Notes under the pieces: generated by a model
Seen by the model: only the letters and a program-made list of their open reading frames with translations
Database searches by the model: none
Told to the model about the DNA's origin: nothing
Assembly (NCBI GenBank): GCA_017452265.1
Contig: JAFTMS010000004.1
Location: 1 to 64,000, forward strand
Length of the DNA stretch: 64,000 nt
From: Bacteroidales bacterium
GTDB lineage: Bacteria; Bacteroidota; Bacteroidia; Bacteroidales; UBA932
Reading direction: 5' to 3'
Shown here: positions 1-64,000 of the stretch, piece after piece
Layout of the letters: every line of letters begins with the position of its first letter
Numbering within the stretch: position 1 is the stretch's first letter
Made by a program: the position numbers and the translations under genes

Positions 1-2
1 CT

Positions 3-113
3 TTTGACTTTAAGTTCCCTGACAACTGCGCTCCGAAATACACGTCAAGGAAGAAAGATGCACCACGCCGCGGAAGACCAGCTAAGCCGAAAACAACGGA
101 GCTGGAGAGTTAA
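3..113 (+). CDS. 3' end of an unidentified gene with basic AT-hook-like tail (partial)
   Basis: An open frame enters from the left edge and ends at TAA (111-113), giving a 36-residue C-terminus. The tail is strongly basic and contains PRRGRPAKPK, which resembles an AT-hook (core GRP flanked by K/R), so the lost protein may bind DNA. The next gene starts 60 bases downstream on the same strand. I do not recognise the family, and the fragment is too short to be certain it is coding. Confidence 0.4.
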   Translation, partial: FDFKFPDNCAPKYTSRKKDAPRRGRPAKPKTTELES

Positions 114-172
114 TTGTACAAATAATTGCAAAACTCACGTTCATATGGCCCAGCAAGATATTCAGAGACAGG

Positions 173-781
173 ATGAACAAAGGATGGAGGATATTCTGGT
201 GGATCATTTATACCGTTATTTCCGTTCCCTGTGCTATACTTAAAATATTTATTTGCGCTGTGCTTCTAACATCAGATTATCAAGATGAAGGGTTTACTCC
301 CTCCGTAAGTCGCGATGATGTCTCACCTCCAGCCTACAGAACCAGCGAGGATTTCTACAAACTGACAGGCGTTGAGTTCCCTGAATTGGAAATGGTTGAT
401 TCGCTTTTCTTTCAAGACGGTGGCTTTCCAACAAGTCATTGGAGGGAATATAAGTTCGTTGCCAAAGATGGATTGAACAACAGCTTTTTCAGGAGCCTTG
501 AGCGTGCATGTGAAACGGATTCATCTCATTGGCATTATGCGGAAGGAGGCAGCATTTATGATTACTTCTATCAAATGGTCGGTGAGCCGATCATTGGCGA
601 TCAGATGCATTACCATTACGGAATATCGCCTGATAAAGAACCAGTTGACAGAAGTCGTGGAATGTGTGACAGGATGGTGGAACTTGATGATGGCAGGACA
701 ATTAAAGATTGGGACGGCAGTTTCATTACAGTAGATATCGTGAACGATACTATCATTCTTAGAGACGGATGGCTACACTAA
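173..781 (+). CDS. Hypothetical membrane-anchored protein
   Basis: This 202-residue protein is unrecognised. Residues about 7-32 are hydrophobic (IFWWIIYTVISVPCAIL...ICAVLL), consistent with an N-terminal membrane anchor or uncleaved signal. The rest is soluble, acidic and rich in aromatic residues (DSSHWHYAEGGSIYDYFYQ), so an extracytoplasmic domain is inferred. Its 3' end overlaps the next gene by 13 bases, so the two are probably co-translated and may act together. The AT-rich composition matches the rest of the first 2.9 kb and differs from the window at large. Confidence 0.6.
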   Translation: MNKGWRIFWWIIYTVISVPCAILKIFICAVLLTSDYQDEGFTPSVSRDDVSPPAYRTSEDFYKLTGVEFPELEMVDSLFFQDGGFPTSHWREYKFVAKDGLNNSFFRSLERACETDSSHWHYAEGGSIYDYFYQMVGEPIIGDQMHYHYGISPDKEPVDRSRGMCDRMVELDDGRTIKDWDGSFITVDIVNDTIILRDGWLH

Positions 782-1371
782 ACAAAATAATACTATCCGT
801 GAGTTTATTCTGTTTATGTCTTGGCTTGGCATACCTTCATGTCGAGAAGAAAATGACCAGATTTGAACTTCCGCAGGGTGAATTGAAATGGTCTGATGTC
901 AAGACGGAGAATGCGAGGATGTGCATTCCTGCTGCGTTTACGGATATTGACGGAAAGATTTATGGGTCATATCGGATCAGTGGTAAGACTCATAAGAATA
1001 ATAAGATGATGTTTAAAGTGTCTTTGAAGGGCGACACATTCTTCATCAGCAGGAAATGGATGAGTGATAATGGATTTCAGCAACTGACTCTTGTTTACAA
1101 TTCACATCCTATGAAGTTCAGAGATTCTCGTAAGACCATACGTAGGACTTTATGCAAAGATGCGAATGGAGCTTTCATATTGGAGTCTAACTATCCGATG
1201 ACCATGACTGATTTTGCTGTGGAGTGCAGCAAGCGCAGCACCAATGCAACTTACTTGGATATGGGAGAATATGGCTATGGCTACATCAAGAAGAATCGTT
1301 TGACAAGCCCGCTGTACATTAGGGGATTCTTTACCAGACAGAAACAAACGAATTGGATATATATAGAATAA
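769..1371 (+). CDS. Hypothetical protein with N-terminal membrane segment
   Basis: A 200-residue protein whose first ~22 residues (IILSVSLFCLCLGLAYL) form one hydrophobic segment without a clear signal-peptidase site, so it is probably membrane anchored facing outward. It begins inside the end of the preceding gene (13-base overlap), which suggests translational coupling. The rest is a basic, beta-rich sequence with paired cysteines (RMCIPA, TLCKD, AVECSK). I recognise no family. The pair could be a small island-borne envelope or immunity module, but nothing in the sequence proves that. Confidence 0.6.
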   Translation: MATLNKIILSVSLFCLCLGLAYLHVEKKMTRFELPQGELKWSDVKTENARMCIPAAFTDIDGKIYGSYRISGKTHKNNKMMFKVSLKGDTFFISRKWMSDNGFQQLTLVYNSHPMKFRDSRKTIRRTLCKDANGAFILESNYPMTMTDFAVECSKRSTNATYLDMGEYGYGYIKKNRLTSPLYIRGFFTRQKQTNWIYIE

Positions 1372-1671
1372 AAGCGGTAAATGACTTTGTGGGTCAAATA
1401 CCGATTTCTTAGTTCTAGAATATCCCTTTGGGCATAAATAGTTTTAGAATACTTAAAGGAATCATTTGACGTGTTCCGGATGTTCTCTTTAGTAATTTCT
1501 TGCTATCCATAATTCAAAAATTTTTGAGTGAAACATAAATTCATATACTCAATTATATGAAGCACAGGGGGTCAAGCAAAATGGAATTAAGCAAAGATTG
1601 GATCGGGAACATCAGGCGTTTCTAATCATCAGATTTGGCATGGAAGAATCGCTAGAAGATAAGCTATACAA
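1372..1671. other. AT-rich gap without a recognised gene
   Basis: About 300 AT-rich bases between the hypothetical pair and the terminator of the convergent toxin-antitoxin genes. Only very short open frames are present and none has a credible start context. I see no repeat, RNA gene or promoter that I would defend. Confidence 0.5.
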
Positions 1672-1703
1672 CAAAAAATCACCTCCGTTTCCGAAGGTGA
1701 TTC
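1672..1703 (-). terminator. Rho-independent terminator of the mntA-hepT operon
   Basis: Read on the minus strand, AATCACCT and AGGTGATT form an 8-bp stem closed by a CG-rich top, followed directly by a T run (TTTTTTG). It lies 24 bases beyond the stop of the small RelB-like gene, so it ends the minus-strand operon. Confidence 0.85.
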
Positions 1704-1727
1704 TGCTATTCCTTGAACAAATCTGGA

Positions 1728-1892
1728 TTAGCCTAAAATCTGCTTAAGTAACTCCTCTGCATTTTCTGCCTTATACATTCTGCCTTTTTCGATGTCCTCT
1801 AATCCGAGTTCTATTCCGTTCTTCTTTTTCGGAGCAGATGAAATCTCCCTACCCATATTCTTGGCAAGTTTTTTCAGGAAAGCCATAATCAT
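1728..1892 (-). CDS. Small RelB/DinJ-like protein downstream of hepT
   Basis: A 54-residue frame begins one base after the hepT stop codon (ATG at 1892-1890) and ends at TAA (1730-1728), just before a strong terminator. The C-terminal part (LEDIEKGRMYKAENAEELLKQ) resembles the toxin-binding tail of RelB/DinJ-type antitoxins common in Bacteroidales. The DNA-binding N-terminus is replaced by a short basic stretch (FLKKLAKNMGREISSAPKKK). No RelE/YafQ toxin lies nearby, so it may be an orphan, a truncated antitoxin or a third member of the HepT-MntA operon. Position and spacing make it likely to be translated. Confidence 0.6.
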   Translation of the reverse strand: MIMAFLKKLAKNMGREISSAPKKKNGIELGLEDIEKGRMYKAENAEELLKQILG

Positions 1893-1893
1893 A

Positions 1894-2241
1894 TTACATT
1901 GTCTCAAGAAGTTGTTCTATTGAGGTCTGGAGCGGTTTAAGGTCTTGTTTCACGACATTCCAAAGGAATTTGAAACTTACCTGATAGTAATCGTGAACCA
2001 AGATGTGTCTCATTCCGCTTATCAGATGCCATTCTACCTCAGGGTGAGATTCCTTGAAATCTTGCGACATCTTATAAACGGATTCACCGATACACTGCAC
2101 ATTATAAGCTACTGCATGACAACAGAGTTTATCGTTTTCAAACTGCTCATATGAAACATATTTTGCAGTGAACTCGAAAACGTTGTCAATGGATTTGAGA
2201 ATCAGCTCCAGATGAGCCTTGTCATTAACTCGCCCTTTCAT
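1894..2241 (-). CDS. hepT: HepT-like ribonuclease toxin (HEPN, DUF86)
   Basis: A 115-residue helical protein with the HEPN RNase motif RX4HXY, seen as RHILVHDY near residues 78-85. HepT toxins are known to cleave RNA and to be silenced by poly-AMPylation of the motif tyrosine by the partner MntA. The gene overlaps the upstream nucleotidyltransferase gene by 17 bases, the usual arrangement in this family, which supports a real toxin-antitoxin pair. Its length is normal for DUF86. Both genes share the canonical promoter at 2547-2578 and the terminator at 1672-1703. A non-toxic HEPN role cannot be excluded from sequence. Confidence 0.88.
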   Translation of the reverse strand: MKGRVNDKAHLELILKSIDNVFEFTAKYVSYEQFENDKLCCHAVAYNVQCIGESVYKMSQDFKESHPEVEWHLISGMRHILVHDYYQVSFKFLWNVVKQDLKPLQTSIEQLLETM

Positions 2242-2521
2242 AGATCAGCTTTCTATCTCTGTTGGCACTTTCTACAGCAAATGGCAAAAGGGAGCCATCT
2301 TCCACCAAGTCCACCTTTCTGCCGAATATATTTTCCAATTCATACTGAATACGAATATATCCGATCAGTGAAACTTCCGCTTTTTCATCGAATACAACAA
2401 TGATATCTACATCACTCGTAGGAGTCTGTTCGCCACGGGAGAACGATCCGAATACCCATGCCTTCAATACAGGCTGAGTACTCAGATATTCTCTTACTTT
2501 TTGAATTACATTAGCATCCAT
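2225..2521 (-). CDS. mntA: MntA-like nucleotidyltransferase antitoxin
   Basis: A minimal nucleotidyltransferase of about 98 residues. It carries the GSX10DXD signature (GSFSRGEQTPTSDVDIIV), whose two aspartates bind metal, plus a third acidic residue in KVDLVED. MntA-type enzymes neutralise HepT by transferring AMP to its active-site tyrosine. ATG codons at 2539, 2533 and 2521 are in frame. I prefer 2521 because the promoter implies a transcript start near 2541 and because MDANVIQKV matches the usual family start; 2539 would be nearly leaderless. It overlaps hepT by 17 bases. Confidence 0.85.
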   Translation of the reverse strand: MDANVIQKVREYLSTQPVLKAWVFGSFSRGEQTPTSDVDIIVVFDEKAEVSLIGYIRIQYELENIFGRKVDLVEDGSLLPFAVESANRDRKLIYERAS

Positions 2522-2546
2522 AGCGTCAATCATTCGCATATCTTCT

Positions 2547-2578
2547 GCAAAATTAAGATTTTCCGTTGATTATGCAAA
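2547..2578 (-). promoter_or_regulatory. Bacteroidales-type promoter of mntA-hepT
   Basis: On the minus strand TTTG (2578-2575) is separated by exactly 19 bases from TAATTTTGC (2555-2547), an excellent match to TTTG-N19-TAnnTTTG. Transcription would start near 2541. It lies back to back with a plus-strand promoter at 2598-2629. Confidence 0.75.
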
Positions 2579-2597
2579 TTTAAGGCTATGGGAAATC

Positions 2598-2629
2598 TTG
2601 CAGGACAAAATAAGAATAGTTAAATTTGC
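2598..2629 (+). promoter_or_regulatory. Bacteroidales-type promoter of the 51-residue gene
   Basis: TTG at 2598-2600, a 20-base spacer, then TAAATTTGC at 2621-2629. The predicted transcript start is about ten bases before the ATG at 2647. It diverges from the mntA promoter. Confidence 0.6.
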
Positions 2630-2646
2630 ATAGATACAGACGCATT

Positions 2647-2802
2647 ATGAAATTGATTGAAGATAAGCAATCTTTGGATATGGAAAAGGATTTTATCCTT
2701 AGAAGCATCAAGACAGGATATGAGGAGATTAAAGATGCTGAAGTTACAGGGCAGCAGTTGCCAGTGCTAGATAATTTGATTGCTGAGCTCAAGAACTTTT
2801 AG
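2647..2802 (+). CDS. Small acidic helical protein (51 aa), unknown
   Basis: The frame ATG (2647) to TAG (2802) encodes 51 residues beginning MKLIEDKQSLDMEKDFI and predicted mostly helical, with heptad-like leucines near the end (LPVLDNLIAELKNF). It is too short to identify, but it has its own consensus promoter and is divergent from the HepT-MntA operon. Short helical proteins like this are often antitoxin relatives; that is inference only. No toxin gene follows, because the next feature is a broken gene. Confidence 0.5.
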   Translation: MKLIEDKQSLDMEKDFILRSIKTGYEEIKDAEVTGQQLPVLDNLIAELKNF

Positions 2803-2902
2803 AAATAGTTTTTTCAGGTAGCGGACATCACGTTGCCACTTTATAGATTTATAGTTCTTTTATTTATTGACTAGGAGTTTGTTTTCTGATATAAGGCAAT
2901 GA

Positions 2903-3121
2903 TTTGTAGGACATTATCAAAACTGCTACAATCTGCTTGGTTTCAGAATTGAGAGAGTGACCGACACTATGGGTCGTATGCACTCTGACGCACAGTTCGC
3001 AGGATCATCATCAGTTCCGGCACACGTTGAAATGATGGGATTCCTAGGCATCGGTAACAACCCTATGGTAGGTTGCACCGTTGCTTGTGCGGTGGACGTT
3101 GCTACTGCGCTAAATAAGTAA
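2903..3121 (+). pseudogene. 3' remnant of an unidentified conserved gene
   Basis: After an in-frame TGA (2900-2902) the frame stays open to TAA at 3119-3121. From about 2942 it reads like a well-conserved enzyme terminus (IERVTDTMGRMHSDAQFAG, then VEMMGFLGIGNNPMVGCTVA, ending VATALNK), and a good terminator follows. There is no start codon or N-terminal domain. The composition changes from AT-rich to balanced near 2930, so the gene was probably cut when the left-hand island arrived. I do not recognise the family. Confidence 0.5.
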
Positions 3122-3142
3122 TCTGTCAGGTTACATACAATT

Positions 3143-3176
3143 AAAGACTCTCGAAACTGCTCCGGGAGTCTTTTTT
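3143..3176 (+). terminator. Rho-independent terminator after the gene remnant
   Basis: AAAGACTC (3143-3150) pairs with GAGTCTTT (3166-3173) and a T run continues to 3176. It sits 22 bases after the stop of the remnant, which supports the idea that the remnant is the true end of a former gene. Confidence 0.75.
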
Positions 3177-3183
3177 CGTTATT

Positions 3184-3279
3184 GGGTATCGCGTGCATTT
3201 TTCCCAACAAAACGCTCGCGATACCCTCATTTTTCAGGGTATCACGCGCACTTTCCCGGCAAAACTGCGCGCGGTATCT
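3184..3279 (+). repeat. Two tandem copies of a ~43-bp palindromic unit
   Basis: Unit 1 starts GGGTATCGCG (3184-3193) and closes with its exact reverse complement CGCGATACCC (3217-3226). Unit 2 starts GGGTATCACGCGC at 3237 and ends near GCGCGGTATC at 3279. Both carry the same inner segment with variants of TTTCCC and CAAAAC, and the unit starts lie 53 bases apart. They fill the gap between the terminator and the SDR gene promoter. Confidence 0.7.
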
Positions 3280-3319
3280 ATCCAACATGCGTCAGCCGGA
3301 CCTGCGTCAAAAGGGAATA

Positions 3320-3353
3320 TTGATACAATGTCACATCTTTTCGCTATATTTGT
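3320..3353 (+). promoter_or_regulatory. Promoter of the SDR gene
   Basis: TTG at 3320-3322 and TATATTTGT at 3345-3353, spacer 22. The implied transcript start near 3359 leaves a 20-base leader before the ATG at 3380 and rules out the much longer upstream start in the same frame. Confidence 0.6.
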
Positions 3354-3379
3354 CGTCAAACGAACAAAATCACAAGAAG

Positions 3380-4141
3380 ATGAAAAGACTTGAAGACAAT
3401 GTCACCATCATTACCGGTGGCGGAAAAGGAATCGGCTTCGGACTTGCCGAAGCTTTTGCAGAGGCAGGTTCAAATCTGGTCCTGACAGGAAGAACCGAAT
3501 CAAGACTAGTAAAGGCAAAGGAGAATCTGGAAAGCAGATACGGTGTCAGGGTGCTCCCTATCGTAGCTGACGGCGCCGATGAGAATGCGATACGCAATGT
3601 CGTCGCCAAGACCATCGAGACCTTCGGAAAAATCGACACACTGGTCAACAACGCCCAGGTATCCAAATCAGGAATGCCTCTTGTGGAGCATACCAAGGAG
3701 GATTTTGACCTTGCAATCTATTCAGGCCTGTATGCCACGTTCTTCTATATGCGCGAGTGCTTCCCTTACCTCAAGCAGACAAAGGGTTCGGTCATCAACT
3801 TCGCTTCAGGAGCGGGACTCTTCGGCAAGCTGGGACAGGCGTCATACGCAGCGGCAAAGGAAGGCATCCGAGGCATGTCAAGGGTAGCTGCGGCCGAATG
3901 GGGGCCGTACGGAGTGAGGGTCAACGTGGTCTGTCCGCTGGCAATGACAGAGAGCCTCCAGCAGTGGAAGGAGCACTTCCCTGAATTATACGAAAAGACC
4001 ATACAGGGCATTCCGCTCGGTCACTTCGCCGACCCTAAGGCGGACATCGGACGCGTATGCGTATTCCTTGCCAGTGAAGATGCCGGATACGTCACAGGAG
4101 AGACCATCACCCTCCAGGGCGGCAGCGGACTCAGGCCATAA
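3380..4141 (+). CDS. Short-chain dehydrogenase/reductase (SDR family)
   Basis: A 253-residue classical SDR oxidoreductase. The N-terminal nucleotide motif TGGGKGIG is at residues 12-19, the structural NNAQ motif (normally NNAG) near 91, the catalytic serine in VINFASGAG and the YxxxK pair in SYAAAKEG. The C-terminus GYVTGETITLQGG is typical of the FabG-like branch. The cofactor preference and substrate cannot be read off. The longer open frame upstream is rejected because it would overlap the repeats and the promoter. It converges with the DNPH1-like gene seven bases away. Confidence 0.92.
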   Translation: MKRLEDNVTIITGGGKGIGFGLAEAFAEAGSNLVLTGRTESRLVKAKENLESRYGVRVLPIVADGADENAIRNVVAKTIETFGKIDTLVNNAQVSKSGMPLVEHTKEDFDLAIYSGLYATFFYMRECFPYLKQTKGSVINFASGAGLFGKLGQASYAAAKEGIRGMSRVAAAEWGPYGVRVNVVCPLAMTESLQQWKEHFPELYEKTIQGIPLGHFADPKADIGRVCVFLASEDAGYVTGETITLQGGSGLRP

Positions 4142-4148
4142 ATGAGGC

Positions 4149-4571
4149 TCACGCGCGCTGACGCCCCAGAATGATGTCGACGACCTCGTATATTTCCAGA
4201 TCCACCCTATAGGGGTGGATATGGAAATACGGGTTTCCTATGAGCATGGCAGAGAGCTGCGCCTTTGTAGAGTCGTAGAATATATGGCATGGCTTGCCGT
4301 GACTTTCCGCATAAGCGAGTTCGTAGCCCACTCCGAGCGAAGGACAGGTGCATTCGGCTATGACCATATCGCTTTCGCGCAGCCATGCGGTGTCCTGTGA
4401 ATATATGTCCTCATCCCCTTTTCCCTGCTCCATCAGATTCAGGTCCGGACGTCCGATATGCTCTGTCAGCACGATGTCCGTCTTCTGCATGTATTCTATC
4501 ATACGCCTGTACAGGTCTGCGTCTATCCGTCCTCCGCGGATCGAGCCTGCAAAATAAATCTTTTTTTTCAT
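4149..4571 (-). CDS. DNPH1/Rcl-like 2'-deoxynucleoside 5'-phosphate N-hydrolase
   Basis: A 140-residue member of the nucleoside 2-deoxyribosyltransferase fold. YFAGSIRGGR at residues 6-15, VLTEHIG, SQDTAWLRESDMVIAE and SLGVGYELAYA match DNPH1 (Rcl), which hydrolyses the N-glycosidic bond of deoxynucleoside monophosphates. The glutamate in GVGYEL is the expected catalytic residue and the aspartate before MVIAE the expected partner. Cytosolic nucleotide sanitation or salvage is inferred. It sits alone between two plus-strand genes. Confidence 0.85.
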   Translation of the reverse strand: MKKKIYFAGSIRGGRIDADLYRRMIEYMQKTDIVLTEHIGRPDLNLMEQGKGDEDIYSQDTAWLRESDMVIAECTCPSLGVGYELAYAESHGKPCHIFYDSTKAQLSAMLIGNPYFHIHPYRVDLEIYEVVDIILGRQRA

Positions 4572-4612
4572 GTCATGAATGTTTATTTCGCAATTGCGAA
4601 AGTTCAGCTACC

Positions 4613-4645
4613 GTTCAAATATAAAGGAAATTTTCCATATATTTG
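4613..4645 (+). promoter_or_regulatory. Probable promoter of the helicase gene
   Basis: TATATTTG at 4638-4645 is a perfect -7 box; the -33 region (GTTC at 4613-4616) is weak. The transcript would start near 4650, almost at the ATG, so the helicase mRNA would have a very short leader. Confidence 0.5.
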
Positions 4646-4653
4646 CCACAAAC

Positions 4654-6765
4654 ATGACGGATATGGAGAAGGATGAAATTTTTGAGACCGCCGAAAGATA
4701 TGTCAAGGCCACGGGGAGATCGGTTTTTCTGACCGGTAAGGCTGGAACGGGAAAGACAACATTTCTGAAATACATGACACAGACCACGACAAAGAGATAT
4801 GTCGTTCTGGCACCGACAGGAGTCGCTGCAATCAATGCGGGCGGTTCCACGATACATTCGTTTTTCCAGCTGCCATTATGCCCGTATCTACCTGACGTGA
4901 AGGAGCTTGTGACGGAATATCAGATGCCGGAGCGCTACAGAAGCCTCCGCAAGGAACGCGTTAAGATCATCCGCACTCTGGATCTGCTGATAATCGACGA
5001 GATTTCGATGGTCAGGGCAGACCTTCTCGACGCCGTGGACATGACGTTGAGACGTTACAGACGCAACGACAGGCCTTTCGGAGGGGTTCAGCTCCTGATG
5101 ATAGGCGATGCACAGCAACTCTCGCCGGTCGTGAAGGATTCGGAGCGCGAGCATCTGTCGAAGGTGTATCCGTCACCGTATTTCTTTCATTCGAAAGCCC
5201 TGCAGAAGCTGCCGTACATAACGATAGAGCTGCAGAAGGTCTACAGACAGAAGGACAGGGATTTTCTGGAGATCCTCAATGCCGTACGGGAGAACAGGGT
5301 GACGCAAGAGATTCTGACGAAGCTGAACGGGAGGGTGCGGAAAGCCTCCGACTCAGAGGAAGAGGGCGAGGAAGCCATCAGGCTGACGACACACAATGCG
5401 CAGGCGGACAGTGTGAATGCCGGAAAGCTGGAGGAACTGCCGGGGGAAGGTTCGACATTCGCCGCTGAAATAAACGGCGAATTTCCGGAGAACAGCTATC
5501 CGGCAGATGAAATCCTTACGCTGAAGAAAGGAGCGCAGGTGATGTTCATAAGGAACGACTCCGAAAACGGATTCTACAACGGAAAGCTCGGAAAAGTGGA
5601 ATACATCGGAAGCGACGGCACAGTCATGGTCACGGATGCGGAGGGGCAGACAATAAACGTGGTTCCTGCCGAGTGGGAGAACATCCAGTACGCCCTAGAC
5701 GAGGAAAGCGGAGAAATCAGGCAGAAAATCGTGGGCACATTCCGCCAGCTGCCGCTCAGAATCGCCTGGGCCATAACCATACACAAGAGCCAGGGCCTCA
5801 CGTTCGACAAGGTCAACATCGACGCCGGAGCCGCATTTGCATTCGGACAGGTGTACGTCGCGCTGTCGAGATGCCGCAGCCTTGAAGGAATCACACTGGA
5901 CTCCCCCATCAGGATGTCGGGAATATATTCAGACGCGCATGTGTCCGGTTTCAACGCTGAAATACCGTCGTCTGAAAGCGTGCGCAAGGGTCTTGAAGCA
6001 GAGGAACAGCACTACAGGTTCGAAACTCTTCGCGAAATCTTCAGTTTCGACGACACGTGCCGCACGATGGGATGGCTGCTGAAAGTCTGGCGCGAGAAGT
6101 TGCAGGACATATACTCATCGGAATATCAAGAGCTTATGGAGCAGCAGCGCAAGGCAGACGAAGCAAGGAAGGTCGCCGAAGCATTCAAGGTGCAGCTCAC
6201 GAAGATAGAGGCGGCAAGGATGCCGGATGACGAATATCTCAACACAAGGGTACTCAAGGCCTCGGAATACTTCAGGCCGATATTCGAGGACATACGCTCG
6301 TACTGCATGAAGGCATGTTCACTTGAAATCGACAACAAGGAGACGGCAAAACGCGCGAAGGAGGCCGGAGACGAACTGCTGACACTACTGGAAATCACGT
6401 GCAGAATGCTGGAAGTCATATGCGTACGCGGATTCAGCATCGAGGAATACTGCCGCATCAAGACCGGATGCATGCTGGAAGACAGAAGCAGGTCAAAGGC
6501 GAAACGTCTGCGCAAAGTGGAACGGGCGGAAGGCGAAGCTGGCACCGTGAACGAGCAGCTGAGGGAAAGGCTGCAGGAATGGCGTAAGGAAAAGTTCATG
6601 AAGGAGAACATACCGGCATATACCGTAATGCATCAGAGCACACTCATGGACATAGCTTCATATATTCCTAAGACCAAGGCGGGACTTCTGAGAATCAAGG
6701 GATTCGGAGATGCCAAATTCAAGAAATACGGAGAAGAGATTCTGGAAATCTGCCGGGAGTTCTGA
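4654..6765 (+). CDS. PIF1-like AAA helicase with C-terminal HRDC domain
   Basis: About 703 residues. The superfamily 1 core shows Walker A GKAGTGKT near residue 27, Walker B LLIIDEISM, motif III-like LLMIGDAQQLSP, and the late motif AWAITIHKSQGLTFD followed by YVALSRC, as in PIF1 and RecD-like helicases. A charged coiled linker follows, and the last ~70 residues (YTVMHQSTLMDIASYIP...LLRIKGFGDAKFKKYG) form an HRDC-like nucleic-acid-binding domain. This architecture is known in Bacteroidota. A role in fork progression or repair is inferred. The start is 4654 or 4663; the -7 box excludes 4579. Confidence 0.9.
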   Translation: MTDMEKDEIFETAERYVKATGRSVFLTGKAGTGKTTFLKYMTQTTTKRYVVLAPTGVAAINAGGSTIHSFFQLPLCPYLPDVKELVTEYQMPERYRSLRKERVKIIRTLDLLIIDEISMVRADLLDAVDMTLRRYRRNDRPFGGVQLLMIGDAQQLSPVVKDSEREHLSKVYPSPYFFHSKALQKLPYITIELQKVYRQKDRDFLEILNAVRENRVTQEILTKLNGRVRKASDSEEEGEEAIRLTTHNAQADSVNAGKLEELPGEGSTFAAEINGEFPENSYPADEILTLKKGAQVMFIRNDSENGFYNGKLGKVEYIGSDGTVMVTDAEGQTINVVPAEWENIQYALDEESGEIRQKIVGTFRQLPLRIAWAITIHKSQGLTFDKVNIDAGAAFAFGQVYVALSRCRSLEGITLDSPIRMSGIYSDAHVSGFNAEIPSSESVRKGLEAEEQHYRFETLREIFSFDDTCRTMGWLLKVWREKLQDIYSSEYQELMEQQRKADEARKVAEAFKVQLTKIEAARMPDDEYLNTRVLKASEYFRPIFEDIRSYCMKACSLEIDNKETAKRAKEAGDELLTLLEITCRMLEVICVRGFSIEEYCRIKTGCMLEDRSRSKAKRLRKVERAEGEAGTVNEQLRERLQEWRKEKFMKENIPAYTVMHQSTLMDIASYIPKTKAGLLRIKGFGDAKFKKYGEEILEICREF

Positions 6766-6795
6766 GTTTATTATGAACTTCCGAAGCCATAAAAA

Positions 6796-6835
6796 GAGGG
6801 TGACTAATCAGTCATAAGACTTTTTAGTCACCCTC
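6796..6835. terminator. Bidirectional terminator between helicase and pta
   Basis: GAGGGTGACTAA (6796-6807) and TTAGTCACCCTC (6824-6835) form a perfect 12-bp stem with A and T runs on the flanks. The two genes converge here, so it can serve both. Confidence 0.85.
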
Positions 6836-6872
6836 ATGCTTCATCCCGGCATGACCGGGAATTTCATGCGAT

Positions 6873-7880
6873 CTATTTTGCATCCATAGCCTGACATGCT
6901 GTGATTGCCACCATCTTATAGATGTCATCCACAGAGCAGCCGCGGCTGAGGTCGTTCACCGGACGGGCGATACCCTGAAGGATAGGGCCTATGGCATCTG
7001 CATTTCCAAGCCTCTGGACGAGCTTGTAGGCGATGTTTCCTACTTCAAGGCAAGGGAACACTAGCACATTTGCATGGCCAGCGATCTCTGAGCCCGGAGC
7101 CTTCTTCTGTCCTACAGACGGCACGAGAGCAGCGTCTGCCTGAAGCTCTCCCTCCACCTTCAGTTCAGGAGCAAGTTCCTTCGCAAGCTTCGTAGCCTCG
7201 ACGACCTTGTCCACAACCTCATGCTTTGCCGAACCCTTTGTCGAGAATGAAAGCATAGCCACCCTCGGATCTGCAAATCCGGCAACGCTCTTAGCTGTCT
7301 GAGCCGTACATACGGCAATCTGAGCAAGCTGTGAGGCATCAGGCATCGGTGTCACTGCAACGTCACCTACAACGAGCACACCGTTCTCGCCGTACTCAGG
7401 AGTCTGTGTGATCATGAGCATAGCGCCGCTGACACATGAAATGCCCGGAGCGCACTTGATGATCTGGAGTGCAGGACGAAGAGTCTCGCCTGTTGTGGAA
7501 AGAGCACCGCTGATCTGTCCGTCTGCATCTCCGCTCTTGATGATGAGGCAGCCGAAGTAAAGCGGATCAAGGACCTGCTGCGCAGCCTTTTCCGGTGTCA
7601 TTCCCTTGTTCTTGCGGAGTTCATAAAGAAGATTTGCGTACTCTGCTGTCTTCTCGCTTGTCGCAGGATCGATTATGGTCGCCTTTGAGATGTTCTTCAG
7701 ACCGAGCTTGTCCGCGAGCGCAAATATCTCGCCTGGATTTCCGATGAGGATGATGTCTGCAATGCCGTCTGCAAGAGCCATGTCCGCAGCAGTCAGCGTA
7801 CGTTCCTCAAGGGACTCTGGAAGCACGATGCGCTGCCTGTTCGACTTCGCACGTGCAATGATGCTTTCAATAAGAGTCAT
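6873..7880 (-). CDS. pta: Phosphate acetyltransferase
   Basis: A 335-residue short-form phosphotransacetylase, which interconverts acetyl-CoA and acetyl phosphate. It begins MTLIESIIARAKSNRQRIVLPES; GCLIIKSGDADGQISGALS, VLVVGDVAVTPMPDASQLA, the LSFSTKGSA motif and ANVLVFPCLEVGNIAYK are characteristic of the PTA_PTB family. The ATG at 7880 gives the usual family length; an in-frame start at 7976 would translate through the -7 box and the tandem repeats. No acetate kinase gene lies beside it here, although the two are often neighbours. It probably feeds acetate fermentation. Confidence 0.95.
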   Translation of the reverse strand: MTLIESIIARAKSNRQRIVLPESLEERTLTAADMALADGIADIILIGNPGEIFALADKLGLKNISKATIIDPATSEKTAEYANLLYELRKNKGMTPEKAAQQVLDPLYFGCLIIKSGDADGQISGALSTTGETLRPALQIIKCAPGISCVSGAMLMITQTPEYGENGVLVVGDVAVTPMPDASQLAQIAVCTAQTAKSVAGFADPRVAMLSFSTKGSAKHEVVDKVVEATKLAKELAPELKVEGELQADAALVPSVGQKKAPGSEIAGHANVLVFPCLEVGNIAYKLVQRLGNADAIGPILQGIARPVNDLSRGCSVDDIYKMVAITACQAMDAK

Positions 7881-7913
7881 ATACGTATAAATGTTAATTA
7901 TTGTAGATTCATT

Positions 7914-7962
7914 CCATTTTCCGAACAATCCGTATTCCAAACAAACCATATTCAGAACAATC
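7914..7962 (-). repeat. Three tandem 16-bp repeats in the pta leader
   Basis: On the plus strand units start at 7914 (CCATTTTCCGAACAAT), 7930 (CCGTATTCCAAACAAA) and 7946 (CCATATTCAGAACAAT), an exact 16-base period. They lie between the pta -7 box and its start codon, thus in the transcribed leader. Confidence 0.75.
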
Positions 7963-7963
7963 G

Positions 7964-7972
7964 GCAAAATTA
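7964..7972 (-). promoter_or_regulatory. -7 box of the pta promoter
   Basis: TAATTTTGC on the minus strand fits TAnnTTTG. A -33 TTTG at the right distance is not convincing, so the promoter may need an activator. Confidence 0.45.
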
Positions 7973-8057
7973 GCAAATTCCATTCAAATTTCCCGTATCT
8001 ACTTTCAAAATGATGCCCGCAAAACGCATTTCACTACCACTCAACACCTTACGAAAA

Positions 8058-8085
8058 CTGCGTGCCGCCTTTGGGGAGCACGCAG
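8058..8085. repeat. REP-like palindrome, family 1, copy 1
   Basis: CTGCGTGC (8058-8065) and GCACGCAG (8078-8085) are perfect inverse arms around a 12-base loop CGCCTTTGGGGA. Close copies occur at 54214, 60017 and 62547, with related flanking bases such as TTACG. Confidence 0.8.
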
Positions 8086-8138
8086 CTTACATAATCGCAT
8101 CAGCAGCAATAGGTTACATTTTACGGCAACATATTCTA

Positions 8139-8302
8139 CAGAAGACTGGCGATGATTGCAGAGGACTCCGTTCGCTTTGCTCACTCCGGTCCCTCCCATT
8201 GTCATCTGCGTCATCGCTTCGCGATAACTTGCTGCCAACTGACCCCTCCTCCTGCCCGTGTCCGGGGGTGGACACGCCTCTGCAATCACCGCCCACCTTC
8301 TG
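8139..8302. other. Long imperfect inverted repeat with internal hairpins
   Basis: The arms 8139-8164 and 8277-8302 pair over 26 positions with four mismatches: CAGAAG/CTTCTG, GGCG/CGCC and TGATTGCAGAGG/CCTCTGCAATCA. Inside are ATCGC-ttc-GCGAT (8213-8225) and CGTGTCC-gggggt-GGACACG (8257-8276), the latter abutting the outer arm. Open frames across it lack any gene-like character. It may be a structured RNA, a folded DNA site or a decayed element. Confidence 0.55.
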
Positions 8303-8355
8303 CACTGCCTCACAAACCTTGATGTCAATACGCATCTTACATAATGTATAGCCGG

Positions 8356-8393
8356 AAATTTATTGGAATTTGGTGCCAAATTTCAATAAATTT
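8356..8393. repeat. AT-rich 18-bp hairpin
   Basis: AAATTTATTGGAATTTGG (8356-8373) and CCAAATTTCAATAAATTT (8376-8393) are inverse with one mismatch and a two-base loop. It could act as a terminator or cruciform; its neighbours give no clue. Confidence 0.65.
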
Positions 8394-8513
8394 TTCAGAA
8401 AAAGATGCCTTACAGCGCGCTCTAAGCCCGATTTTTAACTTTATTCGTGTACTTTTTGTTTACACGGATAAGCCTTCTGAACTTTGCCGATGTAACTTTT
8501 AAATATATCGTAT

Positions 8514-8627
8514 ATGGATATGAGAAACGACATCGAAATTTTTGAAGAGAAGGACAGGGATTACGTCGATATCCTGACGAACGGAGGGTTCAAGGCGTTC
8601 TTCGGTGACGAGAACAAGCAAAGTTAG
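8514..8627 (+). pseudogene. N-terminal stub of an Rpn/PD-(D/E)XK transposase-like nuclease
   Basis: A 37-residue frame with RDYVDILTNGGFKAFFGDEN resembles the conserved start of Bacteroidales Rpn-family recombination-promoting nucleases (YxxPxTDFGFKxxFG). A TAG at 8625-8627 ends it where the full protein would continue for about 250 residues. No continuation is recognised downstream, so it is a decayed remnant. Confidence 0.5.
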
Positions 8628-8880
8628 TGCTATTGGTCGTGGTTGACAAGAATTTCAGGAAGAAATCGTATTGAAATCCAGGGGGTGTTCATATCCTGGC
8701 CGAAGGCGAGGATATCATTGGCAAGAGTCCGATTCCTTATGCCCATCAGGGCAAGTCTTCTGACGGATTGTCCGGCTGAAGTCTTGCACGGGCTTTAATG
8801 TGCAGCTGGGGGCAAAAAGAGTTTGAGGGTCTTATGGCGGGAAGCGGGGTGGACATGTTGTTGTAATATATATATATTCT
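8628..8880. other. Gap with no recognised gene
   Basis: About 250 bases between the nuclease stub and the Fic gene promoter. Short frames on both strands lack start context and recognisable sequence. It may be eroded transposase DNA. Confidence 0.4.
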
Positions 8881-8955
8881 TTTGGCAATTCGGATCACTT
8901 TTGTAACTTTACCACCGAAAAACAGTGGTAAGTGTACCACATAATTTGGTAGTAC
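8881..8955 (+). promoter_or_regulatory. Fic gene promoter with repeated TGGTA/TACCA sites
   Basis: TTTG (8881-8884), 19 bases, TAACTTTAC (8904-8912). Four TACCA-type half-sites follow in alternating orientation: TTACCAC (8909), GTGGTAA (8925), GTACCAC (8934) and TTGGTAGTAC (8946). They cover the -7 box and the whole leader, so a repressor could bind here; the Fic protein has a C-terminal winged-helix-like region and could be autoregulatory. Confidence 0.55.
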
Positions 8956-8962
8956 AAGAATT

Positions 8963-10033
8963 ATGGAAGAGAAGAAATTGCAGGCTGTATTGGATGAGTG
9001 GCAGAGATTGCTGCCTTTGTCGGAGGAGGATCGTTTACGTTTGAGGAGGCGGTTTACTGTGGATTTTAACTACAATAGTAACCATCTTGAGGGAAATACT
9101 TTGACGTATGGTCAGACGGAGATTCTGCTTCTTTTCGGTAAGGTGATCGGAGAGGCGGAATTGAAGGATGTGCAGGATATGACTGCAAGTAATGTAGCGT
9201 TGAAGACGATGGAGGAGGAGTCCGGGGTGAAGGATATTCCGCTGACTCAGAATTTCATCAGGACTTTGCATCGTACTTTGCTGCGTGAGGATTATACTGT
9301 GTATCGCAGTCTTCCGGGAGGTGTGCAGACGAGTTATGTGGTTCACGCGGGTCAGTATAAGACTCGTCCGAACAGTGTGATTACACGTTATGGGGATTGT
9401 TTTGAGTATGCTTCTCCGGAGGAGACTCCTGCGCTTATGGCGGGTCTTGTGGATTGGTACAATCAGGCTGAACAGGAGGGTGTGCTTACGCCTGCAGAGC
9501 TTGCGATTATGTTCCATTACAGGTATATACGCATTCACCCGTTCGAGGATGGCAACGGGCGTATTGCGCGTATGATGGTGAATTATATTCTTGCTCGTCA
9601 CGGTTATCCGATGGTTGTGGTTCGCAGCAGGTCGAAGAAGGAGTATCTGGAGGCGTTGCATCGTGCAGATCTTGTGGTGGGCGCGGCTCCTGCAGATGGT
9701 GCAAATGCTTCATTAAAGAATATCAGACCATTCCATAAATATATGAACAGTCTGATAACAGAAGAAATCAAGAATGATATCCTGTTTGTGACTGAGAGAG
9801 ACAACAAGGTGTGGTGGTATGACGGTCAGAGGATAGTTTTCCGCACAGAGACATATAATAAGATTTTGCGTGCGCTTCAGGCGGAGAATCGCGCTACGCT
9901 TGCATATCTGCAGAAGGAGGTCGGGGTCAATCGCTCGGCCTTGCAGAAGATGTTGGCGAATCTGCAAGAGAAGGAATATGTGGAGAGAGATGAGAAGGGG
10001 GGCTGGCGTGTATTCATAACCCCGTCGTTGTGA
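8963..10033 (+). CDS. Fic-domain AMP-transferase with N-terminal inhibitory motif
   Basis: A 356-residue Fic/DOC protein. The catalytic motif HPFEDGNGRIAR is near residues 193-204, matching HxFx(D/E)GNGRxxR, whose histidine is required for AMP transfer from ATP. The inhibitory motif (S/T)xxxE(G/N) is seen upstream as SNHLEGN near residue 39, making it a class II, self-inhibited Fic. After the Fic core, residues ~285-350 (YNKILRALQAENRATLAYLQKEVGVNRSALQKMLANLQ) look like a winged helix. Its targets are unknown. No Fic antitoxin gene is needed or seen. Confidence 0.92.
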   Translation: MEEKKLQAVLDEWQRLLPLSEEDRLRLRRRFTVDFNYNSNHLEGNTLTYGQTEILLLFGKVIGEAELKDVQDMTASNVALKTMEEESGVKDIPLTQNFIRTLHRTLLREDYTVYRSLPGGVQTSYVVHAGQYKTRPNSVITRYGDCFEYASPEETPALMAGLVDWYNQAEQEGVLTPAELAIMFHYRYIRIHPFEDGNGRIARMMVNYILARHGYPMVVVRSRSKKEYLEALHRADLVVGAAPADGANASLKNIRPFHKYMNSLITEEIKNDILFVTERDNKVWWYDGQRIVFRTETYNKILRALQAENRATLAYLQKEVGVNRSALQKMLANLQEKEYVERDEKGGWRVFITPSL

Positions 10034-10154
10034 TTATAAAGAAATGACAATAAAACGGTATAATGTTCCCCTTTATTTGGACGGGATTCCAGATAAGATT
10101 TTACAGGCATACGTTCGCATCATTTAAGGCTACGCAGAAAAAACAGATACATAA

Positions 10155-10778
10155 TCACCTTGACTCTTCTGCGAATACGGAATCAAAGATGGTCCGGAGT
10201 CTGGATTCATCCTTTAAAATTGTACGAAGCTGCCTAAGGGGTTCTTCATTCGGCGAACCGGGGATAAGAAGATGCAGATAGCCGCCTTCACCGTATTTCT
10301 CGTGAAGATGGTCGATTGTACGCTGCCAGTGGCCTTCCTTGTCAAGTTCAGAATAGTGGGAAAGACCGAACTGGACTGTTCTGCGTATGATGGTTTCCGG
10401 GACAATCATACGATCGGCCTCGGCCACTATAAGACCGTAGATGCTTCTTGGAGTTATCTGGGCCGATGCACGATGATCCTCCGCAGCTTGGGCTATAATC
10501 TCAATCTGCTCCGGGGAGAACCACTCTGCAAGTCTTTTGTCCTCACGGATGATCCGGCCGCTTTCCAGATGATGTGTCTTCCTGTCGACAGACAGGCCCA
10601 GGTCATGACAGGCCGCCGCCGTAAGGAGCATTTCTTCGCTGATGTCATACTGACTGCCCATCGACAACGCACGCTCGATAACAGACAGGACATGATCCTC
10701 CCGGTGAGCTTTGTCGAAGTCGGCATACCGAGGTACGATCTCAGCATATATGTAGTTATAAAGGCTTTCTCTTATCAT
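10155..10778 (-). CDS. HD-domain metal-dependent phosphohydrolase
   Basis: About 207 residues. Metal ligands of the HD superfamily appear in order: H in REDHVLSV, HD in AACHDLGL, H in AAEDHRAS, and D in VAEADRM. Such enzymes hydrolyse nucleotides or cyclic nucleotides in the cytosol; the substrate is not evident. I chose the ATG of MIRESLYNYI because the ten residues before it are unusual for the family (cysteine-rich); the frame is open to 10811. It lies alone, convergent with the Fic gene. Confidence 0.8.
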   Translation of the reverse strand: MIRESLYNYIYAEIVPRYADFDKAHREDHVLSVIERALSMGSQYDISEEMLLTAAACHDLGLSVDRKTHHLESGRIIREDKRLAEWFSPEQIEIIAQAAEDHRASAQITPRSIYGLIVAEADRMIVPETIIRRTVQFGLSHYSELDKEGHWQRTIDHLHEKYGEGGYLHLLIPGSPNEEPLRQLRTILKDESRLRTIFDSVFAEESR

Positions 10779-10855
10779 CCGGAAAAACATTTGATTGCAT
10801 TCACATTGCAAGATAGTGAATATCCGTAATTCTTACAAGTTTTGTATGGATATAT

Positions 10856-11449
10856 TCAGAAGCCTATACCGAGGTGGACTCCCAGACAGTCCGTAGCTAA
10901 GGTCGGCCCTAAAAACACATGAAGATTTCTGTAGCATCTGATTCTGATTCCCGGCTGCCATCCTCCGACAAAAAGGACATCTCCCACATTATCGTCAATG
11001 ACCTCCTCCTGTTTGCCATCCGGATAATGATATTTACCTTCTATCTTATATATCCATGCCGCTCCTGCACACAGATCGCTGTAAAAAGCGAATATCTTGC
11101 GTCTGCCAAGATGCCAATACCGCCGGAAATTCAGGCCGGTACGGAGGGAATACAGCGAACCGGGAGCAGAATCAAGATAAGTGTCTCCATGGGCAAGCAT
11201 CAATGCGAAAGAGCGTTTTTCATCAATTCGGACGCCACCAGTGAGCATCGGGCCTTCAGTAATCCACCCGGCATATAACCTTAATGTGAATTCCGGTTTC
11301 CAATCTTTGATACCCTCTTTTGAAAAGGCTCGTTTCCATTCATTCGCCCAGTCAGATAAACCATCTGACAGTGTTTCCTGAGCGAAAACACGATATTGCA
11401 ATCCTGCCGTCAGGAGCACGATTGCAAACGCTATAATCCTCTTTATCAC
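10856..11449 (-). CDS. Secreted outer-membrane beta-barrel-like protein
   Basis: The 197-residue product has a signal peptide (MIKRIIAFAIVLLTAGLQYRVFA, cleavage after AFA-like sequence near residue 23). The rest alternates polar and aromatic residues (FTLRLYAGWI, RRYWHLG, RIRCYRNLHVFLGPTLATD), ends LGIGF, and fits a small eight-strand barrel. A C-terminal aromatic residue is typical of outer-membrane barrels. The function is unknown. It is followed by the AraC gene on the same strand, whose start lies well upstream. Confidence 0.65.
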   Translation of the reverse strand: MIKRIIAFAIVLLTAGLQYRVFAQETLSDGLSDWANEWKRAFSKEGIKDWKPEFTLRLYAGWITEGPMLTGGVRIDEKRSFALMLAHGDTYLDSAPGSLYSLRTGLNFRRYWHLGRRKIFAFYSDLCAGAAWIYKIEGKYHYPDGKQEEVIDDNVGDVLFVGGWQPGIRIRCYRNLHVFLGPTLATDCLGVHLGIGF

Positions 11450-11513
11450 AATCTCAATGGTTTAACATCATATAAGATGCAGAAAAAGCGTCTGTCGTGA
11501 CAGCTTGCTGCAG

Positions 11514-12371
11514 TCAACTATTCAATCCGTTGCGGTATTCGGTCGGAGTTTGAGCGAATCTTTTCTTGAAGAGACGGCAGAAATAGGGGGTGTCGGGGAG
11601 GCCCACGGCGGCACATATTTCATTTATGTTGCGGTCGGGATCGCGAAGAAGTTCACAGGCGTGGCCAAGACGCTTTTCGTTAAGGTATGCCGTGAACGTC
11701 ATGCCTGTGTGGCGTTTGAAGAAGGAGCAGAACGAAGTGCGGTTCATTCCGATATGCCTTGAAATCTCATCTATCGTGACCGTCCTTGCGAAGTTGCAGT
11801 TCACATAGCTAAGAATCTGCGACATCTTCACGGCATCACGGCTTCTGACATGGGTATCGGCAATCTTCCGGACTGTTTCCGCCTCGGCAATCGTAACGAG
11901 AAGATCCAGAAAAGAGAGCAGACGTCTTCTGGAGTTTTCCCCGACCATACGCTGCATCGTGGCGAGAAGCCGTCTGCCGGCCTCACCTGAAAACACAAGT
12001 GCATCCTTCTGCGAAACAATCTGCAGAACAGTTTCCGACATCTCAGGAAAGTCCTCCGAAATCCTTTCAAGAAGACGTGGAGAGAAGAAGATGGAAATGT
12101 TCCCGATATTTCCGTCGGCATCAGTCACATCATTTCTGAAATACCAGCAGTGCGGCATTCCGGGAGGAACAAGAACCGTTTCCCCGGCCGCGAAAGGCTC
12201 GGAAACTTCCGAAAGAAGGCGTGTTCCCGCACCAGTCACGACACATGAAAGCTCCCATGTCACCTGCCTGTGGAGCGGAATCTGACGATCAGGCGGAAGG
12301 CACACGGCATCGAAGCCGAACGATTGAGAGTGAAGCTCCGGTATTGTCACATATTCAGATTTGGTCTTCAT
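11514..12371 (-). CDS. AraC-family transcriptional regulator
   Basis: A 285-residue regulator. The N-terminal half is a cupin-like sensing domain (LHRQVTWELSCVVTGAG... PPGMPHCWYF). The C-terminal AraC double helix-turn-helix has NCNFARTVTIDEISRHIGMNRTSFCSFFKRHTG and a second helix ending LPDTPYFCRLFKKRFAQTPTEYR, the family signature. The ATG at 12371 (MKTKSEY) is chosen because upstream residues are low-complexity isoleucine-rich. Likely targets are sugar or envelope genes, possibly the beta-barrel gene just downstream; this is not shown. Confidence 0.9.
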   Translation of the reverse strand: MKTKSEYVTIPELHSQSFGFDAVCLPPDRQIPLHRQVTWELSCVVTGAGTRLLSEVSEPFAAGETVLVPPGMPHCWYFRNDVTDADGNIGNISIFFSPRLLERISEDFPEMSETVLQIVSQKDALVFSGEAGRRLLATMQRMVGENSRRRLLSFLDLLVTIAEAETVRKIADTHVRSRDAVKMSQILSYVNCNFARTVTIDEISRHIGMNRTSFCSFFKRHTGMTFTAYLNEKRLGHACELLRDPDRNINEICAAVGLPDTPYFCRLFKKRFAQTPTEYRNGLNS

Positions 12372-12536
12372 AGAGAAAGGATCAGCTATCTTTTGCGAAT
12401 ATAATACAATAATTTTGATTATAATGACAACCATAAGGCCAAAACCCTGAACAAGAACGTAAACTTCATCCTCAATGTCGTCAACTTCCTGAATGAAAAA
12501 GGAGCAAGCTCAGGAATTCAGCACGAGCATAAGGTT

Positions 12537-13730
12537 TTAATAAAGCAGATTGAAAGGATCCGCCAGCGGCACATCGGCATATGTTTCGCAAAGGCGGATG
12601 TAGTCCGTACGCTCAGGCGCGAGATAGCGTGCGATTCTAAGAAGATCCATGCAGAGTTTCCTCGACACCTCGTCAAAGCCGTTTATCTGCTCATATGGCC
12701 ATCTTTCCTCACCGCCTTCGCCGATGTAGGGGACAAGAAAGTCTACAGCCTTGTAGAAGCTGCGCCCGTCCTCGGAAACGGATTCATCCATATCGACGCC
12801 AAGATTCTTCGCCATCAGAAACACATCGATGAAGAATCCTAAATTATAATGGGAATAATGATATGAGCGCGTCCTCGTAAGCTCGTGCGGCTGGCTTCCG
12901 TCAGGAGCTATCTGCGCGAAGATGCGCTTTTCAGGAAATTCGTCAAGAATCTTACGGGCTATATCCTCCTTGCCGGAATACAGGGCGAATGCGATCACCT
13001 GTGCATCGTATGCAGTGCCGTGATTGTTCGCAGACGATGATTCCTGCCTTCCCTGAGGACTCGCAAGAATCCAGTCCAGCAGTTCACCGAACCATTTCTT
13101 CAAAGCCGCTGCATCCTCATCAGTGAATGCTTCCGAATCTTCAAGAAGAGCCACAGCATCGAGCATCTGAACGAATGAATATGTATCCAGAATCCCATAG
13201 CAGCGGCCCTTGCCGCCATTGTGTCCGGGAACCATCTGCGCATATTCAAGATTCGGATTCATGCGCGTATCCTCGTTCAGAAACCATACGCGTAGCAGTT
13301 CAGCAGCCTTCTGAGCATACTTTTCATCGCCGGTAAAGAAATATGTCAACGACAGAACCGTCACCCTTTCAGACGTTTCTCCCAGCTTGTTTCTGTCAAG
13401 GTCGTTAAGCTCCGGATTCGAATGTCCGTCACGAGAGATGTAAGGCAGACCGTCAGGTTTTGATGGATCCGGCCAGAAATAACGGGCAAGACTCATATAG
13501 TCATGTCTGTCACCGCTGGCCGGAATCTTCTTCTTCATCATCACGGACAGCGGCTCGGCCTCGAGAGCAGCATCGGCTCTGCCTTCAAGAGCCTCCAGAG
13601 CCGCTGAGTAAAACGGCTCGTCAAGCGACTCCTTCACCTCTGTGAGATGCCCTATATCCCAGATTGCCTGGGCACCCGAAGGTATCCAGGCAAGCATTCC
13701 GAGGACAAGGATGACCAATGCTCTTTTCAT
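12537..13730 (-). CDS. Alginate-lyase-family protein (PF05426-like), secreted
   Basis: A 397-residue protein with a signal peptide (MKRALVILVLGMLAWIPSGAQA) and an all-alpha alpha/alpha-toroid typical of alginate lyases. Conserved segments include DYMSLARYFWPDP, NPELNDLDRNKLG, the ANNHGTAYDAQ motif with the probable catalytic Asn-His, and GSQPHELTRTRSYHYSHYN. Family members cut uronate-containing polysaccharides by beta-elimination. It begins 11 bases after glnS ends, so it is probably co-transcribed with it. The actual substrate is not certain; the uronate cluster at 33-36 kb is compatible. Confidence 0.88.
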   Translation of the reverse strand: MKRALVILVLGMLAWIPSGAQAIWDIGHLTEVKESLDEPFYSAALEALEGRADAALEAEPLSVMMKKKIPASGDRHDYMSLARYFWPDPSKPDGLPYISRDGHSNPELNDLDRNKLGETSERVTVLSLTYFFTGDEKYAQKAAELLRVWFLNEDTRMNPNLEYAQMVPGHNGGKGRCYGILDTYSFVQMLDAVALLEDSEAFTDEDAAALKKWFGELLDWILASPQGRQESSSANNHGTAYDAQVIAFALYSGKEDIARKILDEFPEKRIFAQIAPDGSQPHELTRTRSYHYSHYNLGFFIDVFLMAKNLGVDMDESVSEDGRSFYKAVDFLVPYIGEGGEERWPYEQINGFDEVSRKLCMDLLRIARYLAPERTDYIRLCETYADVPLADPFNLLY

Positions 13731-13741
13731 ATCGGAGCCTG

Positions 13742-15412
13742 TCAGAACTTGAAACTGTCCTTCAGGGCTGTGGTCTTGTTGAACACAAAGCGGTCAGAAG
13801 TGCTGTCCGGATCCTTGTAGAAGTATCCCACACGTTCGAACTGCACTGCGATGCCGGAATGATCCTCAAGCAAAGCCGGCTCGGCATATCCCTTGCCGAC
13901 TACGAGAGATTCCGGATTGAGATAGCTCTTATAGTCCTCTCCCTCCGGAATCTGTCCCATCTGAGCCTCAGTGAAAAGTTTGTCGTATATCCTCAGTTCG
14001 AGTTCCTTTGCATGTGCTGTGGACACCCAGTGGATGGTGCCCTTGACAGAGCGCCACTCCCCTGCCCCCGGCTTCGATGTCGGGTCGTACGTACACTTGA
14101 TTTCCACGACATTTCCCTCTGCGTCCTTCACGACCTCATGACACTTGACGATATATGTATATTTAAGGCGCACCTCTCCGTCCGGTTTGAGACGGAAATA
14201 CTTCTTCGGAGGTTCCTCCATGAAGTCGTTCCTTTCAATATACACCTCGCCGGTAAACGGCACCTTGCGTGACGGTCCCTCCGGATCTGCAGGGTTAAGC
14301 GGAGCATCGAACCACTCCACCTTGCCAGGCTCCCAGTTCGTGACAGTAAGCTTAACAGGACTCTGAACCACCATATAGCGGTTCGCCCTTTCGTTAAGAT
14401 CCTGACGCACACACCATTCCATGAGCTGGAGGTCTATGAGCTGCTCACGCTTTGCAACGCCCACCTTCTCGGCGAACATCCTGATTGATTCAGGAGTATA
14501 GCCACGGCGGCGGATTCCGCATATGGTCGGCATACGAGGATCGTCCCAGCCGCTCACATAGTTGTTCTTCACAAGTTCAAGAAGCTTGCGCTTCGACATG
14601 ACGGTATATGTAAGGTTCAGACGGGCGAACTCGTACTGATGTGACGGGAAGATCTCGAGCTTCTCGATGAACCAGTCGTAAAGCGGCCTGTGAACGTCGA
14701 ATTCGAGGGTACAGATGGAATGCGTGATGTTCTCTATGCTGTCCGACTGGCCGTGCGCGAAGTCGTACATCGGATAGATGCACCACTTGCTTCCTGTACG
14801 GTGATGGTCCGTATGGATGATGCGGTAGAGAAGAGGATCACGGAAGAGCATGTTCGGATGCGCCATGTCTATCTTGGCACGGAGCACCTTCTCGCCGTCG
14901 GCATATTTTCCATCCCTCATCTCACGGAAGAGCCTGAGGTTCTCCTCGACGCTGCGGTTGCGGTACGGGCTTTCCGTTCCAGGCACCTGAACGGTACCAC
15001 GGCCGGCGCGGATTTCCTCCTGAGTCTGGTCGTCCACATAAGCCAATCCCTTCTGTATCAAAAGCTCAGCCCATTCGTAAAGCTGGTCGAAATAGTCTGA
15101 CGCGTATCTTTCGTTCTCCCATTCGAAGCCGAGCCACTTGATGTCCTCCTTGATCGAGTCCACATACTCGGTATCCTCCTTTACAGGGTTGGTGTCGTCG
15201 AAGCGGAGGTTCGTCTTTCCGCCATATTTCTTCGCAAGACCGAAGTTGATGCAGATGCTCTTCGCATGACCTATGTGCAGATAGCCGTTCGGTTCAGGCG
15301 GAAAACGTGTCATTACCGATCTGCACTTGCCGCCAGCAAGGTCTGCTTCAATGATTTCCTCAAGGAAATTCAGATTCTTCGTCTCGTTAAGTTCTTTGTT
15401 TACCTCTTCCAT
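13742..15412 (-). CDS. glnS: Glutaminyl-tRNA synthetase
   Basis: A 556-residue class I aminoacyl-tRNA synthetase charging tRNA-Gln with glutamine. The HIGH motif is in PEPNGYLHIGHAKS near residue 45 and the KMSKS equivalent is VMSKRKLL near 270. GRGTVQVPGTESPYRNRSVEEN and the two C-terminal anticodon-binding beta-barrels are typical of the eukaryote-derived bacterial GlnRS. Length is normal. Transcription on the minus strand continues into the alginate-lyase-like gene. Confidence 0.97.
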   Translation of the reverse strand: MEEVNKELNETKNLNFLEEIIEADLAGGKCRSVMTRFPPEPNGYLHIGHAKSICINFGLAKKYGGKTNLRFDDTNPVKEDTEYVDSIKEDIKWLGFEWENERYASDYFDQLYEWAELLIQKGLAYVDDQTQEEIRAGRGTVQVPGTESPYRNRSVEENLRLFREMRDGKYADGEKVLRAKIDMAHPNMLFRDPLLYRIIHTDHHRTGSKWCIYPMYDFAHGQSDSIENITHSICTLEFDVHRPLYDWFIEKLEIFPSHQYEFARLNLTYTVMSKRKLLELVKNNYVSGWDDPRMPTICGIRRRGYTPESIRMFAEKVGVAKREQLIDLQLMEWCVRQDLNERANRYMVVQSPVKLTVTNWEPGKVEWFDAPLNPADPEGPSRKVPFTGEVYIERNDFMEEPPKKYFRLKPDGEVRLKYTYIVKCHEVVKDAEGNVVEIKCTYDPTSKPGAGEWRSVKGTIHWVSTAHAKELELRIYDKLFTEAQMGQIPEGEDYKSYLNPESLVVGKGYAEPALLEDHSGIAVQFERVGYFYKDPDSTSDRFVFNKTTALKDSFKF

Positions 15413-15588
15413 ATCGCTTGGTAATAATGAATTTGCAAATAATCCTGCGAATATACGGATTTTTTGTTTCAGTTACATCAACATCATGGCGACATCTGAG
15501 GAAAAATACGTAATTTTGCGGCGCGAAAGGCTGGATGAGGCTATTGATTCGCACTAAGGAAAAGGGAAATTTAAGATTTACAGCATTT

Positions 15589-16476
15589 ATGATAAAGTCA
15601 ATGACAGGCTATGGCAAAGCCGAGGCCACAATCGAGACGGGCAAACTCACGGTCGAGTTCCGCTCGCTCAACGGAAAGACAGCAGACATCAGCATAAAGA
15701 CACAGCTTCTGCCTAAAGACAAGGAAATAGCTGTGCGCCAGAAGATTGCAAACGAATTGCAGCGTGGCAACATCGACATGTTCATGACATTCGAGCCAAA
15801 TGCCGCAGACAGTGCAAAACAGATCAACATCGAGTTGGCGTTGGAATACTACTCACAGATCCAGGAGCTCGGCGATAAAATCGGAGCAGTGAACCTCTGG
15901 ACACAGAATCCCAACGACCTGATAGCCACAATCCTCCGTATGCCGGAAGTCATGGACGCCAAGAAGCAGGACATAATCACAGATGAGAACTGGCCGGTCG
16001 TAGAGGCATGCATAGACGAGGCTCTGGCCCATATCAATGCTTTCCGTTCTCAGGAAGGTGAAGTGCTCTACAGCGACGTGACATCAAAGGTAAGGAACAT
16101 AATGGAGCTGTCCTCACAGGTTGAAGCCTATGAAAAGGAGCGCGTCGAGACAATCAGGGAAAAAATTTTAAGCCGCTTCGCAGAGCTCAAGGCCGAACCG
16201 GACCAGAGCCGTCTGGAACAGGAGATGATTTTCTATATCGAGAAGCTCGACATCAACGAGGAGAAGGTGCGCCTGCGCCAGCATTGCAGATATTTCCTCG
16301 ATACGATCGACAGCGAACCGTACCCGGGCAAGAAGCTCGGATTCATAGCGCAGGAGATGGGACGTGAAATCAACACTACAGGTTCTAAGGCCAACCACAC
16401 TGAGATACAGAAGATTGTGGTGAAGATGAAGGATGAGCTGGAGAAGATCAAGGAACAGAGTCTGAACATATTGTAG
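15589..16476 (+). CDS. yicC: YicC-family endoribonuclease
   Basis: The 295-residue product starts MIKSMTGYGKAEA, the invariant start of YicC proteins; the frame upstream to 15535 is therefore rejected. FRSLNGKTADISIKTQ, the central LAHINAFRSQEGEVL and the C-terminal EKVRLRQHCRYFLDTI...GKKLGFIAQEMGREINTTGSKAN (DUF1732 region) are all present. YicC proteins are known as RNases involved in small-RNA turnover. A good terminator follows, so it is monocistronic. It diverges from glnS across ~176 bases. Confidence 0.95.
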   Translation: MIKSMTGYGKAEATIETGKLTVEFRSLNGKTADISIKTQLLPKDKEIAVRQKIANELQRGNIDMFMTFEPNAADSAKQINIELALEYYSQIQELGDKIGAVNLWTQNPNDLIATILRMPEVMDAKKQDIITDENWPVVEACIDEALAHINAFRSQEGEVLYSDVTSKVRNIMELSSQVEAYEKERVETIREKILSRFAELKAEPDQSRLEQEMIFYIEKLDINEEKVRLRQHCRYFLDTIDSEPYPGKKLGFIAQEMGREINTTGSKANHTEIQKIVVKMKDELEKIKEQSLNIL

Positions 16477-16505
16477 AAGTCCCGCAGACTTCGTCTGAAA
16501 TTTTT

Positions 16506-16534
16506 AGGCGGTGCATTTGTGCATCGCCTTTTTT
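16506..16534 (+). terminator. Terminator after yicC
   Basis: AGGCGGTGCA (16506-16515) pairs with TGCATCGCCT (16520-16529) with one G-T wobble, followed by a T run. Confidence 0.85.
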
Positions 16535-16585
16535 GGCAGGCTTTGTGCTAACGGACAGTCCGTGTTTTGATTAATTATAAAGGTT

Positions 16586-17071
16586 ATGGAAAAGAAGACT
16601 GTCTATGATTTCACGGTTGCCGATATGAGGAAGCAGCCGGTCAGCCTCAGGATTTATTCAGGCAAGGTCATGCTTATCGTAAATACTGCCACAGGATGCG
16701 GCTTTACGCCTCAGTACGAAGGACTTCAGGAGCTTTACCGGAAGTATCGCGACAAGGGATTTGTAGTCCTGGACTTCCCTTGCAACCAGTTCGGTCACCA
16801 GGCGCCAGAAAGCGAAAAGGAAATTGCGGATTTCTGCGACCTCAACTATCACGTCACCTTTCCTCAGTTTGCGAAGATAAAGGTGAACGGAGAGGATGCG
16901 GATCCGCTGTATGTCTGGATGAAGAAGCAGAAGAAGGGACTGCTCGGCTCCACCACGATAAAGTGGAACTTCACCAAGTTTCTCATAGACCGTGAAGGCA
17001 ATGTGGTGCAGAGATTCAGCCCGGCGGAAACCCCGGAGCAGATCGAGAAGCATATAAAGGCGCTCCTATAG
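16586..17071 (+). CDS. Glutathione peroxidase-family thiol peroxidase
   Basis: A 161-residue GPx-fold peroxidase. The catalytic cysteine is in NTATGCGFTPQY (a Cys, not selenocysteine), the glutamine in FPCNQFGHQAP and the tryptophan-asparagine pair in KWNFTKFLID, so the GPx tetrad is complete. A second cysteine in DFCDLNYHVTFPQF is the usual resolving cysteine of thioredoxin-dependent bacterial members. It reduces peroxides in the cytosol. Its 3' end overlaps the convergent porin gene by six bases. Confidence 0.93.
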   Translation: MEKKTVYDFTVADMRKQPVSLRIYSGKVMLIVNTATGCGFTPQYEGLQELYRKYRDKGFVVLDFPCNQFGHQAPESEKEIADFCDLNYHVTFPQFAKIKVNGEDADPLYVWMKKQKKGLLGSTTIKWNFTKFLIDREGNVVQRFSPAETPEQIEKHIKALL

Positions 17072-18292
17072 CACCGGAATCACATAGACGACTCCAAGTG
17101 AGACACGCTGGGTATGCGGCATGGCTGCGCCCAGCGTCTTTGCATGGGCGCTCAGTTCATGTCCCTTGTAAAGGTAATGTGCGAATATCTTCAGACCTTT
17201 GTCCTCAGTGAACGGAAACCATTCCAGACACGCCTGGGTATTCCACGTGGTAAGATAACGTCCCTTCACAAAGAAGCCGTTCTCCTTGAATATGGAAGCG
17301 GTTTCATATACACCCTTCACATATGCGTTCCACTTAGGATGGAAGCTGTAGTCGAAGTTCGCTATGAGGGTGAGATATTCAACATTCCTTGCCGTGACCG
17401 GGACATAGCCTGCTCCAGATGTCTGCAATGCAGTCAAACGTCCCTGACTGTCAAGACCTTCACGCGAATACATGACATCGAAATATGCCACTGTAGGGCC
17501 TTTTTCATAGATATTGCCGAAAGTGAGGTAATATATGTTGCTGCCCTTCGCAAGCTGGCCGGCCGACGCAGCATACCGGAGATGGACAGCACCGTCGGCA
17601 AAGAGTCCGTTCCAGTTAACAGAGGCGAGCAGAGGGAAGCGCGCGGCCCTGACATCTGCCGGACGTCCGTACAGGAACAGATCGTCGTCGCTTCCGCTCC
17701 TGTCATTCACGACCTGAAGCACAAGTTCCTGTGAAGGAGAAAGATGCAGGATTCCTGCAAGACCGGTCTGATAGCAGGCGACGCTGTTGTTAAACTCACT
17801 GAACTCTCTGACACGCAGTGCGTTGACATAATACTCATAACCTCCGAGATTCACAAACTGCTTTCCGGCAACAAGCTCGAATCTTTCGCTTTGATGCCAC
17901 ATGATGTTGGCATATTCAATCGAAGAAGAGACGTTGTCCACCGAATACGGATTACTATATTTGTTGAATGACTGACGGAAATGATATGAAAGGCTCGGAT
18001 TAAGCCTGCCGTAAATCTCAAGACGCACACGGTTGATCCTGAATGAAAGCTCGTCGAAACTGTCTTCAGTGAAATATGCATTCGCAGAAGAAGCAAACTC
18101 CAGATTTATATGCGACTTGATGTGGCGGAAATTCTTGTGCATCCCCGTCAGCGTATCGTGCTGCGAAATGATGCGTTCGACCACAGACGGAAGCTCCCCC
18201 GTCTCCGACGTAAGCGTCTGATTCTGTGCCATTGATGCATCAGGAATCATAAGAGCCGCCAGCCCCAGCAGCGCAAAATATATCTTCTTCAT
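17066..18292 (-). CDS. Phosphate-selective porin O/P-like outer-membrane protein
   Basis: A 408-residue protein with signal peptide MKKIYFALLGLAALMI...SMAQ, then a long beta-rich sequence: FRINRVRLEIYGRLNPSLSYHFRQSFN, AGKQFVNLGGYEYYV, and a repetitive strand pattern to the C-terminal SLGVVYVIPVL. This matches OprP/OprO-type 16-strand barrels used in Bacteroidales. The start is ATG 18292; an upstream TTG at 18298 is less likely. The transported solute is unknown. It converges on and overlaps the peroxidase gene. Confidence 0.75.
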   Translation of the reverse strand: MKKIYFALLGLAALMIPDASMAQNQTLTSETGELPSVVERIISQHDTLTGMHKNFRHIKSHINLEFASSANAYFTEDSFDELSFRINRVRLEIYGRLNPSLSYHFRQSFNKYSNPYSVDNVSSSIEYANIMWHQSERFELVAGKQFVNLGGYEYYVNALRVREFSEFNNSVACYQTGLAGILHLSPSQELVLQVVNDRSGSDDDLFLYGRPADVRAARFPLLASVNWNGLFADGAVHLRYAASAGQLAKGSNIYYLTFGNIYEKGPTVAYFDVMYSREGLDSQGRLTALQTSGAGYVPVTARNVEYLTLIANFDYSFHPKWNAYVKGVYETASIFKENGFFVKGRYLTTWNTQACLEWFPFTEDKGLKIFAHYLYKGHELSAHAKTLGAAMPHTQRVSLGVVYVIPVL

Positions 18293-18471
18293 AAGCAAAG
18301 TCCTATCCGATCATTAAAACTGCAATTACATTTTATTATACGACATTTTCTGCACTTTGTTTCCTTCAAGCAACGTCATAATCAGCTACTCTTCATGCCA
18401 GAAAGACAGACCTGAACTTATCGTTAAATTGCCCAAAGAACAATAACCGGCTGACTAACAGCAATTTGCTA

Positions 18472-18503
18472 AAATCGCCTGCGCCACATGACGCAGGCGA
18501 TTT
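18472..18503. repeat. REP-like palindrome, family 2, copy 1
   Basis: AAATCGCCTGCG (18472-18483) and CGCAGGCGATTT (18492-18503) are perfect inverse arms. Similar palindromes lie at 51748 and 55094. This one lies in the gap between the porin gene and the end of the Sus-type operon. Confidence 0.8.
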
Positions 18504-18574
18504 AGGATAAAGCACTGATCGTTAACATGTTACGGGGCAGATCTAACCTTCCGAACAGATCGGAAAGCGCCCCA

Positions 18575-20734
18575 TTATTCCAAAACTTTGATTACAGGGC
18601 TTGTTCCTTCAGCTCCAGCAATACGGCAAGTACCACCATTCGGTTTCTCAAGTGGAGCGCCTCCGTTTGCCTGAGCATTGGCGACACAGAGCATTCTGAA
18701 CTGAATGTTTGAGTTAGATGCAGACAATGAAACAGAAGTATTCACTTCAACATTGGTTGAACCATCTTCATTCATGGCAATATTATACTCAACCTCTTCA
18801 CCGTTGACGGTTTCCTTCGTTGTCGGCATTGCTGACTTCCAATCATTGCCATCCATATATTCAAGCCTCCAATACTTCATTCCGGTCTTGGATGTCCTGG
18901 TAATGAAGCTTATGCTGACTTCAGTTCCAGACGGATAAGCATAACCGTCAGTTGCCTCAAAAAGCCAGTAATCTCCTGGCCACACACCATAAGCCGTAGG
19001 ATGACCGGTAGAACCGGTAATACGCTTGACCTTGCCATCAGCATCCAAAGTGGTCTTGTCAATCTGTACGAAAGTAATCTTACCCTCACCTGATACATTT
19101 GCATTGACATACTGACCGCCATCACCTGCTTCCTTGTCAAGAAGTCCTGCCGTCGTACCGAAAGTAGCGGCATATCCTGTAGTGGCATCAGCCATTGCTT
19201 CAGCACTGAAGAGCCACTCTGCATGGAGCGGAGTCTCCGGCTTTGGAGCAGAAGGCCTCGGTGCTTCACCATCACCCTGAATGATCTTGATGTTGTCAAG
19301 ATACCATCTGTAATAGCCGGCATCGACAACACCCGTAAATGTGCTTGGCTTGAGGACAATACGTGTATTGTTGTCTACACCGCTGATAGTCACGGTCTCA
19401 GTCTGCCACTCCCACTCACCTGATGTGTGTGTGAAGCTTGTCTTGTCTGCAGCGCCATTACCTTCGACTTCGAGTACAAGTTCTACTTCATCCTGCCCGC
19501 CGGAACCTACATGAATTCCCCAGTCGAATGTAAGTACAACATTCGTTGTTCCACCATACTCTACAGCAGGAAGCCTGATTCCGTTTGTATTCTTACCCTT
19601 AGAGAACTTGAGGTAGTTGGTCTGAAGATAGATTGTCTTTGAGCTTGGGAAGAGGTCTTCATAACCCTGAGCAGCAAGAGCATCAGCAAATCCTTCCACT
19701 GCCGTATACGCATTCTTCGCATTGTTGTCTGAGTCTGCGCCCATAGAGTCGCCTGCACCAGCAGCTGCTGCAAGCTCAGCAAGCCAGTCGAATGTATCTG
19801 CAAAGTAGATGATTTCGTTTGCACCGAGGTCTATGATTTCTGTTGCTATTATGTTCACCACTGAAACGGTCACACCAGCAGCATAGCCTCTTACGGTAAT
19901 GTTATGTCCGTTCAGCTCAGCAAGACCAAGCGAAGCCGGAGCATCAAGAATGACGCCCTGCTTTGTGGCAGAAACTTCATCGACGCTGACAGCAACGACA
20001 TTGCCATTGAGAAGACCGGTAAACTCGATATAGTCCATTCCGGCAGGAGCGAATGCGTCGAATGAAGCAGTAACATCCGTAGCTGTAGGATATGTCACTT
20101 CTGCTGTGCCGACTGCCTCCACCTTATCGACCACTGTCACGGCCGCAAGCCCATTGAGCGTACCTTTTGAGCCCCAGATGTCAAGAAGGTCACCAACATT
20201 CACTTCTGCGTCGTCAGCAACATAAACAGAAGCTGTACCGTCAGAAACCACATAGCCGCTCGTGGTCACAGCCACAACCTTTGCTTCATCAAGGATAACG
20301 ACTTCCTCATCATTCATGGAAAGCACATCGGAAATTTCAGCAACAGGGACATCCCTGAACTTATCACCATCTTGGCTTACAATGACATAGGCATTGGCAA
20401 GCAGATTATATCCCTTGAACACGAGAGTATCCTTCTTCGGATTGTCGACAGCACCGTCACGCATATTGTCTGACACGGAGATGGTCACATCCATAGACCT
20501 GCTTCCTGAAGTGACATCGACACTTACCCAATCCGGTGCCTCTACAGTCCATTCAGCATCCGCATAAACGGTTATCACCTGAGGCTCAGCATTCTGTGCA
20601 GCAAACTGCAGACCGGAAACACTGGTCAAGATAGCCCGGGAAAGAGGTGACTCCTCCGGCTGACATGCCGTAAGCGAAGCTATGCCGGCAGCGAGCACAA
20701 GGGCAGATTTATATAGATTCTTTAAAAATCTCAT
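18575..20734 (-). CDS. Sus-operon surface lipoprotein with BACON-like and jelly-roll regions
   Basis: 719 residues with an SPII signal ending LTAC (Cys near residue 24). A BACON-like domain spans about 45-125 (VYADAEWTVEAPDWVSVDV, YVIVSQDG), then an OB-fold-like region about 125-300 (VSDGTASVYVADDAEVNVGD) as in DUF5689-type proteins. Two beta-sandwich regions follow, including FADTFDWLAELAAAA and YYRWYLDNIKIIQGD. It occupies the SusE/F position after susC-susD and is probably a surface glycan-binding protein or surface hydrolase accessory. No catalytic motif is evident. Confidence 0.75.
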   Translation of the reverse strand: MRFLKNLYKSALVLAAGIASLTACQPEESPLSRAILTSVSGLQFAAQNAEPQVITVYADAEWTVEAPDWVSVDVTSGSRSMDVTISVSDNMRDGAVDNPKKDTLVFKGYNLLANAYVIVSQDGDKFRDVPVAEISDVLSMNDEEVVILDEAKVVAVTTSGYVVSDGTASVYVADDAEVNVGDLLDIWGSKGTLNGLAAVTVVDKVEAVGTAEVTYPTATDVTASFDAFAPAGMDYIEFTGLLNGNVVAVSVDEVSATKQGVILDAPASLGLAELNGHNITVRGYAAGVTVSVVNIIATEIIDLGANEIIYFADTFDWLAELAAAAGAGDSMGADSDNNAKNAYTAVEGFADALAAQGYEDLFPSSKTIYLQTNYLKFSKGKNTNGIRLPAVEYGGTTNVVLTFDWGIHVGSGGQDEVELVLEVEGNGAADKTSFTHTSGEWEWQTETVTISGVDNNTRIVLKPSTFTGVVDAGYYRWYLDNIKIIQGDGEAPRPSAPKPETPLHAEWLFSAEAMADATTGYAATFGTTAGLLDKEAGDGGQYVNANVSGEGKITFVQIDKTTLDADGKVKRITGSTGHPTAYGVWPGDYWLFEATDGYAYPSGTEVSISFITRTSKTGMKYWRLEYMDGNDWKSAMPTTKETVNGEEVEYNIAMNEDGSTNVEVNTSVSLSASNSNIQFRMLCVANAQANGGAPLEKPNGGTCRIAGAEGTSPVIKVLE

Positions 20735-20754
20735 GATATCTTATAATTAAACTG

Positions 20755-22560
20755 TTAGAAATCAAGACCGTCGTCCCATCCTTCATTCTGAGTAAGGTTC
20801 TTGTTGTTCGAACGCTCGCTGATAGGAATAGGATAGTAATAGTCCCTGTGTTCGTTGAACGAACGCTCGATGCCCTGATGCGGCTCGACATATCCATAAG
20901 TTCCGTTGCTGAGAAGAATCTCTGAACCGATCTTCATGACAGTCGAAGCGGTAGTCTTAGGAGCAGCATCGCCCTCATAGAGACAGTAATCCAGTTTGCC
21001 GTCACCATTAAGGTCATATTCTCCAGGACCTGGGAAATATAGGCCGTACATCTTCTGGTCAACGCACTTGCCCTCTCTCCAGCGCACTATATCGTACCAG
21101 CGGTTATTGCCCTCCTGCGCAAGCTCAACACCTCTTTCGCGACGGATCTCGAGGATGATTGCAAGATTCGGATCAGCAAGAAGCTTAGCGTTGGTGAAGC
21201 CGTATGAAGGATTTGTAAGATATGGGTCTGCCGTCACATCCAGCTTCATATCCGGCATGCCGACTCTCTTGCGGAGAAGGTTTACGGAAATGTCCAGGTC
21301 TTCCTGAGTGATATCTCCAAGTTCAGCCTTAGCTTCTGCATAAATGAGAAGAATCTCACCATATCTGTATACAGGAAGGTCGCTTGTAGAACGGTCAACG
21401 CGGTCTGAGTCGCCACCGTTTGCAGTTGCAGACATCACCCATTTTGTTGTCTGGTAGCCGGTACAGCATGAGCCGAAGTCAGGAGCGAGAAGGTCATTCC
21501 CGTCGATTCGGGTATATCCAGGAGTACGGAACGACTGTGCAAGACGCGGGTCACGGTCTGCGATCTGCTCAGCAAACTCCTTAGATTCCCATCCGGCCTG
21601 TTCTGTATAGCGCGAACCGTCCTTCATAAGGTATGTATCGATGAACTTCCTTGTAGCACCGATATGTCCCTGTGACGGAAGAAGTCCGTAAGCTGTTCCG
21701 TTGTGGAAGATACCAAGGGCATAGTCGAACTTGATTGCAAAGATGAATTCCTTGATGGATTCACAATCCTCCTGAATGAAAAGGTCGCGGTAATCCGACT
21801 CAGGCTTGCCGGTCGAATAGAGCGAATACCTCTGTGAATCGATGATTGCCTTTGCAGCTTTAGCAGCCTCATCAAGATAGAATCTGTAGTCCGCCGCATC
21901 TGCCGGAAGAGTCGCAAGAGTGGATTCACCGGCATGATACTTCCTGAATGTTCCCTCGAAAAGACAGAACTGAGCCTTGAGTGCAAGAGCTGTGTACTTG
22001 TTCACACGGAACTGGGAAGTTGGCTCCGGAAGGTTATCGATTGCATAGTTGATATCCTCAAGCATATGCTGCATGACCACCTCACGATTGTCTCTTGGAT
22101 TATAAAGGGCCTCATCTGTCGAGCCAAGTTCAACGTCAATCCAAGGGACATCACCGAAACGCATCACCTTATCGAAATAGAAATACGCTCTGAAGAATTT
22201 GGTCAGTGCCGTATACTCGACGATGGCATCTTCGTCCTCACATGAACCGATATATCCGAGAAGGGTATTCATCTTGCGGAGGTTACCCCATGACCAGCCG
22301 CCTCCGTCCTTAGGAACCGTACGGTAGGAGCCTCCAAGAAGAAGGTCTGAGGCTGTCTGCTTCACATAATGATCGCTCTGATATGAGTACGGCGACTTTG
22401 GAAGCAGATTGTTGTAAAATGTGTTTGAAAACAGCTGCAGATCCTGCTCTGTCTTGAAGTAGGCCGCCGGAGACATCTCCGAAAGCGGTTCCTTGTCAAG
22501 CATGTCACAGGAAGCGAATGAAAGTACTGCAGCAGCTATGGCTATAATATATTTCTTCAT
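20755..22560 (-). CDS. susD: SusD/RagB-family nutrient-binding lipoprotein
   Basis: About 601 residues with SPII signal ending LSFASC. The N-terminal LDKEPLSEMSPAAYF, TPR-like helices (TALTKFFRAYFYFDKVMRFGDVP) and the C-terminal RRERGVELAQEGNNRWYDIVRW...YPIPISE segment are diagnostic. It caps the TonB-dependent transporter encoded 29 bases upstream on the same strand and delivers an oligosaccharide or other ligand to it. An in-frame ATG nine bases earlier (22569) is equally possible. The symbol is by family, not substrate. Confidence 0.96.
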   Translation of the reverse strand: MKKYIIAIAAAVLSFASCDMLDKEPLSEMSPAAYFKTEQDLQLFSNTFYNNLLPKSPYSYQSDHYVKQTASDLLLGGSYRTVPKDGGGWSWGNLRKMNTLLGYIGSCEDEDAIVEYTALTKFFRAYFYFDKVMRFGDVPWIDVELGSTDEALYNPRDNREVVMQHMLEDINYAIDNLPEPTSQFRVNKYTALALKAQFCLFEGTFRKYHAGESTLATLPADAADYRFYLDEAAKAAKAIIDSQRYSLYSTGKPESDYRDLFIQEDCESIKEFIFAIKFDYALGIFHNGTAYGLLPSQGHIGATRKFIDTYLMKDGSRYTEQAGWESKEFAEQIADRDPRLAQSFRTPGYTRIDGNDLLAPDFGSCCTGYQTTKWVMSATANGGDSDRVDRSTSDLPVYRYGEILLIYAEAKAELGDITQEDLDISVNLLRKRVGMPDMKLDVTADPYLTNPSYGFTNAKLLADPNLAIILEIRRERGVELAQEGNNRWYDIVRWREGKCVDQKMYGLYFPGPGEYDLNGDGKLDYCLYEGDAAPKTTASTVMKIGSEILLSNGTYGYVEPHQGIERSFNEHRDYYYPIPISERSNNKNLTQNEGWDDGLDF

Positions 22561-22589
22561 CGTTTTCATAATTTATGATTCCACTTGAC

Positions 22590-25500
22590 TTAGAACGTAA
22601 TGTCCACACCGAACATCATAGTCTTCTGCCATGGATAGAAAGCGTTGTTGTAACGGGTAAGATCTCCATCGCTGTCAGTCCTGTCGAATGCTGCCTCAGG
22701 ATCGATGTACTTGCTGTGCTTCTTGAACGGTGACCAGTAGCAGAGGTTCTCACCTGAGAAGTATACGCGGATCTTCTCGATGCCGATCTTTCTGGTTGCG
22801 TTCTGCGGCACTGTGTAGCCGACTGTAAGGTTCTTGAAGCGGAGATAACGCAGATTCTGGAGATAACGGCTGTTCACATTGGTCAGCTGTGCACCGGTCG
22901 TATAAGCAGAATACGCACGAGGGCGTGGGAAATATGCATCCTTATTGTCTTCAGCCCATACATTGTCCATGAAATCATCGGCAAGGAACGAGCAGTAAGG
23001 ACGTGAATATGGTCCCCAGAATGCCATAGACTCGGCATTAGGATACCAATAATGGTTACCTGTTCCCTGGAAGAATGCAGAAACGTCAAAGCCGAAATAG
23101 TCAAAAGCCACTGTCACGCCATACTGGAGTGATGCAAGCGAGTTACCGAGAATCTTACGGTCACCCGGATTTTCAACAGTATCTTCTCCGAGGCTTATCT
23201 TTCCGTCACCGGCATCAGGAATACCATCACCATCGGTATCTTCCGTAAGCTGATCAACATATTTAAGGTCACCGGCCTGCCATCCTCCGGTAAGACGCTT
23301 GTTGATGTAGCTCAGATCTACCATCTCAGCATAAGCCTTTGCCTCTTCATCAGTCTGGAAAAGTCCGTCAACCTCGAAGCCCCATATCTCACCAAGTTCC
23401 ATACCGACGTAATAATCCTTGGCAAAGGTATAATCAGGGTTATCATACTTTGTGATGACTGTCTTGTAATCGCTGAGATTTGCTACGACGCTATAACCGA
23501 AAGGTCTTCCGCCAAGCTCGAACTGATCCCTCCAGCTTACAGAAAGCTCGTATCCGGAGGTTCTGAGGTCTGCACTGTTCATAAGCGGAGAATCTGCGCC
23601 GTAAACTCCAGGAAGAGCCACACCCTCCTGAAGCATGCCCTTCGTATCACGGATGAAGCCTTCAGCAGTGAAAGAAAGTCTGTCATTGAAAAGTCCGGCA
23701 TCGATACCGACATTATACTGAGTGGAAGTTTCCCAAGTCAGGTTTCCTGCATTAGGATCTGAAATTGTAGAATAACGTCCCATGGTAGCGCCATCGAATG
23801 AGTAAGCTGCAAAGTTATCAAATGAGATCGTTCTCATCCATGCATTGTTCTTGACCTTCTGGTTTCCAAGGCTACCTAAAGATGCACGCAGCTTAAGATT
23901 GTTGACGACATCCTTGGCAGGAGTGAACCAGTCCTCTTCAGAAATACGCCATCCCAAAGATGCAGAAGGGAAGAATCCGAAACGATGCCCGGCAGCAAAG
24001 CGTGATGTTCCGTCATAACGTCCTGAAAGCTCAACGAGATAACGTCCCTTGTAGTCATAATTGATACGTCCGAAGAAACCGGCGAGGGCGTATGTTGACT
24101 GTCCGCCGGCCGGTTCGGGAGCCTTGGCATCGGTCGTGATGAGGTTGAGGTCAGAAAGCTCGTCAGTAATGAGGTTATAACCTGTAACTGACACACCCTT
24201 ATAATAATATGACTCATAGTTGAAACCAGCCATGATCTTGAGGTTATGGTTGTCCCTATAGGTATCCTCATATGTAGCATATACATTTGCTGCAAGGAAG
24301 TTCACGGTAGAAATCGACTCATAAAGTTTGTTTTCACCAGCACCGGTCGTATACGCTCCAAAAACTCCAGGATAATCCGAATACAGAAGGTTGGTCGACC
24401 TGTTGGTATCACGGTTCTGGTGGAACCTGTATGTAAAATTACCTACGATGCTGAACTGCTTCACAGGAGTGATCTTGAGTTCCGTAGTATTCGAGAAGTC
24501 TGTCTTACGGTCGATGTTCATATTGTCACCGTTTCCGTAGATGATGTGACGTCCGTTCGCAACCTTGTAATTGAGATGCGGTGTCGAATAGATCCAAGAG
24601 CCATCAGGGTTCTTGAGAGGGAAACATGCAAGACCATGGTTAGCTGCATATGCGACAGCATTCTGCACGTTCTCTACGCCCGGATAATCGTAAGTTGAGC
24701 TGTAGAACGCTGTGTTGTTGCTCATCCTTGCCCACTTGTTGATCTTGAAATCAATCTTCGCGCGGAGATTATACTTTGTGAAGACATCAGGATTTGCCTT
24801 GATGATACCCGTCTGACGGTTGAAAGCTCCTGAAAGGAAATACTTCACAGACTTGTTTCCGCCACTTACAGACAACTGATGCTGCTGAACAGGATGCTGG
24901 TCTACGAAAAGTTCATGCCACCAGTCTGTGTTTGCATAATACATATAGGTATCCTTTCCGTTCCTGTTCTCGATGACGGTCCAAGGACGGTCAGGATGCT
25001 CGGTCTTGTCGTTGATGCGGAGAAGGAGCTGCTGCATGTCATGGTCGTTGTACTGAATGTACTTGGATGATGCGCTGTCGTTCTTCCAGAAAAGGTTATG
25101 CACGTAAGCAGACCAGTAGCCTGTAGTCTCGTAATCGGTTGAAGTCGTCGGCTCTTCCCATCCGAAACGTCCGCTGTAACGGACTGTCGCCTTTCCATCC
25201 TTGTCTTCACCGCCCTTTGTGGTGATGAGGATGACACCGAAAGCACCACGGGCACCATATACAGCTGCCGCAGATGCGTCCTTGATGACTGAAATAGAAG
25301 CGACATCAGCCGGGTTTACCCTGTCGATTTCACCCTCAACGCCGTCGATGAGCACAAGCGGAGCTGTGTCTGCACCTGAACCGATTGATCCGATACCACG
25401 AATCTGAAGCGAGCCTGTGCTGCCAGGGTTACCGCTCGACGTAGAGATGTTGAGTCCCGGGACCGCTCCCTGAAGCATGGAACTGAGGTTCGGAGACGTT

Positions 25501-25907
25501 CTGTCCTCCAGTGATTTGCTGTCGACAACGCCGACTGCACCTGTGAGGTTCACCTTCTTCTGTGTACCGTAACCAACGACTACGGTCTCTTCAAGCATCA
25601 TGTTGTCTTCCTTGAGAACAATGGTGATCTGATCCTGTCTTGCAGGCAGATTTACCAGCTTTGTCTCATAGCCAAGACTGCTGACGTTCAGGACGATGTC
25701 CGTTGCCGGTGCGGAAAGCGAGAAGCTACCGTCCACGTCAGTCATGACTCCATTGGTCGTTCCGTCCACGATGACAGCGACTCCTATGAGCGGCTGTTCA
25801 GAAGTGTCGTAGACGAAGCCTGACACTGTCCTGTTCTGCGCGAAGGCGGCAATGCCCCCCCCGAGCATGCAGAGCAATGAGACAGCAAAAGATTTCAATA
25901 ATCTCAT
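22590..25907 (-). CDS. susC: SusC/RagA-family TonB-dependent outer-membrane transporter
   Basis: 1105 residues: signal peptide to ~23, a carboxypeptidase-D-like N-terminal domain (VSGFVYDTSEQPLIGVAV...LSSLGYETK region), the SusC junction MLEETVVVGYGTQKK, a plug domain (GAVPGLNISTSSGNPGSTG...IRGIGSIGSG) and a 22-strand barrel ending MMFGVDITF. It imports ligand presented by SusD using TonB energy. It is second in a four-gene minus-strand operon, 35 bases after the metallophosphoesterase gene. No STN domain is seen. Confidence 0.97.
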   Translation of the reverse strand: MRLLKSFAVSLLCMLGGGIAAFAQNRTVSGFVYDTSEQPLIGVAVIVDGTTNGVMTDVDGSFSLSAPATDIVLNVSSLGYETKLVNLPARQDQITIVLKEDNMMLEETVVVGYGTQKKVNLTGAVGVVDSKSLEDRTSPNLSSMLQGAVPGLNISTSSGNPGSTGSLQIRGIGSIGSGADTAPLVLIDGVEGEIDRVNPADVASISVIKDASAAAVYGARGAFGVILITTKGGEDKDGKATVRYSGRFGWEEPTTSTDYETTGYWSAYVHNLFWKNDSASSKYIQYNDHDMQQLLLRINDKTEHPDRPWTVIENRNGKDTYMYYANTDWWHELFVDQHPVQQHQLSVSGGNKSVKYFLSGAFNRQTGIIKANPDVFTKYNLRAKIDFKINKWARMSNNTAFYSSTYDYPGVENVQNAVAYAANHGLACFPLKNPDGSWIYSTPHLNYKVANGRHIIYGNGDNMNIDRKTDFSNTTELKITPVKQFSIVGNFTYRFHQNRDTNRSTNLLYSDYPGVFGAYTTGAGENKLYESISTVNFLAANVYATYEDTYRDNHNLKIMAGFNYESYYYKGVSVTGYNLITDELSDLNLITTDAKAPEPAGGQSTYALAGFFGRINYDYKGRYLVELSGRYDGTSRFAAGHRFGFFPSASLGWRISEEDWFTPAKDVVNNLKLRASLGSLGNQKVKNNAWMRTISFDNFAAYSFDGATMGRYSTISDPNAGNLTWETSTQYNVGIDAGLFNDRLSFTAEGFIRDTKGMLQEGVALPGVYGADSPLMNSADLRTSGYELSVSWRDQFELGGRPFGYSVVANLSDYKTVITKYDNPDYTFAKDYYVGMELGEIWGFEVDGLFQTDEEAKAYAEMVDLSYINKRLTGGWQAGDLKYVDQLTEDTDGDGIPDAGDGKISLGEDTVENPGDRKILGNSLASLQYGVTVAFDYFGFDVSAFFQGTGNHYWYPNAESMAFWGPYSRPYCSFLADDFMDNVWAEDNKDAYFPRPRAYSAYTTGAQLTNVNSRYLQNLRYLRFKNLTVGYTVPQNATRKIGIEKIRVYFSGENLCYWSPFKKHSKYIDPEAAFDRTDSDGDLTRYNNAFYPWQKTMMFGVDITF

Positions 25908-25942
25908 AAGCTTTAAATTTAGTTAGTATAGTTGTATTTGGT

Positions 25943-27868
25943 TTATTTGTATGCGTTGATGCTGAATGCCTTAGGCCTTGTCATCGTTTCTGTCGAAACA
26001 TTTCCGAAACGGTCCGTTATCTTGAATTCAAGAGTCGATGTCGCCGACGAAGCCTTCACGCGGAAGATGTGTGAACTTACGTTGGAAGCGTTGAAGCTTG
26101 AAGTCGGAGTCTTGTTGTCGTTATAACGTTTTGCCTCATATGAAACAAGATGGAGCGGATCCTTTACCTTGACTGTTTCATAGTTGAGGGCATTGCCGTT
26201 TTCAGTCACTTCTATCTTCCATGCCGGATCATAATCGAATACATTGAAATATACATAGTTGTCTGCACTTCCGGAAACCCATGCAGATGCAGTCCTTTCA
26301 AAAGCAGCAGCATGGTCGGAATCCGCTGAAGGTGCAAAATTTGCAGCTGACAGCACGGTTTCATTTCTGTCATATGTACGGAACATGTAATTGAAATCCC
26401 TTCCCGTCGGCTTCAGACGCCATTTCACATCGGTTCCGTTCATTTCATAGACATAATACCCCGACGGTGAGCCGTCTTTGCAAAGTCCGAGACCTGGCGT
26501 GTAATACCCTGTCCACCACCATGTTCCGCAGATTGCTCCTGAATTGTGATGGAAGATTCCCTTTTCTGCTGTCTTGTCGTTATTCCATATGATATGCGTG
26601 TGGGCGCTCATCACGTGCGCCGTATAACCATTGACGATTTCCTCAAGCTCGGTCGAATACGCCATTGAAGCCTTCCCCGTCTCGCCGTACATCTGCGCAT
26701 GCATTGTTATGACAAGAGTCTTGGACTTGTCGACGTACGAAAGATCCTTTCTGAGCCAGTCAAGCTGATCGGTGGTAAGGCTTGAATCGTAAGTCCTGCT
26801 TCCTGTTCCGTCATTTGTGCAGAGAATGTTATCGAGAACGACATAGTGCACCTCTCCGATATTGAAAGAATAATATGTAGGAGCTACCGCTGCCTTGTAG
26901 GCTGTGACAGTATTGAAGTCTCCGGCCGAATTCATGTCGTGGTCGTGATTACCTATGGTATGGTAGATCTGGATTCCGCTCACCTTTGAATTTATGGTCT
27001 CTACATAAGAATAAAGGTCGTAAGCATTTGAATACCAATACAGATCCCATGTCATATCACCAAGGGTAAGGGCATACTGTCTCTTGGATTTGTTGGCATT
27101 GACCTGTTCCATAAGGTCACTCGCGAATGACGCGAACTGGTTGAGGTCGTTGTTTCTGTTTGCAAGATGCATGTCTCCAAGAAGATAGAGCACATGATTG
27201 GCATTATTGACCTTTGTAAGAGTCCAGTCGGCCCTTTCCACTGTATTCGGATTTCCGTCCACAGCCTTATGGAACACCGGAAGCACACCGTTTGAAGCTG
27301 CCTCATATCCGCTCGGCACCGACATGAACACCGTTCTGTTATATTCCTTTGACTGAAGATAATATATACCGTCCTTGTCAGTCACCGTCACCTCGACACC
27401 ATCGGAAACCACAACTCCAGGCACTCCGACCTCATCGCACGTGATTACACCATAAATATTATAGCCGTCCTTTTCCGGAATCCGGATTCTGTCCTCAATA
27501 TTGAACTGGACATCTCCGACCTTCTTCACAGTTTCGCCTCGTCTGACATAAAAACCGTACTTTCCGGTCACCACATCATCGGCGATGATGAACGTGAAGC
27601 TGTCTGAAGTGACCGAAACTATGTCACATACGATTTCCTTGCCTGCGGAATTCTTCAGCACGACCACATCCGTTTCCTTCGGTCCTTTTCCCGAATAGAA
27701 CTTGAATGTGACGGCATCGCCGACAGCTCCGTCCACTGTCGCCTGCAGACTTATCAACAGGGTAAGCTCTTCAGAATGAGTCACATTTTCCTTTGAGTCC
27801 TCTTCACATGAAGCCGCCATGCAAATAGCCGCTATCGCTAAAGCAACGAAATTCCTGTATCCTTTCAT
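25943..27868 (-). CDS. Secreted calcineurin-like metallophosphoesterase lipoprotein
   Basis: 641 residues with an SPII signal (MAASC, Cys near 21). An Ig-like N-terminal domain covers about 35-140 and a calcineurin-N-like segment about 140-225. The metallophosphatase core has GDMHLANRNND (DxH), TLGDMTWD, TIGNHDHDM and VMSAHTHIIW, the full metal-binding set. A C-terminal beta domain completes the usual three-domain arrangement of such bacterial phosphoesterases. It leads the SusCD operon, so it probably acts on a phosphorylated or phosphodiester-containing glycan outside the cell. The substrate is inference. Confidence 0.92.
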   Translation of the reverse strand: MKGYRNFVALAIAAICMAASCEEDSKENVTHSEELTLLISLQATVDGAVGDAVTFKFYSGKGPKETDVVVLKNSAGKEIVCDIVSVTSDSFTFIIADDVVTGKYGFYVRRGETVKKVGDVQFNIEDRIRIPEKDGYNIYGVITCDEVGVPGVVVSDGVEVTVTDKDGIYYLQSKEYNRTVFMSVPSGYEAASNGVLPVFHKAVDGNPNTVERADWTLTKVNNANHVLYLLGDMHLANRNNDLNQFASFASDLMEQVNANKSKRQYALTLGDMTWDLYWYSNAYDLYSYVETINSKVSGIQIYHTIGNHDHDMNSAGDFNTVTAYKAAVAPTYYSFNIGEVHYVVLDNILCTNDGTGSRTYDSSLTTDQLDWLRKDLSYVDKSKTLVITMHAQMYGETGKASMAYSTELEEIVNGYTAHVMSAHTHIIWNNDKTAEKGIFHHNSGAICGTWWWTGYYTPGLGLCKDGSPSGYYVYEMNGTDVKWRLKPTGRDFNYMFRTYDRNETVLSAANFAPSADSDHAAAFERTASAWVSGSADNYVYFNVFDYDPAWKIEVTENGNALNYETVKVKDPLHLVSYEAKRYNDNKTPTSSFNASNVSSHIFRVKASSATSTLEFKITDRFGNVSTETMTRPKAFSINAYK

Positions 27869-27974
27869 TTTATAATGGTTTATGATATTTGTCGCGATAA
27901 CCCTGTCCCGGTTATTGCGGTTTAACTTACAAAAGTAAACATAATTTCGTAAACCATATTATTTTTTTACAAAA

Positions 27975-28974
27975 TCAGTCTAATAACGCTACAGTTTCTC
28001 GTTTTATATCATCATCTATAGCCCTATACCGGCTGAAAGCCCTGCTTCCCTCTGTATGACCGGTCATAGAACTGATTATCGAGGGATCTTTGATGTTTTT
28101 ATACAGATTGCCAATGAATGTTCGTCTTGCAAGATGGCTGCCGGCGACTTCGCATATCGGCACTTTTCTTTCAAGCCTTGTGATCGAGTCGGCGACAGAT
28201 ACGCATCTCAATATGCCGGCCGATTTCAGAAGCTTTCGGATGGCTCGGTTGTATCGCGGCAAAGACACAAAGGGAAGCAACATGGTTCCGTTTGCATTCT
28301 GATAGCGTTCGACTATGCTCATTGCAGTGACATTGAGCGGTATACGTATGATTTTGGTAGAGCCGTTCCTTGTTTTGGATGCGATGTATTCTATATTCAT
28401 GCTGTTTATGTTCTGAGCAGAGAGCCTTATGAGGTCACCGTAACGACATCCGATACAGCATTGAAATATGAATACATCCCTCTGCCGAGCAAGAAAATCA
28501 TCCCCGGCAAGATCAAGCCGTTCCAGTCTTTTCCGTTCTTCCAATGTCAGATAATATGGGGTTCCGTAAAGATCTGAGCATATGTGATAGTTGGCGAACG
28601 GAGAACTTTTGATGTAACCCCTGTCTTCACACCAGCGGAAAAAAGTGCGCAGTTTCCGCATCAGGTCATTTACCGTATTCACGCCTCTTAAATAGGTCTT
28701 CATGCCTTTCCTCAACATACCGTTCCCAATCATTATGGCATTCTCGTTTTTCAGATAATGAGCGAATTCCTGTATTGTTGCCGAGGAAAAGCTGTTCATC
28801 TTGTGGGAAAGGCTGCGGTAGTGCAGGTATCTGCCGAAAGTGTTTGAGAGTGAAACATAAAGACGGCGTCTTTGTTCGGAAATCTGCCGTGAATCAAGAA
28901 ATTCGGCAAAAGCACGCTCAAAATATATAAAGATGCAAACGGGATTTACGCCTGCTGCTTTTCCGACTTCCGTT
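27975..28974 (-). pseudogene. Tyrosine recombinase (integrase), N-terminally truncated
   Basis: From ATG 28799 the frame codes 274 residues of a phage-type integrase: catalytic Arg in GCRYGDLIRL, Lys near KTRNGSTKI, HLARR box, a GHTEGS box and the nucleophile Tyr in RYRAID. In-frame coding sequence continues upstream without a start codon (FERAFAEFLDSRQISEQRRR, then RYLHYRSL), which is clearly the core-binding domain. It runs into a 24-bp repeat at 28946-28969 and to the stop codon of the ATPase gene. The arm-binding domain (~100 residues) is missing. The short form may still be made, but it is probably inactive. Confidence 0.75.
28946..28969. repeat. 24-bp direct repeat (left copy), candidate attachment site
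   Basis: This 24-base sequence differs by one base from 30437-30460, the last eight codons of the GlpT-like gene (KSEKQQA and stop on the minus strand). The single difference is synonymous (AAG for AAA). It sits at the 5' break of the integrase gene, as expected for an att site formed by integration at a gene's 3' end. Confidence 0.7.
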
Positions 28975-28988
28975 ACAAATGGCGAACG

Positions 28989-30338
28989 CTACAGACCGCT
29001 TAGGTCAAGGCTGAACTTCACATCAAGTGCCTTCTCTTTCCGAATGAACATCACCATATATATCGGAGCATATGCGACCTTGTCGTTTACCGAGTAATTG
29101 CCATTACATAAGACAACAGCCTGCGGAATATCATATTCCCGACAATCCAAAATATTGTTAAGGGCACGATGCCGGATATAATCCTTACCGGACTTGACCT
29201 CTACAGGAAGTACTTCTCCGCTGAGTTCCACAACAAAATCAACCTCACCCATCTTTTTGCTGTTGTAGTAGTATAATTCATCAAATCCGTGGGCAAGCAG
29301 TTCCTGCGCCACGACGTTCTCATATACAGAGCCATAATTTATCGCATCGTCGCCTTTCAATATCCTCAACTGAATGCCGTCAGAATATTGACAGGCCAGC
29401 AACCCTACATCATTCGAGAAGAGTTTGAAGAGATTTCTCGTGCACGCCAACTTCAGCGGGGATTTAGGTTCCTCAATATTATACACAGGTATTGCGACTC
29501 CTGCATCCTTCAACCACAGAAACTCATCTTCATACTTCTCAATCCTGGCCTTTTCACCAAGACTTCTAATAATAAAGCGTTTATTCTTGGCATTCAGCTC
29601 CGACGGAATGAGATCAAACACTTCCTTTATCCTTAACTGACGCTCTCTGTCATATTGCGATATGTCTTTTCTATATAATCTGATTATCTCCCGCTGTTTT
29701 TCCATTACATCCTGAAGATTATTGGTTTCCTTATAGGCATTAACAGCATCCGGCAGGCCTCCCACTATCAGGTATAAGCGAAAAACATCCATCATACGAC
29801 GATGAACGAAATCATCGACAGGCTGCTTTCTTTCCCATGCGGTCTTCAAAGCAGCGATTACATCTTCATTTACCCCTACAGCCCACATGAACTCTTCGAG
29901 ATCCAAAGGATACATTTCCTTGATATCCATATAGCCTACCGGTACGGAACGTAGATCATTCAGCTCTACGCCGAGCAGAGAACCGCTCAATATATAGCGA
30001 TACCTGCCATCGTCTACCAGAAACTTAATTGCTGTGACTATTTCGGGACATAATTGCACCTCATCAAAGAAAATCAATGTTTCCCCCTTAATAAGAGGCT
30101 TGTCAGTCAATGCGGACAGGCGTAGCAATATATCACTACTGCTTCCGGCTGTAGAGAATATTTCAACAGCCTCTGGATTCTCAACAAAATTGATTTCAAT
30201 AAAACTTCTGTAATGCTTCTCAGCAAACTTTCTAATCGAATATGTCTTGCCGATTTGACGTGCTCCTGTGAGAAGTAAAGCTCCTTTGTTCACCTCATAA
30301 AAGTGCTCTATGAAACGCGAAATTTTTCTTTTCAGCAT
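28989..30338 (-). CDS. AAA ATPase with C-terminal DUF4143 domain
   Basis: 449 residues. Walker A is GARQIGKT near residue 24, Walker B LIFFDEVQL, and sensor-like YILSGSLLG follows, as in the large AAA_14/DUF4143 family of Bacteroidales and archaea. The C-terminal DUF4143 region contains GEVDFVVE...LPVEVKSGK, a PD-(D/E)XK-type E-x-D-(x)-E-x-K core. The function of this family is not established. The gene lies in a 1.49-kb segment bounded by 24-bp direct repeats, with three 13-bp repeats in its promoter, and looks like a mobile cargo cassette. Confidence 0.9.
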   Translation of the reverse strand: MLKRKISRFIEHFYEVNKGALLLTGARQIGKTYSIRKFAEKHYRSFIEINFVENPEAVEIFSTAGSSSDILLRLSALTDKPLIKGETLIFFDEVQLCPEIVTAIKFLVDDGRYRYILSGSLLGVELNDLRSVPVGYMDIKEMYPLDLEEFMWAVGVNEDVIAALKTAWERKQPVDDFVHRRMMDVFRLYLIVGGLPDAVNAYKETNNLQDVMEKQREIIRLYRKDISQYDRERQLRIKEVFDLIPSELNAKNKRFIIRSLGEKARIEKYEDEFLWLKDAGVAIPVYNIEEPKSPLKLACTRNLFKLFSNDVGLLACQYSDGIQLRILKGDDAINYGSVYENVVAQELLAHGFDELYYYNSKKMGEVDFVVELSGEVLPVEVKSGKDYIRHRALNNILDCREYDIPQAVVLCNGNYSVNDKVAYAPIYMVMFIRKEKALDVKFSLDLSGL

Positions 30339-30345
30339 GGCTTAT

Positions 30346-30424
30346 GCAATTTTCCAAAGCAAATATATTCCATTTTTCGCAATTTTCCAAAACCATCCAG
30401 AGGTATTTATCGCAATTTTCCAAA
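30346..30424 (-). repeat. Three 13-bp repeats with exact 33-bp period
   Basis: GCAATTTTCCAAA occurs at 30346-30358, 30379-30391 and 30412-30424 without mismatch. The first ends eight bases from the ATPase start codon and the second supplies the -33 box. The first and third share the extension (A)GCAAAT. They look like operator sites. Confidence 0.85.
30359..30391 (-). promoter_or_regulatory. Promoter of the AAA ATPase gene
   Basis: On the minus strand TTTG inside the middle repeat, a 20-base spacer and TATATTTGC (30367-30359). Transcription would start inside the first repeat, so a protein bound to the repeats would block it. Confidence 0.65.
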
Positions 30425-30436
30425 AGCAAATGACAG

Positions 30437-30460
30437 TTACGCCTGCTGTTTTTCCGACTT
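30437..30460. repeat. 24-bp direct repeat (right copy) at the glpT 3' end
   Basis: Partner of 28946-28969, 1491 bases away. It encodes the C-terminus KSEKQQA and stop of the transporter. Integrases of this class commonly use gene 3' ends as target and restore them with the element's own copy. Confidence 0.7.
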
Positions 30461-31822
30461 GATCGTGAGGGCGCAGAGGAAGATTCCGAGCAGGGCTCCG
30501 ATCACGAGGGTGCCGTTGGCGAGATCCCAGCTCTTGTCGGCGAGGCTGCCCATGACGATATTAGACAGAAGTGCATCACCGAGCAGATATCCAGAAAGAC
30601 CTACAAATCCGGCTGCCGTGCCGACAGCATTCTTCGGAACAAGATTGAGGGCCTGAATAGACACGAGGGCAACAGGGCCATAGATACAGAATCCGATGAT
30701 TATCAATGCCACATATACCCACACCTTAGCATCGATTCCGGTTGCAAGGGCAATTGCCGGGACCTGCCAATAGATGACACATCCTACCAGCACAAGGCTC
30801 ATGAATATAACATTCGGCACAGCACACTTGCCTTTGAAGAACTTGGATGAAACCCAACCGCAGACTATTGTTCCGAAAGCACCTACAAAGTTATGAACAG
30901 TAAACGCCATCTTGCTTTCAGCCGATGTCATGATTTCAGTCTGCTGGAGGAATGCCGGCACCCAGTTTCCAACGCCATACCTTACAAGATAGACAAAAGC
31001 GTTTGCAAGGGCGATCATCCATATCCACTTGTTTTTCAGCACATAATCGAAAAGCTGAGTCTTGAACGGCACTTTCTCGCCGACCTTTTCCTTGGTCTTC
31101 ACACCGGAATGGTCATTGCGCCAGTCTGCCACAGACGGTAGTCCGCATGATTCAGGCGTGTCACGCAAAGCCCACCAGCAGAAAACTGCAATTGCAAGAG
31201 CAACAAGTGCAGGAACGACGAAATTGGCCCTCCATGTCTGTTCCACGCCAAGATCAGCAAAAACAATGACACCCCAGATACCAAGTAGTCCAAGAGTAGA
31301 ACTTCCTATAGTATGTGACGTATTCCAGAGCGACATCTTGAAGCTTCGCTCATTGTTCGAGAACCAGTATGCCATCATACGTCCGCAAGGTGGCCATCCC
31401 ATTCCTGACACTACGCCCACAAGCAGCATAATGCAGAAAAGGAGGACAACATTGAATGACATGTTGGCTGCTGAATATGGAAGGAAGCCGACGCCGAGCA
31501 TCAACAAAGACGCGATAACCAGACCGATGGTCAGGAATTTCCTTGCATCGGAACGGTCTGAAAGCGTGCCCATGATGAACTTGCTGAAAGCATAAGCAAA
31601 GGAAACGGCTGATCCAGCGATTCCGACACCCCCATTGTCAAGCAGGCCTTCAGCACACATCTCCGGTCCGGCCAGCGAAAGATTCTTTCGTACCAGATAA
31701 TAGGCTGCATAGCCAAGGAATGAGCCCATGAAGACCTTGAATCTCATGGATTTGTACACTTTGTCGATCTTCTCTTTCGGAAGGAGCGGCTTCGCCTGAG
31801 GCGGATCAAAGAATTTTGCCAT
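30437..31822 (-). CDS. glpT: GlpT/UhpC-like organophosphate:phosphate antiporter (MFS)
   Basis: 461 residues with 12 predicted membrane spans. RFKVFMGSFLGYAAYYLVRKNLSLAGP at the start, GTLSDRSDARKFL, and GMGWPPCGRMMAYWFSNNERS match the organophosphate:phosphate antiporter family (GlpT, UhpT, UhpC). It imports glycerol-3-phosphate or a sugar phosphate in exchange for phosphate; the exact substrate is not certain. It lies 57 bases after the lacI gene on the same strand, with its own -7 box TATATTTGC at 31862-31870. Its last codons form one copy of the 24-bp repeat. Confidence 0.88.
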   Translation of the reverse strand: MAKFFDPPQAKPLLPKEKIDKVYKSMRFKVFMGSFLGYAAYYLVRKNLSLAGPEMCAEGLLDNGGVGIAGSAVSFAYAFSKFIMGTLSDRSDARKFLTIGLVIASLLMLGVGFLPYSAANMSFNVVLLFCIMLLVGVVSGMGWPPCGRMMAYWFSNNERSFKMSLWNTSHTIGSSTLGLLGIWGVIVFADLGVEQTWRANFVVPALVALAIAVFCWWALRDTPESCGLPSVADWRNDHSGVKTKEKVGEKVPFKTQLFDYVLKNKWIWMIALANAFVYLVRYGVGNWVPAFLQQTEIMTSAESKMAFTVHNFVGAFGTIVCGWVSSKFFKGKCAVPNVIFMSLVLVGCVIYWQVPAIALATGIDAKVWVYVALIIIGFCIYGPVALVSIQALNLVPKNAVGTAAGFVGLSGYLLGDALLSNIVMGSLADKSWDLANGTLVIGALLGIFLCALTIKSEKQQA

Positions 31823-31861
31823 TACGTTCAGTTATTGTTAGTTTCGGTGTTTTTAAGGGAC

Positions 31862-31870
31862 GCAAATATA
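31862..31870 (-). promoter_or_regulatory. -7 box upstream of glpT
   Basis: TATATTTGC on the minus strand, 40 bases before the glpT start and just beyond the lacI stop codon; the -33 position falls in the lacI 3' end and is weak. Confidence 0.45.
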
Positions 31871-31879
31871 GGCATTTTT

Positions 31880-32941
31880 TTACAGATAATAGTCGCAGTT
31901 GTAGCGGTTAAGTATGTCCATCTGGGTGTAATTGTCCTTTTTGGCAGGCTTTGTGCCGAGGATCAGCGCATCTGCAAGGGCATTCACGGCCGCTGCGGCC
32001 TGTCTGTCCGAATGCTGGGCGATCAGCACCTGCACAACACCGTCACGAAGCGCGGCCAGATTCCTGTCAAGAGCGTCGAATCCCACCACCCGGCAGCCCT
32101 TATGGCCTCTTTCGCGAAGATAATCAGCAACAAGATGTACCCTCGAATTGAACATGACTATGTTAAGACCTGAATCTGTTTCCGACGCGAAAGCCTCATC
32201 CAGCTTTGCGAATATGTCGTTTCTGTCCTTCGGGTCTATGAACACGTTGACCAGCTCAGCCGACGGGAAATGCCTTGTCATATAGTCGATGAAGCCCGTG
32301 CGTCGTGCCACCGTCGGGTCGGAAAGGCCCTTCTTATCTCTGGCTATGCGCACGAGAAAGACCTTCTTCATATCTCTGCCTTCCATAAGTATGTCCGCAC
32401 AAAGATACCCGCTCTGATACATAGGCATACCGAAGTATGACATATATCCGTCGTCGTCAAGCTTGGAATCTATATATATATAAGGTATGCCGTGAACCGT
32501 CAGCTCATTCACGAAACGAAGGGTTTCGGATCTGAACATCGGAGCCACAATCACACCCGACGGAAGGTCTGAAAGAACACCAGAACACGCATTCCGGAAA
32601 GAGTCCACATCATACTGGTCGTAGCTAAGCACCTGAGTCTGTATTCCATAACGCTGAACGGCCTCAGCTCCGTCAGCCAGCCCTTTTGCAGTGAGCGACC
32701 AGAAATCCCCCTCAGAGCATTCCGGAATCAGCGCAACAATACGATGCCTCTTCTGCGAGGCAAGCATCGAGGCATAGACATTGGGGCTGTACCCGAGCTC
32801 CTCTATGACACGGAGCACTTTCTCACGGCTTTTGCGCGAGACCTCTCCCCTGTTGTGAATGACGCGGTCCACGGTGCCCTTCGAGACCCCGGCAGCCCTC
32901 GCGACATCGTTGATTGTGATCTGATTATCTGCCTTAGCCAT
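31880..32941 (-). CDS. LacI-family transcriptional regulator
   Basis: 353 residues. The N-terminal helix-turn-helix ITINDVARAAGVSKGTVDRVIHNRGEVS with hinge helix ending ELGYSPNVYASMLA is classical LacI. The periplasmic-binding-protein-like core (HRIVALIPECSEGDFW) is of the type seen in Bacteroidales sugar regulators. It diverges from the KDG kinase operon, and a near-perfect palindrome at 33003-33026 between them is the obvious operator. The ligand is probably KDG or a hexuronate derivative, by context. Confidence 0.92.
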   Translation of the reverse strand: MAKADNQITINDVARAAGVSKGTVDRVIHNRGEVSRKSREKVLRVIEELGYSPNVYASMLASQKRHRIVALIPECSEGDFWSLTAKGLADGAEAVQRYGIQTQVLSYDQYDVDSFRNACSGVLSDLPSGVIVAPMFRSETLRFVNELTVHGIPYIYIDSKLDDDGYMSYFGMPMYQSGYLCADILMEGRDMKKVFLVRIARDKKGLSDPTVARRTGFIDYMTRHFPSAELVNVFIDPKDRNDIFAKLDEAFASETDSGLNIVMFNSRVHLVADYLRERGHKGCRVVGFDALDRNLAALRDGVVQVLIAQHSDRQAAAAVNALADALILGTKPAKKDNYTQMDILNRYNCDYYL

Positions 32942-33002
32942 ATTTGTTCGGAATTTAGCTTACAAATATGCCTATTTTTTATGGTTTTAGCAAATTTTGA
33001 AA

Positions 33003-33049
33003 TTTTCCGTGCACGTTCACGGAAAATAAGGAAATATTGCTATATTTGC
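33003..33049 (+). promoter_or_regulatory. LacI-type operator overlapping the uronate operon promoter
   Basis: TTTTCCGTG (33003-33011) and CACGGAAAA (33018-33026) are inverse arms centred on CACGTT. The -7 box TATATTTGC is at 33041-33049, which places the -33 region inside the palindrome. Repressor binding would block the KDG operon promoter. Confidence 0.75.
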
Positions 33050-33076
33050 AGCTCGGAACAATGAACGATCAACTAA

Positions 33077-34129
33077 ATGACTATAAAAATGCCAAAAGTA
33101 ATCACATTCGGCGAGATCATGCTCAGGCTTTCGACTCCGGGCTATCTCAGATTTTCACAGGCAAAGCAGTTCGAGGCTACATTCGGAGGCGGCGAGGCAA
33201 ATGTCGCCGTATCGCTTGCAAACTACGGCATCGAGACTGAATTTGTGACACGTTTCCCTAAGAACGACATCGCTGCAAGCTGCATAAAGGATCTGCACAG
33301 CTATGGTGTAGGCACAAGGCATTGCGTTTTCGGCGGAGACCGCCTCGGCATCTATTTCCTTGAGACCGGTGCAGTTGCGCGCCCGAGCAAGGTCGTATAT
33401 GACCGCGCCAATTCAGCGATTGCACAGATTGAAAAGGGCATGATCGACTGGGACAAGGTGTTTGAAGATGCGGACTGGTTCCACTGGACGGGCATCACTC
33501 CTGCCATAAGCCAGGGTGCCGCTGACGTATGTCTGGAGGCTATAAAGGCCGCCAACCGCCTCGGTGTGACGGTGTCCTGCGACCTGAACTACCGCAAGAA
33601 TCTTTGGAAATACGGAAAGACGGCTTCTGAGGTGATGCCGGCGCTTGTGGAAGGCTGCGACGTGATTCTCGGAAATGAGGAAGACGCTGAAAAGGTCTTC
33701 GGAATCAAGCCTGAGGGATTCGACGTCACGGCGACAAAGGGCGAAGTGAATGCCGCCGAATTTGAAAGCGTATGCCGCCAGCTCATGACGAAGTTCCCAC
33801 GTGCGAAGAAGGTCATCATCACCCTGCGCGGCTCGATAAACGCAAACCACAACACATGGGGAGGCGTCCTTTTCAACGGCACAACACTTTATCAGTCACC
33901 AAGATATGACATCACGCACATCGTGGACCGCGTGGGCGGAGGCGACTCCTTCATGGGAGGTCTCATATACGGCCTCCTTACATATACGGGCGACGACCAG
34001 AAGGCTCTGAATTTCGCCGTTGCGGCGTCTTGCCTGAAGCATACAATCTTCGGGGACTACAATCAGGTGACGGTCGCAGAGGTGGAGAACCTCATGAAGG
34101 GAGACGGTTCAGGACGAGTATCAAGATAA
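33077..34129 (+). CDS. kdgK: 2-keto-3-deoxygluconate kinase (PfkB family)
   Basis: 350 residues of a ribokinase/PfkB-fold sugar kinase. FGGGEANVAVSLANYG near residue 37 and the catalytic-base motif VGGGDSFMGGLIYG near 302 are present. Pairing with KDPG aldolase and a hexuronate transporter identifies it as KDG kinase, which makes 2-keto-3-deoxy-6-phosphogluconate. ATG codons at 33077 and 33089 are both possible; MPKVITFGEIM (33089) is the more usual family start. It is the first gene of a three-gene operon. Confidence 0.92.
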   Translation: MTIKMPKVITFGEIMLRLSTPGYLRFSQAKQFEATFGGGEANVAVSLANYGIETEFVTRFPKNDIAASCIKDLHSYGVGTRHCVFGGDRLGIYFLETGAVARPSKVVYDRANSAIAQIEKGMIDWDKVFEDADWFHWTGITPAISQGAADVCLEAIKAANRLGVTVSCDLNYRKNLWKYGKTASEVMPALVEGCDVILGNEEDAEKVFGIKPEGFDVTATKGEVNAAEFESVCRQLMTKFPRAKKVIITLRGSINANHNTWGGVLFNGTTLYQSPRYDITHIVDRVGGGDSFMGGLIYGLLTYTGDDQKALNFAVAASCLKHTIFGDYNQVTVAEVENLMKGDGSGRVSR

Positions 34130-34138
34130 ATTCATTTT

Positions 34139-34804
34139 ATGGCAAAATACAGCAAGCAGCAAGTCATTGCAGCAATGCAGGAGACCGGCATGGTCCCTGT
34201 ATTCTATCACGCCGACGTCGAGACAGCGAAATGCGTCCTCAAGGCCTGCCACGAAGGCGGCGTCCGTGCATTCGAATTCACAAACCGTGGAGATTTCGCT
34301 CAGGAGGTCTTCGGCGAACTGGTAAAATACGCAGCGAAGGAGCTTCCGGGAATGATTCTCGGTATCGGCTCAGTCGTGGATCCGGCCACGGCAGCGATGT
34401 ATCTCCAGCTGGGAGCGAACTTCATCGTAGGCCCTCTCTTCAATCCTGAGATCGCTCCGATATGCAACCGCCGTCTCGTGCCTTACTGTCCGGGATGCGG
34501 CACCGTTTCGGAAGTGGGCAAGGCACAGGAGCTGGGCTGCGACCTCTGCAAGGTATTCCCCGGCGACGTTCTCGGCCCTGCATTCGTGAAGGGGCTGCGC
34601 GCACCGATGCCGTGGAGCCAGATTATGGTGACAGGTGGTGTGAAGCCTACGAAGGAGAACCTCGAAGGTTGGTTCAAGGCCGGTGTGACATGCGTCGGAA
34701 TGGGCAGCAACCTCTTCCCGAAGGATGTCATCGCGGCAAAGGAGTGGAACAGGATCACAGAGCTCTGCAGAGACGCCCTCGACATCATCCGCTCAGTACG
34801 ATAA
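34139..34804 (+). CDS. eda: KDPG / 4-hydroxy-2-oxoglutarate aldolase
   Basis: 221 residues, class I aldolase. The Schiff-base lysine is in [14 protein letters not shown] near residue 140, with EFTNRGD and the phosphate-binding GGVKPT motifs. It splits KDPG into pyruvate and glyceraldehyde-3-phosphate. It begins ten bases after kdgK and 19 bases before the transporter gene. The length and fold match the Bacteroidales bifunctional type. Confidence 0.94.
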
Positions 34805-34822
34805 TTCAAAAACCAACCGATA

Positions 34823-36292
34823 ATGAAAAAAGACACTAATTCACAACTGATGACCAACTGGCGCTGGTGGATGGTCGTCCTGCTCTTCGTGGCAACGACG
34901 GTCAACTACATGGACCGTCAGGTTCTTTCGCTCACATGGAAGGACTTCATCGCTCCTGAATTCCATTGGACCGACAACGATTACGGTACAATAACTGCCT
35001 TCTTCTCAATCATTTACGCAATCTGCATGCTCTTCGCCGGCAAATTCGTAGACTGGATGGGGACAAAGAAGGGATACCTCTGGGCCATCGGGGTATGGTC
35101 TTTCGGTGCATGTATCCACGCCGCGTGCGGGTGGGCCACAATGCACATCGAGGGATATGAATCCGTGCAGGCAATGGCTGCTGTAGAGGCCGGTTCGGCT
35201 GCAGCACTTGCAATCGCTTCCGTAAGCGTATGGCTATTCCTTGCCGCACGCGCAATCCTCGCCCTCGGTGAGGCCGGAAACTTCCCTGCCGCCATCAAGA
35301 CCACAGCCGAATACTTCCCTAAGAAGGACCGTGCTTTCGCGACATCCATCTTCAACGCAGGCGCATCAGTAGGAGCCCTTGTAGCCCCTGCGACAATTCC
35401 GCTTCTCGCTCAGTTCTTCAAGGACAAGGGAATCGGTGGAGGCTGGGAAATGGCCTTCATCATCATCGGAGCCCTTGGCTTCATCTGGATGGGGTTCTGG
35501 ATATTCATGTACGACAAGCCTTCAAAGTCGAAATATGTAAATGCAGCGGAACTCGCTTATATACAGCAGGATGAGGACGAGCCTGCCAAGGATGAGGCTG
35601 CCGAGGAAAAGAGCACGATTCCGTTCCTCAAATGCTTCACATACCGTCAGACATGGTCCTTCATCGTCGGAAAGTTCTTCACAGACGGCGTATGGTGGTT
35701 CTATCTGTTCTGGGCACCGGCATACTTCTCGGACCAGTTCGGCTACAAATCGTCGTCCGGTATGGGCATGGCCCTCATCGTGACGCTCTATGCCATAGTC
35801 ACCGTACTCTCAATATTCGGCGGATACCTTCCTAAGCTGTTTGTGGAAAAGAAGGGCATGAACCCGTACAACGGCCGTATGCTCGCGATGCTCATCTTCG
35901 CGTTCTTCCCTCTCTTCGCCCTCTTCGCACAGCCTCTCGGACAGTTCTCTGCATGGTGGCCGGCAATCATCATCGGCCTCGCCGGAGCAGGGCATCAGGC
36001 ATGGTCGGCCAATCTGTTCTCGACCATCGGCGACATGTTCCCTAAATCGGCCATCGCCACAATCACAGGTATCGGAGGCATGGCCGGCGGTGTAGGCTCT
36101 TTCCTCATCAACAAGGGTGCAGGCTGGCTGTTCACCTATTCAGAGAACGCCGGAGCAGCATTCTCCTTCCTCGGATTTGATGGAAAGGAAGCCGGATACA
36201 TGATAGTCTTCTGCATCTGCGCTGTAGCATATCTGATTGCCTGGAGCATCATGAAGACACTCGTGCCGAAATATAGGAAAATCGAGGAATAG
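34823..36292 (+). CDS. ExuT-like hexuronate MFS transporter
   Basis: 489 residues with about 12 membrane spans. WRWWMVVLLFVATTVNYMDRQVLSLTW, RAILALGEAGNFPAAIKTTAEYFPKKDRAFATSIFNAG and the late GVGSFLINKGAG segments match the anion:cation symporter group that includes ExuT and GudP. Position in the kdgK-eda operon supports galacturonate or glucuronate uptake. An extra ~25-residue insertion between spans 3 and 4 (MHIEGYESVQAMAAVEAGS) is common in Bacteroidota homologs. Confidence 0.9.
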   Translation: MKKDTNSQLMTNWRWWMVVLLFVATTVNYMDRQVLSLTWKDFIAPEFHWTDNDYGTITAFFSIIYAICMLFAGKFVDWMGTKKGYLWAIGVWSFGACIHAACGWATMHIEGYESVQAMAAVEAGSAAALAIASVSVWLFLAARAILALGEAGNFPAAIKTTAEYFPKKDRAFATSIFNAGASVGALVAPATIPLLAQFFKDKGIGGGWEMAFIIIGALGFIWMGFWIFMYDKPSKSKYVNAAELAYIQQDEDEPAKDEAAEEKSTIPFLKCFTYRQTWSFIVGKFFTDGVWWFYLFWAPAYFSDQFGYKSSSGMGMALIVTLYAIVTVLSIFGGYLPKLFVEKKGMNPYNGRMLAMLIFAFFPLFALFAQPLGQFSAWWPAIIIGLAGAGHQAWSANLFSTIGDMFPKSAIATITGIGGMAGGVGSFLINKGAGWLFTYSENAGAAFSFLGFDGKEAGYMIVFCICAVAYLIAWSIMKTLVPKYRKIEE

Positions 36293-36340
36293 ACGTGACA
36301 ATTCGTCCGTTTTGACAAGATAATCTGCCATTCTGTCAGT

Positions 36341-36374
36341 ATTGTACGGGTGGCAGATTATTTGTTATCTTTGC
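36341..36374 (+). promoter_or_regulatory. Promoter of the grpE-dnaJ operon
   Basis: TTG at 36342-36344, 21-base spacer, TATCTTTGC at 36366-36374. Start of transcription near 36381. It lies upstream of both the small membrane frame at 36416 and grpE. Confidence 0.65.
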
Positions 36375-36415
36375 AACGGCTTTCTGAAGGACAAGACCTG
36401 AAGAAAGGATGTAAC

Positions 36416-36625
36416 ATGTTGATAAGCATCATGATAGCGACGCTTGTCGCACTATTGTTCGGTAAGATAACATTTAAGGAGATAAAGCAATATGTCAGCA
36501 AACACAGAGGAAAAGGTAACGGCAGAAGCACAGGAGCAGCCGACGGAAACGGTTCAGGAGCAGGAGATTCCGGTTCAGGAGGAAGTGCGGGAAAAGACTC
36601 CGGCAGCGGAGGAACAGCAGCCTAA
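36416..36625 (+). CDS. Possible small membrane protein overlapping grpE out of frame
   Basis: The first ATG of the operon transcript (36416) has a good ribosome site (AAGAAAGGATG) and opens a 69-residue frame. Residues 1-15 are hydrophobic (MLISIMIATLVALLF), then come charged residues ([15 protein letters not shown]) and a Gly/Ser-rich tail created by the shifted frame of grpE. The last 134 bases overlap grpE. The tail composition is what chance overlap would give, so only the first ~38 residues could be under selection. It may be a leader peptide that couples translation. Confidence 0.35.
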   Translation: MLISIMIATLVALLFGKITFKEIKQYVSKHRGKGNGRSTGAADGNGSGAGDSGSGGSAGKDSGSGGTAA

Positions 36626-37133
36626 GAAAGGTTTCTTCAAGAAGGACGGCAAGAAGGACAAGGGAAGGATAGAGGAACTGGAGAAGAAGGTTGCGGAGCT
36701 GGAAGAAAAGGTCGCAAAGGAAAAGGACGACTACATAAGGCTCATGGCGGAGTTCGACAACTACCGCAGACGCACCTCGCAGGAGAAGCTGGAACTTGTC
36801 AGCATGGCATCGACAGACACGATAAAGGGCCTGCTTCCGGTGCTGGACGACTGCGAGAGGGCTCTGAAGGTGCTTCTCGAATCGGACGACAGCGATGCCG
36901 CGAAGGAAGGTACCGAGCTGATATACAGCAAGCTCATGGCGTATCTCAAGACAAAAGGCCTTGCAGTGATCGACGCCATGAACCAGCCGTTTGACACAGA
37001 CCTTCACGAAGCGGTTGCCCAGTTCCCGGTACAGGAAGAGGAACAGAAAGGCAAGGTGTTCGACGTGGTGCAGACAGGATACACCCTCAACGGAAAGGTG
37101 ATCCGCTTTGCAAAGGTCGTTGTGGGTATCTGA
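36492..37133 (+). CDS. grpE: Nucleotide exchange factor GrpE
   Basis: 213 residues. A long acidic Gln/Glu-rich disordered N-terminus and coiled coil ([20 protein letters not shown]) precede the GrpE head ([34 protein letters not shown], and [17 protein letters not shown]). It releases ADP from DnaK. The ATG is preceded by AAGGAGATAAAGCAAT, an unusually strong ribosome site for this phylum. dnaJ follows 13 bases later. dnaK is not in the window. Confidence 0.96.
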
Positions 37134-37146
37134 AACTGAAAAGACC

Positions 37147-38319
37147 ATGGCAGAGAAAAGAGATTATTATGAGGTGCTGGGCGTCGGCAAAAACGCTACG
37201 GCAGATGAAATAAAGAAGGCCTACAGGAAGCTGGCCGTAAAGTACCATCCGGACAAGAACCCGGGCGACAAGGCTGCGGAGGAAAAGTTCAAGGAGGCTG
37301 CTGAGGCTTATTCAATTCTGAGCGATCCTGACAAGAAGGCGAAGTACGACCAGTTCGGCCATGCAGGCGTGGACGGTGCGGCTCCGGACTTCAGCGGCGG
37401 CTTCGGAAACCTCAACGACATCCTCAACGACCTCTTCGGAGGCGCATTCGGCGGCGGATTCGGAGGGTTCGGAGGATTCGGAGGCGGCTTCGGCGGAGGC
37501 CGTGCGGGCCAGCAGCAGAGGGTATACAGAGGACGCGACATACGTGTACGCGTGAAGCTGACGCTTGAAGAGATTGCAAAGGGAGTCGAGAAGGAAATCA
37601 GCATAGAGAAGAGCGTGCCTTGCACTGAATGCGGAGGAAAGGGTGCGAAGAACAGTTCGGACATCAAGACATGTCCGGGATGTAAAGGCACAGGCCAGGT
37701 GCAGAGGGTTGTGAATTCGTTCCTCGGGCAGACGGTGACATATTCGACATGCCAGCAGTGCGGAGGCGAGGGCAAAATCATCAGCAATCCGTGCCGTAGC
37801 TGCGGCGGAACAGGCCTTGTCCGCAAACGTGAGACCATAAAGGTGAAGATTCCGGCAGGAGTCGAAGCCGGTATGCAGCTCACGGTGCAGGGAGGCGGAC
37901 ATGCAGCGAAGAACAACGGCATAAACGGAGACCTGCTGGTCGTGATCGAGGAGCAGGAGCATCCGGATTTCAAGCGTGAAGGAAACAACCTTTATTATAC
38001 AAAGGTGATTTCCGTTGTGGACGCAATCCTCGGAACAGAAGTGGAGATTCCATGCCTGGACGGCAACTATAGGATAAAGGTGGATGCCGGCACTCAGTCC
38101 GGAACTGTGGTAAGGCTCCGTAACAAAGGTCTGCCTTCAGTGAACGGATACGGCGGAACAGGAGACATGTACGTGAAGATTGCCGTCTGGATTCCTAAGA
38201 AGCTCAGCAAGGAAGAGAAGGCTGCGGTGGAGGCGCTCAGGAACAAGGAGGGATTCAAGCCGAATCCGACCAAGGAAGACAAGGGATTCTTCGACAGGAT
38301 CAAGGATCTTTTTGACTGA
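37147..38319 (+). CDS. dnaJ: Chaperone DnaJ (Hsp40)
   Basis: 390 residues. J domain with the HPD motif ([10 protein letters not shown]) at ~35, a Gly/Phe-rich linker about 75-125, and four zinc-binding CxxCxGxG repeats ([32 protein letters not shown]) about 155-230, followed by the C-terminal substrate-binding domains. This is a full type I DnaJ that stimulates DnaK. The start [13 protein letters not shown] at 37147 is chosen over the longer frame because the J domain begins there. Confidence 0.97.
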
Positions 38320-38363
38320 AATTGACGTTCGCCGGGAATTTTGAGAAAATTTTAAGAAAAAAG

Positions 38364-38395
38364 TTTGCAGGTTTAATTTTTATTCCTACCTTTGC
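38364..38395 (+). promoter_or_regulatory. Strong promoter of rplS
   Basis: TTTG (38364-38367), 19 bases, TACCTTTGC (38387-38395): the best consensus match in the window, as expected for a ribosomal-protein gene. Confidence 0.8.
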
Positions 38396-38401
38396 AATCC
38401 C

Positions 38402-38475
38402 AAAATCAAAGCAACCTCTTGCGCAGGGTGAAAAAGAACGCAATGTTGCCACAAAATTTAATAGAGCATACAGAC
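38402..38475 (+). promoter_or_regulatory. 5' leader of rplS, possible autoregulatory leader
   Basis: About 74 bases lie between the predicted transcript start and the ATG. L19 leaders with regulatory structure are known in other bacteria, including flavobacteria. I can see only short local pairing here, so this is a candidate, not a call. Confidence 0.3.
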
Positions 38476-38847
38476 ATGGATTTTATTAAAGTAGTAGAGC
38501 AGGCATTCGCAAACGAGAAAGTAGCCAGCTACCCGAAGTTCAAGGCAGGTGACACAATCACCGTGACATACAGAATCAAGGAGGGTGACAAGGAGAGACT
38601 TCAGAAGTTCAGAGGCACAGTAATCCAGCTTCGCGGAGCTTCAGCAGCAACAAGGACTTTCACAGTCCGCAAGATTGCCAGCGGAGTCGGTGTCGAGAGA
38701 ATCTTCCCATTCGAGTCACCGTTCATCGAGTCAATCGAACTCAACAAAGTCGGAAAAGTTCGTCGTGCACGTATCTTCTATCTCAGAGAGCTGTCAGGTA
38801 AGAAGGCTCGCATCAAGGAGAAGAAGTCAGCAATCAAGAACGACTAA
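38476..38847 (+). CDS. rplS: 50S ribosomal protein L19
   Basis: 123 residues starting MDFIKVVEQAFANEK. FKAGDTITVTYRIKEGDKERLQKF, FTVRKIASGVGVERIFP and KVGKVRRARIFYLRELSGKKARIKEK are the L19 signature. It sits at the 30S-50S interface of the ribosome. The 28 in-frame codons upstream of 38476 are the leader and are not part of the protein. tRNA-Arg follows 24 bases later, and the two may share a transcript. Confidence 0.98.
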   Translation: MDFIKVVEQAFANEKVASYPKFKAGDTITVTYRIKEGDKERLQKFRGTVIQLRGASAATRTFTVRKIASGVGVERIFPFESPFIESIELNKVGKVRRARIFYLRELSGKKARIKEKKSAIKND

Positions 38848-38871
38848 AGAAATAGCGGCATAACCGCATAA

Positions 38872-38945
38872 GGCCCCATAGCTCAACTGAATAGAGCATT
38901 TGACTACGGATCAAAAGGTTACAGGTTTGAATCCTGTTGGGGTCA
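38872..38945 (+). tRNA. tRNA-Arg (anticodon ACG)
   Basis: A complete 74-base cloverleaf. The acceptor arm GGCCCCA pairs with TGGGGTC plus discriminator A. The D arm contains AGCTCAACTGAATAGAGC, the anticodon arm TTTGA-CTACGGA-TCAAA gives ACG, and the T arm contains GGTTTGAATCC. CCA is not encoded. The next base begins the multi-helix element. Confidence 0.95.
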
Positions 38946-39074
38946 CAAAGTTTTGAGAGTTCCCGATATCAATCGGGAACTTCTTGTATATCTCTGTGCC
39001 CGTTGGGAGCTTGCTCACATACGGGTGCGGAGATATACAAAAATCGAAGGGCTCGCCCTTCGATCAAAACTTTG
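38946..39074 (+). ncRNA. Compact four-helix element directly after tRNA-Arg
   Basis: The outer stem P1 pairs CAAAGTTTTG (38946-38955) with CAAAACTTTG (39065-39074). Inside are three adjacent hairpins. P2 is GTTCCCGAT-atca-ATCGGGAAC (38959-38980). P3 is a long hairpin with base TTGTATATCTC / GAGATATACAA (38984-38994 / 39030-39040) and upper stem CCCG / CGGG. P4 is ATCGAAGGGC-tc-GCCCTTCGAT (39043-39064). Junction linkers are only one to three bases. G-U pairs in P3 on the plus strand would be C-A mismatches on the other, which favours a plus-strand RNA. There is no T-run terminator, so a folded DNA site remains possible. Confidence 0.6.
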
Positions 39075-39186
39075 GGTACAAGACCTTTCCCAACACAAGG
39101 ATGTCGGCGCAAAGCGACGAAAACCTGCCTTAAATAGACGCCGTCACTTTTCCTCCATGAATTTCTCCTGTTTTACATATTGAATA

Positions 39187-39936
39187 TGGGCGAACGGAGT
39201 GAACGCGATGAAAGGTTCGCTTGGCTCGCAGTATCTCATGCAGACCGTCGTGCAGTGCCTTCAGGACATAAGGAGTTCAAGGGGATATGACATGCCGGAG
39301 AGCATGGTCACCGTCACGAATCTGTACAATCCGACGATGGACTACAAGCACTTCATGATTCCTGCCCTCATGGTCATGCTGCTTGTCATGATCGGAGGCT
39401 TCCTGCCGGCCCTGAACCTTGTCGTGGAAAAGGAATCCGGCACCATAGAACAGATAAACGTCAGCCCTGTAGGCAGGTTCACGTTTACGCTTTCCAAGCT
39501 CATACCTTATTGGGTGATCTGCGTCATCGACCTGGCGCTCAGCATGGTGCTGGCTCTTGCGGTATACGGGCTTGGAGTGGCCGGTTCGGTATGGGCGATA
39601 CTTCTGGCTTCCCTCATGTTCATCATGATAATGTCCAGCATAGGGGTGATGATAGCCAATCTGTCGGAAACAATGCAGCAGACCATGTTCCTGATGCTGT
39701 TCGTCGTGCTTATATTCATCCTGATAAGCGGTCTGATGACACCTGTGGAATCCATGCCTGCGTGGGCACAGAAGGCGACATATTTCCTTCCTCCGGCATA
39801 CATGATCGAGATAATCCGCGCCGTCTACCTCAAGGGAACCACCATGGCCGAACTATGGACAAGCTATGCGGCTCTCGGAGGCTTCACCGTCCTCTTCTGC
39901 GTCCTTGCGTCCATGTCTTACCGCAAGCGCGGATAG
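39187..39936 (+). pseudogene. N-terminally truncated ABC-2 type permease
   Basis: Up to 249 residues of an ABC-2 (YhhJ/YbhR-like) permease: ANGVNAMKGSLGSQYL of the periplasmic domain, FMIPALMVMLLVMIGGFLPALNLVVEKESGTIEQINVSP, and five to six C-terminal spans including ISGLMTPVESMPAWAQ. The first span and about 120-150 residues are absent. Homology begins near 39188, and an in-frame TGA (39181-39183) precedes it, so the break is sharp. A GTG at 39199 could start a stub but no N-terminal transmembrane anchor remains. The ATPase and adaptor genes usually found with it are missing. Confidence 0.8.
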
Positions 39937-39938
39937 GC

Positions 39939-41186
39939 TCAGCGCCTGAGGGAGAAACTGAACATGAGGCCGGAAGGCTCACGGAGGGACGCGGTTATGT
40001 CACCGCCGTGGAATACGACGGCATTGCGGACGATGGACAGGCCGAGGCCCGAACCTCCGTCATCACGCGAACGACCTTCCGATACTCTGTAGAAGCGTTC
40101 GAACAGATGGCTGAGATGCTCTGCCGGGACTCCGGCTCCCGTGTCGTAGTAGACGAAATGAAGCAGGCCCTCGGCACTTCCGAGACATTCGATATGAAGC
40201 GTCGCTCCCTCGCCGGCATACTTGAGGCTGTTCTCCACGAGATTGCGCAGGACAGCATACACAAGCGTACGGTTGGCATGTATGAACACGCCGGTCCTCA
40301 GCATGTTCTCCACGTTCACTCCCTGTCGTGCAATCCTGTCCGCAAACTCTTCGAAGACTTCCGCTGCGACGTCCGCGAAATCCACAAGCTCCACCGGAAG
40401 CTTTTCAGGCGATTCCTCTATCTTGCTTATCAGGGCCATGTCACGGATGAGATCCGACAGCCTTACCGTCTGGCTGTAAGCCCTTTGTATGAATACCTCC
40501 TTTTTTTGCGGATCCATGTCCGGACAGGAAACGAGCGTTTCGAGATAGCCCCTTATGCTCGTCACGGGCGTCCGCAGCTCATGCGACACGTTGCTCGTCA
40601 TCTGCTGCTTCAGCTTCCGGTTCTGCCTCTCAATCGTATCAGCGACTCCTGTTCCGAAACGGTCGGAAAGGAATGCAATCATCAGCACTGCTATGCCGAA
40701 AAGCAGGGCAACTATCAGCAGGAAGAGGTTGTCCGGACGGAAGAAGCGTCTCACCTGCACATCGTACGGCAGCGCCACACGTACCACCATCCCATCGTAT
40801 GACTTGGCGAAGTAGAAATACGGTATTCCCGTCGTTTCGGATGTCCTCACCTTGTCGCCTCTGCCATGTTCCAGAGCGGAAACCACTTCCGGACGGTCGA
40901 GATGGTTCACCTCAAATACCGTAGAATCTGCAGAATCATAGATCACATCGCCGTAGCAATCGATTACCGTTGTCCTCATCTCCTTAGGAAACAGAGCCAC
41001 AAGCCCCTCATAGTCAGACGTATGAGAGATTGCATCAGCATATGCCTCAAGCCTTTCCTGCAGGCTGTGCTTCTTCGTGTTCATGTCCTGACGGATCTGG
41101 AATACCACGAGCACGGCGGCGAATGCAAGGAAAAGGGCGGCGAACCAGACGGTGAGCTGGATCCTGTATGTCCATTTGAGCTTCAT
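39939..41186 (-). CDS. PhoR-like sensor histidine kinase
   Basis: 415 residues: transmembrane segment ~11-30, a ~120-residue periplasmic sensor, a second span ~152-172 (LFLLIVALLFGIAVLMIAFL), then HisKA with SNVSHELRTPVTSIRGYLE (phospho-His) and HATPase with LRNLVENSLKYA, DTGAGVP and GGSGLGLSIV. It autophosphorylates and passes phosphate to the regulator encoded upstream; the stop of that gene and this ATG share one base, so translation is coupled. It converges, with a two-base gap, on the broken permease gene. Confidence 0.94.
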   Translation of the reverse strand: MKLKWTYRIQLTVWFAALFLAFAAVLVVFQIRQDMNTKKHSLQERLEAYADAISHTSDYEGLVALFPKEMRTTVIDCYGDVIYDSADSTVFEVNHLDRPEVVSALEHGRGDKVRTSETTGIPYFYFAKSYDGMVVRVALPYDVQVRRFFRPDNLFLLIVALLFGIAVLMIAFLSDRFGTGVADTIERQNRKLKQQMTSNVSHELRTPVTSIRGYLETLVSCPDMDPQKKEVFIQRAYSQTVRLSDLIRDMALISKIEESPEKLPVELVDFADVAAEVFEEFADRIARQGVNVENMLRTGVFIHANRTLVYAVLRNLVENSLKYAGEGATLHIECLGSAEGLLHFVYYDTGAGVPAEHLSHLFERFYRVSEGRSRDDGGSGLGLSIVRNAVVFHGGDITASLREPSGLMFSFSLRR

Positions 41187-41872
41187 CAGTCGGTGACATT
41201 GAATGTATAGCCGTAACCGGAACGGTTGGTGATGTAGTTCTTGTGGTCTCCCAACTTCGCCCTGATTCTTGCGATGTGCACATCCACCGTCCTTTCAAGC
41301 ACATACGGAGCTTCCTTCCACAGTTCCGCAATCATGTCCTCACGCGAGAATATCCTTCCGGGATGCGTCGCGAGCAGAGTCAGCACCTCGAACTCCTTCT
41401 TCGAGAACACCACCGACAGGCCGTCCACAAACACAAGCTTTGCCTGCAGGTCGATCTTCAGCGCCCCTGCCCTCACGATGTCCTCCGCCCTGCTTTCTGC
41501 AGGCCTCGAACTCCGCTTCAGCACCGCCTTCACACGTGCCAGGACCTCATTTATGGAAAACGGCTTGGGGATATAGTCGTCTCCGCCGGTCGAGAAGCCC
41601 GTCAGCAGGTCGTTCTGCCCTGTGCGGGCCGTCAGAAAGATTATCGGCACATCATTGTTCCTTTCCTTGCGCAGAACTTCCGCCATCCTGAATCCCGACA
41701 TGCCTGACATCATCACGTCAAGCAGAATCAGCCCATGCTCCGGCCCCAGCACCTCCAGCGCCTCTTCCGCCGAAGCCGCACAGTCGACGGCATATCCTGC
41801 ATTCTCCAGATTGAACTGCAGAATCTCCCTTATATCTGCCTCATCATCAACAACAAGTATCCTGGTATCCAT
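41186..41872 (-). CDS. OmpR/PhoB-family response regulator
   Basis: 228 residues starting MDTRILVVDDEAD. The receiver has the acidic pair in VVDDE, the phospho-acceptor Asp in LILLDVMMSGMSG, and Lys in PKPFS. The C-terminal winged helix contains LTLLATHPGRIFSREDMIAELW and TVDVHIARIRAKLGDH...RSGYGYTF. The long in-frame extension upstream to 41935 lacks family similarity. Target genes are not evident, though the PhoR/PhoB likeness suggests phosphate or envelope control. Confidence 0.95.
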   Translation of the reverse strand: MDTRILVVDDEADIREILQFNLENAGYAVDCAASAEEALEVLGPEHGLILLDVMMSGMSGFRMAEVLRKERNNDVPIIFLTARTGQNDLLTGFSTGGDDYIPKPFSINEVLARVKAVLKRSSRPAESRAEDIVRAGALKIDLQAKLVFVDGLSVVFSKKEFEVLTLLATHPGRIFSREDMIAELWKEAPYVLERTVDVHIARIRAKLGDHKNYITNRSGYGYTFNVTD

Positions 41873-41958
41873 AAAAAATCCGTTTATCCTGCAAAGATAT
41901 ACGGATTTTCCATTCGCTCCCCCTCTCAGCCCCACGGATTAACAAATATTTAACGGCT

Positions 41959-43431
41959 TCAGATGAAAAACAGAATCATCAGCTGGGCCACGAGGACTCT
42001 CATGAACATCGTGAGGGGATATACTGTGGCGTAGCCGACCGATGAGGCTTCCGTGCTTCTGTTCTGCTCGTTGGCGAAGGCCAGGGCAGGCGGATTGGTG
42101 CATGAACCGGAAAGGACTCCTATCAGTGTGGCATAGTCCAGCTTGAGTACGTAGCGGCCGATGACACCGCCGAGAATCACAGGGATGAGGGTGATCAACG
42201 CACCGTACAATATCCACTTGAGGCCGCCTCCGCCCACGATTGTGTCCACAAAGCCGTCTCCTGCCTCAAGTCCCACACATGCGAGGAAGAGGGCGATGCC
42301 TATCTCGCGGAGCATGAGGTTGGCGCTTGATGTCGTGTATGTCACCACCTTGAAGCGCGGGCCGAAATGGCTTATGAGTATGGATACGATGAGTGGACCG
42401 CCTGCAAGACCGAGCTTGACCGGCTGGGGAATGCCGGGGAAAGCGATCGGTATGCTGCCGAGAATGCATCCGAGGGCAATTCCGAAGAATATCGGCATGA
42501 GGTTCGGTTCATCAAGCCTCTTGAGGGAATTGCCGAGAATCTTCTCGACAGATGCCACAGCCTCTGCACTTCCGACCACAGTCACAAGGTCGCCGTACTG
42601 AAGCATTGTCCTGGATGTGGGACGGTTTATCTCCACACCGGAACGGTTGATACGGACGACAGTGGCTCCGAGATTCTCCGGGAAATGAAGCTGAGCCAAA
42701 GTCATTCCGTTAAGCTTACGCTTGGAAATCAGAATTTTACGTGATATATACGTACGGCTGTCGGAAGAGGCTGTGCTTTTGTCTGAAGCCTCAGCGGCAG
42801 GGGCAGGGACAGTCATGTCTGACTTTTGACTTTTCTGCACCGGGTCTCCTTTCCTGTAGAAAAGACTGCGGATAAGCACGAAGCTGAGGATGCAGCCGAT
42901 GACACCTAAGGGATATGCCACAGCGTAGCCGAGAGCGATGTCAGGTGCAGCCTGTCCTGTCGTATCCGTAAAGGCCTGCTGGGCCGCTCCGAGGCCAGGA
43001 GTATTGGTGACGGCTCCCGACATTATGCCGGTCATCGTCGTCACCGGCGTTCCTGTCGTGTAATGCAGTACAAGAGCTGTCGCAGCTCCGAGAAGCACAA
43101 CGGACACCGCCAGCATGTTCAGACGCAGACCGCCCGACTTGAAGCTTGAAAAGAAGCCCGGGCCCACCTGCAAGCCTATGGAATAAACGAAAAGGATGAG
43201 TCCGAACTCCTTCAGAAAGTGCAGCAGATTATGGTCTGCAGTAAGTCCGAAATGACCGAAAAGAATGCCGACGAAGAGCACCCACGTGACTCCGAATGAG
43301 ATTCCGCATATCTTGCTTCGTCCCAGAAGCTTTCCGAGCGCTATCACCAGCGCGATGATTATCATCGTATGCGCGATGCCACCGCTCCAGGCTCCGGCAA
43401 CGCCTTCAAACATGTCGTTAAGAAATTTCAT
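41959..43431 (-). CDS. AspT/YidE-type putative transporter
   Basis: 490 residues with two AspT-YidE duplication membrane halves: residues ~20-190 (FGLILFVYSIGLQVGPGFF, SGAVTNTPGLGAAQQA) and ~320-490 (SSANLMLREIGIALFLACVGLEAGDGF, SGSCTNPPALAFAN). One TrkA-C-like cytosolic domain (~230-310) lies between; many homologs have two. The family includes the aspartate:alanine antiporter AspT, but the substrate here is unknown. It lies seven bases after the LysR gene on the same strand, so that regulator may control it. Confidence 0.9.
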   Translation of the reverse strand: MKFLNDMFEGVAGAWSGGIAHTMIIIALVIALGKLLGRSKICGISFGVTWVLFVGILFGHFGLTADHNLLHFLKEFGLILFVYSIGLQVGPGFFSSFKSGGLRLNMLAVSVVLLGAATALVLHYTTGTPVTTMTGIMSGAVTNTPGLGAAQQAFTDTTGQAAPDIALGYAVAYPLGVIGCILSFVLIRSLFYRKGDPVQKSQKSDMTVPAPAAEASDKSTASSDSRTYISRKILISKRKLNGMTLAQLHFPENLGATVVRINRSGVEINRPTSRTMLQYGDLVTVVGSAEAVASVEKILGNSLKRLDEPNLMPIFFGIALGCILGSIPIAFPGIPQPVKLGLAGGPLIVSILISHFGPRFKVVTYTTSSANLMLREIGIALFLACVGLEAGDGFVDTIVGGGGLKWILYGALITLIPVILGGVIGRYVLKLDYATLIGVLSGSCTNPPALAFANEQNRSTEASSVGYATVYPLTMFMRVLVAQLMILFFI

Positions 43432-43437
43432 ATGGTT

Positions 43438-44343
43438 TTATTTTAACCAGTCTGTCGCCCTTTCCCTTACGGCTTCAGAATCGTTCAGTATCCTGATGAA
43501 TTCCTCGGCCGCACGCTTGCGGTAGGACTTCGCAAGCATATGTACACATCCCTCCATCTGGTTGTTCTCCATTTCGAGAGGGACAGCCGTCAGCCCGTCG
43601 AACTGATGGATCGTCGCATCCGACAGCACGGTCAGCAGACTGCTTCCGCGCACCAGTTCGAGAAGCGTGTTCACGTCGTTCAGCTCCACGCGGACATTCA
43701 GCTTTCCGAAAGCGCCCGGACAGAAGCGGTCGAAGGCATTTCTTGCCTGCATGCCCTTGGAAGGCATCGCTATGCTGTACGGAAGGATTTCCTCAAGCGG
43801 AAGCGACTTCTCGAAAGCCAGAGGATGGTTCCGGCTCATGATTACGGAAAGATGATTGTCGAAAAGTATGTGCGACTCAATCTCGGCATACGGCACCGAA
43901 GGCTTGAAGGCAAGCACGAAATCCAGTTCCTTCTTGCGGAGCATCGTCATGAGTTCCTCCATGGTCTTGTACCATATGTTCAGCTTCACGTTCGGATACA
44001 GCTTGATGAAATCCTTCACGGTCTCCGTCAGAATCGGAGCGAAGGAATATGTGATGCCTATGTTCAGCGAGCCGGAAAGCATTTCCTTGAGGTCGCGCAC
44101 ATGGTCCACGCACGCCTCCGCACTCTGCAACGTCTGCTTCGCATAAGGAAGCAGCCTCTCCCCTGCCTCGCTCAGCACCACGCTGTGGCTGTCTCGCAGA
44201 AAAAGGACGGTGTCCAGTTCCTGCTCCAGCTGGCGTATCTGCTGGCTCAGCGTGCTCTGAGTCACATAAAGGGACTTGGCCGCCTGCGAGAAGTTCAGAA
44301 CTTCAGCAGTCCTGACAAAATATCTGAGCTGTCTGAGTTCCAT
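43438..44343 (-). CDS. LysR-family transcriptional regulator
   Basis: 301 residues. The N-terminal helix-turn-helix MELRQLRYFVRTAEVLNFSQAAKSLYVTQSTLSQQIRQLE is classical, followed by a LysR substrate-binding domain (LNIGITYSFAPILTETVKDF). There is no conserved OxyR cysteine pair that I can assign. It lies between a small membrane-protein gene two bases upstream and the AspT-type transporter seven bases downstream, so all three are probably one operon. Confidence 0.94.
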   Translation of the reverse strand: MELRQLRYFVRTAEVLNFSQAAKSLYVTQSTLSQQIRQLEQELDTVLFLRDSHSVVLSEAGERLLPYAKQTLQSAEACVDHVRDLKEMLSGSLNIGITYSFAPILTETVKDFIKLYPNVKLNIWYKTMEELMTMLRKKELDFVLAFKPSVPYAEIESHILFDNHLSVIMSRNHPLAFEKSLPLEEILPYSIAMPSKGMQARNAFDRFCPGAFGKLNVRVELNDVNTLLELVRGSSLLTVLSDATIHQFDGLTAVPLEMENNQMEGCVHMLAKSYRKRAAEEFIRILNDSEAVRERATDWLK

Positions 44344-44345
44344 GA

Positions 44346-44486
44346 CTAATCCTCAAGCTTTCTGTACATTTCAAGAGCGCCATGCACAGGCTTGCGTGCA
44401 GCCCTTCTGTTGCTGTATGCCTTTTCCATCATCTGCAGTGCCAGCGAAAGAAGCAGGCATGCTGAAATCACAAAGATTGCTTTCAT
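44346..44486 (-). CDS. Small single-span membrane protein upstream of lysR
   Basis: A 46-residue frame starting MKAIFVISACLLLSLALQMM, with one hydrophobic segment then a basic tail (SNRRAARK). Its TAG is two bases before the LysR ATG, which suggests coupling. An in-frame extension to 44609 is possible but would cross the predicted promoter and a leader hairpin, so I prefer the short form. Unknown function; its family is not recognised. Confidence 0.5.
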   Translation of the reverse strand: MKAIFVISACLLLSLALQMMEKAYSNRRAARKPVHGALEMYRKLED

Positions 44487-44535
44487 ATCTTTACCCTTAT
44501 CTGATAATTCCACATCAACCATGTCATCGGCTTTA

Positions 44536-44610
44536 ATCCTCCCCTCGGGGGAGGACTTACCGAGTGTGACAATCGGGCGGCAAAGGTATGGCATATATAT
44601 CAATAACAAA
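44536..44610 (-). promoter_or_regulatory. Promoter and leader hairpin of the small ORF-lysR operon
   Basis: On the minus strand TTTG (44610-44607), 18 bases, TACCTTTGC (44588-44580). A stable hairpin, TCCTCCCC with GGGGAGGA, follows at 44536-44554 in the leader, about 50 bases before the 46-residue gene. It could be an attenuator. Confidence 0.5.
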
Positions 44611-44666
44611 AGCCTTTACTATAGTTTATTTCGATAGCAGCATTCGGAAGGGATAAATGCGTTGTC

Positions 44667-45593
44667 TCAAATGCTGTACACTGATGCGCGGAGGTGGGTG
44701 CGGAGGGAATCGAGGGCTGCGGAGGGAGAGGGGGCTGCAGAGATGATGCGCTTCTGTTCCCGGACGGAAATCACGGGGCCTATGCCTATACGGAAACGTG
44801 AGCCGGCTTTGTTGAAGACTTCGGGCAGGAGGCGCAGTAGACGGATGCGCCAGTCGATGAGGCCGAGGGAATAGTAGAAAGGAGAATTCCCATCGAAAAA
44901 GCGGACAGGAATTACGGGAACTTCCGCCTTCATGATCAGTTTGATGACGGCCTCCTGCCACTCACGGTCACGCACCGCCGGTTCGGAGGACTTGCGCAGG
45001 CCGAGGGCAACCGGAAGGCTCAGGTCGGAGACGGCCCCGGAGGGGAAAAGCCCCAAAGCACCGCCGGAGCGCAGATGAGCGAGCGCCGCCTTTATGCCGC
45101 TGACACTCGCCGCCGTCGGAGCTGTCCGCCTGTTTCCTGTCGGAGTCACGGATATGAAATTGGATTCGAGTGTCTCCGCACGGGCCAGTATCCTGTTGAC
45201 CATCACCTTGTAATCCGGCCTTATATGTCCGAAAAGTTCAACAAGGGAAATGCCGTCCACATGGCCGCACGGATGGTTGCTTACGGTTATGAAAGGGCCT
45301 TCCGGAAGAATCACGGAGAGCCGTGCGCGAAAGTCTGAAGAATCAACTGAGGAATAAACCGGAGCAGAGCAGGAAGAACCATTGACGAATATTTCAGGCG
45401 AAAGGCCTATATCCTGAAGCACGGCATGGGCGAAATCCGGGCCCTGAAGCATGCTGTGGCGGTCGTACAGCCCGTTCACCTTATCTACAGCCAGCATATG
45501 CATCAGTCCACGTGCAAGCGCATTGCCGCACCTGCCCCGGAATATTGCAGACATGTCCTCAAGCTCATTTATCTTCAGCAGCGGCATGTTCAT
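44667..45593 (-). CDS. PlsC/OlsA-like acyltransferase
   Basis: 308 residues of the lysophospholipid acyltransferase family. The active-site block is SNHPCGHVDGISL, in place of HX4D, resembling the NHPxGGLDG form of Bacteroidota homologs; ALGLFPSGAVSD is the second conserved block. It moves an acyl chain to a glycerol or amino-lipid head. It overlaps the GtrA gene by 29 bases and ends the ECF-sigma operon. The substrate is unknown. Confidence 0.8.
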   Translation of the reverse strand: MNMPLLKINELEDMSAIFRGRCGNALARGLMHMLAVDKVNGLYDRHSMLQGPDFAHAVLQDIGLSPEIFVNGSSCSAPVYSSVDSSDFRARLSVILPEGPFITVSNHPCGHVDGISLVELFGHIRPDYKVMVNRILARAETLESNFISVTPTGNRRTAPTAASVSGIKAALAHLRSGGALGLFPSGAVSDLSLPVALGLRKSSEPAVRDREWQEAVIKLIMKAEVPVIPVRFFDGNSPFYYSLGLIDWRIRLLRLLPEVFNKAGSRFRIGIGPVISVREQKRIISAAPSPSAALDSLRTHLRASVYSI

Positions 45594-46017
45594 TTCTGTT
45601 TTTTCTGTTCCTGAATATCACCCACTCCCCCATCGTGAAGTTGAGAGTGCCCGAAAAGCAAAGGGCTATAAGATTGCATATCACCACATTCCAGCCTGTT
45701 ATAAGCTCTGCAAGCAGCAGAAATCCCATCTTTATGAGGAAAACGCCCGTAGACGAAAGATTGTAGAACAGGTATTTGCGGAAGAAGTAACGCGGACGTC
45801 TGTCCACCCTGTCCTTCCAGATGAAGAAGAACGAACACAGGAAATTTGTGAATACGGCGCATTCGAACGAAATAAGCGGCGAGATGAGATAGTCTCCGAC
45901 ATAATTTTCGAACACGAAATGAGAAAACAGCCAAAGCACAGCCGTATCCACGACCGTGCCCAAAGCATTCGAAGCTATGAACTTCGGTATCTTTATCAGA
46001 ATATCCTTGATGTTCAT
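45565..46017 (-). CDS. GtrA-family membrane protein
   Basis: 150 residues with four predicted spans (FIASNALGTVVDTAVLWLFSHFVF, LISFECAVFTNFLCSFFFI, LFYNLSSTGVFLIKMGFLLLAELI, VVICNLIALCFSGTLNFTMGEWVIF). GtrA proteins help move undecaprenyl-linked sugars or modify cell-surface glycans. MNIKDILIKI (46017) is chosen as start because the preceding residues are hydrophilic and unlike the family. It lies between the CDP-alcohol transferase and acyltransferase genes. Confidence 0.85.
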   Translation of the reverse strand: MNIKDILIKIPKFIASNALGTVVDTAVLWLFSHFVFENYVGDYLISPLISFECAVFTNFLCSFFFIWKDRVDRRPRYFFRKYLFYNLSSTGVFLIKMGFLLLAELITGWNVVICNLIALCFSGTLNFTMGEWVIFRNRKNRNEHAAAEDK

Positions 46018-46039
46018 GGTATTACATAGGTCCGTCTGT

Positions 46040-46738
46040 CTACTGTTTGTGCAGAGGATCGATCTTGGCATATCCGCGTGCATCCTGCGAGAAGTTGGTC
46101 ACATGTATGATGACGAGCACCAGCAGTATGACAAGGCCGATGAAGTCGAAAGAACCCAGAGCCACATCCACACCGAGGATGTTCACATGCCTTGTGAATT
46201 CCCTCAGAGGGGCGACATATATGAAAAGCGTGTTAACGATTATCATGATAAGGCGGAACTCCGTCGGGCCCATGCCGGCATACGTCAGTTTGAATTCCCC
46301 CTTGAGGTGGGCATTAATATAGACGGAAATCGAGAGCATCAGGTACACCACGAGGACGGCCATGGCTATCGAAAGGTTCAGCATATCGGAAAGGCCGGCT
46401 CCTATGCACATTATGGCCATCGTCACGCCATCGACATTATGGTCCAGATAGAAGCCGTAGATCGGCCTCTGGGTGTGGCGTACACGGGCCAGCGTGCCGT
46501 CAAGAGAATCTCCGTACCAGTTGATGACAAAGCCGGCGGAAGCGAGCCAGAGCCACATGATGTTGTAGTTGGAGAGGGCGTATCCGACAGCGACGATTAC
46601 GGAACCGAGCACTCCTATGAGAGTCAGAAGGTCGGATGTCACCCATTTAGGCTGTCTTTCGGCAAGCCAGACCAGCACCTTCTTCTCGGCAGCATTGAGA
46701 ATGGAGGTCTGGATCCTTTTAGAATTTTCCTTTTCCAT
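46040..46738 (-). CDS. CDP-alcohol phosphatidyltransferase
   Basis: 232 residues, six membrane spans. The family motif is complete: DSLDGTLARVRHTQRPIYGFYLDHNVD reads D-xx-DG-xx-AR-x9-G-xxx-D-xxx-D, with all metal-binding aspartates. It joins a CDP-linked lipid to an alcohol, as in phosphatidylglycerol or inositol lipid synthesis. Which alcohol is unclear. It is co-directional with the GtrA and acyltransferase genes, so a surface-lipid pathway is inferred. Confidence 0.9.
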   Translation of the reverse strand: MEKENSKRIQTSILNAAEKKVLVWLAERQPKWVTSDLLTLIGVLGSVIVAVGYALSNYNIMWLWLASAGFVINWYGDSLDGTLARVRHTQRPIYGFYLDHNVDGVTMAIMCIGAGLSDMLNLSIAMAVLVVYLMLSISVYINAHLKGEFKLTYAGMGPTEFRLIMIIVNTLFIYVAPLREFTRHVNILGVDVALGSFDFIGLVILLVLVIIHVTNFSQDARGYAKIDPLHKQ

Positions 46739-46833
46739 TGATAGTACATTTCAACCGTGATTCCGGAAAACAAATCATATGCCTTCGGGCTTCTGACGTA
46801 GACAAAACGGAAAAAGGCTGCACCTATATGGAA

Positions 46834-47874
46834 TCACTTTCTGCGTGAATAGCGCGCGGCAAGCACAAGGAATGCCGTTATGGCAGCAAAAGTGAGCAGA
46901 AATGCCCAGATGTTGGTCTTACGGGTGACGGCTGTCAGCACTACGTCGTCATACAGCAGGCGGTAAGCATCCACCTTCCAGCGCGGATTTCCGTCCACAT
47001 ATGTGTCGGCGTCGCAGAGGACATAACGTCCCGGCATACTTACGCTGTAGATGAACGAAGCATCAAAATACTCCAGCAGACGGGCCTGAGAGGCATATTC
47101 CGCTTCGATTTCAGCAGCATGCTCCTGATACAAAGCCTCAAATCCTCCGCTGCCGAGACTCACCTGGTCGAGCCTCTCCACAAATTCATCAGGCTTCATA
47201 TCGAGCATTACGGCCCTGTCTATTCCACGCATGAAGTCCTCCTTGACATGATCCAGCGTCAGTTTCTGATTCTTATTGCAATACGGTTCTATGACATCGC
47301 AGCACACGAAATAGACGGCATCCGAATACCACTTGACGAAATCCTGGTTTATCTCGTCGAGAAGGACATACATCTCCACTCCGTTCCATCCCTGGGGCGC
47401 GGCGCTTCCCTCAAAGAAGAGTCGCAGACGGTCTTCGCTCATATAGCCTTCGAAAGGAAGCGGAAGGCTGTCTCGCAGGCTCGGGAAGACGGCCTTATAC
47501 TCGTAATATGTATAGAACCACCTGTTCCTTTTGGAAAGCGTTTCGGTCGGATTCACGAGCGGATTTCCGACGAAATCCTCGTCCGGAAGCACTGCAAAAC
47601 CGTTCAGGTAGTCTATATGCCTGTGCGCCATAATGTCAGGCTCCGCCACCGACTCGTAGAAATCCACGGTAAAGACGGAATCAGGATTCGACACAGTCCA
47701 GTCTGGCCCTGTGATGAAATAGAAAGGATTACCGCCGCCATCCTCCGTCTCGGCATAAACGGTGCGGTCGACAGACAGGTCCTCATGTATGTCTGTGGTG
47801 ACATAATAATATGAAACACATGAATTTGCAGCCATCAATAAAAGCAGAGCCGCAGGCAGTCCCATAGTTCTCAT
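46834..47874 (-). CDS. Lipoprotein with C-terminal membrane span, ECF operon
   Basis: 346 residues. SPII signal ending MAANSC (Cys near 19), a large extracytoplasmic domain with many aromatic residues, and a C-terminal single span (IWAFLLTFAAITAFLVLAARY) followed by SRRK. I recognise no domain. It starts four bases after the putative anti-sigma gene and is probably in the same transcript, so it may sense or carry the envelope signal. Confidence 0.7.
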   Translation of the reverse strand: MRTMGLPAALLLLMAANSCVSYYYVTTDIHEDLSVDRTVYAETEDGGGNPFYFITGPDWTVSNPDSVFTVDFYESVAEPDIMAHRHIDYLNGFAVLPDEDFVGNPLVNPTETLSKRNRWFYTYYEYKAVFPSLRDSLPLPFEGYMSEDRLRLFFEGSAAPQGWNGVEMYVLLDEINQDFVKWYSDAVYFVCCDVIEPYCNKNQKLTLDHVKEDFMRGIDRAVMLDMKPDEFVERLDQVSLGSGGFEALYQEHAAEIEAEYASQARLLEYFDASFIYSVSMPGRYVLCDADTYVDGNPRWKVDAYRLLYDDVVLTAVTRKTNIWAFLLTFAAITAFLVLAARYSRRK

Positions 47875-47878
47875 ATAT

Positions 47879-48331
47879 TTACCATTTAATGTTACACTTC
47901 ACAGAGGTATCGGCGGCAAGGTTGCGCAGTGCTTCCGAATGCACATATGCATCGTAGAGCCTTATTCCGGTCTTCCGCTGAGCCGGCCTTTCCGCCCGTA
48001 CAGCGGCCCAGAGCTGCCCTTCCTCCTGCGAGCCGTGCGCTGCGGCCTGTCGGAACTCCGTCCGCAGCCAGAACCTTTCCGGATGCCCCGGCCTTATGTC
48101 CGTGGCGTAATAGCCGTACAGCATTGTGCCGAATGCCAGCAGCAGAACCACAGAAGCCGCCATCCCGATGCGCAGAAAGATGCTTCCGGCCGTATGCATT
48201 TCTGTTCCGCACCGCCCTATACGTGCCATCACCTGAGCCGCAATCCGCTCATTGTCATGGGCTTCCGCAGAAACCTGCCGCATAAACCCTGCATATGCCC
48301 TGTAATCTATTTCCTTATCTGACTTTTCCAT
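47879..48331 (-). CDS. Putative anti-sigma factor, membrane
   Basis: 150 residues with one span near 50-70 (IGMAASVVLLLAFGTMLYGYYA). The cytosolic N-terminus begins MEKSDKEIDYRAYAGFM and would face the sigma factor; the remainder lies outside. There is no zinc (HxxxCxxC) motif. Overlap with the sigma gene by 17 bases indicates translational coupling, the standard arrangement for ECF/anti-sigma pairs. The assignment rests on context and topology. Confidence 0.65.
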   Translation of the reverse strand: MEKSDKEIDYRAYAGFMRQVSAEAHDNERIAAQVMARIGRCGTEMHTAGSIFLRIGMAASVVLLLAFGTMLYGYYATDIRPGHPERFWLRTEFRQAAAHGSQEEGQLWAAVRAERPAQRKTGIRLYDAYVHSEALRNLAADTSVKCNIKW

Positions 48332-48902
48332 ATTTCTGTAATTCAGCTTTGATCTTTCTTCTTGCAACCGAGAGGTTGCTCTTTATCTGGTCCGCCGTCA
48401 TGCCGGTAATCTCGCCCACCCTTGCCGCCGGCAGTTCCTCCAGTTCGCGCAACGTATAGACAAGCCGCTGCTTCGGTGACAGATTTTCGGACGCACGGCA
48501 GAATATGTCCCATGCCTCCTTCGTCATATAATCTTCCTCAGGCGACCTTGCTTCCGGCGCAGATATCTCATACACAGAGGATTGCGGTACGAATATATTT
48601 CTGATGCGGCGTCTGCGCAGGCGGTCAATGCTGAGATTCGACGTGATTCTGTAGAGCCATGTCCCCACGCTGTGCCTTTCATCGAACCGCGATGCCTTCT
48701 GCCACACCTTCAGGAACACCTCCTGCGCCACATCGCGGCTTTCCACCTTGTCGCACAATATCCTGTATGCCGTGCGCGAAACCATAGGCATATACCTGTC
48801 CATCAGGAGCTTGAGGGCATCCTGACGGCCGAGCGCGACCGCCTTCATAAGCGTATTATCATTCCTCTGGCCGAGGTCTATCTGCAGGTTTCTTCCTTCC
48901 AT
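48315..48902 (-). CDS. ECF-family RNA polymerase sigma factor
   Basis: About 195 residues. Region 2 (LMDRYMPMVSRTAYRILCDKVESRDVAQEVFLKVWQ, then FDERHSVGTWLYRITSNLSIDRLRR) and region 4 (LSPKQRLVYTLRELEELPAARVGEITGMTADQIKSNLSVARRKI) are typical of ECF factors. The start MEGRNLQID (48902) is the likeliest; 48932 is open as well. It is divergent from tolC, with TTTACA half-sites between. It likely controls its own operon and perhaps tolC. Confidence 0.92.
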   Translation of the reverse strand: MEGRNLQIDLGQRNDNTLMKAVALGRQDALKLLMDRYMPMVSRTAYRILCDKVESRDVAQEVFLKVWQKASRFDERHSVGTWLYRITSNLSIDRLRRRRIRNIFVPQSSVYEISAPEARSPEEDYMTKEAWDIFCRASENLSPKQRLVYTLRELEELPAARVGEITGMTADQIKSNLSVARRKIKAELQKYGKVR

Positions 48903-48998
48903 ATTCAAAGGTCTATGCCGCATCCGCCGCACGACGAAGGGCGCATTTCAAAAACAGTTCCGAACAATATACGCACAGACCTGCAGAAAGTAAAAAAC

Positions 48999-49026
48999 TT
49001 TACAGCATATGTAAAGAAACTTTACA
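48999..49026. promoter_or_regulatory. Repeated TTTACA half-sites between sigma and tolC genes
   Basis: TTTACA (48999-49004) and TGTAAA (49010-49015) form an inverted pair, and TTTACA recurs at 49021-49026. The site is central in the divergent region, so it may bind an ECF sigma factor or a repressor. Confidence 0.4.
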
Positions 49027-49126
49027 CTTCGGCAGCAGGCGCTTTTATGTATATATCTACACATCAACAACTTATCCGCTTTGGCACGCCTGATGTTGAT
49101 TTCCCTGCGGATTAAAAGAAAAAAAC

Positions 49127-50473
49127 ATGAAATCACATCTCATAACTTTGGCGGCAGCAGGAATCCTGAGCATTTCGGGAGCCTCGGCACAGGTCATGAC
49201 GCTCAGTGAGTGCATGAGGCAGGCTGTCGGGAACTCGACAAAGGTGAGGATCCAGCAGGCCGACAACGACGACGCGCGCATCAGACGCAGGGACGCAATC
49301 CTGAACGCATTCACGCCGAGCATATCCGCAAGCACATACGCATACTCGAACTTCGGACGTTCCGTGGACCCGGAAACCAACACCTACGTATCCACAGCAT
49401 CGTTCAACAACGGATATTCCGTTTCCGCAGGCATCAGCATCTTCAACGGATTCGAGGCTGTGAACAACATCAGAGTCGCCAAGACGGCAATGCGCATGGG
49501 CATATCACAGGAGCAGCAGATAATGGATGAAATCTGTCTCGCCACGATGCAGGCATACTACAACGCCGTCTATTATCAGCAGCTTATCGGGATAATGGAA
49601 AGTCAGGTGAAGACTGCGCAGGATGCCCTCACGCTGGCTTCAAAGCAGGAAGAACTGGGACAGAAGGGGTATGCGGATGTCGTAGAGATGGAGGCCGAGC
49701 TGGCGGACAGGGAATATCAGCTGACTGCCGCACGGAACTCGTACGCCGATGCGATGCTTACCCTCAAGGACCTGATGTTCTGGCCGTTGGACGAGCCGCT
49801 GAACATTGACGTCACTATGGCGGAAACGGAGGAAGTCGTCATGATTTCACCGTCGGACGAGCTTGGAAACATCACCGGATATGCCGTGCGCAACATGCCG
49901 TCCATTGCTGTGGCGAAGGCTTCGTTGGAGAATGCGCTCACCGCTCTGAAGTCTGCAAAATGGAAGTTCACGCCGAGCATTTCGCTCTACGGAGGATGGT
50001 CTACGAGCTACTACACCTATCCGGGCCAGGAGGGACATGTGCCCACGCCGTACTGGAACCAGTTCAGGAACAATTCGGGAGAATATCTGCAGGTGTCGCT
50101 TTCGTTTCCGATATTCAACAGGCTTTCGAACTTTTCAAACCTGAGGAACAGGAAGAACGACTACAGGAGGGCGACGCTTCAGTATGAGCAGAAGATGCGC
50201 GATGTGGAGGCCGAGGTGGCGAGGGCCGTGCAGGACCGCGACGGGGCGTCGGCAGCATACAGGCAGGCGGAGCGAAGGGCGGCCGTGCAGGAGGAAGCCT
50301 ACCGTATGAACATAAGGAAGCTGGAGCAGGGACTTATCTCGCCGATAGACTATCAGAAGGCGGTGGACAACTGGCTGAATGCCAAGACAACGAAGCTGAA
50401 CGCGCTCCTGACATACTACATCAAGAGAAGCGTAGTGGAATATTACAAAGGAATACCATATATTGAACAGTAA
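49127..50473 (+). CDS. tolC: TolC-family outer-membrane efflux channel
   Basis: 448 residues with signal peptide MKSHLITLAAAGILSISGASAQ. Two helical repeats of the outer-membrane efflux family are visible (about 30-220 and 240-440), rich in alanine, glutamine and charged residues (ALTLASKQEELGQKGYADVVEMEAELADREYQL). It makes the outer-membrane exit duct of the tripartite exporter encoded next. Its stop and the adaptor ATG share one base. Confidence 0.94.
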   Translation: MKSHLITLAAAGILSISGASAQVMTLSECMRQAVGNSTKVRIQQADNDDARIRRRDAILNAFTPSISASTYAYSNFGRSVDPETNTYVSTASFNNGYSVSAGISIFNGFEAVNNIRVAKTAMRMGISQEQQIMDEICLATMQAYYNAVYYQQLIGIMESQVKTAQDALTLASKQEELGQKGYADVVEMEAELADREYQLTAARNSYADAMLTLKDLMFWPLDEPLNIDVTMAETEEVVMISPSDELGNITGYAVRNMPSIAVAKASLENALTALKSAKWKFTPSISLYGGWSTSYYTYPGQEGHVPTPYWNQFRNNSGEYLQVSLSFPIFNRLSNFSNLRNRKNDYRRATLQYEQKMRDVEAEVARAVQDRDGASAAYRQAERRAAVQEEAYRMNIRKLEQGLISPIDYQKAVDNWLNAKTTKLNALLTYYIKRSVVEYYKGIPYIEQ

Positions 50474-51735
50474 TGATTATGGATAAAGTTATAGAAAAGA
50501 AGAAGGGAGTCGCAGTGGCCTTTACCAAGAAGGCCCTCCCGTATTGGTTCGGAGCCGCAATGGCAATATTCATCATCTGGCTCATATTCCGTGACGACGC
50601 CAGCACACTCCGCGTGAATGCCGACACGCTTTCGGTCAGCGAAGTACGCAGCGGCGAATTCAACGACTACATCCGTGTGAGCGGTCAGGTGCAGCCGATG
50701 ACAACCATTCAGATAAGCCCTCTCGAAGGCGGAATTGTTCAGGAGATCATCATCGAGGAAGGCTCGAAGGTACGTGCAGGCGATGAGATACTGCGCCTGA
50801 GCAACGACAATCTGGATCTTCAGATCCTCAACTCAGAAGCCGAACTGGCCGAGAAGGAGAACCTGCTCCGCAACACGCTCATATCCATGGAGCAGCAGAG
50901 GCTGAGCGTGCAGCAGGAGAAGCTGCAGCTGCAGATCGACGTGAAGCGCCTGCGTCGAAAGTATGAGCAGAACAAGGCTCTGTACGAGGAAAGGCTCATC
51001 TCGCGTGAGGAATATCTCACGGCACAGGAGGACTACGAGCTTGCTGCCGGCCGTCTTGAGCTCGTGAAGGAAAGAGCACTGCAGGACAGCCTGTACAGAG
51101 GCGTGGAAATCAAGCAGATGCAGGAAAGTCTGGACAACATGCGTCTGAACATGCAGATGATCCGCCGCAGGAAGGACAACCTCACTATCAAGGCGCCGAT
51201 TGACGGCGAACTCGGTCTGCTGGACGTAGTTCTCGGACAGTCAATATCCAACGGAACGAAAATCGGACAGATCAACAATCTGGACAGTTACAAGATTGAG
51301 GCTCAGATCGATGAGCATTACATCGACAGGGTGAACGCAGGTCTTGAAGCCACATTCGAAAGGCAGAACGAATCCTATGAGGCCGTGATCCGGAAAGTGT
51401 ATCCGGAAGTGCGGGAGGGCAAGTTCAAGGCGGATTTCAAATTCAGCGGCGAGCAGCCGGCCAACATCCGCACAGGCCAGACCTACTACCTCAACCTGCA
51501 GCTCGGACAGCCAGAAAGCGCCATCCTCATTCCGCGAGGCACGTTCTACCAGAAGACCGGCGGAAAATGGATATACGTCGTTGCACCGGAAGGCGGGAAG
51601 GCAGTCCGCCGTGAGATCCGCATAGGACGCCAGAACCCGCAGTTCTACGAAGTGCTCGAAGGCCTGGAGCGGGGCGAAAAGGTCATAACCTCAGGCTACG
51701 ACAATTTCGGCGACAACGAAGTGCTTGTATTCTAA
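50473..51735 (+). CDS. HlyD/MacA-family periplasmic adaptor
   Basis: 420 residues. One N-terminal span (YWFGAAMAIFIIWLIF ~ residues 24-39), a lipoyl-like domain (GGIVQEIIIEEGSKVRAGDEIL), long coiled coils (~105-235), and a C-terminal barrel (LIPRGTFYQKTGGKWIYV). It links the inner-membrane ABC permease with TolC. ATG codons at 50473 and 50479 are both possible; translation is coupled to tolC. Confidence 0.93.
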   Translation: MIMDKVIEKKKGVAVAFTKKALPYWFGAAMAIFIIWLIFRDDASTLRVNADTLSVSEVRSGEFNDYIRVSGQVQPMTTIQISPLEGGIVQEIIIEEGSKVRAGDEILRLSNDNLDLQILNSEAELAEKENLLRNTLISMEQQRLSVQQEKLQLQIDVKRLRRKYEQNKALYEERLISREEYLTAQEDYELAAGRLELVKERALQDSLYRGVEIKQMQESLDNMRLNMQMIRRRKDNLTIKAPIDGELGLLDVVLGQSISNGTKIGQINNLDSYKIEAQIDEHYIDRVNAGLEATFERQNESYEAVIRKVYPEVREGKFKADFKFSGEQPANIRTGQTYYLNLQLGQPESAILIPRGTFYQKTGGKWIYVVAPEGGKAVRREIRIGRQNPQFYEVLEGLERGEKVITSGYDNFGDNEVLVF

Positions 51736-51747
51736 CCACTTACACCA

Positions 51748-51777
51748 AATCGCCTGCTCCAAATGCCGCAGGCGATT
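51748..51777. repeat. REP-like palindrome, family 2, copy 2
   Basis: AATCGCCTGC (51748-51757) and GCAGGCGATT (51768-51777) around TCCAAATGCC. It lies in the gap between the adaptor and the first permease gene. Confidence 0.8.
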
Positions 51778-51815
51778 CAAAGCAAACGACTGACTGACAG
51801 CATTTTACGTAAAAC

Positions 51816-54140
51816 ATGAAGACAATCAAAATTCTTTCCCTCGGAACCGGACTTGCAATCGGCATGATACTGATTGCAAAAGTCTGCTTCGAAATGAGCT
51901 ACGACAGCTTCTACAGAGACATCGACCGCATATACAGGATATACAGCAACTACAGCCAGCAAGGCCAGGAGTTCAGTGAGTACAACCAGGTCAGCGGCGC
52001 CATTGCACCGGGATTCAGGCAGTATGTCCCCGGAGTGGAGGCAGCCACGAGAATGACCGGCTTCTTCGAGCAGGACATCTGGACCGATGAAGAGAACCAC
52101 GAAATCGAGGCGCTGTCCAATTTCACCGACACATGCTTCTTCGATGTGTTCGACAGAGAGATAATTGCCGGCGATCCGAAAAAGGCACTCGGAGAATGGG
52201 GTTCAGTGATGGTCAGCTGCTCTTTCGCAGAAAAGATGGGCGGCATCGACAGCATAATGGGCAGGCAGATAAGCAATATACAGATACCTCAGCTCAAGCT
52301 CACCGTAAACGGAGTGTTCGAGGACTTCCCTGAAAACGGCACGCTGTCATACGACATCCTGATGTCGCTTGAGACATATTCGAAGCGGAGCACAGAGAAC
52401 TGGATAGGCAACGACCGCTACAGAGGCTTCGTCAAGCTGGAGAAAGGAATCGAGCCTGCGACTCTGAAGGATGCCATAAGGCTGATGCAGGAAAAGAACC
52501 AGAACATCACTGAAATGGAAGCGAAAGGAATGAGGTTGGAATATTTGCTCAAGCCGTTCAGCAAGATCCACACATCGGATGCGAAGACCAGGAACACTAT
52601 GTTCATTCTGTCGCTGACAGCCTTCCTTCTCCTTTCGATTTCAGTCATGAACTACATTCTGATTGCGATTTCAGCCATTGTCAAGAGGTCGAAGGAAGTG
52701 GGTGTAAGAAAGGCATACGGTGCCGGCAGAAGCAACATATACGGAGTGCTCTTCAAGGAAACCGCCGTGAACATGGCCCTTTCGCTTGCAGTAGCAGCCG
52801 TCATGATATATGCAGCCAAGCCATTGGTTGAAAACCTGTTGGGAGTTGCGCTCGAAAGCCTTTTCGTTCCGCAGGCCGTCATAGCCCTCGTTGCCGTATG
52901 CATAATCATACTCATGGTTTCAGCCATAGTCCCGGGCTGCCTTTATTCGAAGATACCCGTTTCAGCCGCGCTCAGAAATTACAAGGAAAGCCGCAGAAAC
53001 TGGAAGCTGGCCCTTCTGCTCGTCCAGTTCGTCATAAACATATTCCTCGTCACGATTCTGCTTGTCATCGCGAAACAGTACGACAAGGCCGTGAACTACG
53101 ATCCGGGATATTCCTTCGAGAACCTCGTCGGATGCAGCCTCGACGGCATGACAAGCACTGAAATCAACCGTTTCACAGACGAAGTGGCGAAGCTGCCGGA
53201 AGTCATCGACATCGAAAGAAGCTACGACTTCCCTCTCGAAGGCTCAAGCGGAGACAACGTATACCTGCCCGGGGACGACAGGGAGCTGTTCAACGTCGCC
53301 GACCAGTACTGGGGCACGGATGGATTTTTCGAGATACTGGAGATTCCGTTCGTCGAGGGAAGAAATCCGCTGAAGCATGACGAGATGGCCGTAAGCAGAA
53401 GCTTCGTGGAGAAGATGAACGGTTTCGCGGACTGGAGCGACGGAGCTGTAGGCAAGAAGATACACATCACTGGCCACGGAGAGCACGGAATCGACGAATT
53501 CACCATCTGCGGAGTGTACGAGAACTACACCATCGGAGTGATGAACGAGACAGATCCACGTCCGAGCGTGAAGTTCTGGGACGACAGGAACAGCGATGAC
53601 GCCTACATGCCTTTGGTCATGATAAAGCTGACAGAAGTGAGCCGCGAGACCATCGGAAAGATTCAGGAAATCGCTGACAGCATGTATCCGGAAAGGAGAA
53701 TCGATATAGGTTCGTACAAGGAAGAGTTCAGGGACATGCTTTCGGAAGACCGCAAGATGAGGAACACTATATTCGCAGGATGCATATTCTCTGTGCTCAT
53801 AGCCCTTTTCGGCCTCATCGGATACATCCGTGACGAGTCCCAGCGCAGAAGCAAGGAGATGGCCGTACGGAAGATCAACGGAGCCACAACCGGCGACATC
53901 ATTTCCATGCTCGTCCTCGATGTCATGAAGCTCGCAGCGGCTGCCATCGTGATCGGAAACATCGCCGCATGGCTCACCGCAGAAGCCTGGCTGAAACAGT
54001 TTGCCGAAAGGATTGCCCTCACGCCGTGGTACTTCATCGCCGCCGACCTCATCGTCCTGACGATCATCACCGCCTGCGTCATCCTCAACAGTCTGCGCAT
54101 ATCTGGAAGCAACCCGGTGGAATCGCTGAAAAACGAATAA
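51816..54140 (+). CDS. MacB/FtsX-type ABC permease (1 of 4)
   Basis: 774 residues: an N-terminal span (KILSLGTGLAIGMILIAKV), a periplasmic MacB-PCD-like domain, three central spans with RSKEVGVRKAYGAGRSNIYGV (FtsX loop), a second periplasmic domain and a C-terminal FtsX set with RRSKEMAVRKINGATTGDIIS, ending NPVESLKNE. The coupling loop appears twice, as in the duplicated Bacteroidota form. It would pair with the ATPase encoded at 54306. Its exported molecule is unknown. Confidence 0.9.
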   Translation: MKTIKILSLGTGLAIGMILIAKVCFEMSYDSFYRDIDRIYRIYSNYSQQGQEFSEYNQVSGAIAPGFRQYVPGVEAATRMTGFFEQDIWTDEENHEIEALSNFTDTCFFDVFDREIIAGDPKKALGEWGSVMVSCSFAEKMGGIDSIMGRQISNIQIPQLKLTVNGVFEDFPENGTLSYDILMSLETYSKRSTENWIGNDRYRGFVKLEKGIEPATLKDAIRLMQEKNQNITEMEAKGMRLEYLLKPFSKIHTSDAKTRNTMFILSLTAFLLLSISVMNYILIAISAIVKRSKEVGVRKAYGAGRSNIYGVLFKETAVNMALSLAVAAVMIYAAKPLVENLLGVALESLFVPQAVIALVAVCIIILMVSAIVPGCLYSKIPVSAALRNYKESRRNWKLALLLVQFVINIFLVTILLVIAKQYDKAVNYDPGYSFENLVGCSLDGMTSTEINRFTDEVAKLPEVIDIERSYDFPLEGSSGDNVYLPGDDRELFNVADQYWGTDGFFEILEIPFVEGRNPLKHDEMAVSRSFVEKMNGFADWSDGAVGKKIHITGHGEHGIDEFTICGVYENYTIGVMNETDPRPSVKFWDDRNSDDAYMPLVMIKLTEVSRETIGKIQEIADSMYPERRIDIGSYKEEFRDMLSEDRKMRNTIFAGCIFSVLIALFGLIGYIRDESQRRSKEMAVRKINGATTGDIISMLVLDVMKLAAAAIVIGNIAAWLTAEAWLKQFAERIALTPWYFIAADLIVLTIITACVILNSLRISGSNPVESLKNE

Positions 54141-54213
54141 TGAGCACAGCAATGGTGCAAAGCGCGGCAAGAGCGTAAAATGCAACAGCCACAGCACCAG
54201 CAACTTACGCAAT

Positions 54214-54240
54214 GTGCGTGCTCCCCTTTGACGGCACGCA
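54214..54240. repeat. REP-like palindrome, family 1, copy 2
   Basis: TGCGTGC (54215-54221) and GCACGCA (54234-54240) with loop TCCCCTTTGACG, in opposite orientation to the copy at 8058. CAACTTACGC precedes it, as in the 62547 copy. Confidence 0.8.
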
Positions 54241-54305
54241 GTTTAAGCAAGATATTGAGATACAATTATTTACAGAATACACAAACAATTTAAACAATAA
54301 GCATT

Positions 54306-54986
54306 ATGATTAAAGTTACAGACCTCAGCAAGATCTTCCGTACGGAGGAGATTGAGACCACAGCACTGAACAAGGTTTCATTCGAGATCAAGGACGGCGA
54401 ATTCGTCGCAATCATGGGCCCGTCAGGATGCGGCAAGTCCACACTCCTGAACATCCTCGGCCTTCTCGACAACCCGACCGAAGGCAGCTATCAGCTTCTC
54501 GGACAGGAAGTTGCAAAGCTCAAGGAGAAGGACCGCACGAAGTTCCGCAAGGGCAACATCGGATTCGTATTCCAGAGCTTCAACCTCATCGACGAGCTCA
54601 ATGTGTTCGAGAATGTGGAACTGCCTCTGCGCTACCTCAACATCAGTTCGTCCGAGCGCAAGGCACGTGTGACCGAGATGCTCAAGCGCATGAACATCAG
54701 CCACCGCGCCCAGCACTTCCCTCAGCAGCTCTCCGGCGGTCAGCAGCAGCGTGTCGCCATTGCCCGTGCAGTCGTTTCGAACCCTAAGCTGATCCTTGCC
54801 GACGAGCCGACCGGTAATCTCGATTCGAAGAACGGAAAGGAGGTCATGAATCTGCTGACCGAACTCAACAAGGAAGGCACGACCATCGTGATGGTTACGC
54901 ACTCTCAGAAGGACTCAGCCTGCGCCCAGAGAATCGTGAACCTCTTCGACGGCGAAATCGTCAGCGACGTGAAGAACGAACTGTAG
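54306..54986 (+). CDS. ABC transporter ATPase (MacB/LolD type)
   Basis: 226 residues: Walker [10 protein letters not shown] near 39, Q-loop [12 protein letters not shown], signature LSGGQQQR, Walker [14 protein letters not shown]-loop DSKNG and the switch histidine in VTHSQ. It is the only ATPase for four large permeases in this locus, so it probably serves all of them. It drives conformational work rather than bulk substrate passage, as known for MacB-type systems. Confidence 0.96.
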
Positions 54987-54988
54987 AG

Positions 54989-55016
54989 ATTGCCACGTCG
55001 CTTTGCTCCTCGCAAT
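54989..55016. repeat. ATTGC...GCAAT inverted element
   Basis: ATTGC CACGTCGCTTTGCTCCTC GCAAT followed by GACG, immediately after the ATPase stop. The related segment at 63649-63690 starts GGATTGCTACGAC and ends GCAATGACG. It looks like a mobile REP-type sequence. Confidence 0.45.
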
Positions 55017-55093
55017 GACGTTCGCGTACACCTCACTCCCCGCCATCTCATCAATCGTGTCGCACAAAACACTGAAAGACAACCGAATACATT

Positions 55094-55125
55094 AAATCGC
55101 CTGCGGCAGATGGAGCAGGCGACTT
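55094..55125. repeat. REP-like palindrome, family 2, copy 3
   Basis: AAATCGCCTGC (55094-55104) and GCAGGCGACTT (55115-55125), with one mismatch in the arms, in the gap between the ATPase and second permease genes. Confidence 0.75.
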
Positions 55126-55171
55126 GTCACAACAAGCTAAACATCAACAACTTACGCACAACAACAGACAA

Positions 55172-57607
55172 ATGGAAGCATTAAACATCTTCAGGCGAAG
55201 CGGCGGTTCTTCCTTATCAGGCATACTCAATGTACTGGGCATGGCAGTGGCGTTCGCTGCATTCTACATCATCCTCGTGCAGGTGGACTACGACCTGAGC
55301 TTCAACAAGGGAATAAAGGATTCCGAGAAGGTCTTTGTCATGACATCCGGCATAATGGGAGGAAGTGAGGACGGAGAACGGCAGCTGTACTTTTGCCGTC
55401 CGCTCGCAGAAATAGTGCTCAGCGCTTCTCCGAACATAGAATACGGAGGAATCATAAACATCACCAACTACACTACGTTGGAAAACACCTTCTATATTGA
55501 TAGGAACGGAGAAAGACAAAGGTTGCTGATAGACGTAGCCGACTTCAGCGGAAGTGCCCTGAAAGCCGCAGGATTTGAAGCTGTCGCCGGTTCGCTTGAT
55601 GATGCCGTCACCTCTAACGATCTCGCTATCAGCGAAAGCACCGCGTCAAAGTTCGGCCTTGAGATCGGAAGCCAGCTGAACTCCGGAGACAATGCCTGCA
55701 CGGTCGTGGCCATATTCAAGGATATGCCTGCAAACTCACATTTCAAGGATACAAAGGTTCTCAGGAATATGGGTGACAAAAGCGTGGAGAACTTCTCCGA
55801 ATGGGGCTTCACGTATTTCCTGAAGATGTACGACCCTTCGCAGAAGGAAGAGATGGAGAAATCGTTGTCCGAGACCACACGCGAATATTATAGGGAAAGG
55901 TACTTCGGACAGATGCCGTCAGCCGAAGAGATGGGAATGACTCAGGAGGAAATGGACGTGACCGTCAACAAGCTTCTCGACATGGCAAACACTGAATTCA
56001 TATCCGTCGAGGACCTGTATTTCAGCGACAAGGTCTCCACACCTGTGGAAAAAGGCAACAGGACAACCACGGTCATCATGCTCATCGTCGCCATACTCGT
56101 GGTCGGTATCGCATTCATAAACTACATCAACTTCTTCTTTGCGCTTGTCCCCGAACGCATCAGGATCGTCAACACTAAGAAGGTACTCGGATGCACACGC
56201 AGAGAGCTGATACTCAGCACTGTGACAGAAAGCGTCATGCTCATATTCATGGCCACCGTACTGGCATCCGTCCTTATCCTGCTCTTCAACATGACCCAGC
56301 TCACACATCTTGTGACAGCCGAAACCACGTTCTCCGCAAACATCGGTATATGTATTCTTACCATCGGCATCGCCATAGCCATCTCGATCGCTTCGAGCCT
56401 GTATCCGGCGTTCTACATCACATCCTTCGAACCGGCGATAGTCCTCAAGGGATCTTTTGGCGCGACTAAGGCAGGCATGGTACTGAGACATGCTCTCATT
56501 GGGCTTCAGTTCGTCATATCCATATGCCTTATCATATGTTCGTCATTCATAAGCATCCAGCGCAGGTACATGGTGAATTTCGATATGGGCTTCGACAAGG
56601 AGCTGCTGCTGTATGTACATACGACCAACTATATCGGATACTACAACGAGGCCGTGGAGGAAAAGCTGAAGAGCGACCCTCAGATTATAGACGTGACATG
56701 GGCTGCTGGAAATCTGCTTGCATCAGAGCGTATGAGCTGGGGACGTGACTGGAATGGAGAGGTGATCAATTTCCAGTGCTATCCCGTGGCCTACGACTTC
56801 CCGGAATTCATGGGCATAGACATAACTGAAGGCCGCTCTTTCCGCAAGGAGGACAACAACAGTGAAAACGGCGTGTTCATATTCAACGACGCAGCACGTG
56901 CAAAATACGGATTCACGCTGGAGGACAAGGTAAGCGGTCATATGGACGACTCTGAAATCGTAGGATTCTGCGACGACTTCAGCTTCACGACGCTGAAGGA
57001 GAATGTCTCGCCCTTCGCGCTCTATGTCTTTGGCAAACAGCCTTGGTGGCATCCGTCGACAGCATTCATCAGAGTGACAGCAGGAGCTGATTATCAGGCT
57101 GTAATGAAACATATAGCAAGTGTACTGAGCGAATGGGAATACAATGTCCCGCCTGAGGAATGGGAGATACACTTCTTCGACGAGAACCTCAACGCAACCT
57201 ACATCAAGGAACAGCACCTTTCACAGCTGATCAGCCTCTTCACACTCATAGCCATCATCATTTCTCTGATGGGCGTCTTTGGTTTAGTGATGTTCGAGAC
57301 ACAGTACCGCCGTCGTGAAATTGCTCTCCGCAGGGTGAACGGTGCGACAGTGAATGAAATCCTGGCGATGTTCTGCAGCAGGTTCGTGAAGATCGTACTC
57401 GTATGCTTCGCTTTGGCCGCTCCAGTCAGCTGGGTGATCGTGGACAGGTACCTCGCCACCTTCGCGCACCGCTGCCCTATGTACTGGTGGGTATTCGTCA
57501 TTGCACTTGTGGCTGTGCTTGCCGTGACCATCGGAGTCGTTGTCATCAGGATCAGGAGCTGGAATGCAGCAACCGCAGATCCGGCAAATGCACTTAAAAC
57601 TGAGTAG
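55172..57607 (+). CDS. MacB/FtsX-type ABC permease (2 of 4)
   Basis: 811 residues starting MEALNIFRRSGGSSLSGILNVLGMAVAFAAFYIILVQVDYDLSF, the usual N-terminal membrane start; the 16 codons before it are the trailing part of a repeat-rich gap. MacB-PCD-like periplasmic domain, FtsX spans with ERIRIVNTKKVLGCTRRELI and RRREIALRRVNGATVNEIL coupling loops, and ADPANALKTE at the end. It lies 185 bases after the ATPase gene and 21 bases before the third permease. Confidence 0.92.
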   Translation: MEALNIFRRSGGSSLSGILNVLGMAVAFAAFYIILVQVDYDLSFNKGIKDSEKVFVMTSGIMGGSEDGERQLYFCRPLAEIVLSASPNIEYGGIINITNYTTLENTFYIDRNGERQRLLIDVADFSGSALKAAGFEAVAGSLDDAVTSNDLAISESTASKFGLEIGSQLNSGDNACTVVAIFKDMPANSHFKDTKVLRNMGDKSVENFSEWGFTYFLKMYDPSQKEEMEKSLSETTREYYRERYFGQMPSAEEMGMTQEEMDVTVNKLLDMANTEFISVEDLYFSDKVSTPVEKGNRTTTVIMLIVAILVVGIAFINYINFFFALVPERIRIVNTKKVLGCTRRELILSTVTESVMLIFMATVLASVLILLFNMTQLTHLVTAETTFSANIGICILTIGIAIAISIASSLYPAFYITSFEPAIVLKGSFGATKAGMVLRHALIGLQFVISICLIICSSFISIQRRYMVNFDMGFDKELLLYVHTTNYIGYYNEAVEEKLKSDPQIIDVTWAAGNLLASERMSWGRDWNGEVINFQCYPVAYDFPEFMGIDITEGRSFRKEDNNSENGVFIFNDAARAKYGFTLEDKVSGHMDDSEIVGFCDDFSFTTLKENVSPFALYVFGKQPWWHPSTAFIRVTAGADYQAVMKHIASVLSEWEYNVPPEEWEIHFFDENLNATYIKEQHLSQLISLFTLIAIIISLMGVFGLVMFETQYRRREIALRRVNGATVNEILAMFCSRFVKIVLVCFALAAPVSWVIVDRYLATFAHRCPMYWWVFVIALVAVLAVTIGVVVIRIRSWNAATADPANALKTE

Positions 57608-57628
57608 TAAAATTCAGACTGCAATCAT

Positions 57629-59965
57629 ATGAAAAATTTTATAGCAATCCTCAGAAGATACAGTGTCGCGATGATCATGAACTTTGTCGGACTTGTGCTG
57701 GCTTTTACAGCGTTCATGATTCTGTTGCTTCAGATAAGATATCAGACGACTTATGACAAGGGGTATCCGACATCTGGGCGAATATACCGTGTCGACAAGG
57801 TTGGCGCTTCGGATGATGACATATTCAAGAATATTCTTCCAAGAGGATATGCGGATGACATTATCAACTCATCTCCTCATATCTTGGCCGGATCCATAGA
57901 TTGTCCTTTTATGGGTGAGACTGTGTTTTCGGCTGTGTATGACAATCAAAATACACCTCTGCTTTTCAAAGCTGCCACAGATGTGATCTATCCGGGTTTC
58001 TTTGAGGTATTCGGTACAGAGTTCATTGAAGGTAGGGCGGAGGCATTGAATGACCTGTCTCATATTGCTATCCCACAGTCTCTTGCAAAAAAGCTTTATG
58101 GTAAGGAATCTGCCATAGGACAGATCATCAGCCACAAGGAGGGATATAAGTTTGGAGCCGGAAGAACGAAAGAGTTCAGGGTCGGAGCAGTATATAAGGA
58201 TTTTCCTGAAAATTCACAGATCAGTAATAAAATCTATATAAATGTAGGGTCGCTGCATGAAGGAAATTATGGAGGAGCCAACTTTGCCTGCTGGGTGTTG
58301 CTGGATTCGCCTGACCACAAATCACTGGTTGAACAGAATTTCAATGAAAACTACGATTATACAGACAGTAACTGGCTTACTGATATAGAGCTGACACCTA
58401 TTGATAATATTTATTTCGAAGATCAGGAAAGCACCATCTGGAAGACCGGGAACAGGAGATTGGCATTGGTACTCATCTGTATTTCAATACTTGTGATTCT
58501 GATCGGGGGTATCAACTATGCTACTTTCTTCACCTCGCTGGCCCCGATGCGAGTCAAAGCGGTGAATACAAGAAAAGTGCTTGGAAGTTCATTGGGTAAA
58601 CTTCGCGGCGAGATGATACTTGAAGCGGTACTGTTCAGCATTGCAGCATTCGCGCTCTCACTTGCCGTCATCAGTCCTGTCAATGACTGGCTGGTATTGC
58701 AGGGCATTTCTGATATGACATTCAGTTTCATTGAACACAATTCGCTGATATTGACAGCAGCGTTGATTGCAACTGTAATTGGTCTGGTTGCTGGAATATA
58801 TCCGAGTTTCTATGTCACATCCCTGCCGACTGCATTTGCTTTGCAAGGGAATTTTGCCTTCTCTGTTACAGGCAGAAGATTCCGCACTGTAATGATTTCA
58901 CTGCAGTATGTCATTACATTCATCCTGATGATATTCGCATTGACTGTATTTCGTCAGAATGAGTATATGATCAACTACGACACTGGTTTTGATAAGGAGA
59001 ACATTGCAGTTGCAGAGATATCCTCCGAACAATATCAGTTCAAGTCAGAGTGGCTGCAGGAAAGATTGTGTTCACTTCCAGAGATAGAGGATGTGGCATT
59101 TGCTTTGGAAGGGATGGGTTTTTCTGACAGTTATTCAACTTTTACTCTTGATCTGAATGGAGAAGAAGTCAGATGCTTCTCTATATATTGCTCATCTAAC
59201 TTCTTGGATGTGATGGGAATACCTGTCATTGACGGCAGGAACTTCCTGGTATCAGACGTAGGCCACGCAATAATGAACCAGAAGCTTAAGGATCTGGGAT
59301 TAACGATAGGGATTAAGGAAGGAATGGGAAGTGTCATCGGGCAGACTGGGGATGTACGTGTAAATTCACTGCGAAATGAAATGGCTCCGATTTGCTACAT
59401 CTATGTTCCGAAAGATTTTGCCACAATGAATTTCACATACATACGGTTTAAAGAAGGGGTTGACAGGACGGAAGTTACCAAAAAGATTGAGTCCGTATTG
59501 AGAGAGATGGATGAGTCATACCTTTTTGAAGTACAATACTATGAAGATGTGATGGAAAAGGTTTATAAGCAGGAAATCAAGCAATGTAATATCATTTCAA
59601 TATTTTCTATTCTTGCAGCAGCACTTTCCTTGATCGGAGTCTTCGGACAGGTTCTTCTTGATGTGCAATACAGGAAACGTGATCTGGCTGTCAAGAAAGT
59701 ATTTGGAGCAGAAACGGCAAGTCTGATTACAGATGGATTGAAACGATATATACTCATATCAGTGATTTCGTTTGTCATTGCTGCTCCTATCGCATACTAT
59801 GCTGTCTGCAGATGGTTTGAAAACTTCGCGGAATGCTGCGGAATGTCACCGATGACTTATATATTCACGTTTATTGTGATTATGGCTTTGACTCTTGCAA
59901 TTGCCTGCATTCAGTATTGGCGAAGTGCTGAAGCAGATCCGGCCAAGGCCTTGAAGAAAGAATAG
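57629..59965 (+). CDS. MacB/FtsX-type ABC permease (3 of 4), AT-richer
   Basis: 778 residues with the same layout: N-terminal span (MIMNFVGLVLAFTAFMILLLQ), periplasmic domain, MRVKAVNTRKVLGSSLGKLRGE loop, second half with YRKRDLAVKKVFGAETASLI and end ADPAKALKKE. By eye its codons are clearly more AT-rich than those of the permeases on both sides, and the coupling loop differs, so it was probably acquired separately. It starts 21 bases after permease 2. Confidence 0.92.
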   Translation: MKNFIAILRRYSVAMIMNFVGLVLAFTAFMILLLQIRYQTTYDKGYPTSGRIYRVDKVGASDDDIFKNILPRGYADDIINSSPHILAGSIDCPFMGETVFSAVYDNQNTPLLFKAATDVIYPGFFEVFGTEFIEGRAEALNDLSHIAIPQSLAKKLYGKESAIGQIISHKEGYKFGAGRTKEFRVGAVYKDFPENSQISNKIYINVGSLHEGNYGGANFACWVLLDSPDHKSLVEQNFNENYDYTDSNWLTDIELTPIDNIYFEDQESTIWKTGNRRLALVLICISILVILIGGINYATFFTSLAPMRVKAVNTRKVLGSSLGKLRGEMILEAVLFSIAAFALSLAVISPVNDWLVLQGISDMTFSFIEHNSLILTAALIATVIGLVAGIYPSFYVTSLPTAFALQGNFAFSVTGRRFRTVMISLQYVITFILMIFALTVFRQNEYMINYDTGFDKENIAVAEISSEQYQFKSEWLQERLCSLPEIEDVAFALEGMGFSDSYSTFTLDLNGEEVRCFSIYCSSNFLDVMGIPVIDGRNFLVSDVGHAIMNQKLKDLGLTIGIKEGMGSVIGQTGDVRVNSLRNEMAPICYIYVPKDFATMNFTYIRFKEGVDRTEVTKKIESVLREMDESYLFEVQYYEDVMEKVYKQEIKQCNIISIFSILAAALSLIGVFGQVLLDVQYRKRDLAVKKVFGAETASLITDGLKRYILISVISFVIAAPIAYYAVCRWFENFAECCGMSPMTYIFTFIVIMALTLAIACIQYWRSAEADPAKALKKE

Positions 59966-60016
59966 GGGGTTATATGCGTAAAATATAACATGCTGACAAA
60001 CAAGAGTTTACAAGAA

Positions 60017-60044
60017 GTGCGTGCCGCCAACGGGGAGCACGCAG
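60017..60044. repeat. REP-like palindrome, family 1, copy 3
   Basis: GTGCGTGC (60017-60024) and GCACGCAG (60037-60044) around CGCCAACGGGGA, between permease 3 and 4. Confidence 0.8.
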
Positions 60045-60096
60045 GTAGAGGAAGTGATTGATATATAAGGTTTTATAAAACACGATTGAAGAAGAA

Positions 60097-62460
60097 ATGA
60101 AAAGTTACCTGAGATTCCTTTCAAGAAATAAACTGTACACCGCCATCGAGGTGGTCGGATTGAGCGTAGCGCTGGCATTCGTGCTGCTGATCGGCAGTTA
60201 TGTGTGGCAGGAGTACAGCATCTCGCGTGAGAATCCGGAATACGACAGGATTTACATCCCGACACAGGGCATGCCTTACGGAATCTATGAGCCGCTGAAG
60301 GAACAGATTCCGGAGATAGAGGGTCTTACTTTGGTCAACACACACGACGAAGTGGTGATCGAATCCGGGGAAGACAGATTCGTGACGAGGGGTCTTACAT
60401 TCAGAGGCGACTTCTTCGACATCTTTGACTACGAATTCCTCGTCGGCGATGCTGACTGCATCACATCATATACTGACATTATAGTCAGTGAAACATTTGC
60501 CAGAAAGATAGCCGGAAACCCGGAGCAGGCTGTAGGGATGAAGATCCTGCCCGTAGATTACAGTTCTGAGGCATTTACTGTAAGAGGTGTCATCAAGGAC
60601 TTCGAATACAAGTACTGGAAATATATGGATTTCATCTGCAAGGGTGAAAGCCCTATAAACGAGAGTGCCAGGAGGAATCCGGTCTTCACTCTCTCTGCTA
60701 CGGCATTCGTCAAGGTGGCGGAATCAACCGATGAGTCTGTTCTTCAGGAAAAGATACAGGCGGTATTCAAGCAGTTATGGGGTGACAAGATGCCGGCAGA
60801 CAGGGTCGATCAGTTCACCAGCCGCATAGAGATAGAGAGATTCGACAGAGTGTACTTCAGTGGCGAGTATACTGACGCTTATCTCAATATGGGAGACAGA
60901 AGTCAGGTCGTCATTCTGCTCATAGTGTCTCTGCTTCTGCTGGTGTCTGCCGTAATCAATTACATCAATCTGAATCTGGCCCTGACAAACAAGAGGGCTA
61001 AGGAGATGGCGACAAGAAGTCTTGTCGGAGCAGACAAGATCCGTATTGCAGCAAAGTACATAGTTGAATCGACAGCATTCACGACGGTATGCTCTCTTCT
61101 GGCAGCAGGAATTGCAGTTGCCCTTGCTCCATATATAGGACAACTTCTGAATGGTACGGCTATCCCTATTCCGTTCAGCATAGGAAGCATCACAGTTTAT
61201 GTCTTGTTCATTCTGTTTATCGGATTCATCTGTGGTCTCATCCCGGCTCTGAACATATCTTCGATCAAGCCGATAAGCATTGTGAACGGCACTTACAGAA
61301 GGAAGAGCAGAGCCGGTCTGAACAGGCTGTTCATTCTTCTTCAGAACATCTTGGCAATCACACTCATTGCCTCGGCGACTATCTTGGACAAGCAGATGGA
61401 CCATATGGTCAATATGCCGTTAGGTGCAGACATTCAGAACAAGTTCGTAATATCCACAGATACTGAAGAAGCCGCAGAGGTCACACCTATGATGAACGAG
61501 ATCAGACAGCTGCCGTTCGTCAGGAAGGTCGCACTTTCCAGAGGTTATCCTACCGGGATGAACTTCAGCACTGCCATAATGAAGGAGAACAGTACCGATA
61601 TGATCAATGTACACCTGCTGATCTGCGATACCGGGGCATTCAAGATGTGGAACTTCGACATCAAGGAGAATTTCGGAACTCCGCTCGCACACTCCGTATG
61701 GTTCAGCGATAACCTCTACAACTGTTTCGACTCTAAGGAGGAAGCCGAGAAAATGGCAATGGTCTGGAACGGCAATTTCAACAGCAGCCGGATCGACCAC
61801 TTCGGAGGAATATTAGGCAATATCGCCGGAGACAATGCGATGAACGAGACGACGGAGCAGTCAAAAGTTGCAGTCATCGTGCTTCCTGAAGATGATTTCG
61901 GGCACTACAACAATACTGTACTCATCGAGACCGATGATAATCACGAACAGGCCAGCAAAGCCTTTGACAGGATATACAGGAAGTTCTCAGATGAATATAA
62001 CGGAGTTTATATCGAGCCTTGGACATTCGGATATGTCGAGGATATGATGGTAAGAGAACTTGAGGAAGACAATCAGACTGTCAAGTTGCTTGAGATCTTC
62101 GCTATCCTTGCTGTACTGCTTTCAGTACTCGGGCTTGTGGCTATGAGTACCTACTTCGCATCGGAAAGAGAAAAAGGAATTGCCATCCGCAAGGTGTTCG
62201 GAGGGACAATGGCCGGTGAGACCAGACGCAACATCACTGAATATATGATCATAACCATCATCGGCAGCGTGGTCGCCGTCCCTGTTGCGTGGATCTTCTG
62301 CGAACGATACCTTGAGGAATTCGCATACAGGATTGATATGACGGTATGGCCTTTCATCGTTGCAGTCTTGCTGTCCTTGGTCATTTCATTGACTTCCGTC
62401 CTCTGGCAGACCCTCCGTGCCGCCCGTACCAACCCGGCGGAGGCGCTGAAGAAGGAATAG
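60097..62460 (+). CDS. MacB/FtsX-type ABC permease (4 of 4)
   Basis: 787 residues beginning MKSYLRFLSRNKLYTAIEVVGLSVALAFVLLIGSYVW. First FtsX set includes NKRAKEMATRSLVGADKIRI; second includes SEREKGIAIRKVFGGTMAGE. It ends NPAEALKKE. Composition returns to the GC-richer norm. It is the last of the exporter genes and is preceded by a 131-base gap carrying a REP-like palindrome, so it may have an independent promoter. Confidence 0.92.
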   Translation: MKSYLRFLSRNKLYTAIEVVGLSVALAFVLLIGSYVWQEYSISRENPEYDRIYIPTQGMPYGIYEPLKEQIPEIEGLTLVNTHDEVVIESGEDRFVTRGLTFRGDFFDIFDYEFLVGDADCITSYTDIIVSETFARKIAGNPEQAVGMKILPVDYSSEAFTVRGVIKDFEYKYWKYMDFICKGESPINESARRNPVFTLSATAFVKVAESTDESVLQEKIQAVFKQLWGDKMPADRVDQFTSRIEIERFDRVYFSGEYTDAYLNMGDRSQVVILLIVSLLLLVSAVINYINLNLALTNKRAKEMATRSLVGADKIRIAAKYIVESTAFTTVCSLLAAGIAVALAPYIGQLLNGTAIPIPFSIGSITVYVLFILFIGFICGLIPALNISSIKPISIVNGTYRRKSRAGLNRLFILLQNILAITLIASATILDKQMDHMVNMPLGADIQNKFVISTDTEEAAEVTPMMNEIRQLPFVRKVALSRGYPTGMNFSTAIMKENSTDMINVHLLICDTGAFKMWNFDIKENFGTPLAHSVWFSDNLYNCFDSKEEAEKMAMVWNGNFNSSRIDHFGGILGNIAGDNAMNETTEQSKVAVIVLPEDDFGHYNNTVLIETDDNHEQASKAFDRIYRKFSDEYNGVYIEPWTFGYVEDMMVRELEEDNQTVKLLEIFAILAVLLSVLGLVAMSTYFASEREKGIAIRKVFGGTMAGETRRNITEYMIITIIGSVVAVPVAWIFCERYLEEFAYRIDMTVWPFIVAVLLSLVISLTSVLWQTLRAARTNPAEALKKE

Positions 62461-62546
62461 ATGCCCCATCAGGCCGGGCATGACGAGCATGACGTCGGAT
62501 TCTACGCGTAAACCGCAACACACTATGTGACAACAACTTACGCAAA

Positions 62547-62574
62547 CTGCGTGCTCACCTTTGGCGGCACGCAG
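62547..62574. repeat. REP-like palindrome, family 1, copy 4
   Basis: CTGCGTGC (62547-62554) and GCACGCAG (62567-62574) around TCACCTTTGGCG, with the flank CAACTTACGCAAA. The palindrome of copy 1 is nearly its inverse. Confidence 0.8.
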
Positions 62575-62710
62575 TTCTAACAAAACATTGAAACAAAATA
62601 AGTTACAGAACACGCAAAACACTTCAAATGACACAATCATAAATCGAAAGGCTGCAAAAAGTCTGTCTGCGGATAGTAGATTTTTAGGGAATGTGCGTCT
62701 TATCTGTAAA

Positions 62711-63628
62711 ATGACAAAGATTATGAGAAGAATTCTGGCAACATTATGCACAGCAGCGCTTTTTACGTCCGGTGTAGGCGCTCAGCCTGCGGGGGAAAAT
62801 GAGAGGGGCCGTGGCAATGAGCACACGGGACAGCACTATGAGCAGCATTACAGGCAGCATTGGGGACAGCACGGCAGAGGGTTTGACAACAGGCGGCATC
62901 ACAGGCCGCATCTTGAGTTTCACCCCGGGATGCATATCGATGTCGGTCTGCATCACTTTGGAGACTGGCACTGCAGAGCACTGCTTGATGCCGTGCATCT
63001 GAAAAACGGTTCGCAAATGGTCGGCTTGGTCGTGGAAACAGTTCCGGAAGAATACGTGAGGCTTGTGACATATGACGGAAGCATCTTTGTATTCCGGATG
63101 GATGAGATTGAAGTGATCACAAAAACGTACGGCCGATGGTCACGTATATACAGAAGGTCACTCAGAGACTTTGGAAGCTTCAACAAGCCGAAAGGATATT
63201 TCGGAATCGCAGAGGTAGGAGTTGCACCTATGTTTCTGTCGGAAAACATACGCATCGGAGTGTCACTTGTCAACGGCTACAGAGTCAGCCCCAACTTTGC
63301 TTTGGGTCTCGGCACTGGCTTCATGCTATATCCGCAAGGGGCGGAATATACGATACCACTTTTCCTGCACCTCAGAAGCGACTTCTTCGACAGGGCAAGG
63401 ACACCGTTTGTGGCTCTGAATGTCGGAGGGCAGTTTCAGGTCAGCGAAGAAACATTGGACATACACAAAGGCTTTTTTGTGGAGCCGTCAATCGGATACG
63501 GATTCAATACGGGACAGAACCAGCGATGCAATTTTTCCATCGGATTTGCTTTGGACATGTATGAAGACTATGGAGGCTACAGGTATCTTGATGCGGGATG
63601 CTGTCTTAAATTCGGTTATGCGTTCTGA
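62711..63628 (+). CDS. Secreted, histidine-rich envelope protein of unknown function
   Basis: 305 residues from ATG 62711 (62723 also possible). Signal peptide ATLCTAALFTSGVGAQ, then a 50-residue His/Gln/Arg-rich stretch (EQHYRQHWGQHGRGFDNRR...), then a conserved-looking domain (HLKNGSQMVGLVVETVPEEYVRLVTYDG) and a beta-barrel-like C-terminus. The low-complexity segment could bind metal or wall. The open frame to 62561 is rejected because it crosses a REP-like palindrome. I do not recognise the family. Confidence 0.7.
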   Translation: MTKIMRRILATLCTAALFTSGVGAQPAGENERGRGNEHTGQHYEQHYRQHWGQHGRGFDNRRHHRPHLEFHPGMHIDVGLHHFGDWHCRALLDAVHLKNGSQMVGLVVETVPEEYVRLVTYDGSIFVFRMDEIEVITKTYGRWSRIYRRSLRDFGSFNKPKGYFGIAEVGVAPMFLSENIRIGVSLVNGYRVSPNFALGLGTGFMLYPQGAEYTIPLFLHLRSDFFDRARTPFVALNVGGQFQVSEETLDIHKGFFVEPSIGYGFNTGQNQRCNFSIGFALDMYEDYGGYRYLDAGCCLKFGYAF

Positions 63629-63680
63629 GAAGGGTTGGCTGAATAGGATTGCTACGACAGGAGGCCTCCAATGACAAACT

Positions 63681-63725
63681 CGCAATGACGCTCTGAAGGT
63701 TTCCGGGTGTCATTGCGATTTTTTC
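63681..63725 (+). terminator. Terminator after the envelope-protein gene
   Basis: CGCAATGAC (63681-63689) pairs with GTCATTGCG (63709-63717), then ATTTTTTT. It is part of, or made from, the same GCAATGACG repeat motif seen at 55012. Confidence 0.8.
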
Positions 63726-63733
63726 AAAAATAG

Positions 63734-63775
63734 TACCTTGTGTTGCAAGGTATTCTAAAAATTTTATATCTTTGC
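63734..63775 (+). promoter_or_regulatory. Promoter with palindromic operator, before pspC-like gene
   Basis: TTG at 63743-63745 and TATCTTTGC at 63767-63775 (21-base spacer). A palindrome TACCTTG-tgttg-CAAGGTA (63734-63752) covers the -33 region, so a repressor could act here. In related genomes a PadR-type gene lies at this position; here only a possible short remnant (MQNIKSERRKRES) is visible. Confidence 0.55.
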
Positions 63776-63928
63776 AGTGTCATAGTACTTGATAAGGCCG
63801 TCAGATGATGCAGGCGGATGTGTATAGACAGGGAGACAGAGGCCTGTTTCAGCGGACGAGCCACGATGCAGAATATCAAGAGCGAAAGACGCAAAAGGGA
63901 AAGTTAAACCATTAAAGAACAAAGAATT

Positions 63929-64000
63929 ATGAAAAAGACTGTAAATGTGGCAATCGGTGGTTGCAGCTTCATTCTGGATGAGGACGCATATGATATCCTC
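63929..64000 (+). CDS. PspC-domain protein (5' end only)
   Basis: 24 residues to the window edge, MKKTVNVAIGGCSFILDEDAYDIL. This resembles the start of Bacteroidales PspC-domain membrane proteins, which begin MKKTxxVNLGGxxFxxDEDAYxxL. They act in envelope stress response. Only the N-terminus is in view, so domain order is not seen. Confidence 0.6.
   Translation, partial: MKKTVNVAIGGCSFILDEDAYDIL

Follow-up and report, generated by a model that had tools for sequence, protein, structure and literature searches.

Cloverleaf-folded units behind tRNA genes of Bacteroidota as candidate non-autonomous insertion elements

The window, a 64,000-nt stretch of a Bacteroidales contig, contains a tRNA-Arg(ACG) gene followed by a compact folded element (Table 1). 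The sequence and positions of the fold (38946–39074) are as reported in an initial annotation of the window, and its closing stem and three hairpins are recovered by folding. Its placement directly against the tRNA also holds, the tRNA ending at position 38946 according to ARAGORN and at 38945 according to the Rfam tRNA model. The neighbouring gene, described earlier as a decapitated permease, indeed encodes an ABC-2 permease without its N-terminal part, the PF12698 match starting at profile position 140 of 347. A 274-aa frame on the minus strand (27975–28799), some 10 kb away from the tRNA, overlaps a weak PF00589 match (28.8 bits).

As RNA, the plus strand of the element folds at −75 kcal/mol, compared with −30.2 ± 3.7 for 200 dinucleotide shuffles (z = −12.0). 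The single-stranded DNA fold of 38946–39074 has a z of −12.5, and the minus strand folds more weakly (−65.6; z = −10.8). The middle hairpin is longer than first given, with about 20 bp and a short tip stem. Likewise, the 129-base fold stands, but the unit to which it belongs is longer at both ends and runs from 38930 to about 39126. Its left boundary lies inside the tRNA, in a 17-bp core (38930–38946) that intact family members carry a second time at their right end, while its right part comprises an inverted copy of the core and then a further hairpin. The inverted copy reads CCCAACA-ca-AGGAT against CCCAACAGGAT. Of the right core copy there is only a trace, which fails a repeat test that allows two mismatches. 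The window copy is old and its right repeat is eroded, and it is probably immobile because this repeat has decayed.

Table 1. Parts of the unit at the tRNA-Arg(ACG) gene of the window.
Feature	Position	Strand	Basis
tRNA-Arg(ACG), putative insertion target	38872..38946	+	ARAGORN; Rfam tRNA 38872–38945, 64.4 bits
Left core, 17 bp, T-loop A58 to tRNA end	38930..38946	+	Repeat test in family
Closing stem, 5′ strand (CAAAGTTTTGA), partner 39064–39074	38946..38956	+	RNA and ssDNA folds
Hairpin 1, terminator-like in family; T run weak in window	38957..38982	+	Folds
Long middle hairpin, about 20 bp and tip stem	38984..39040	+	Folds; covariation helices 4–7
Conserved tip of middle hairpin (GGGAGCTTGCTC; loop G-CTTG-C)	39005..39016	+	Pattern searches
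Hairpin 3	39043..39064	+	Folds
Closing stem, 3′ strand (TCAAAACTTTG)	39064..39074	+	Folds
Inverted core copy CCCAACAcaAGGAT, complementary to ATCCTGTTGGG of this tRNA bar two extra bases	39089..39102	+	Sequence; family test
Right-end hairpin (AGGATGTCGGCGCAAAGCGACGAAAACCT)	39098..39126	+	Sequence; family comparison
Putative eroded right core copy (AAACCTGCC vs AATCCTGTT)	39121..39129	+	Right-core position in relatives

No Rfam family could be assigned to the element, in line with the initial annotation, which had recognised none. At the gathering cut-off of Rfam 15 the window yields the tRNA only, as do the loci of five relatives, and in 18 further loci searched with E up to 1 there are, besides tRNA, sub-threshold matches only. 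BLAST found no second copy in the window's genome (assembly 84% complete). Apart from the window copy, its output consists of the palindrome itself and four 14-base matches, because the sequence of the fold diverges while the structure stays. The covariance model described below has one match in the same assembly.

Copies near other tRNAs, for which the initial annotation had suggested a search, do exist and form a family located mostly behind tRNA genes. The 30 tRNA-Arg(ACG) loci of related genomes, window included, mostly carry one simple hairpin behind the tRNA. Among them, L028 and L033 have a closing stem and three hairpins as in the window, with a different sequence, and L029, which has the window-type start, is cut off by a contig edge shortly inside it. 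Of 400 genomes in the genus, 5 have this start (TCACCAGAGCARAGC). A hairpin-tip pattern matched 19 of 199 genomes of the family, and 14 of these 19 loci lie at whole or partial tRNA ends and have an alike fold, L049 being the least clear. The covariance model (R1) was built from 17 sequences and does not include hairpin 3, which is seen by folding single elements. It matches 60 of 149 genomes of the bacterial family, in 13 of 24 genera, and, at a stricter cut-off, 6 of 197 other genomes of the phylum. Loci were taken for 90 places with family matches, and about 25 weaker places were left out. In a set of 94 loci, from which the duplicate sources L046 and L052 and 22 other-strand rows are excluded, 81 matches lie directly behind a tRNA on the same strand (start within 120 nt; largest distance 57 among the matches listed) and represent eleven isoacceptors. 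A junction of three or more branches is formed at 88 of the 94 loci, and both junction and tRNA are present at 75. With the named genomes included, tRNA-linked elements number 138 and span 20 isoacceptors. Units of this kind at tRNA 3′ ends are widespread in Bacteroidota and have the same predicted four-armed fold despite differing sequence.

The tip motif of the middle hairpin was found at least 123 times in genome contigs, in at least 120 stretches, which replaces a first count of 82. Among the 123 matches listed, 91 lie behind a same-strand tRNA (within 300 nt), seven near a tRNA on the other strand, five at a partial T arm and one at a contig edge. The other 19 have no tRNA by this test, and some of them show visible tRNA remnants. 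Carriers among the matches listed include Robiginitalea, Sediminibacterium, Crocinitomicaceae, Chryseobacterium, Niabella, Prevotella and Bacteroidales, as well as some Lachnospiraceae and one Lactococcus. In the Lachnospiraceae (L162, L205, L217, L171, L242 and others) the motif is situated beside tRNAs or alone, with other surrounding arms; these copies could be true relatives, the result of transfer, or misbinned contigs. A phage origin was considered and rejected, just one viral contig having the tip motif.

Conserved copies and covariation, on which the initial annotation had made its finding depend, are both present, so the finding survives. Of 32 pairs in an alignment of 118 R1 matches (115 distinct), 31 have changes at both positions. 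The alignment is biased towards the model to which it was fitted, and 22 of its rows are the same loci on the other strand. Doubly changed cells number 997, compared with 293 ± 17 in shuffles, and the score of 0.666 falls to at most 0.137 when the pair partners are slid. Of these two controls, the slid one is the more trustworthy, since shuffles do not keep relatedness. The aligned sequences clearly indicate that the closing stem and the side hairpins are kept by compensatory change. When copies at the same tRNA within a genus are compared, 136 pairs are doubly changed and 101 of them remain paired; single changes in such copies count against this, 121 breaking a pair and 48 keeping one. Sequence similarity is highest for the same tRNA within a genus and depends on the tRNA to a greater extent than on the genome, as would suit copies that are old, seldom move or are inherited.

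Covariation is common to RNA and single-stranded DNA and does not tell them apart. The middle-hairpin arms of 131 elements contain 202 G-T and 113 A-C mismatches, besides 471 of other kinds. In 118 of 138 elements the plus strand has the lower folding energy. The excess of G-T over A-C and the better plus-strand fold together favour a single plus strand. The G-U pairs of this strand, initially read as a sign of RNA, do point to a single-stranded plus strand but not to RNA specifically. The same excess speaks against a cruciform that would act alike on both strands.

The tip loop is GCTTGC in 98 of 134 elements tallied. Triloops of the cGNAg type are very stable in DNA. They close hairpin 3 in 42 of 132 elements and occur in 4 of 207 N-free control hairpins elsewhere in the loci, while the corresponding figures for GNRA loops are 1 of 132 and 29 of 207; control and element loops were gathered by different methods in these comparisons, and related elements are not independent. 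Among 129 hairpin 1 loops there are 22 GNRA tetraloops and 19 triloops, types that would fit an RNA terminator. These loop data support DNA for part of the fold, without proof. A run of four or more T in the 5′ half is found in 124 of 138 elements, and an A run in 116 of 138. The earlier statement that no terminator follows is correct for the end of the element, but in the family hairpin 1 and the subsequent T run look like the terminator of the tRNA. It is this hairpin, and not the whole element, that has the make-up of an intrinsic terminator (a GC-rich hairpin and a T run), weakly so in the window.

The right boundary of the unit is marked in part of the family by a second copy of the core. 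The 17 bases from A58 to the tRNA end are repeated downstream, with at most two mismatches, at 15 of 142 loci, compared with 3 of 1420 trials using the core of another isoacceptor; an earlier test with a narrower T-loop pattern, which this version replaces, gave 10 of 143 loci. At these 15 of 142 loci the tRNA 3′ end thus flanks the unit as a direct repeat on either side, as in integrative elements. In 13 of the 15, the right copy lies 165–278 bp away, and the six exact copies are at 165, 178, 182, 201, 206 and 255 bp. From left core to right core, the unit mostly measures 165–206 bp. At L229 and L230 the copies are 1388 bp and 1213 bp away, and an ordinary-looking protein frame is located between them; these may be gene-bearing units, or the repeats may be due to chance. 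When the filled site L038 is compared with an empty site in genome G210, the tRNA and a like terminator align once the unit is omitted. In genome G660, units of 177 and 178 bp are arranged head to tail with cores between them. At L053, several tandem right-end hairpins (GGGAATGCACAG..CGAGCACAATCCC) lie behind the cloverleaf without further cloverleaves. Paired direct repeats such as ATTGTCCCAAAATTGTCCC are found behind the tRNA-Arg terminator in numerous genomes of the genus (L011, L013, L032, L017, L026 and other loci), and are perhaps arm sites of integrative elements.

In many units, a complement of the tRNA end precedes the right core, beside the right-end hairpin. This inverted copy fits its own tRNA better than tRNAs for other amino acids (t = 5.5). 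For 87 of 133 elements the fit exceeds the mean of the controls and for the other 46 it does not, so the trend is an average and not universal. A cruder earlier test was weak, with 72 of 138 above. Close relatives at three Ser tRNAs (L099 with L088, L110 and L068) have inverted copies that track each tRNA. The right end would in this respect resemble a folded attC-type site with a core and complement arms, its complementarity appearing to track the tRNA at which the unit resides. A copying of any tRNA end anew at each jump is not favoured, as similarity follows the tRNA, yet close relatives at different Ser tRNAs do occur.

A standard unit offers no room for an integrase gene of its own, and no such frame was found within it. 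Integrases are found outside the unit, across the core, beside some copies without a tRNA. Genes with PF00589 were located in ten genomes, and in G521, G427 and G453 they lie about 1 kb upstream of tRNA-less copies, on the other strand. Eight tRNA-less copies were inspected, and L062, L071, L092, L094 and L142 have an integrase-like frame pointing away from the unit, while none was found at L093, L118 and L040. The frames at L062 and L071 are confirmed by Pfam; the partial frame at L092 matches no Pfam family. At L062, L071 and L092 the tRNA core lies between integrase and unit, so this core is also used by larger integrative elements. In G521 (contig C12, 80284–100398; L091, L062), two related cloverleaf units are about 20 kb apart, and the tRNA core at the right end has an integrase next to it; this stretch is probably an integrative element in tRNA-Ser(CGA).

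A second type of enzyme is encoded in G660, where the tRNA-Ser core array of cloverleaf units includes a unit with the same first hairpin and a GIY-YIG frame (PF01541, 62.6 bits). GIY-YIG matches in this genome number 25, UvrC included, and several are in tandem behind or beside tRNAs. Nine genomes of the family have 12 such matches, nine of which are in UvrC-like frames of 498–670 aa; the single match in the window's genome lies in a frame of 615 aa. At L328 (G660, contig C34, 6000–10600), positions 929–3824 hold a 364-bp unit repeated 7.9 times in tandem, and every repeat has its own small GIY-YIG frame together with a duplicated 3′ part of a tRNA. GIY-YIG units also occur behind tRNA-Asp, tRNA-Asn and tRNA-Met (L330, L332 and L337; G660 and G737), and the repeated tRNA part in these seems to start near the anticodon and not at A58. 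Overall, no own gene and no obligatory partner was found for the cloverleaf units, and integrases and GIY-YIG enzymes are candidate movers.

The best explanation is probably that the element is a non-autonomous insertion unit of tRNA T loops, the single plus strand of which folds. A recombinase or nuclease supplied in trans would join the unit at the T-loop core, and the right-end hairpin (inverted core, spacer and core) could serve as a folded single-strand attachment site like integron attC. Recognition, protection or replication of the single plus strand may take place in the four-armed form, and hairpin 1 would replace the tRNA terminator displaced by insertion. Counting against insertion are the right copies, found at only 15 of 142 loci, the few R1 matches outside the family, and the persistence of folds whose right repeats have decayed, a hint of a function in place. 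A more specific version, in which gene-free units with an inverted tRNA-3′ copy move as folded plus strands between T loops as integron-like minimal cassettes, with the almost universal T arm of tRNAs as attachment site, is tentative and rather less than an even prospect. Of the two roles suggested in the initial annotation, a folded recombination site of a lost element comes closest, given the 17-bp repeats, the empty site and the tandem copies, but a small complete unit present in many genomes is not the remnant of one large lost element. The other, an RNA co-transcribed with the tRNA, is compatible with the wobble pairs, but hairpin 1 would shorten most transcripts.

In its fuller form, this second role would be that of a structured trailer RNA, transcribed with the tRNA, freed by tRNA 3′ processing and able, for example, to pair through its inverted copy with the 3′ half of the tRNA. 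The position always downstream and on the strand of the tRNA in the linked cases (81, and 91 of the tip-motif matches listed), the plus-strand wobble excess, the lower plus-strand energy in 118 of 138 elements, the G(CUUG)C tip and the complementarity to the own tRNA would all suit such an RNA. So would the persistence of the fold after the right repeats have decayed. It is nevertheless unlikely, as hairpin 1 and the T run (124/138) should stop most transcripts early, the hairpin 3 loops are not of the GNRA type (1/132), and direct repeats, empty site and tandem units are left without explanation. Another reading, which we consider quite improbable, is a bidirectional terminator or insulator serving the host, with hairpin 1 acting towards the tRNA side, hairpin 3 towards the opposite side, and the long stem arising incidentally from T and A runs that face each other. 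The frequency of these runs (124/138 and 116/138) and the simple terminator hairpin found at the same place in most related genomes without a unit agree with it, but termination needs neither closing stem, conserved tip nor inverted tRNA copy, and the covariation of the middle stem reaches far beyond the runs. A spread of the units through the cutting of tRNA genes by small homing endonucleases of the GIY-YIG type, the cloverleaf being the gene-free partner of GIY-YIG units, has the GIY-YIG unit inside the G660 cloverleaf array and the 25 matches of that genome on its side. It is very improbable for the family, given that other GIY-YIG units of G660 duplicate the tRNA from further upstream and that the frames of the nine family genomes are mainly UvrC-like.

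The preferred reading, a non-autonomous insertion unit, has partial parallels in known systems. Integrative elements of the T-loop class of tyrosine recombinases likewise have their target in the tRNA and repeat the stretch from T loop to tRNA end, and integrase-bearing elements at the same core are found beside tRNA-less copies. The cloverleaf units differ in having no gene or integrase, in being as a rule under 210 bp and folded throughout, and in their inner inverted core. Integron cassettes, which end in an attC site that folds as a single strand, share the small unit, the junction at the core edge and the tandem arrays, and would also be matched by the putative right-end hairpin of core and complement, whereas the cloverleaf units have no evident IntI and no attC motif by eye, their cargo is the fold, and their target is the tRNA T arm. 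RtT repeats lie behind E. coli tyrT and, like the cloverleaf units, include the tRNA 3′ end, but they are confined to one E. coli locus and are not known to form a four-armed fold; apart from the tRNA, the window has no Rfam match. MITE, REP and BIME repeats are also short, gene-free, palindromic and non-autonomous. Unlike these, the cloverleaf units are tied to tRNA 3′ ends and have three side hairpins and a 17-bp repeat whose position in the tRNA is fixed.

As far as could be searched, the family is undescribed. No description of such units was found in the accessible parts of the open-licence literature, preprints being outside its scope, and the parts consulted of PMC9897764 and PMC2647930 make no mention of them. 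If the units move, they would be among the smallest site-specific mobile elements, and their target, the T arm of tRNAs, is a site as conserved as few others in cells. Along with integron cassettes, they would then be the second case in which covariation reveals selection acting on one folded strand of DNA. An action as RNA would instead make them a large unannotated RNA family linked to tRNA genes in gut, rumen and marine bacteria. In both cases, partial copies of tRNA 3′ ends make up many of the right ends and may be a pitfall for tRNA annotation.
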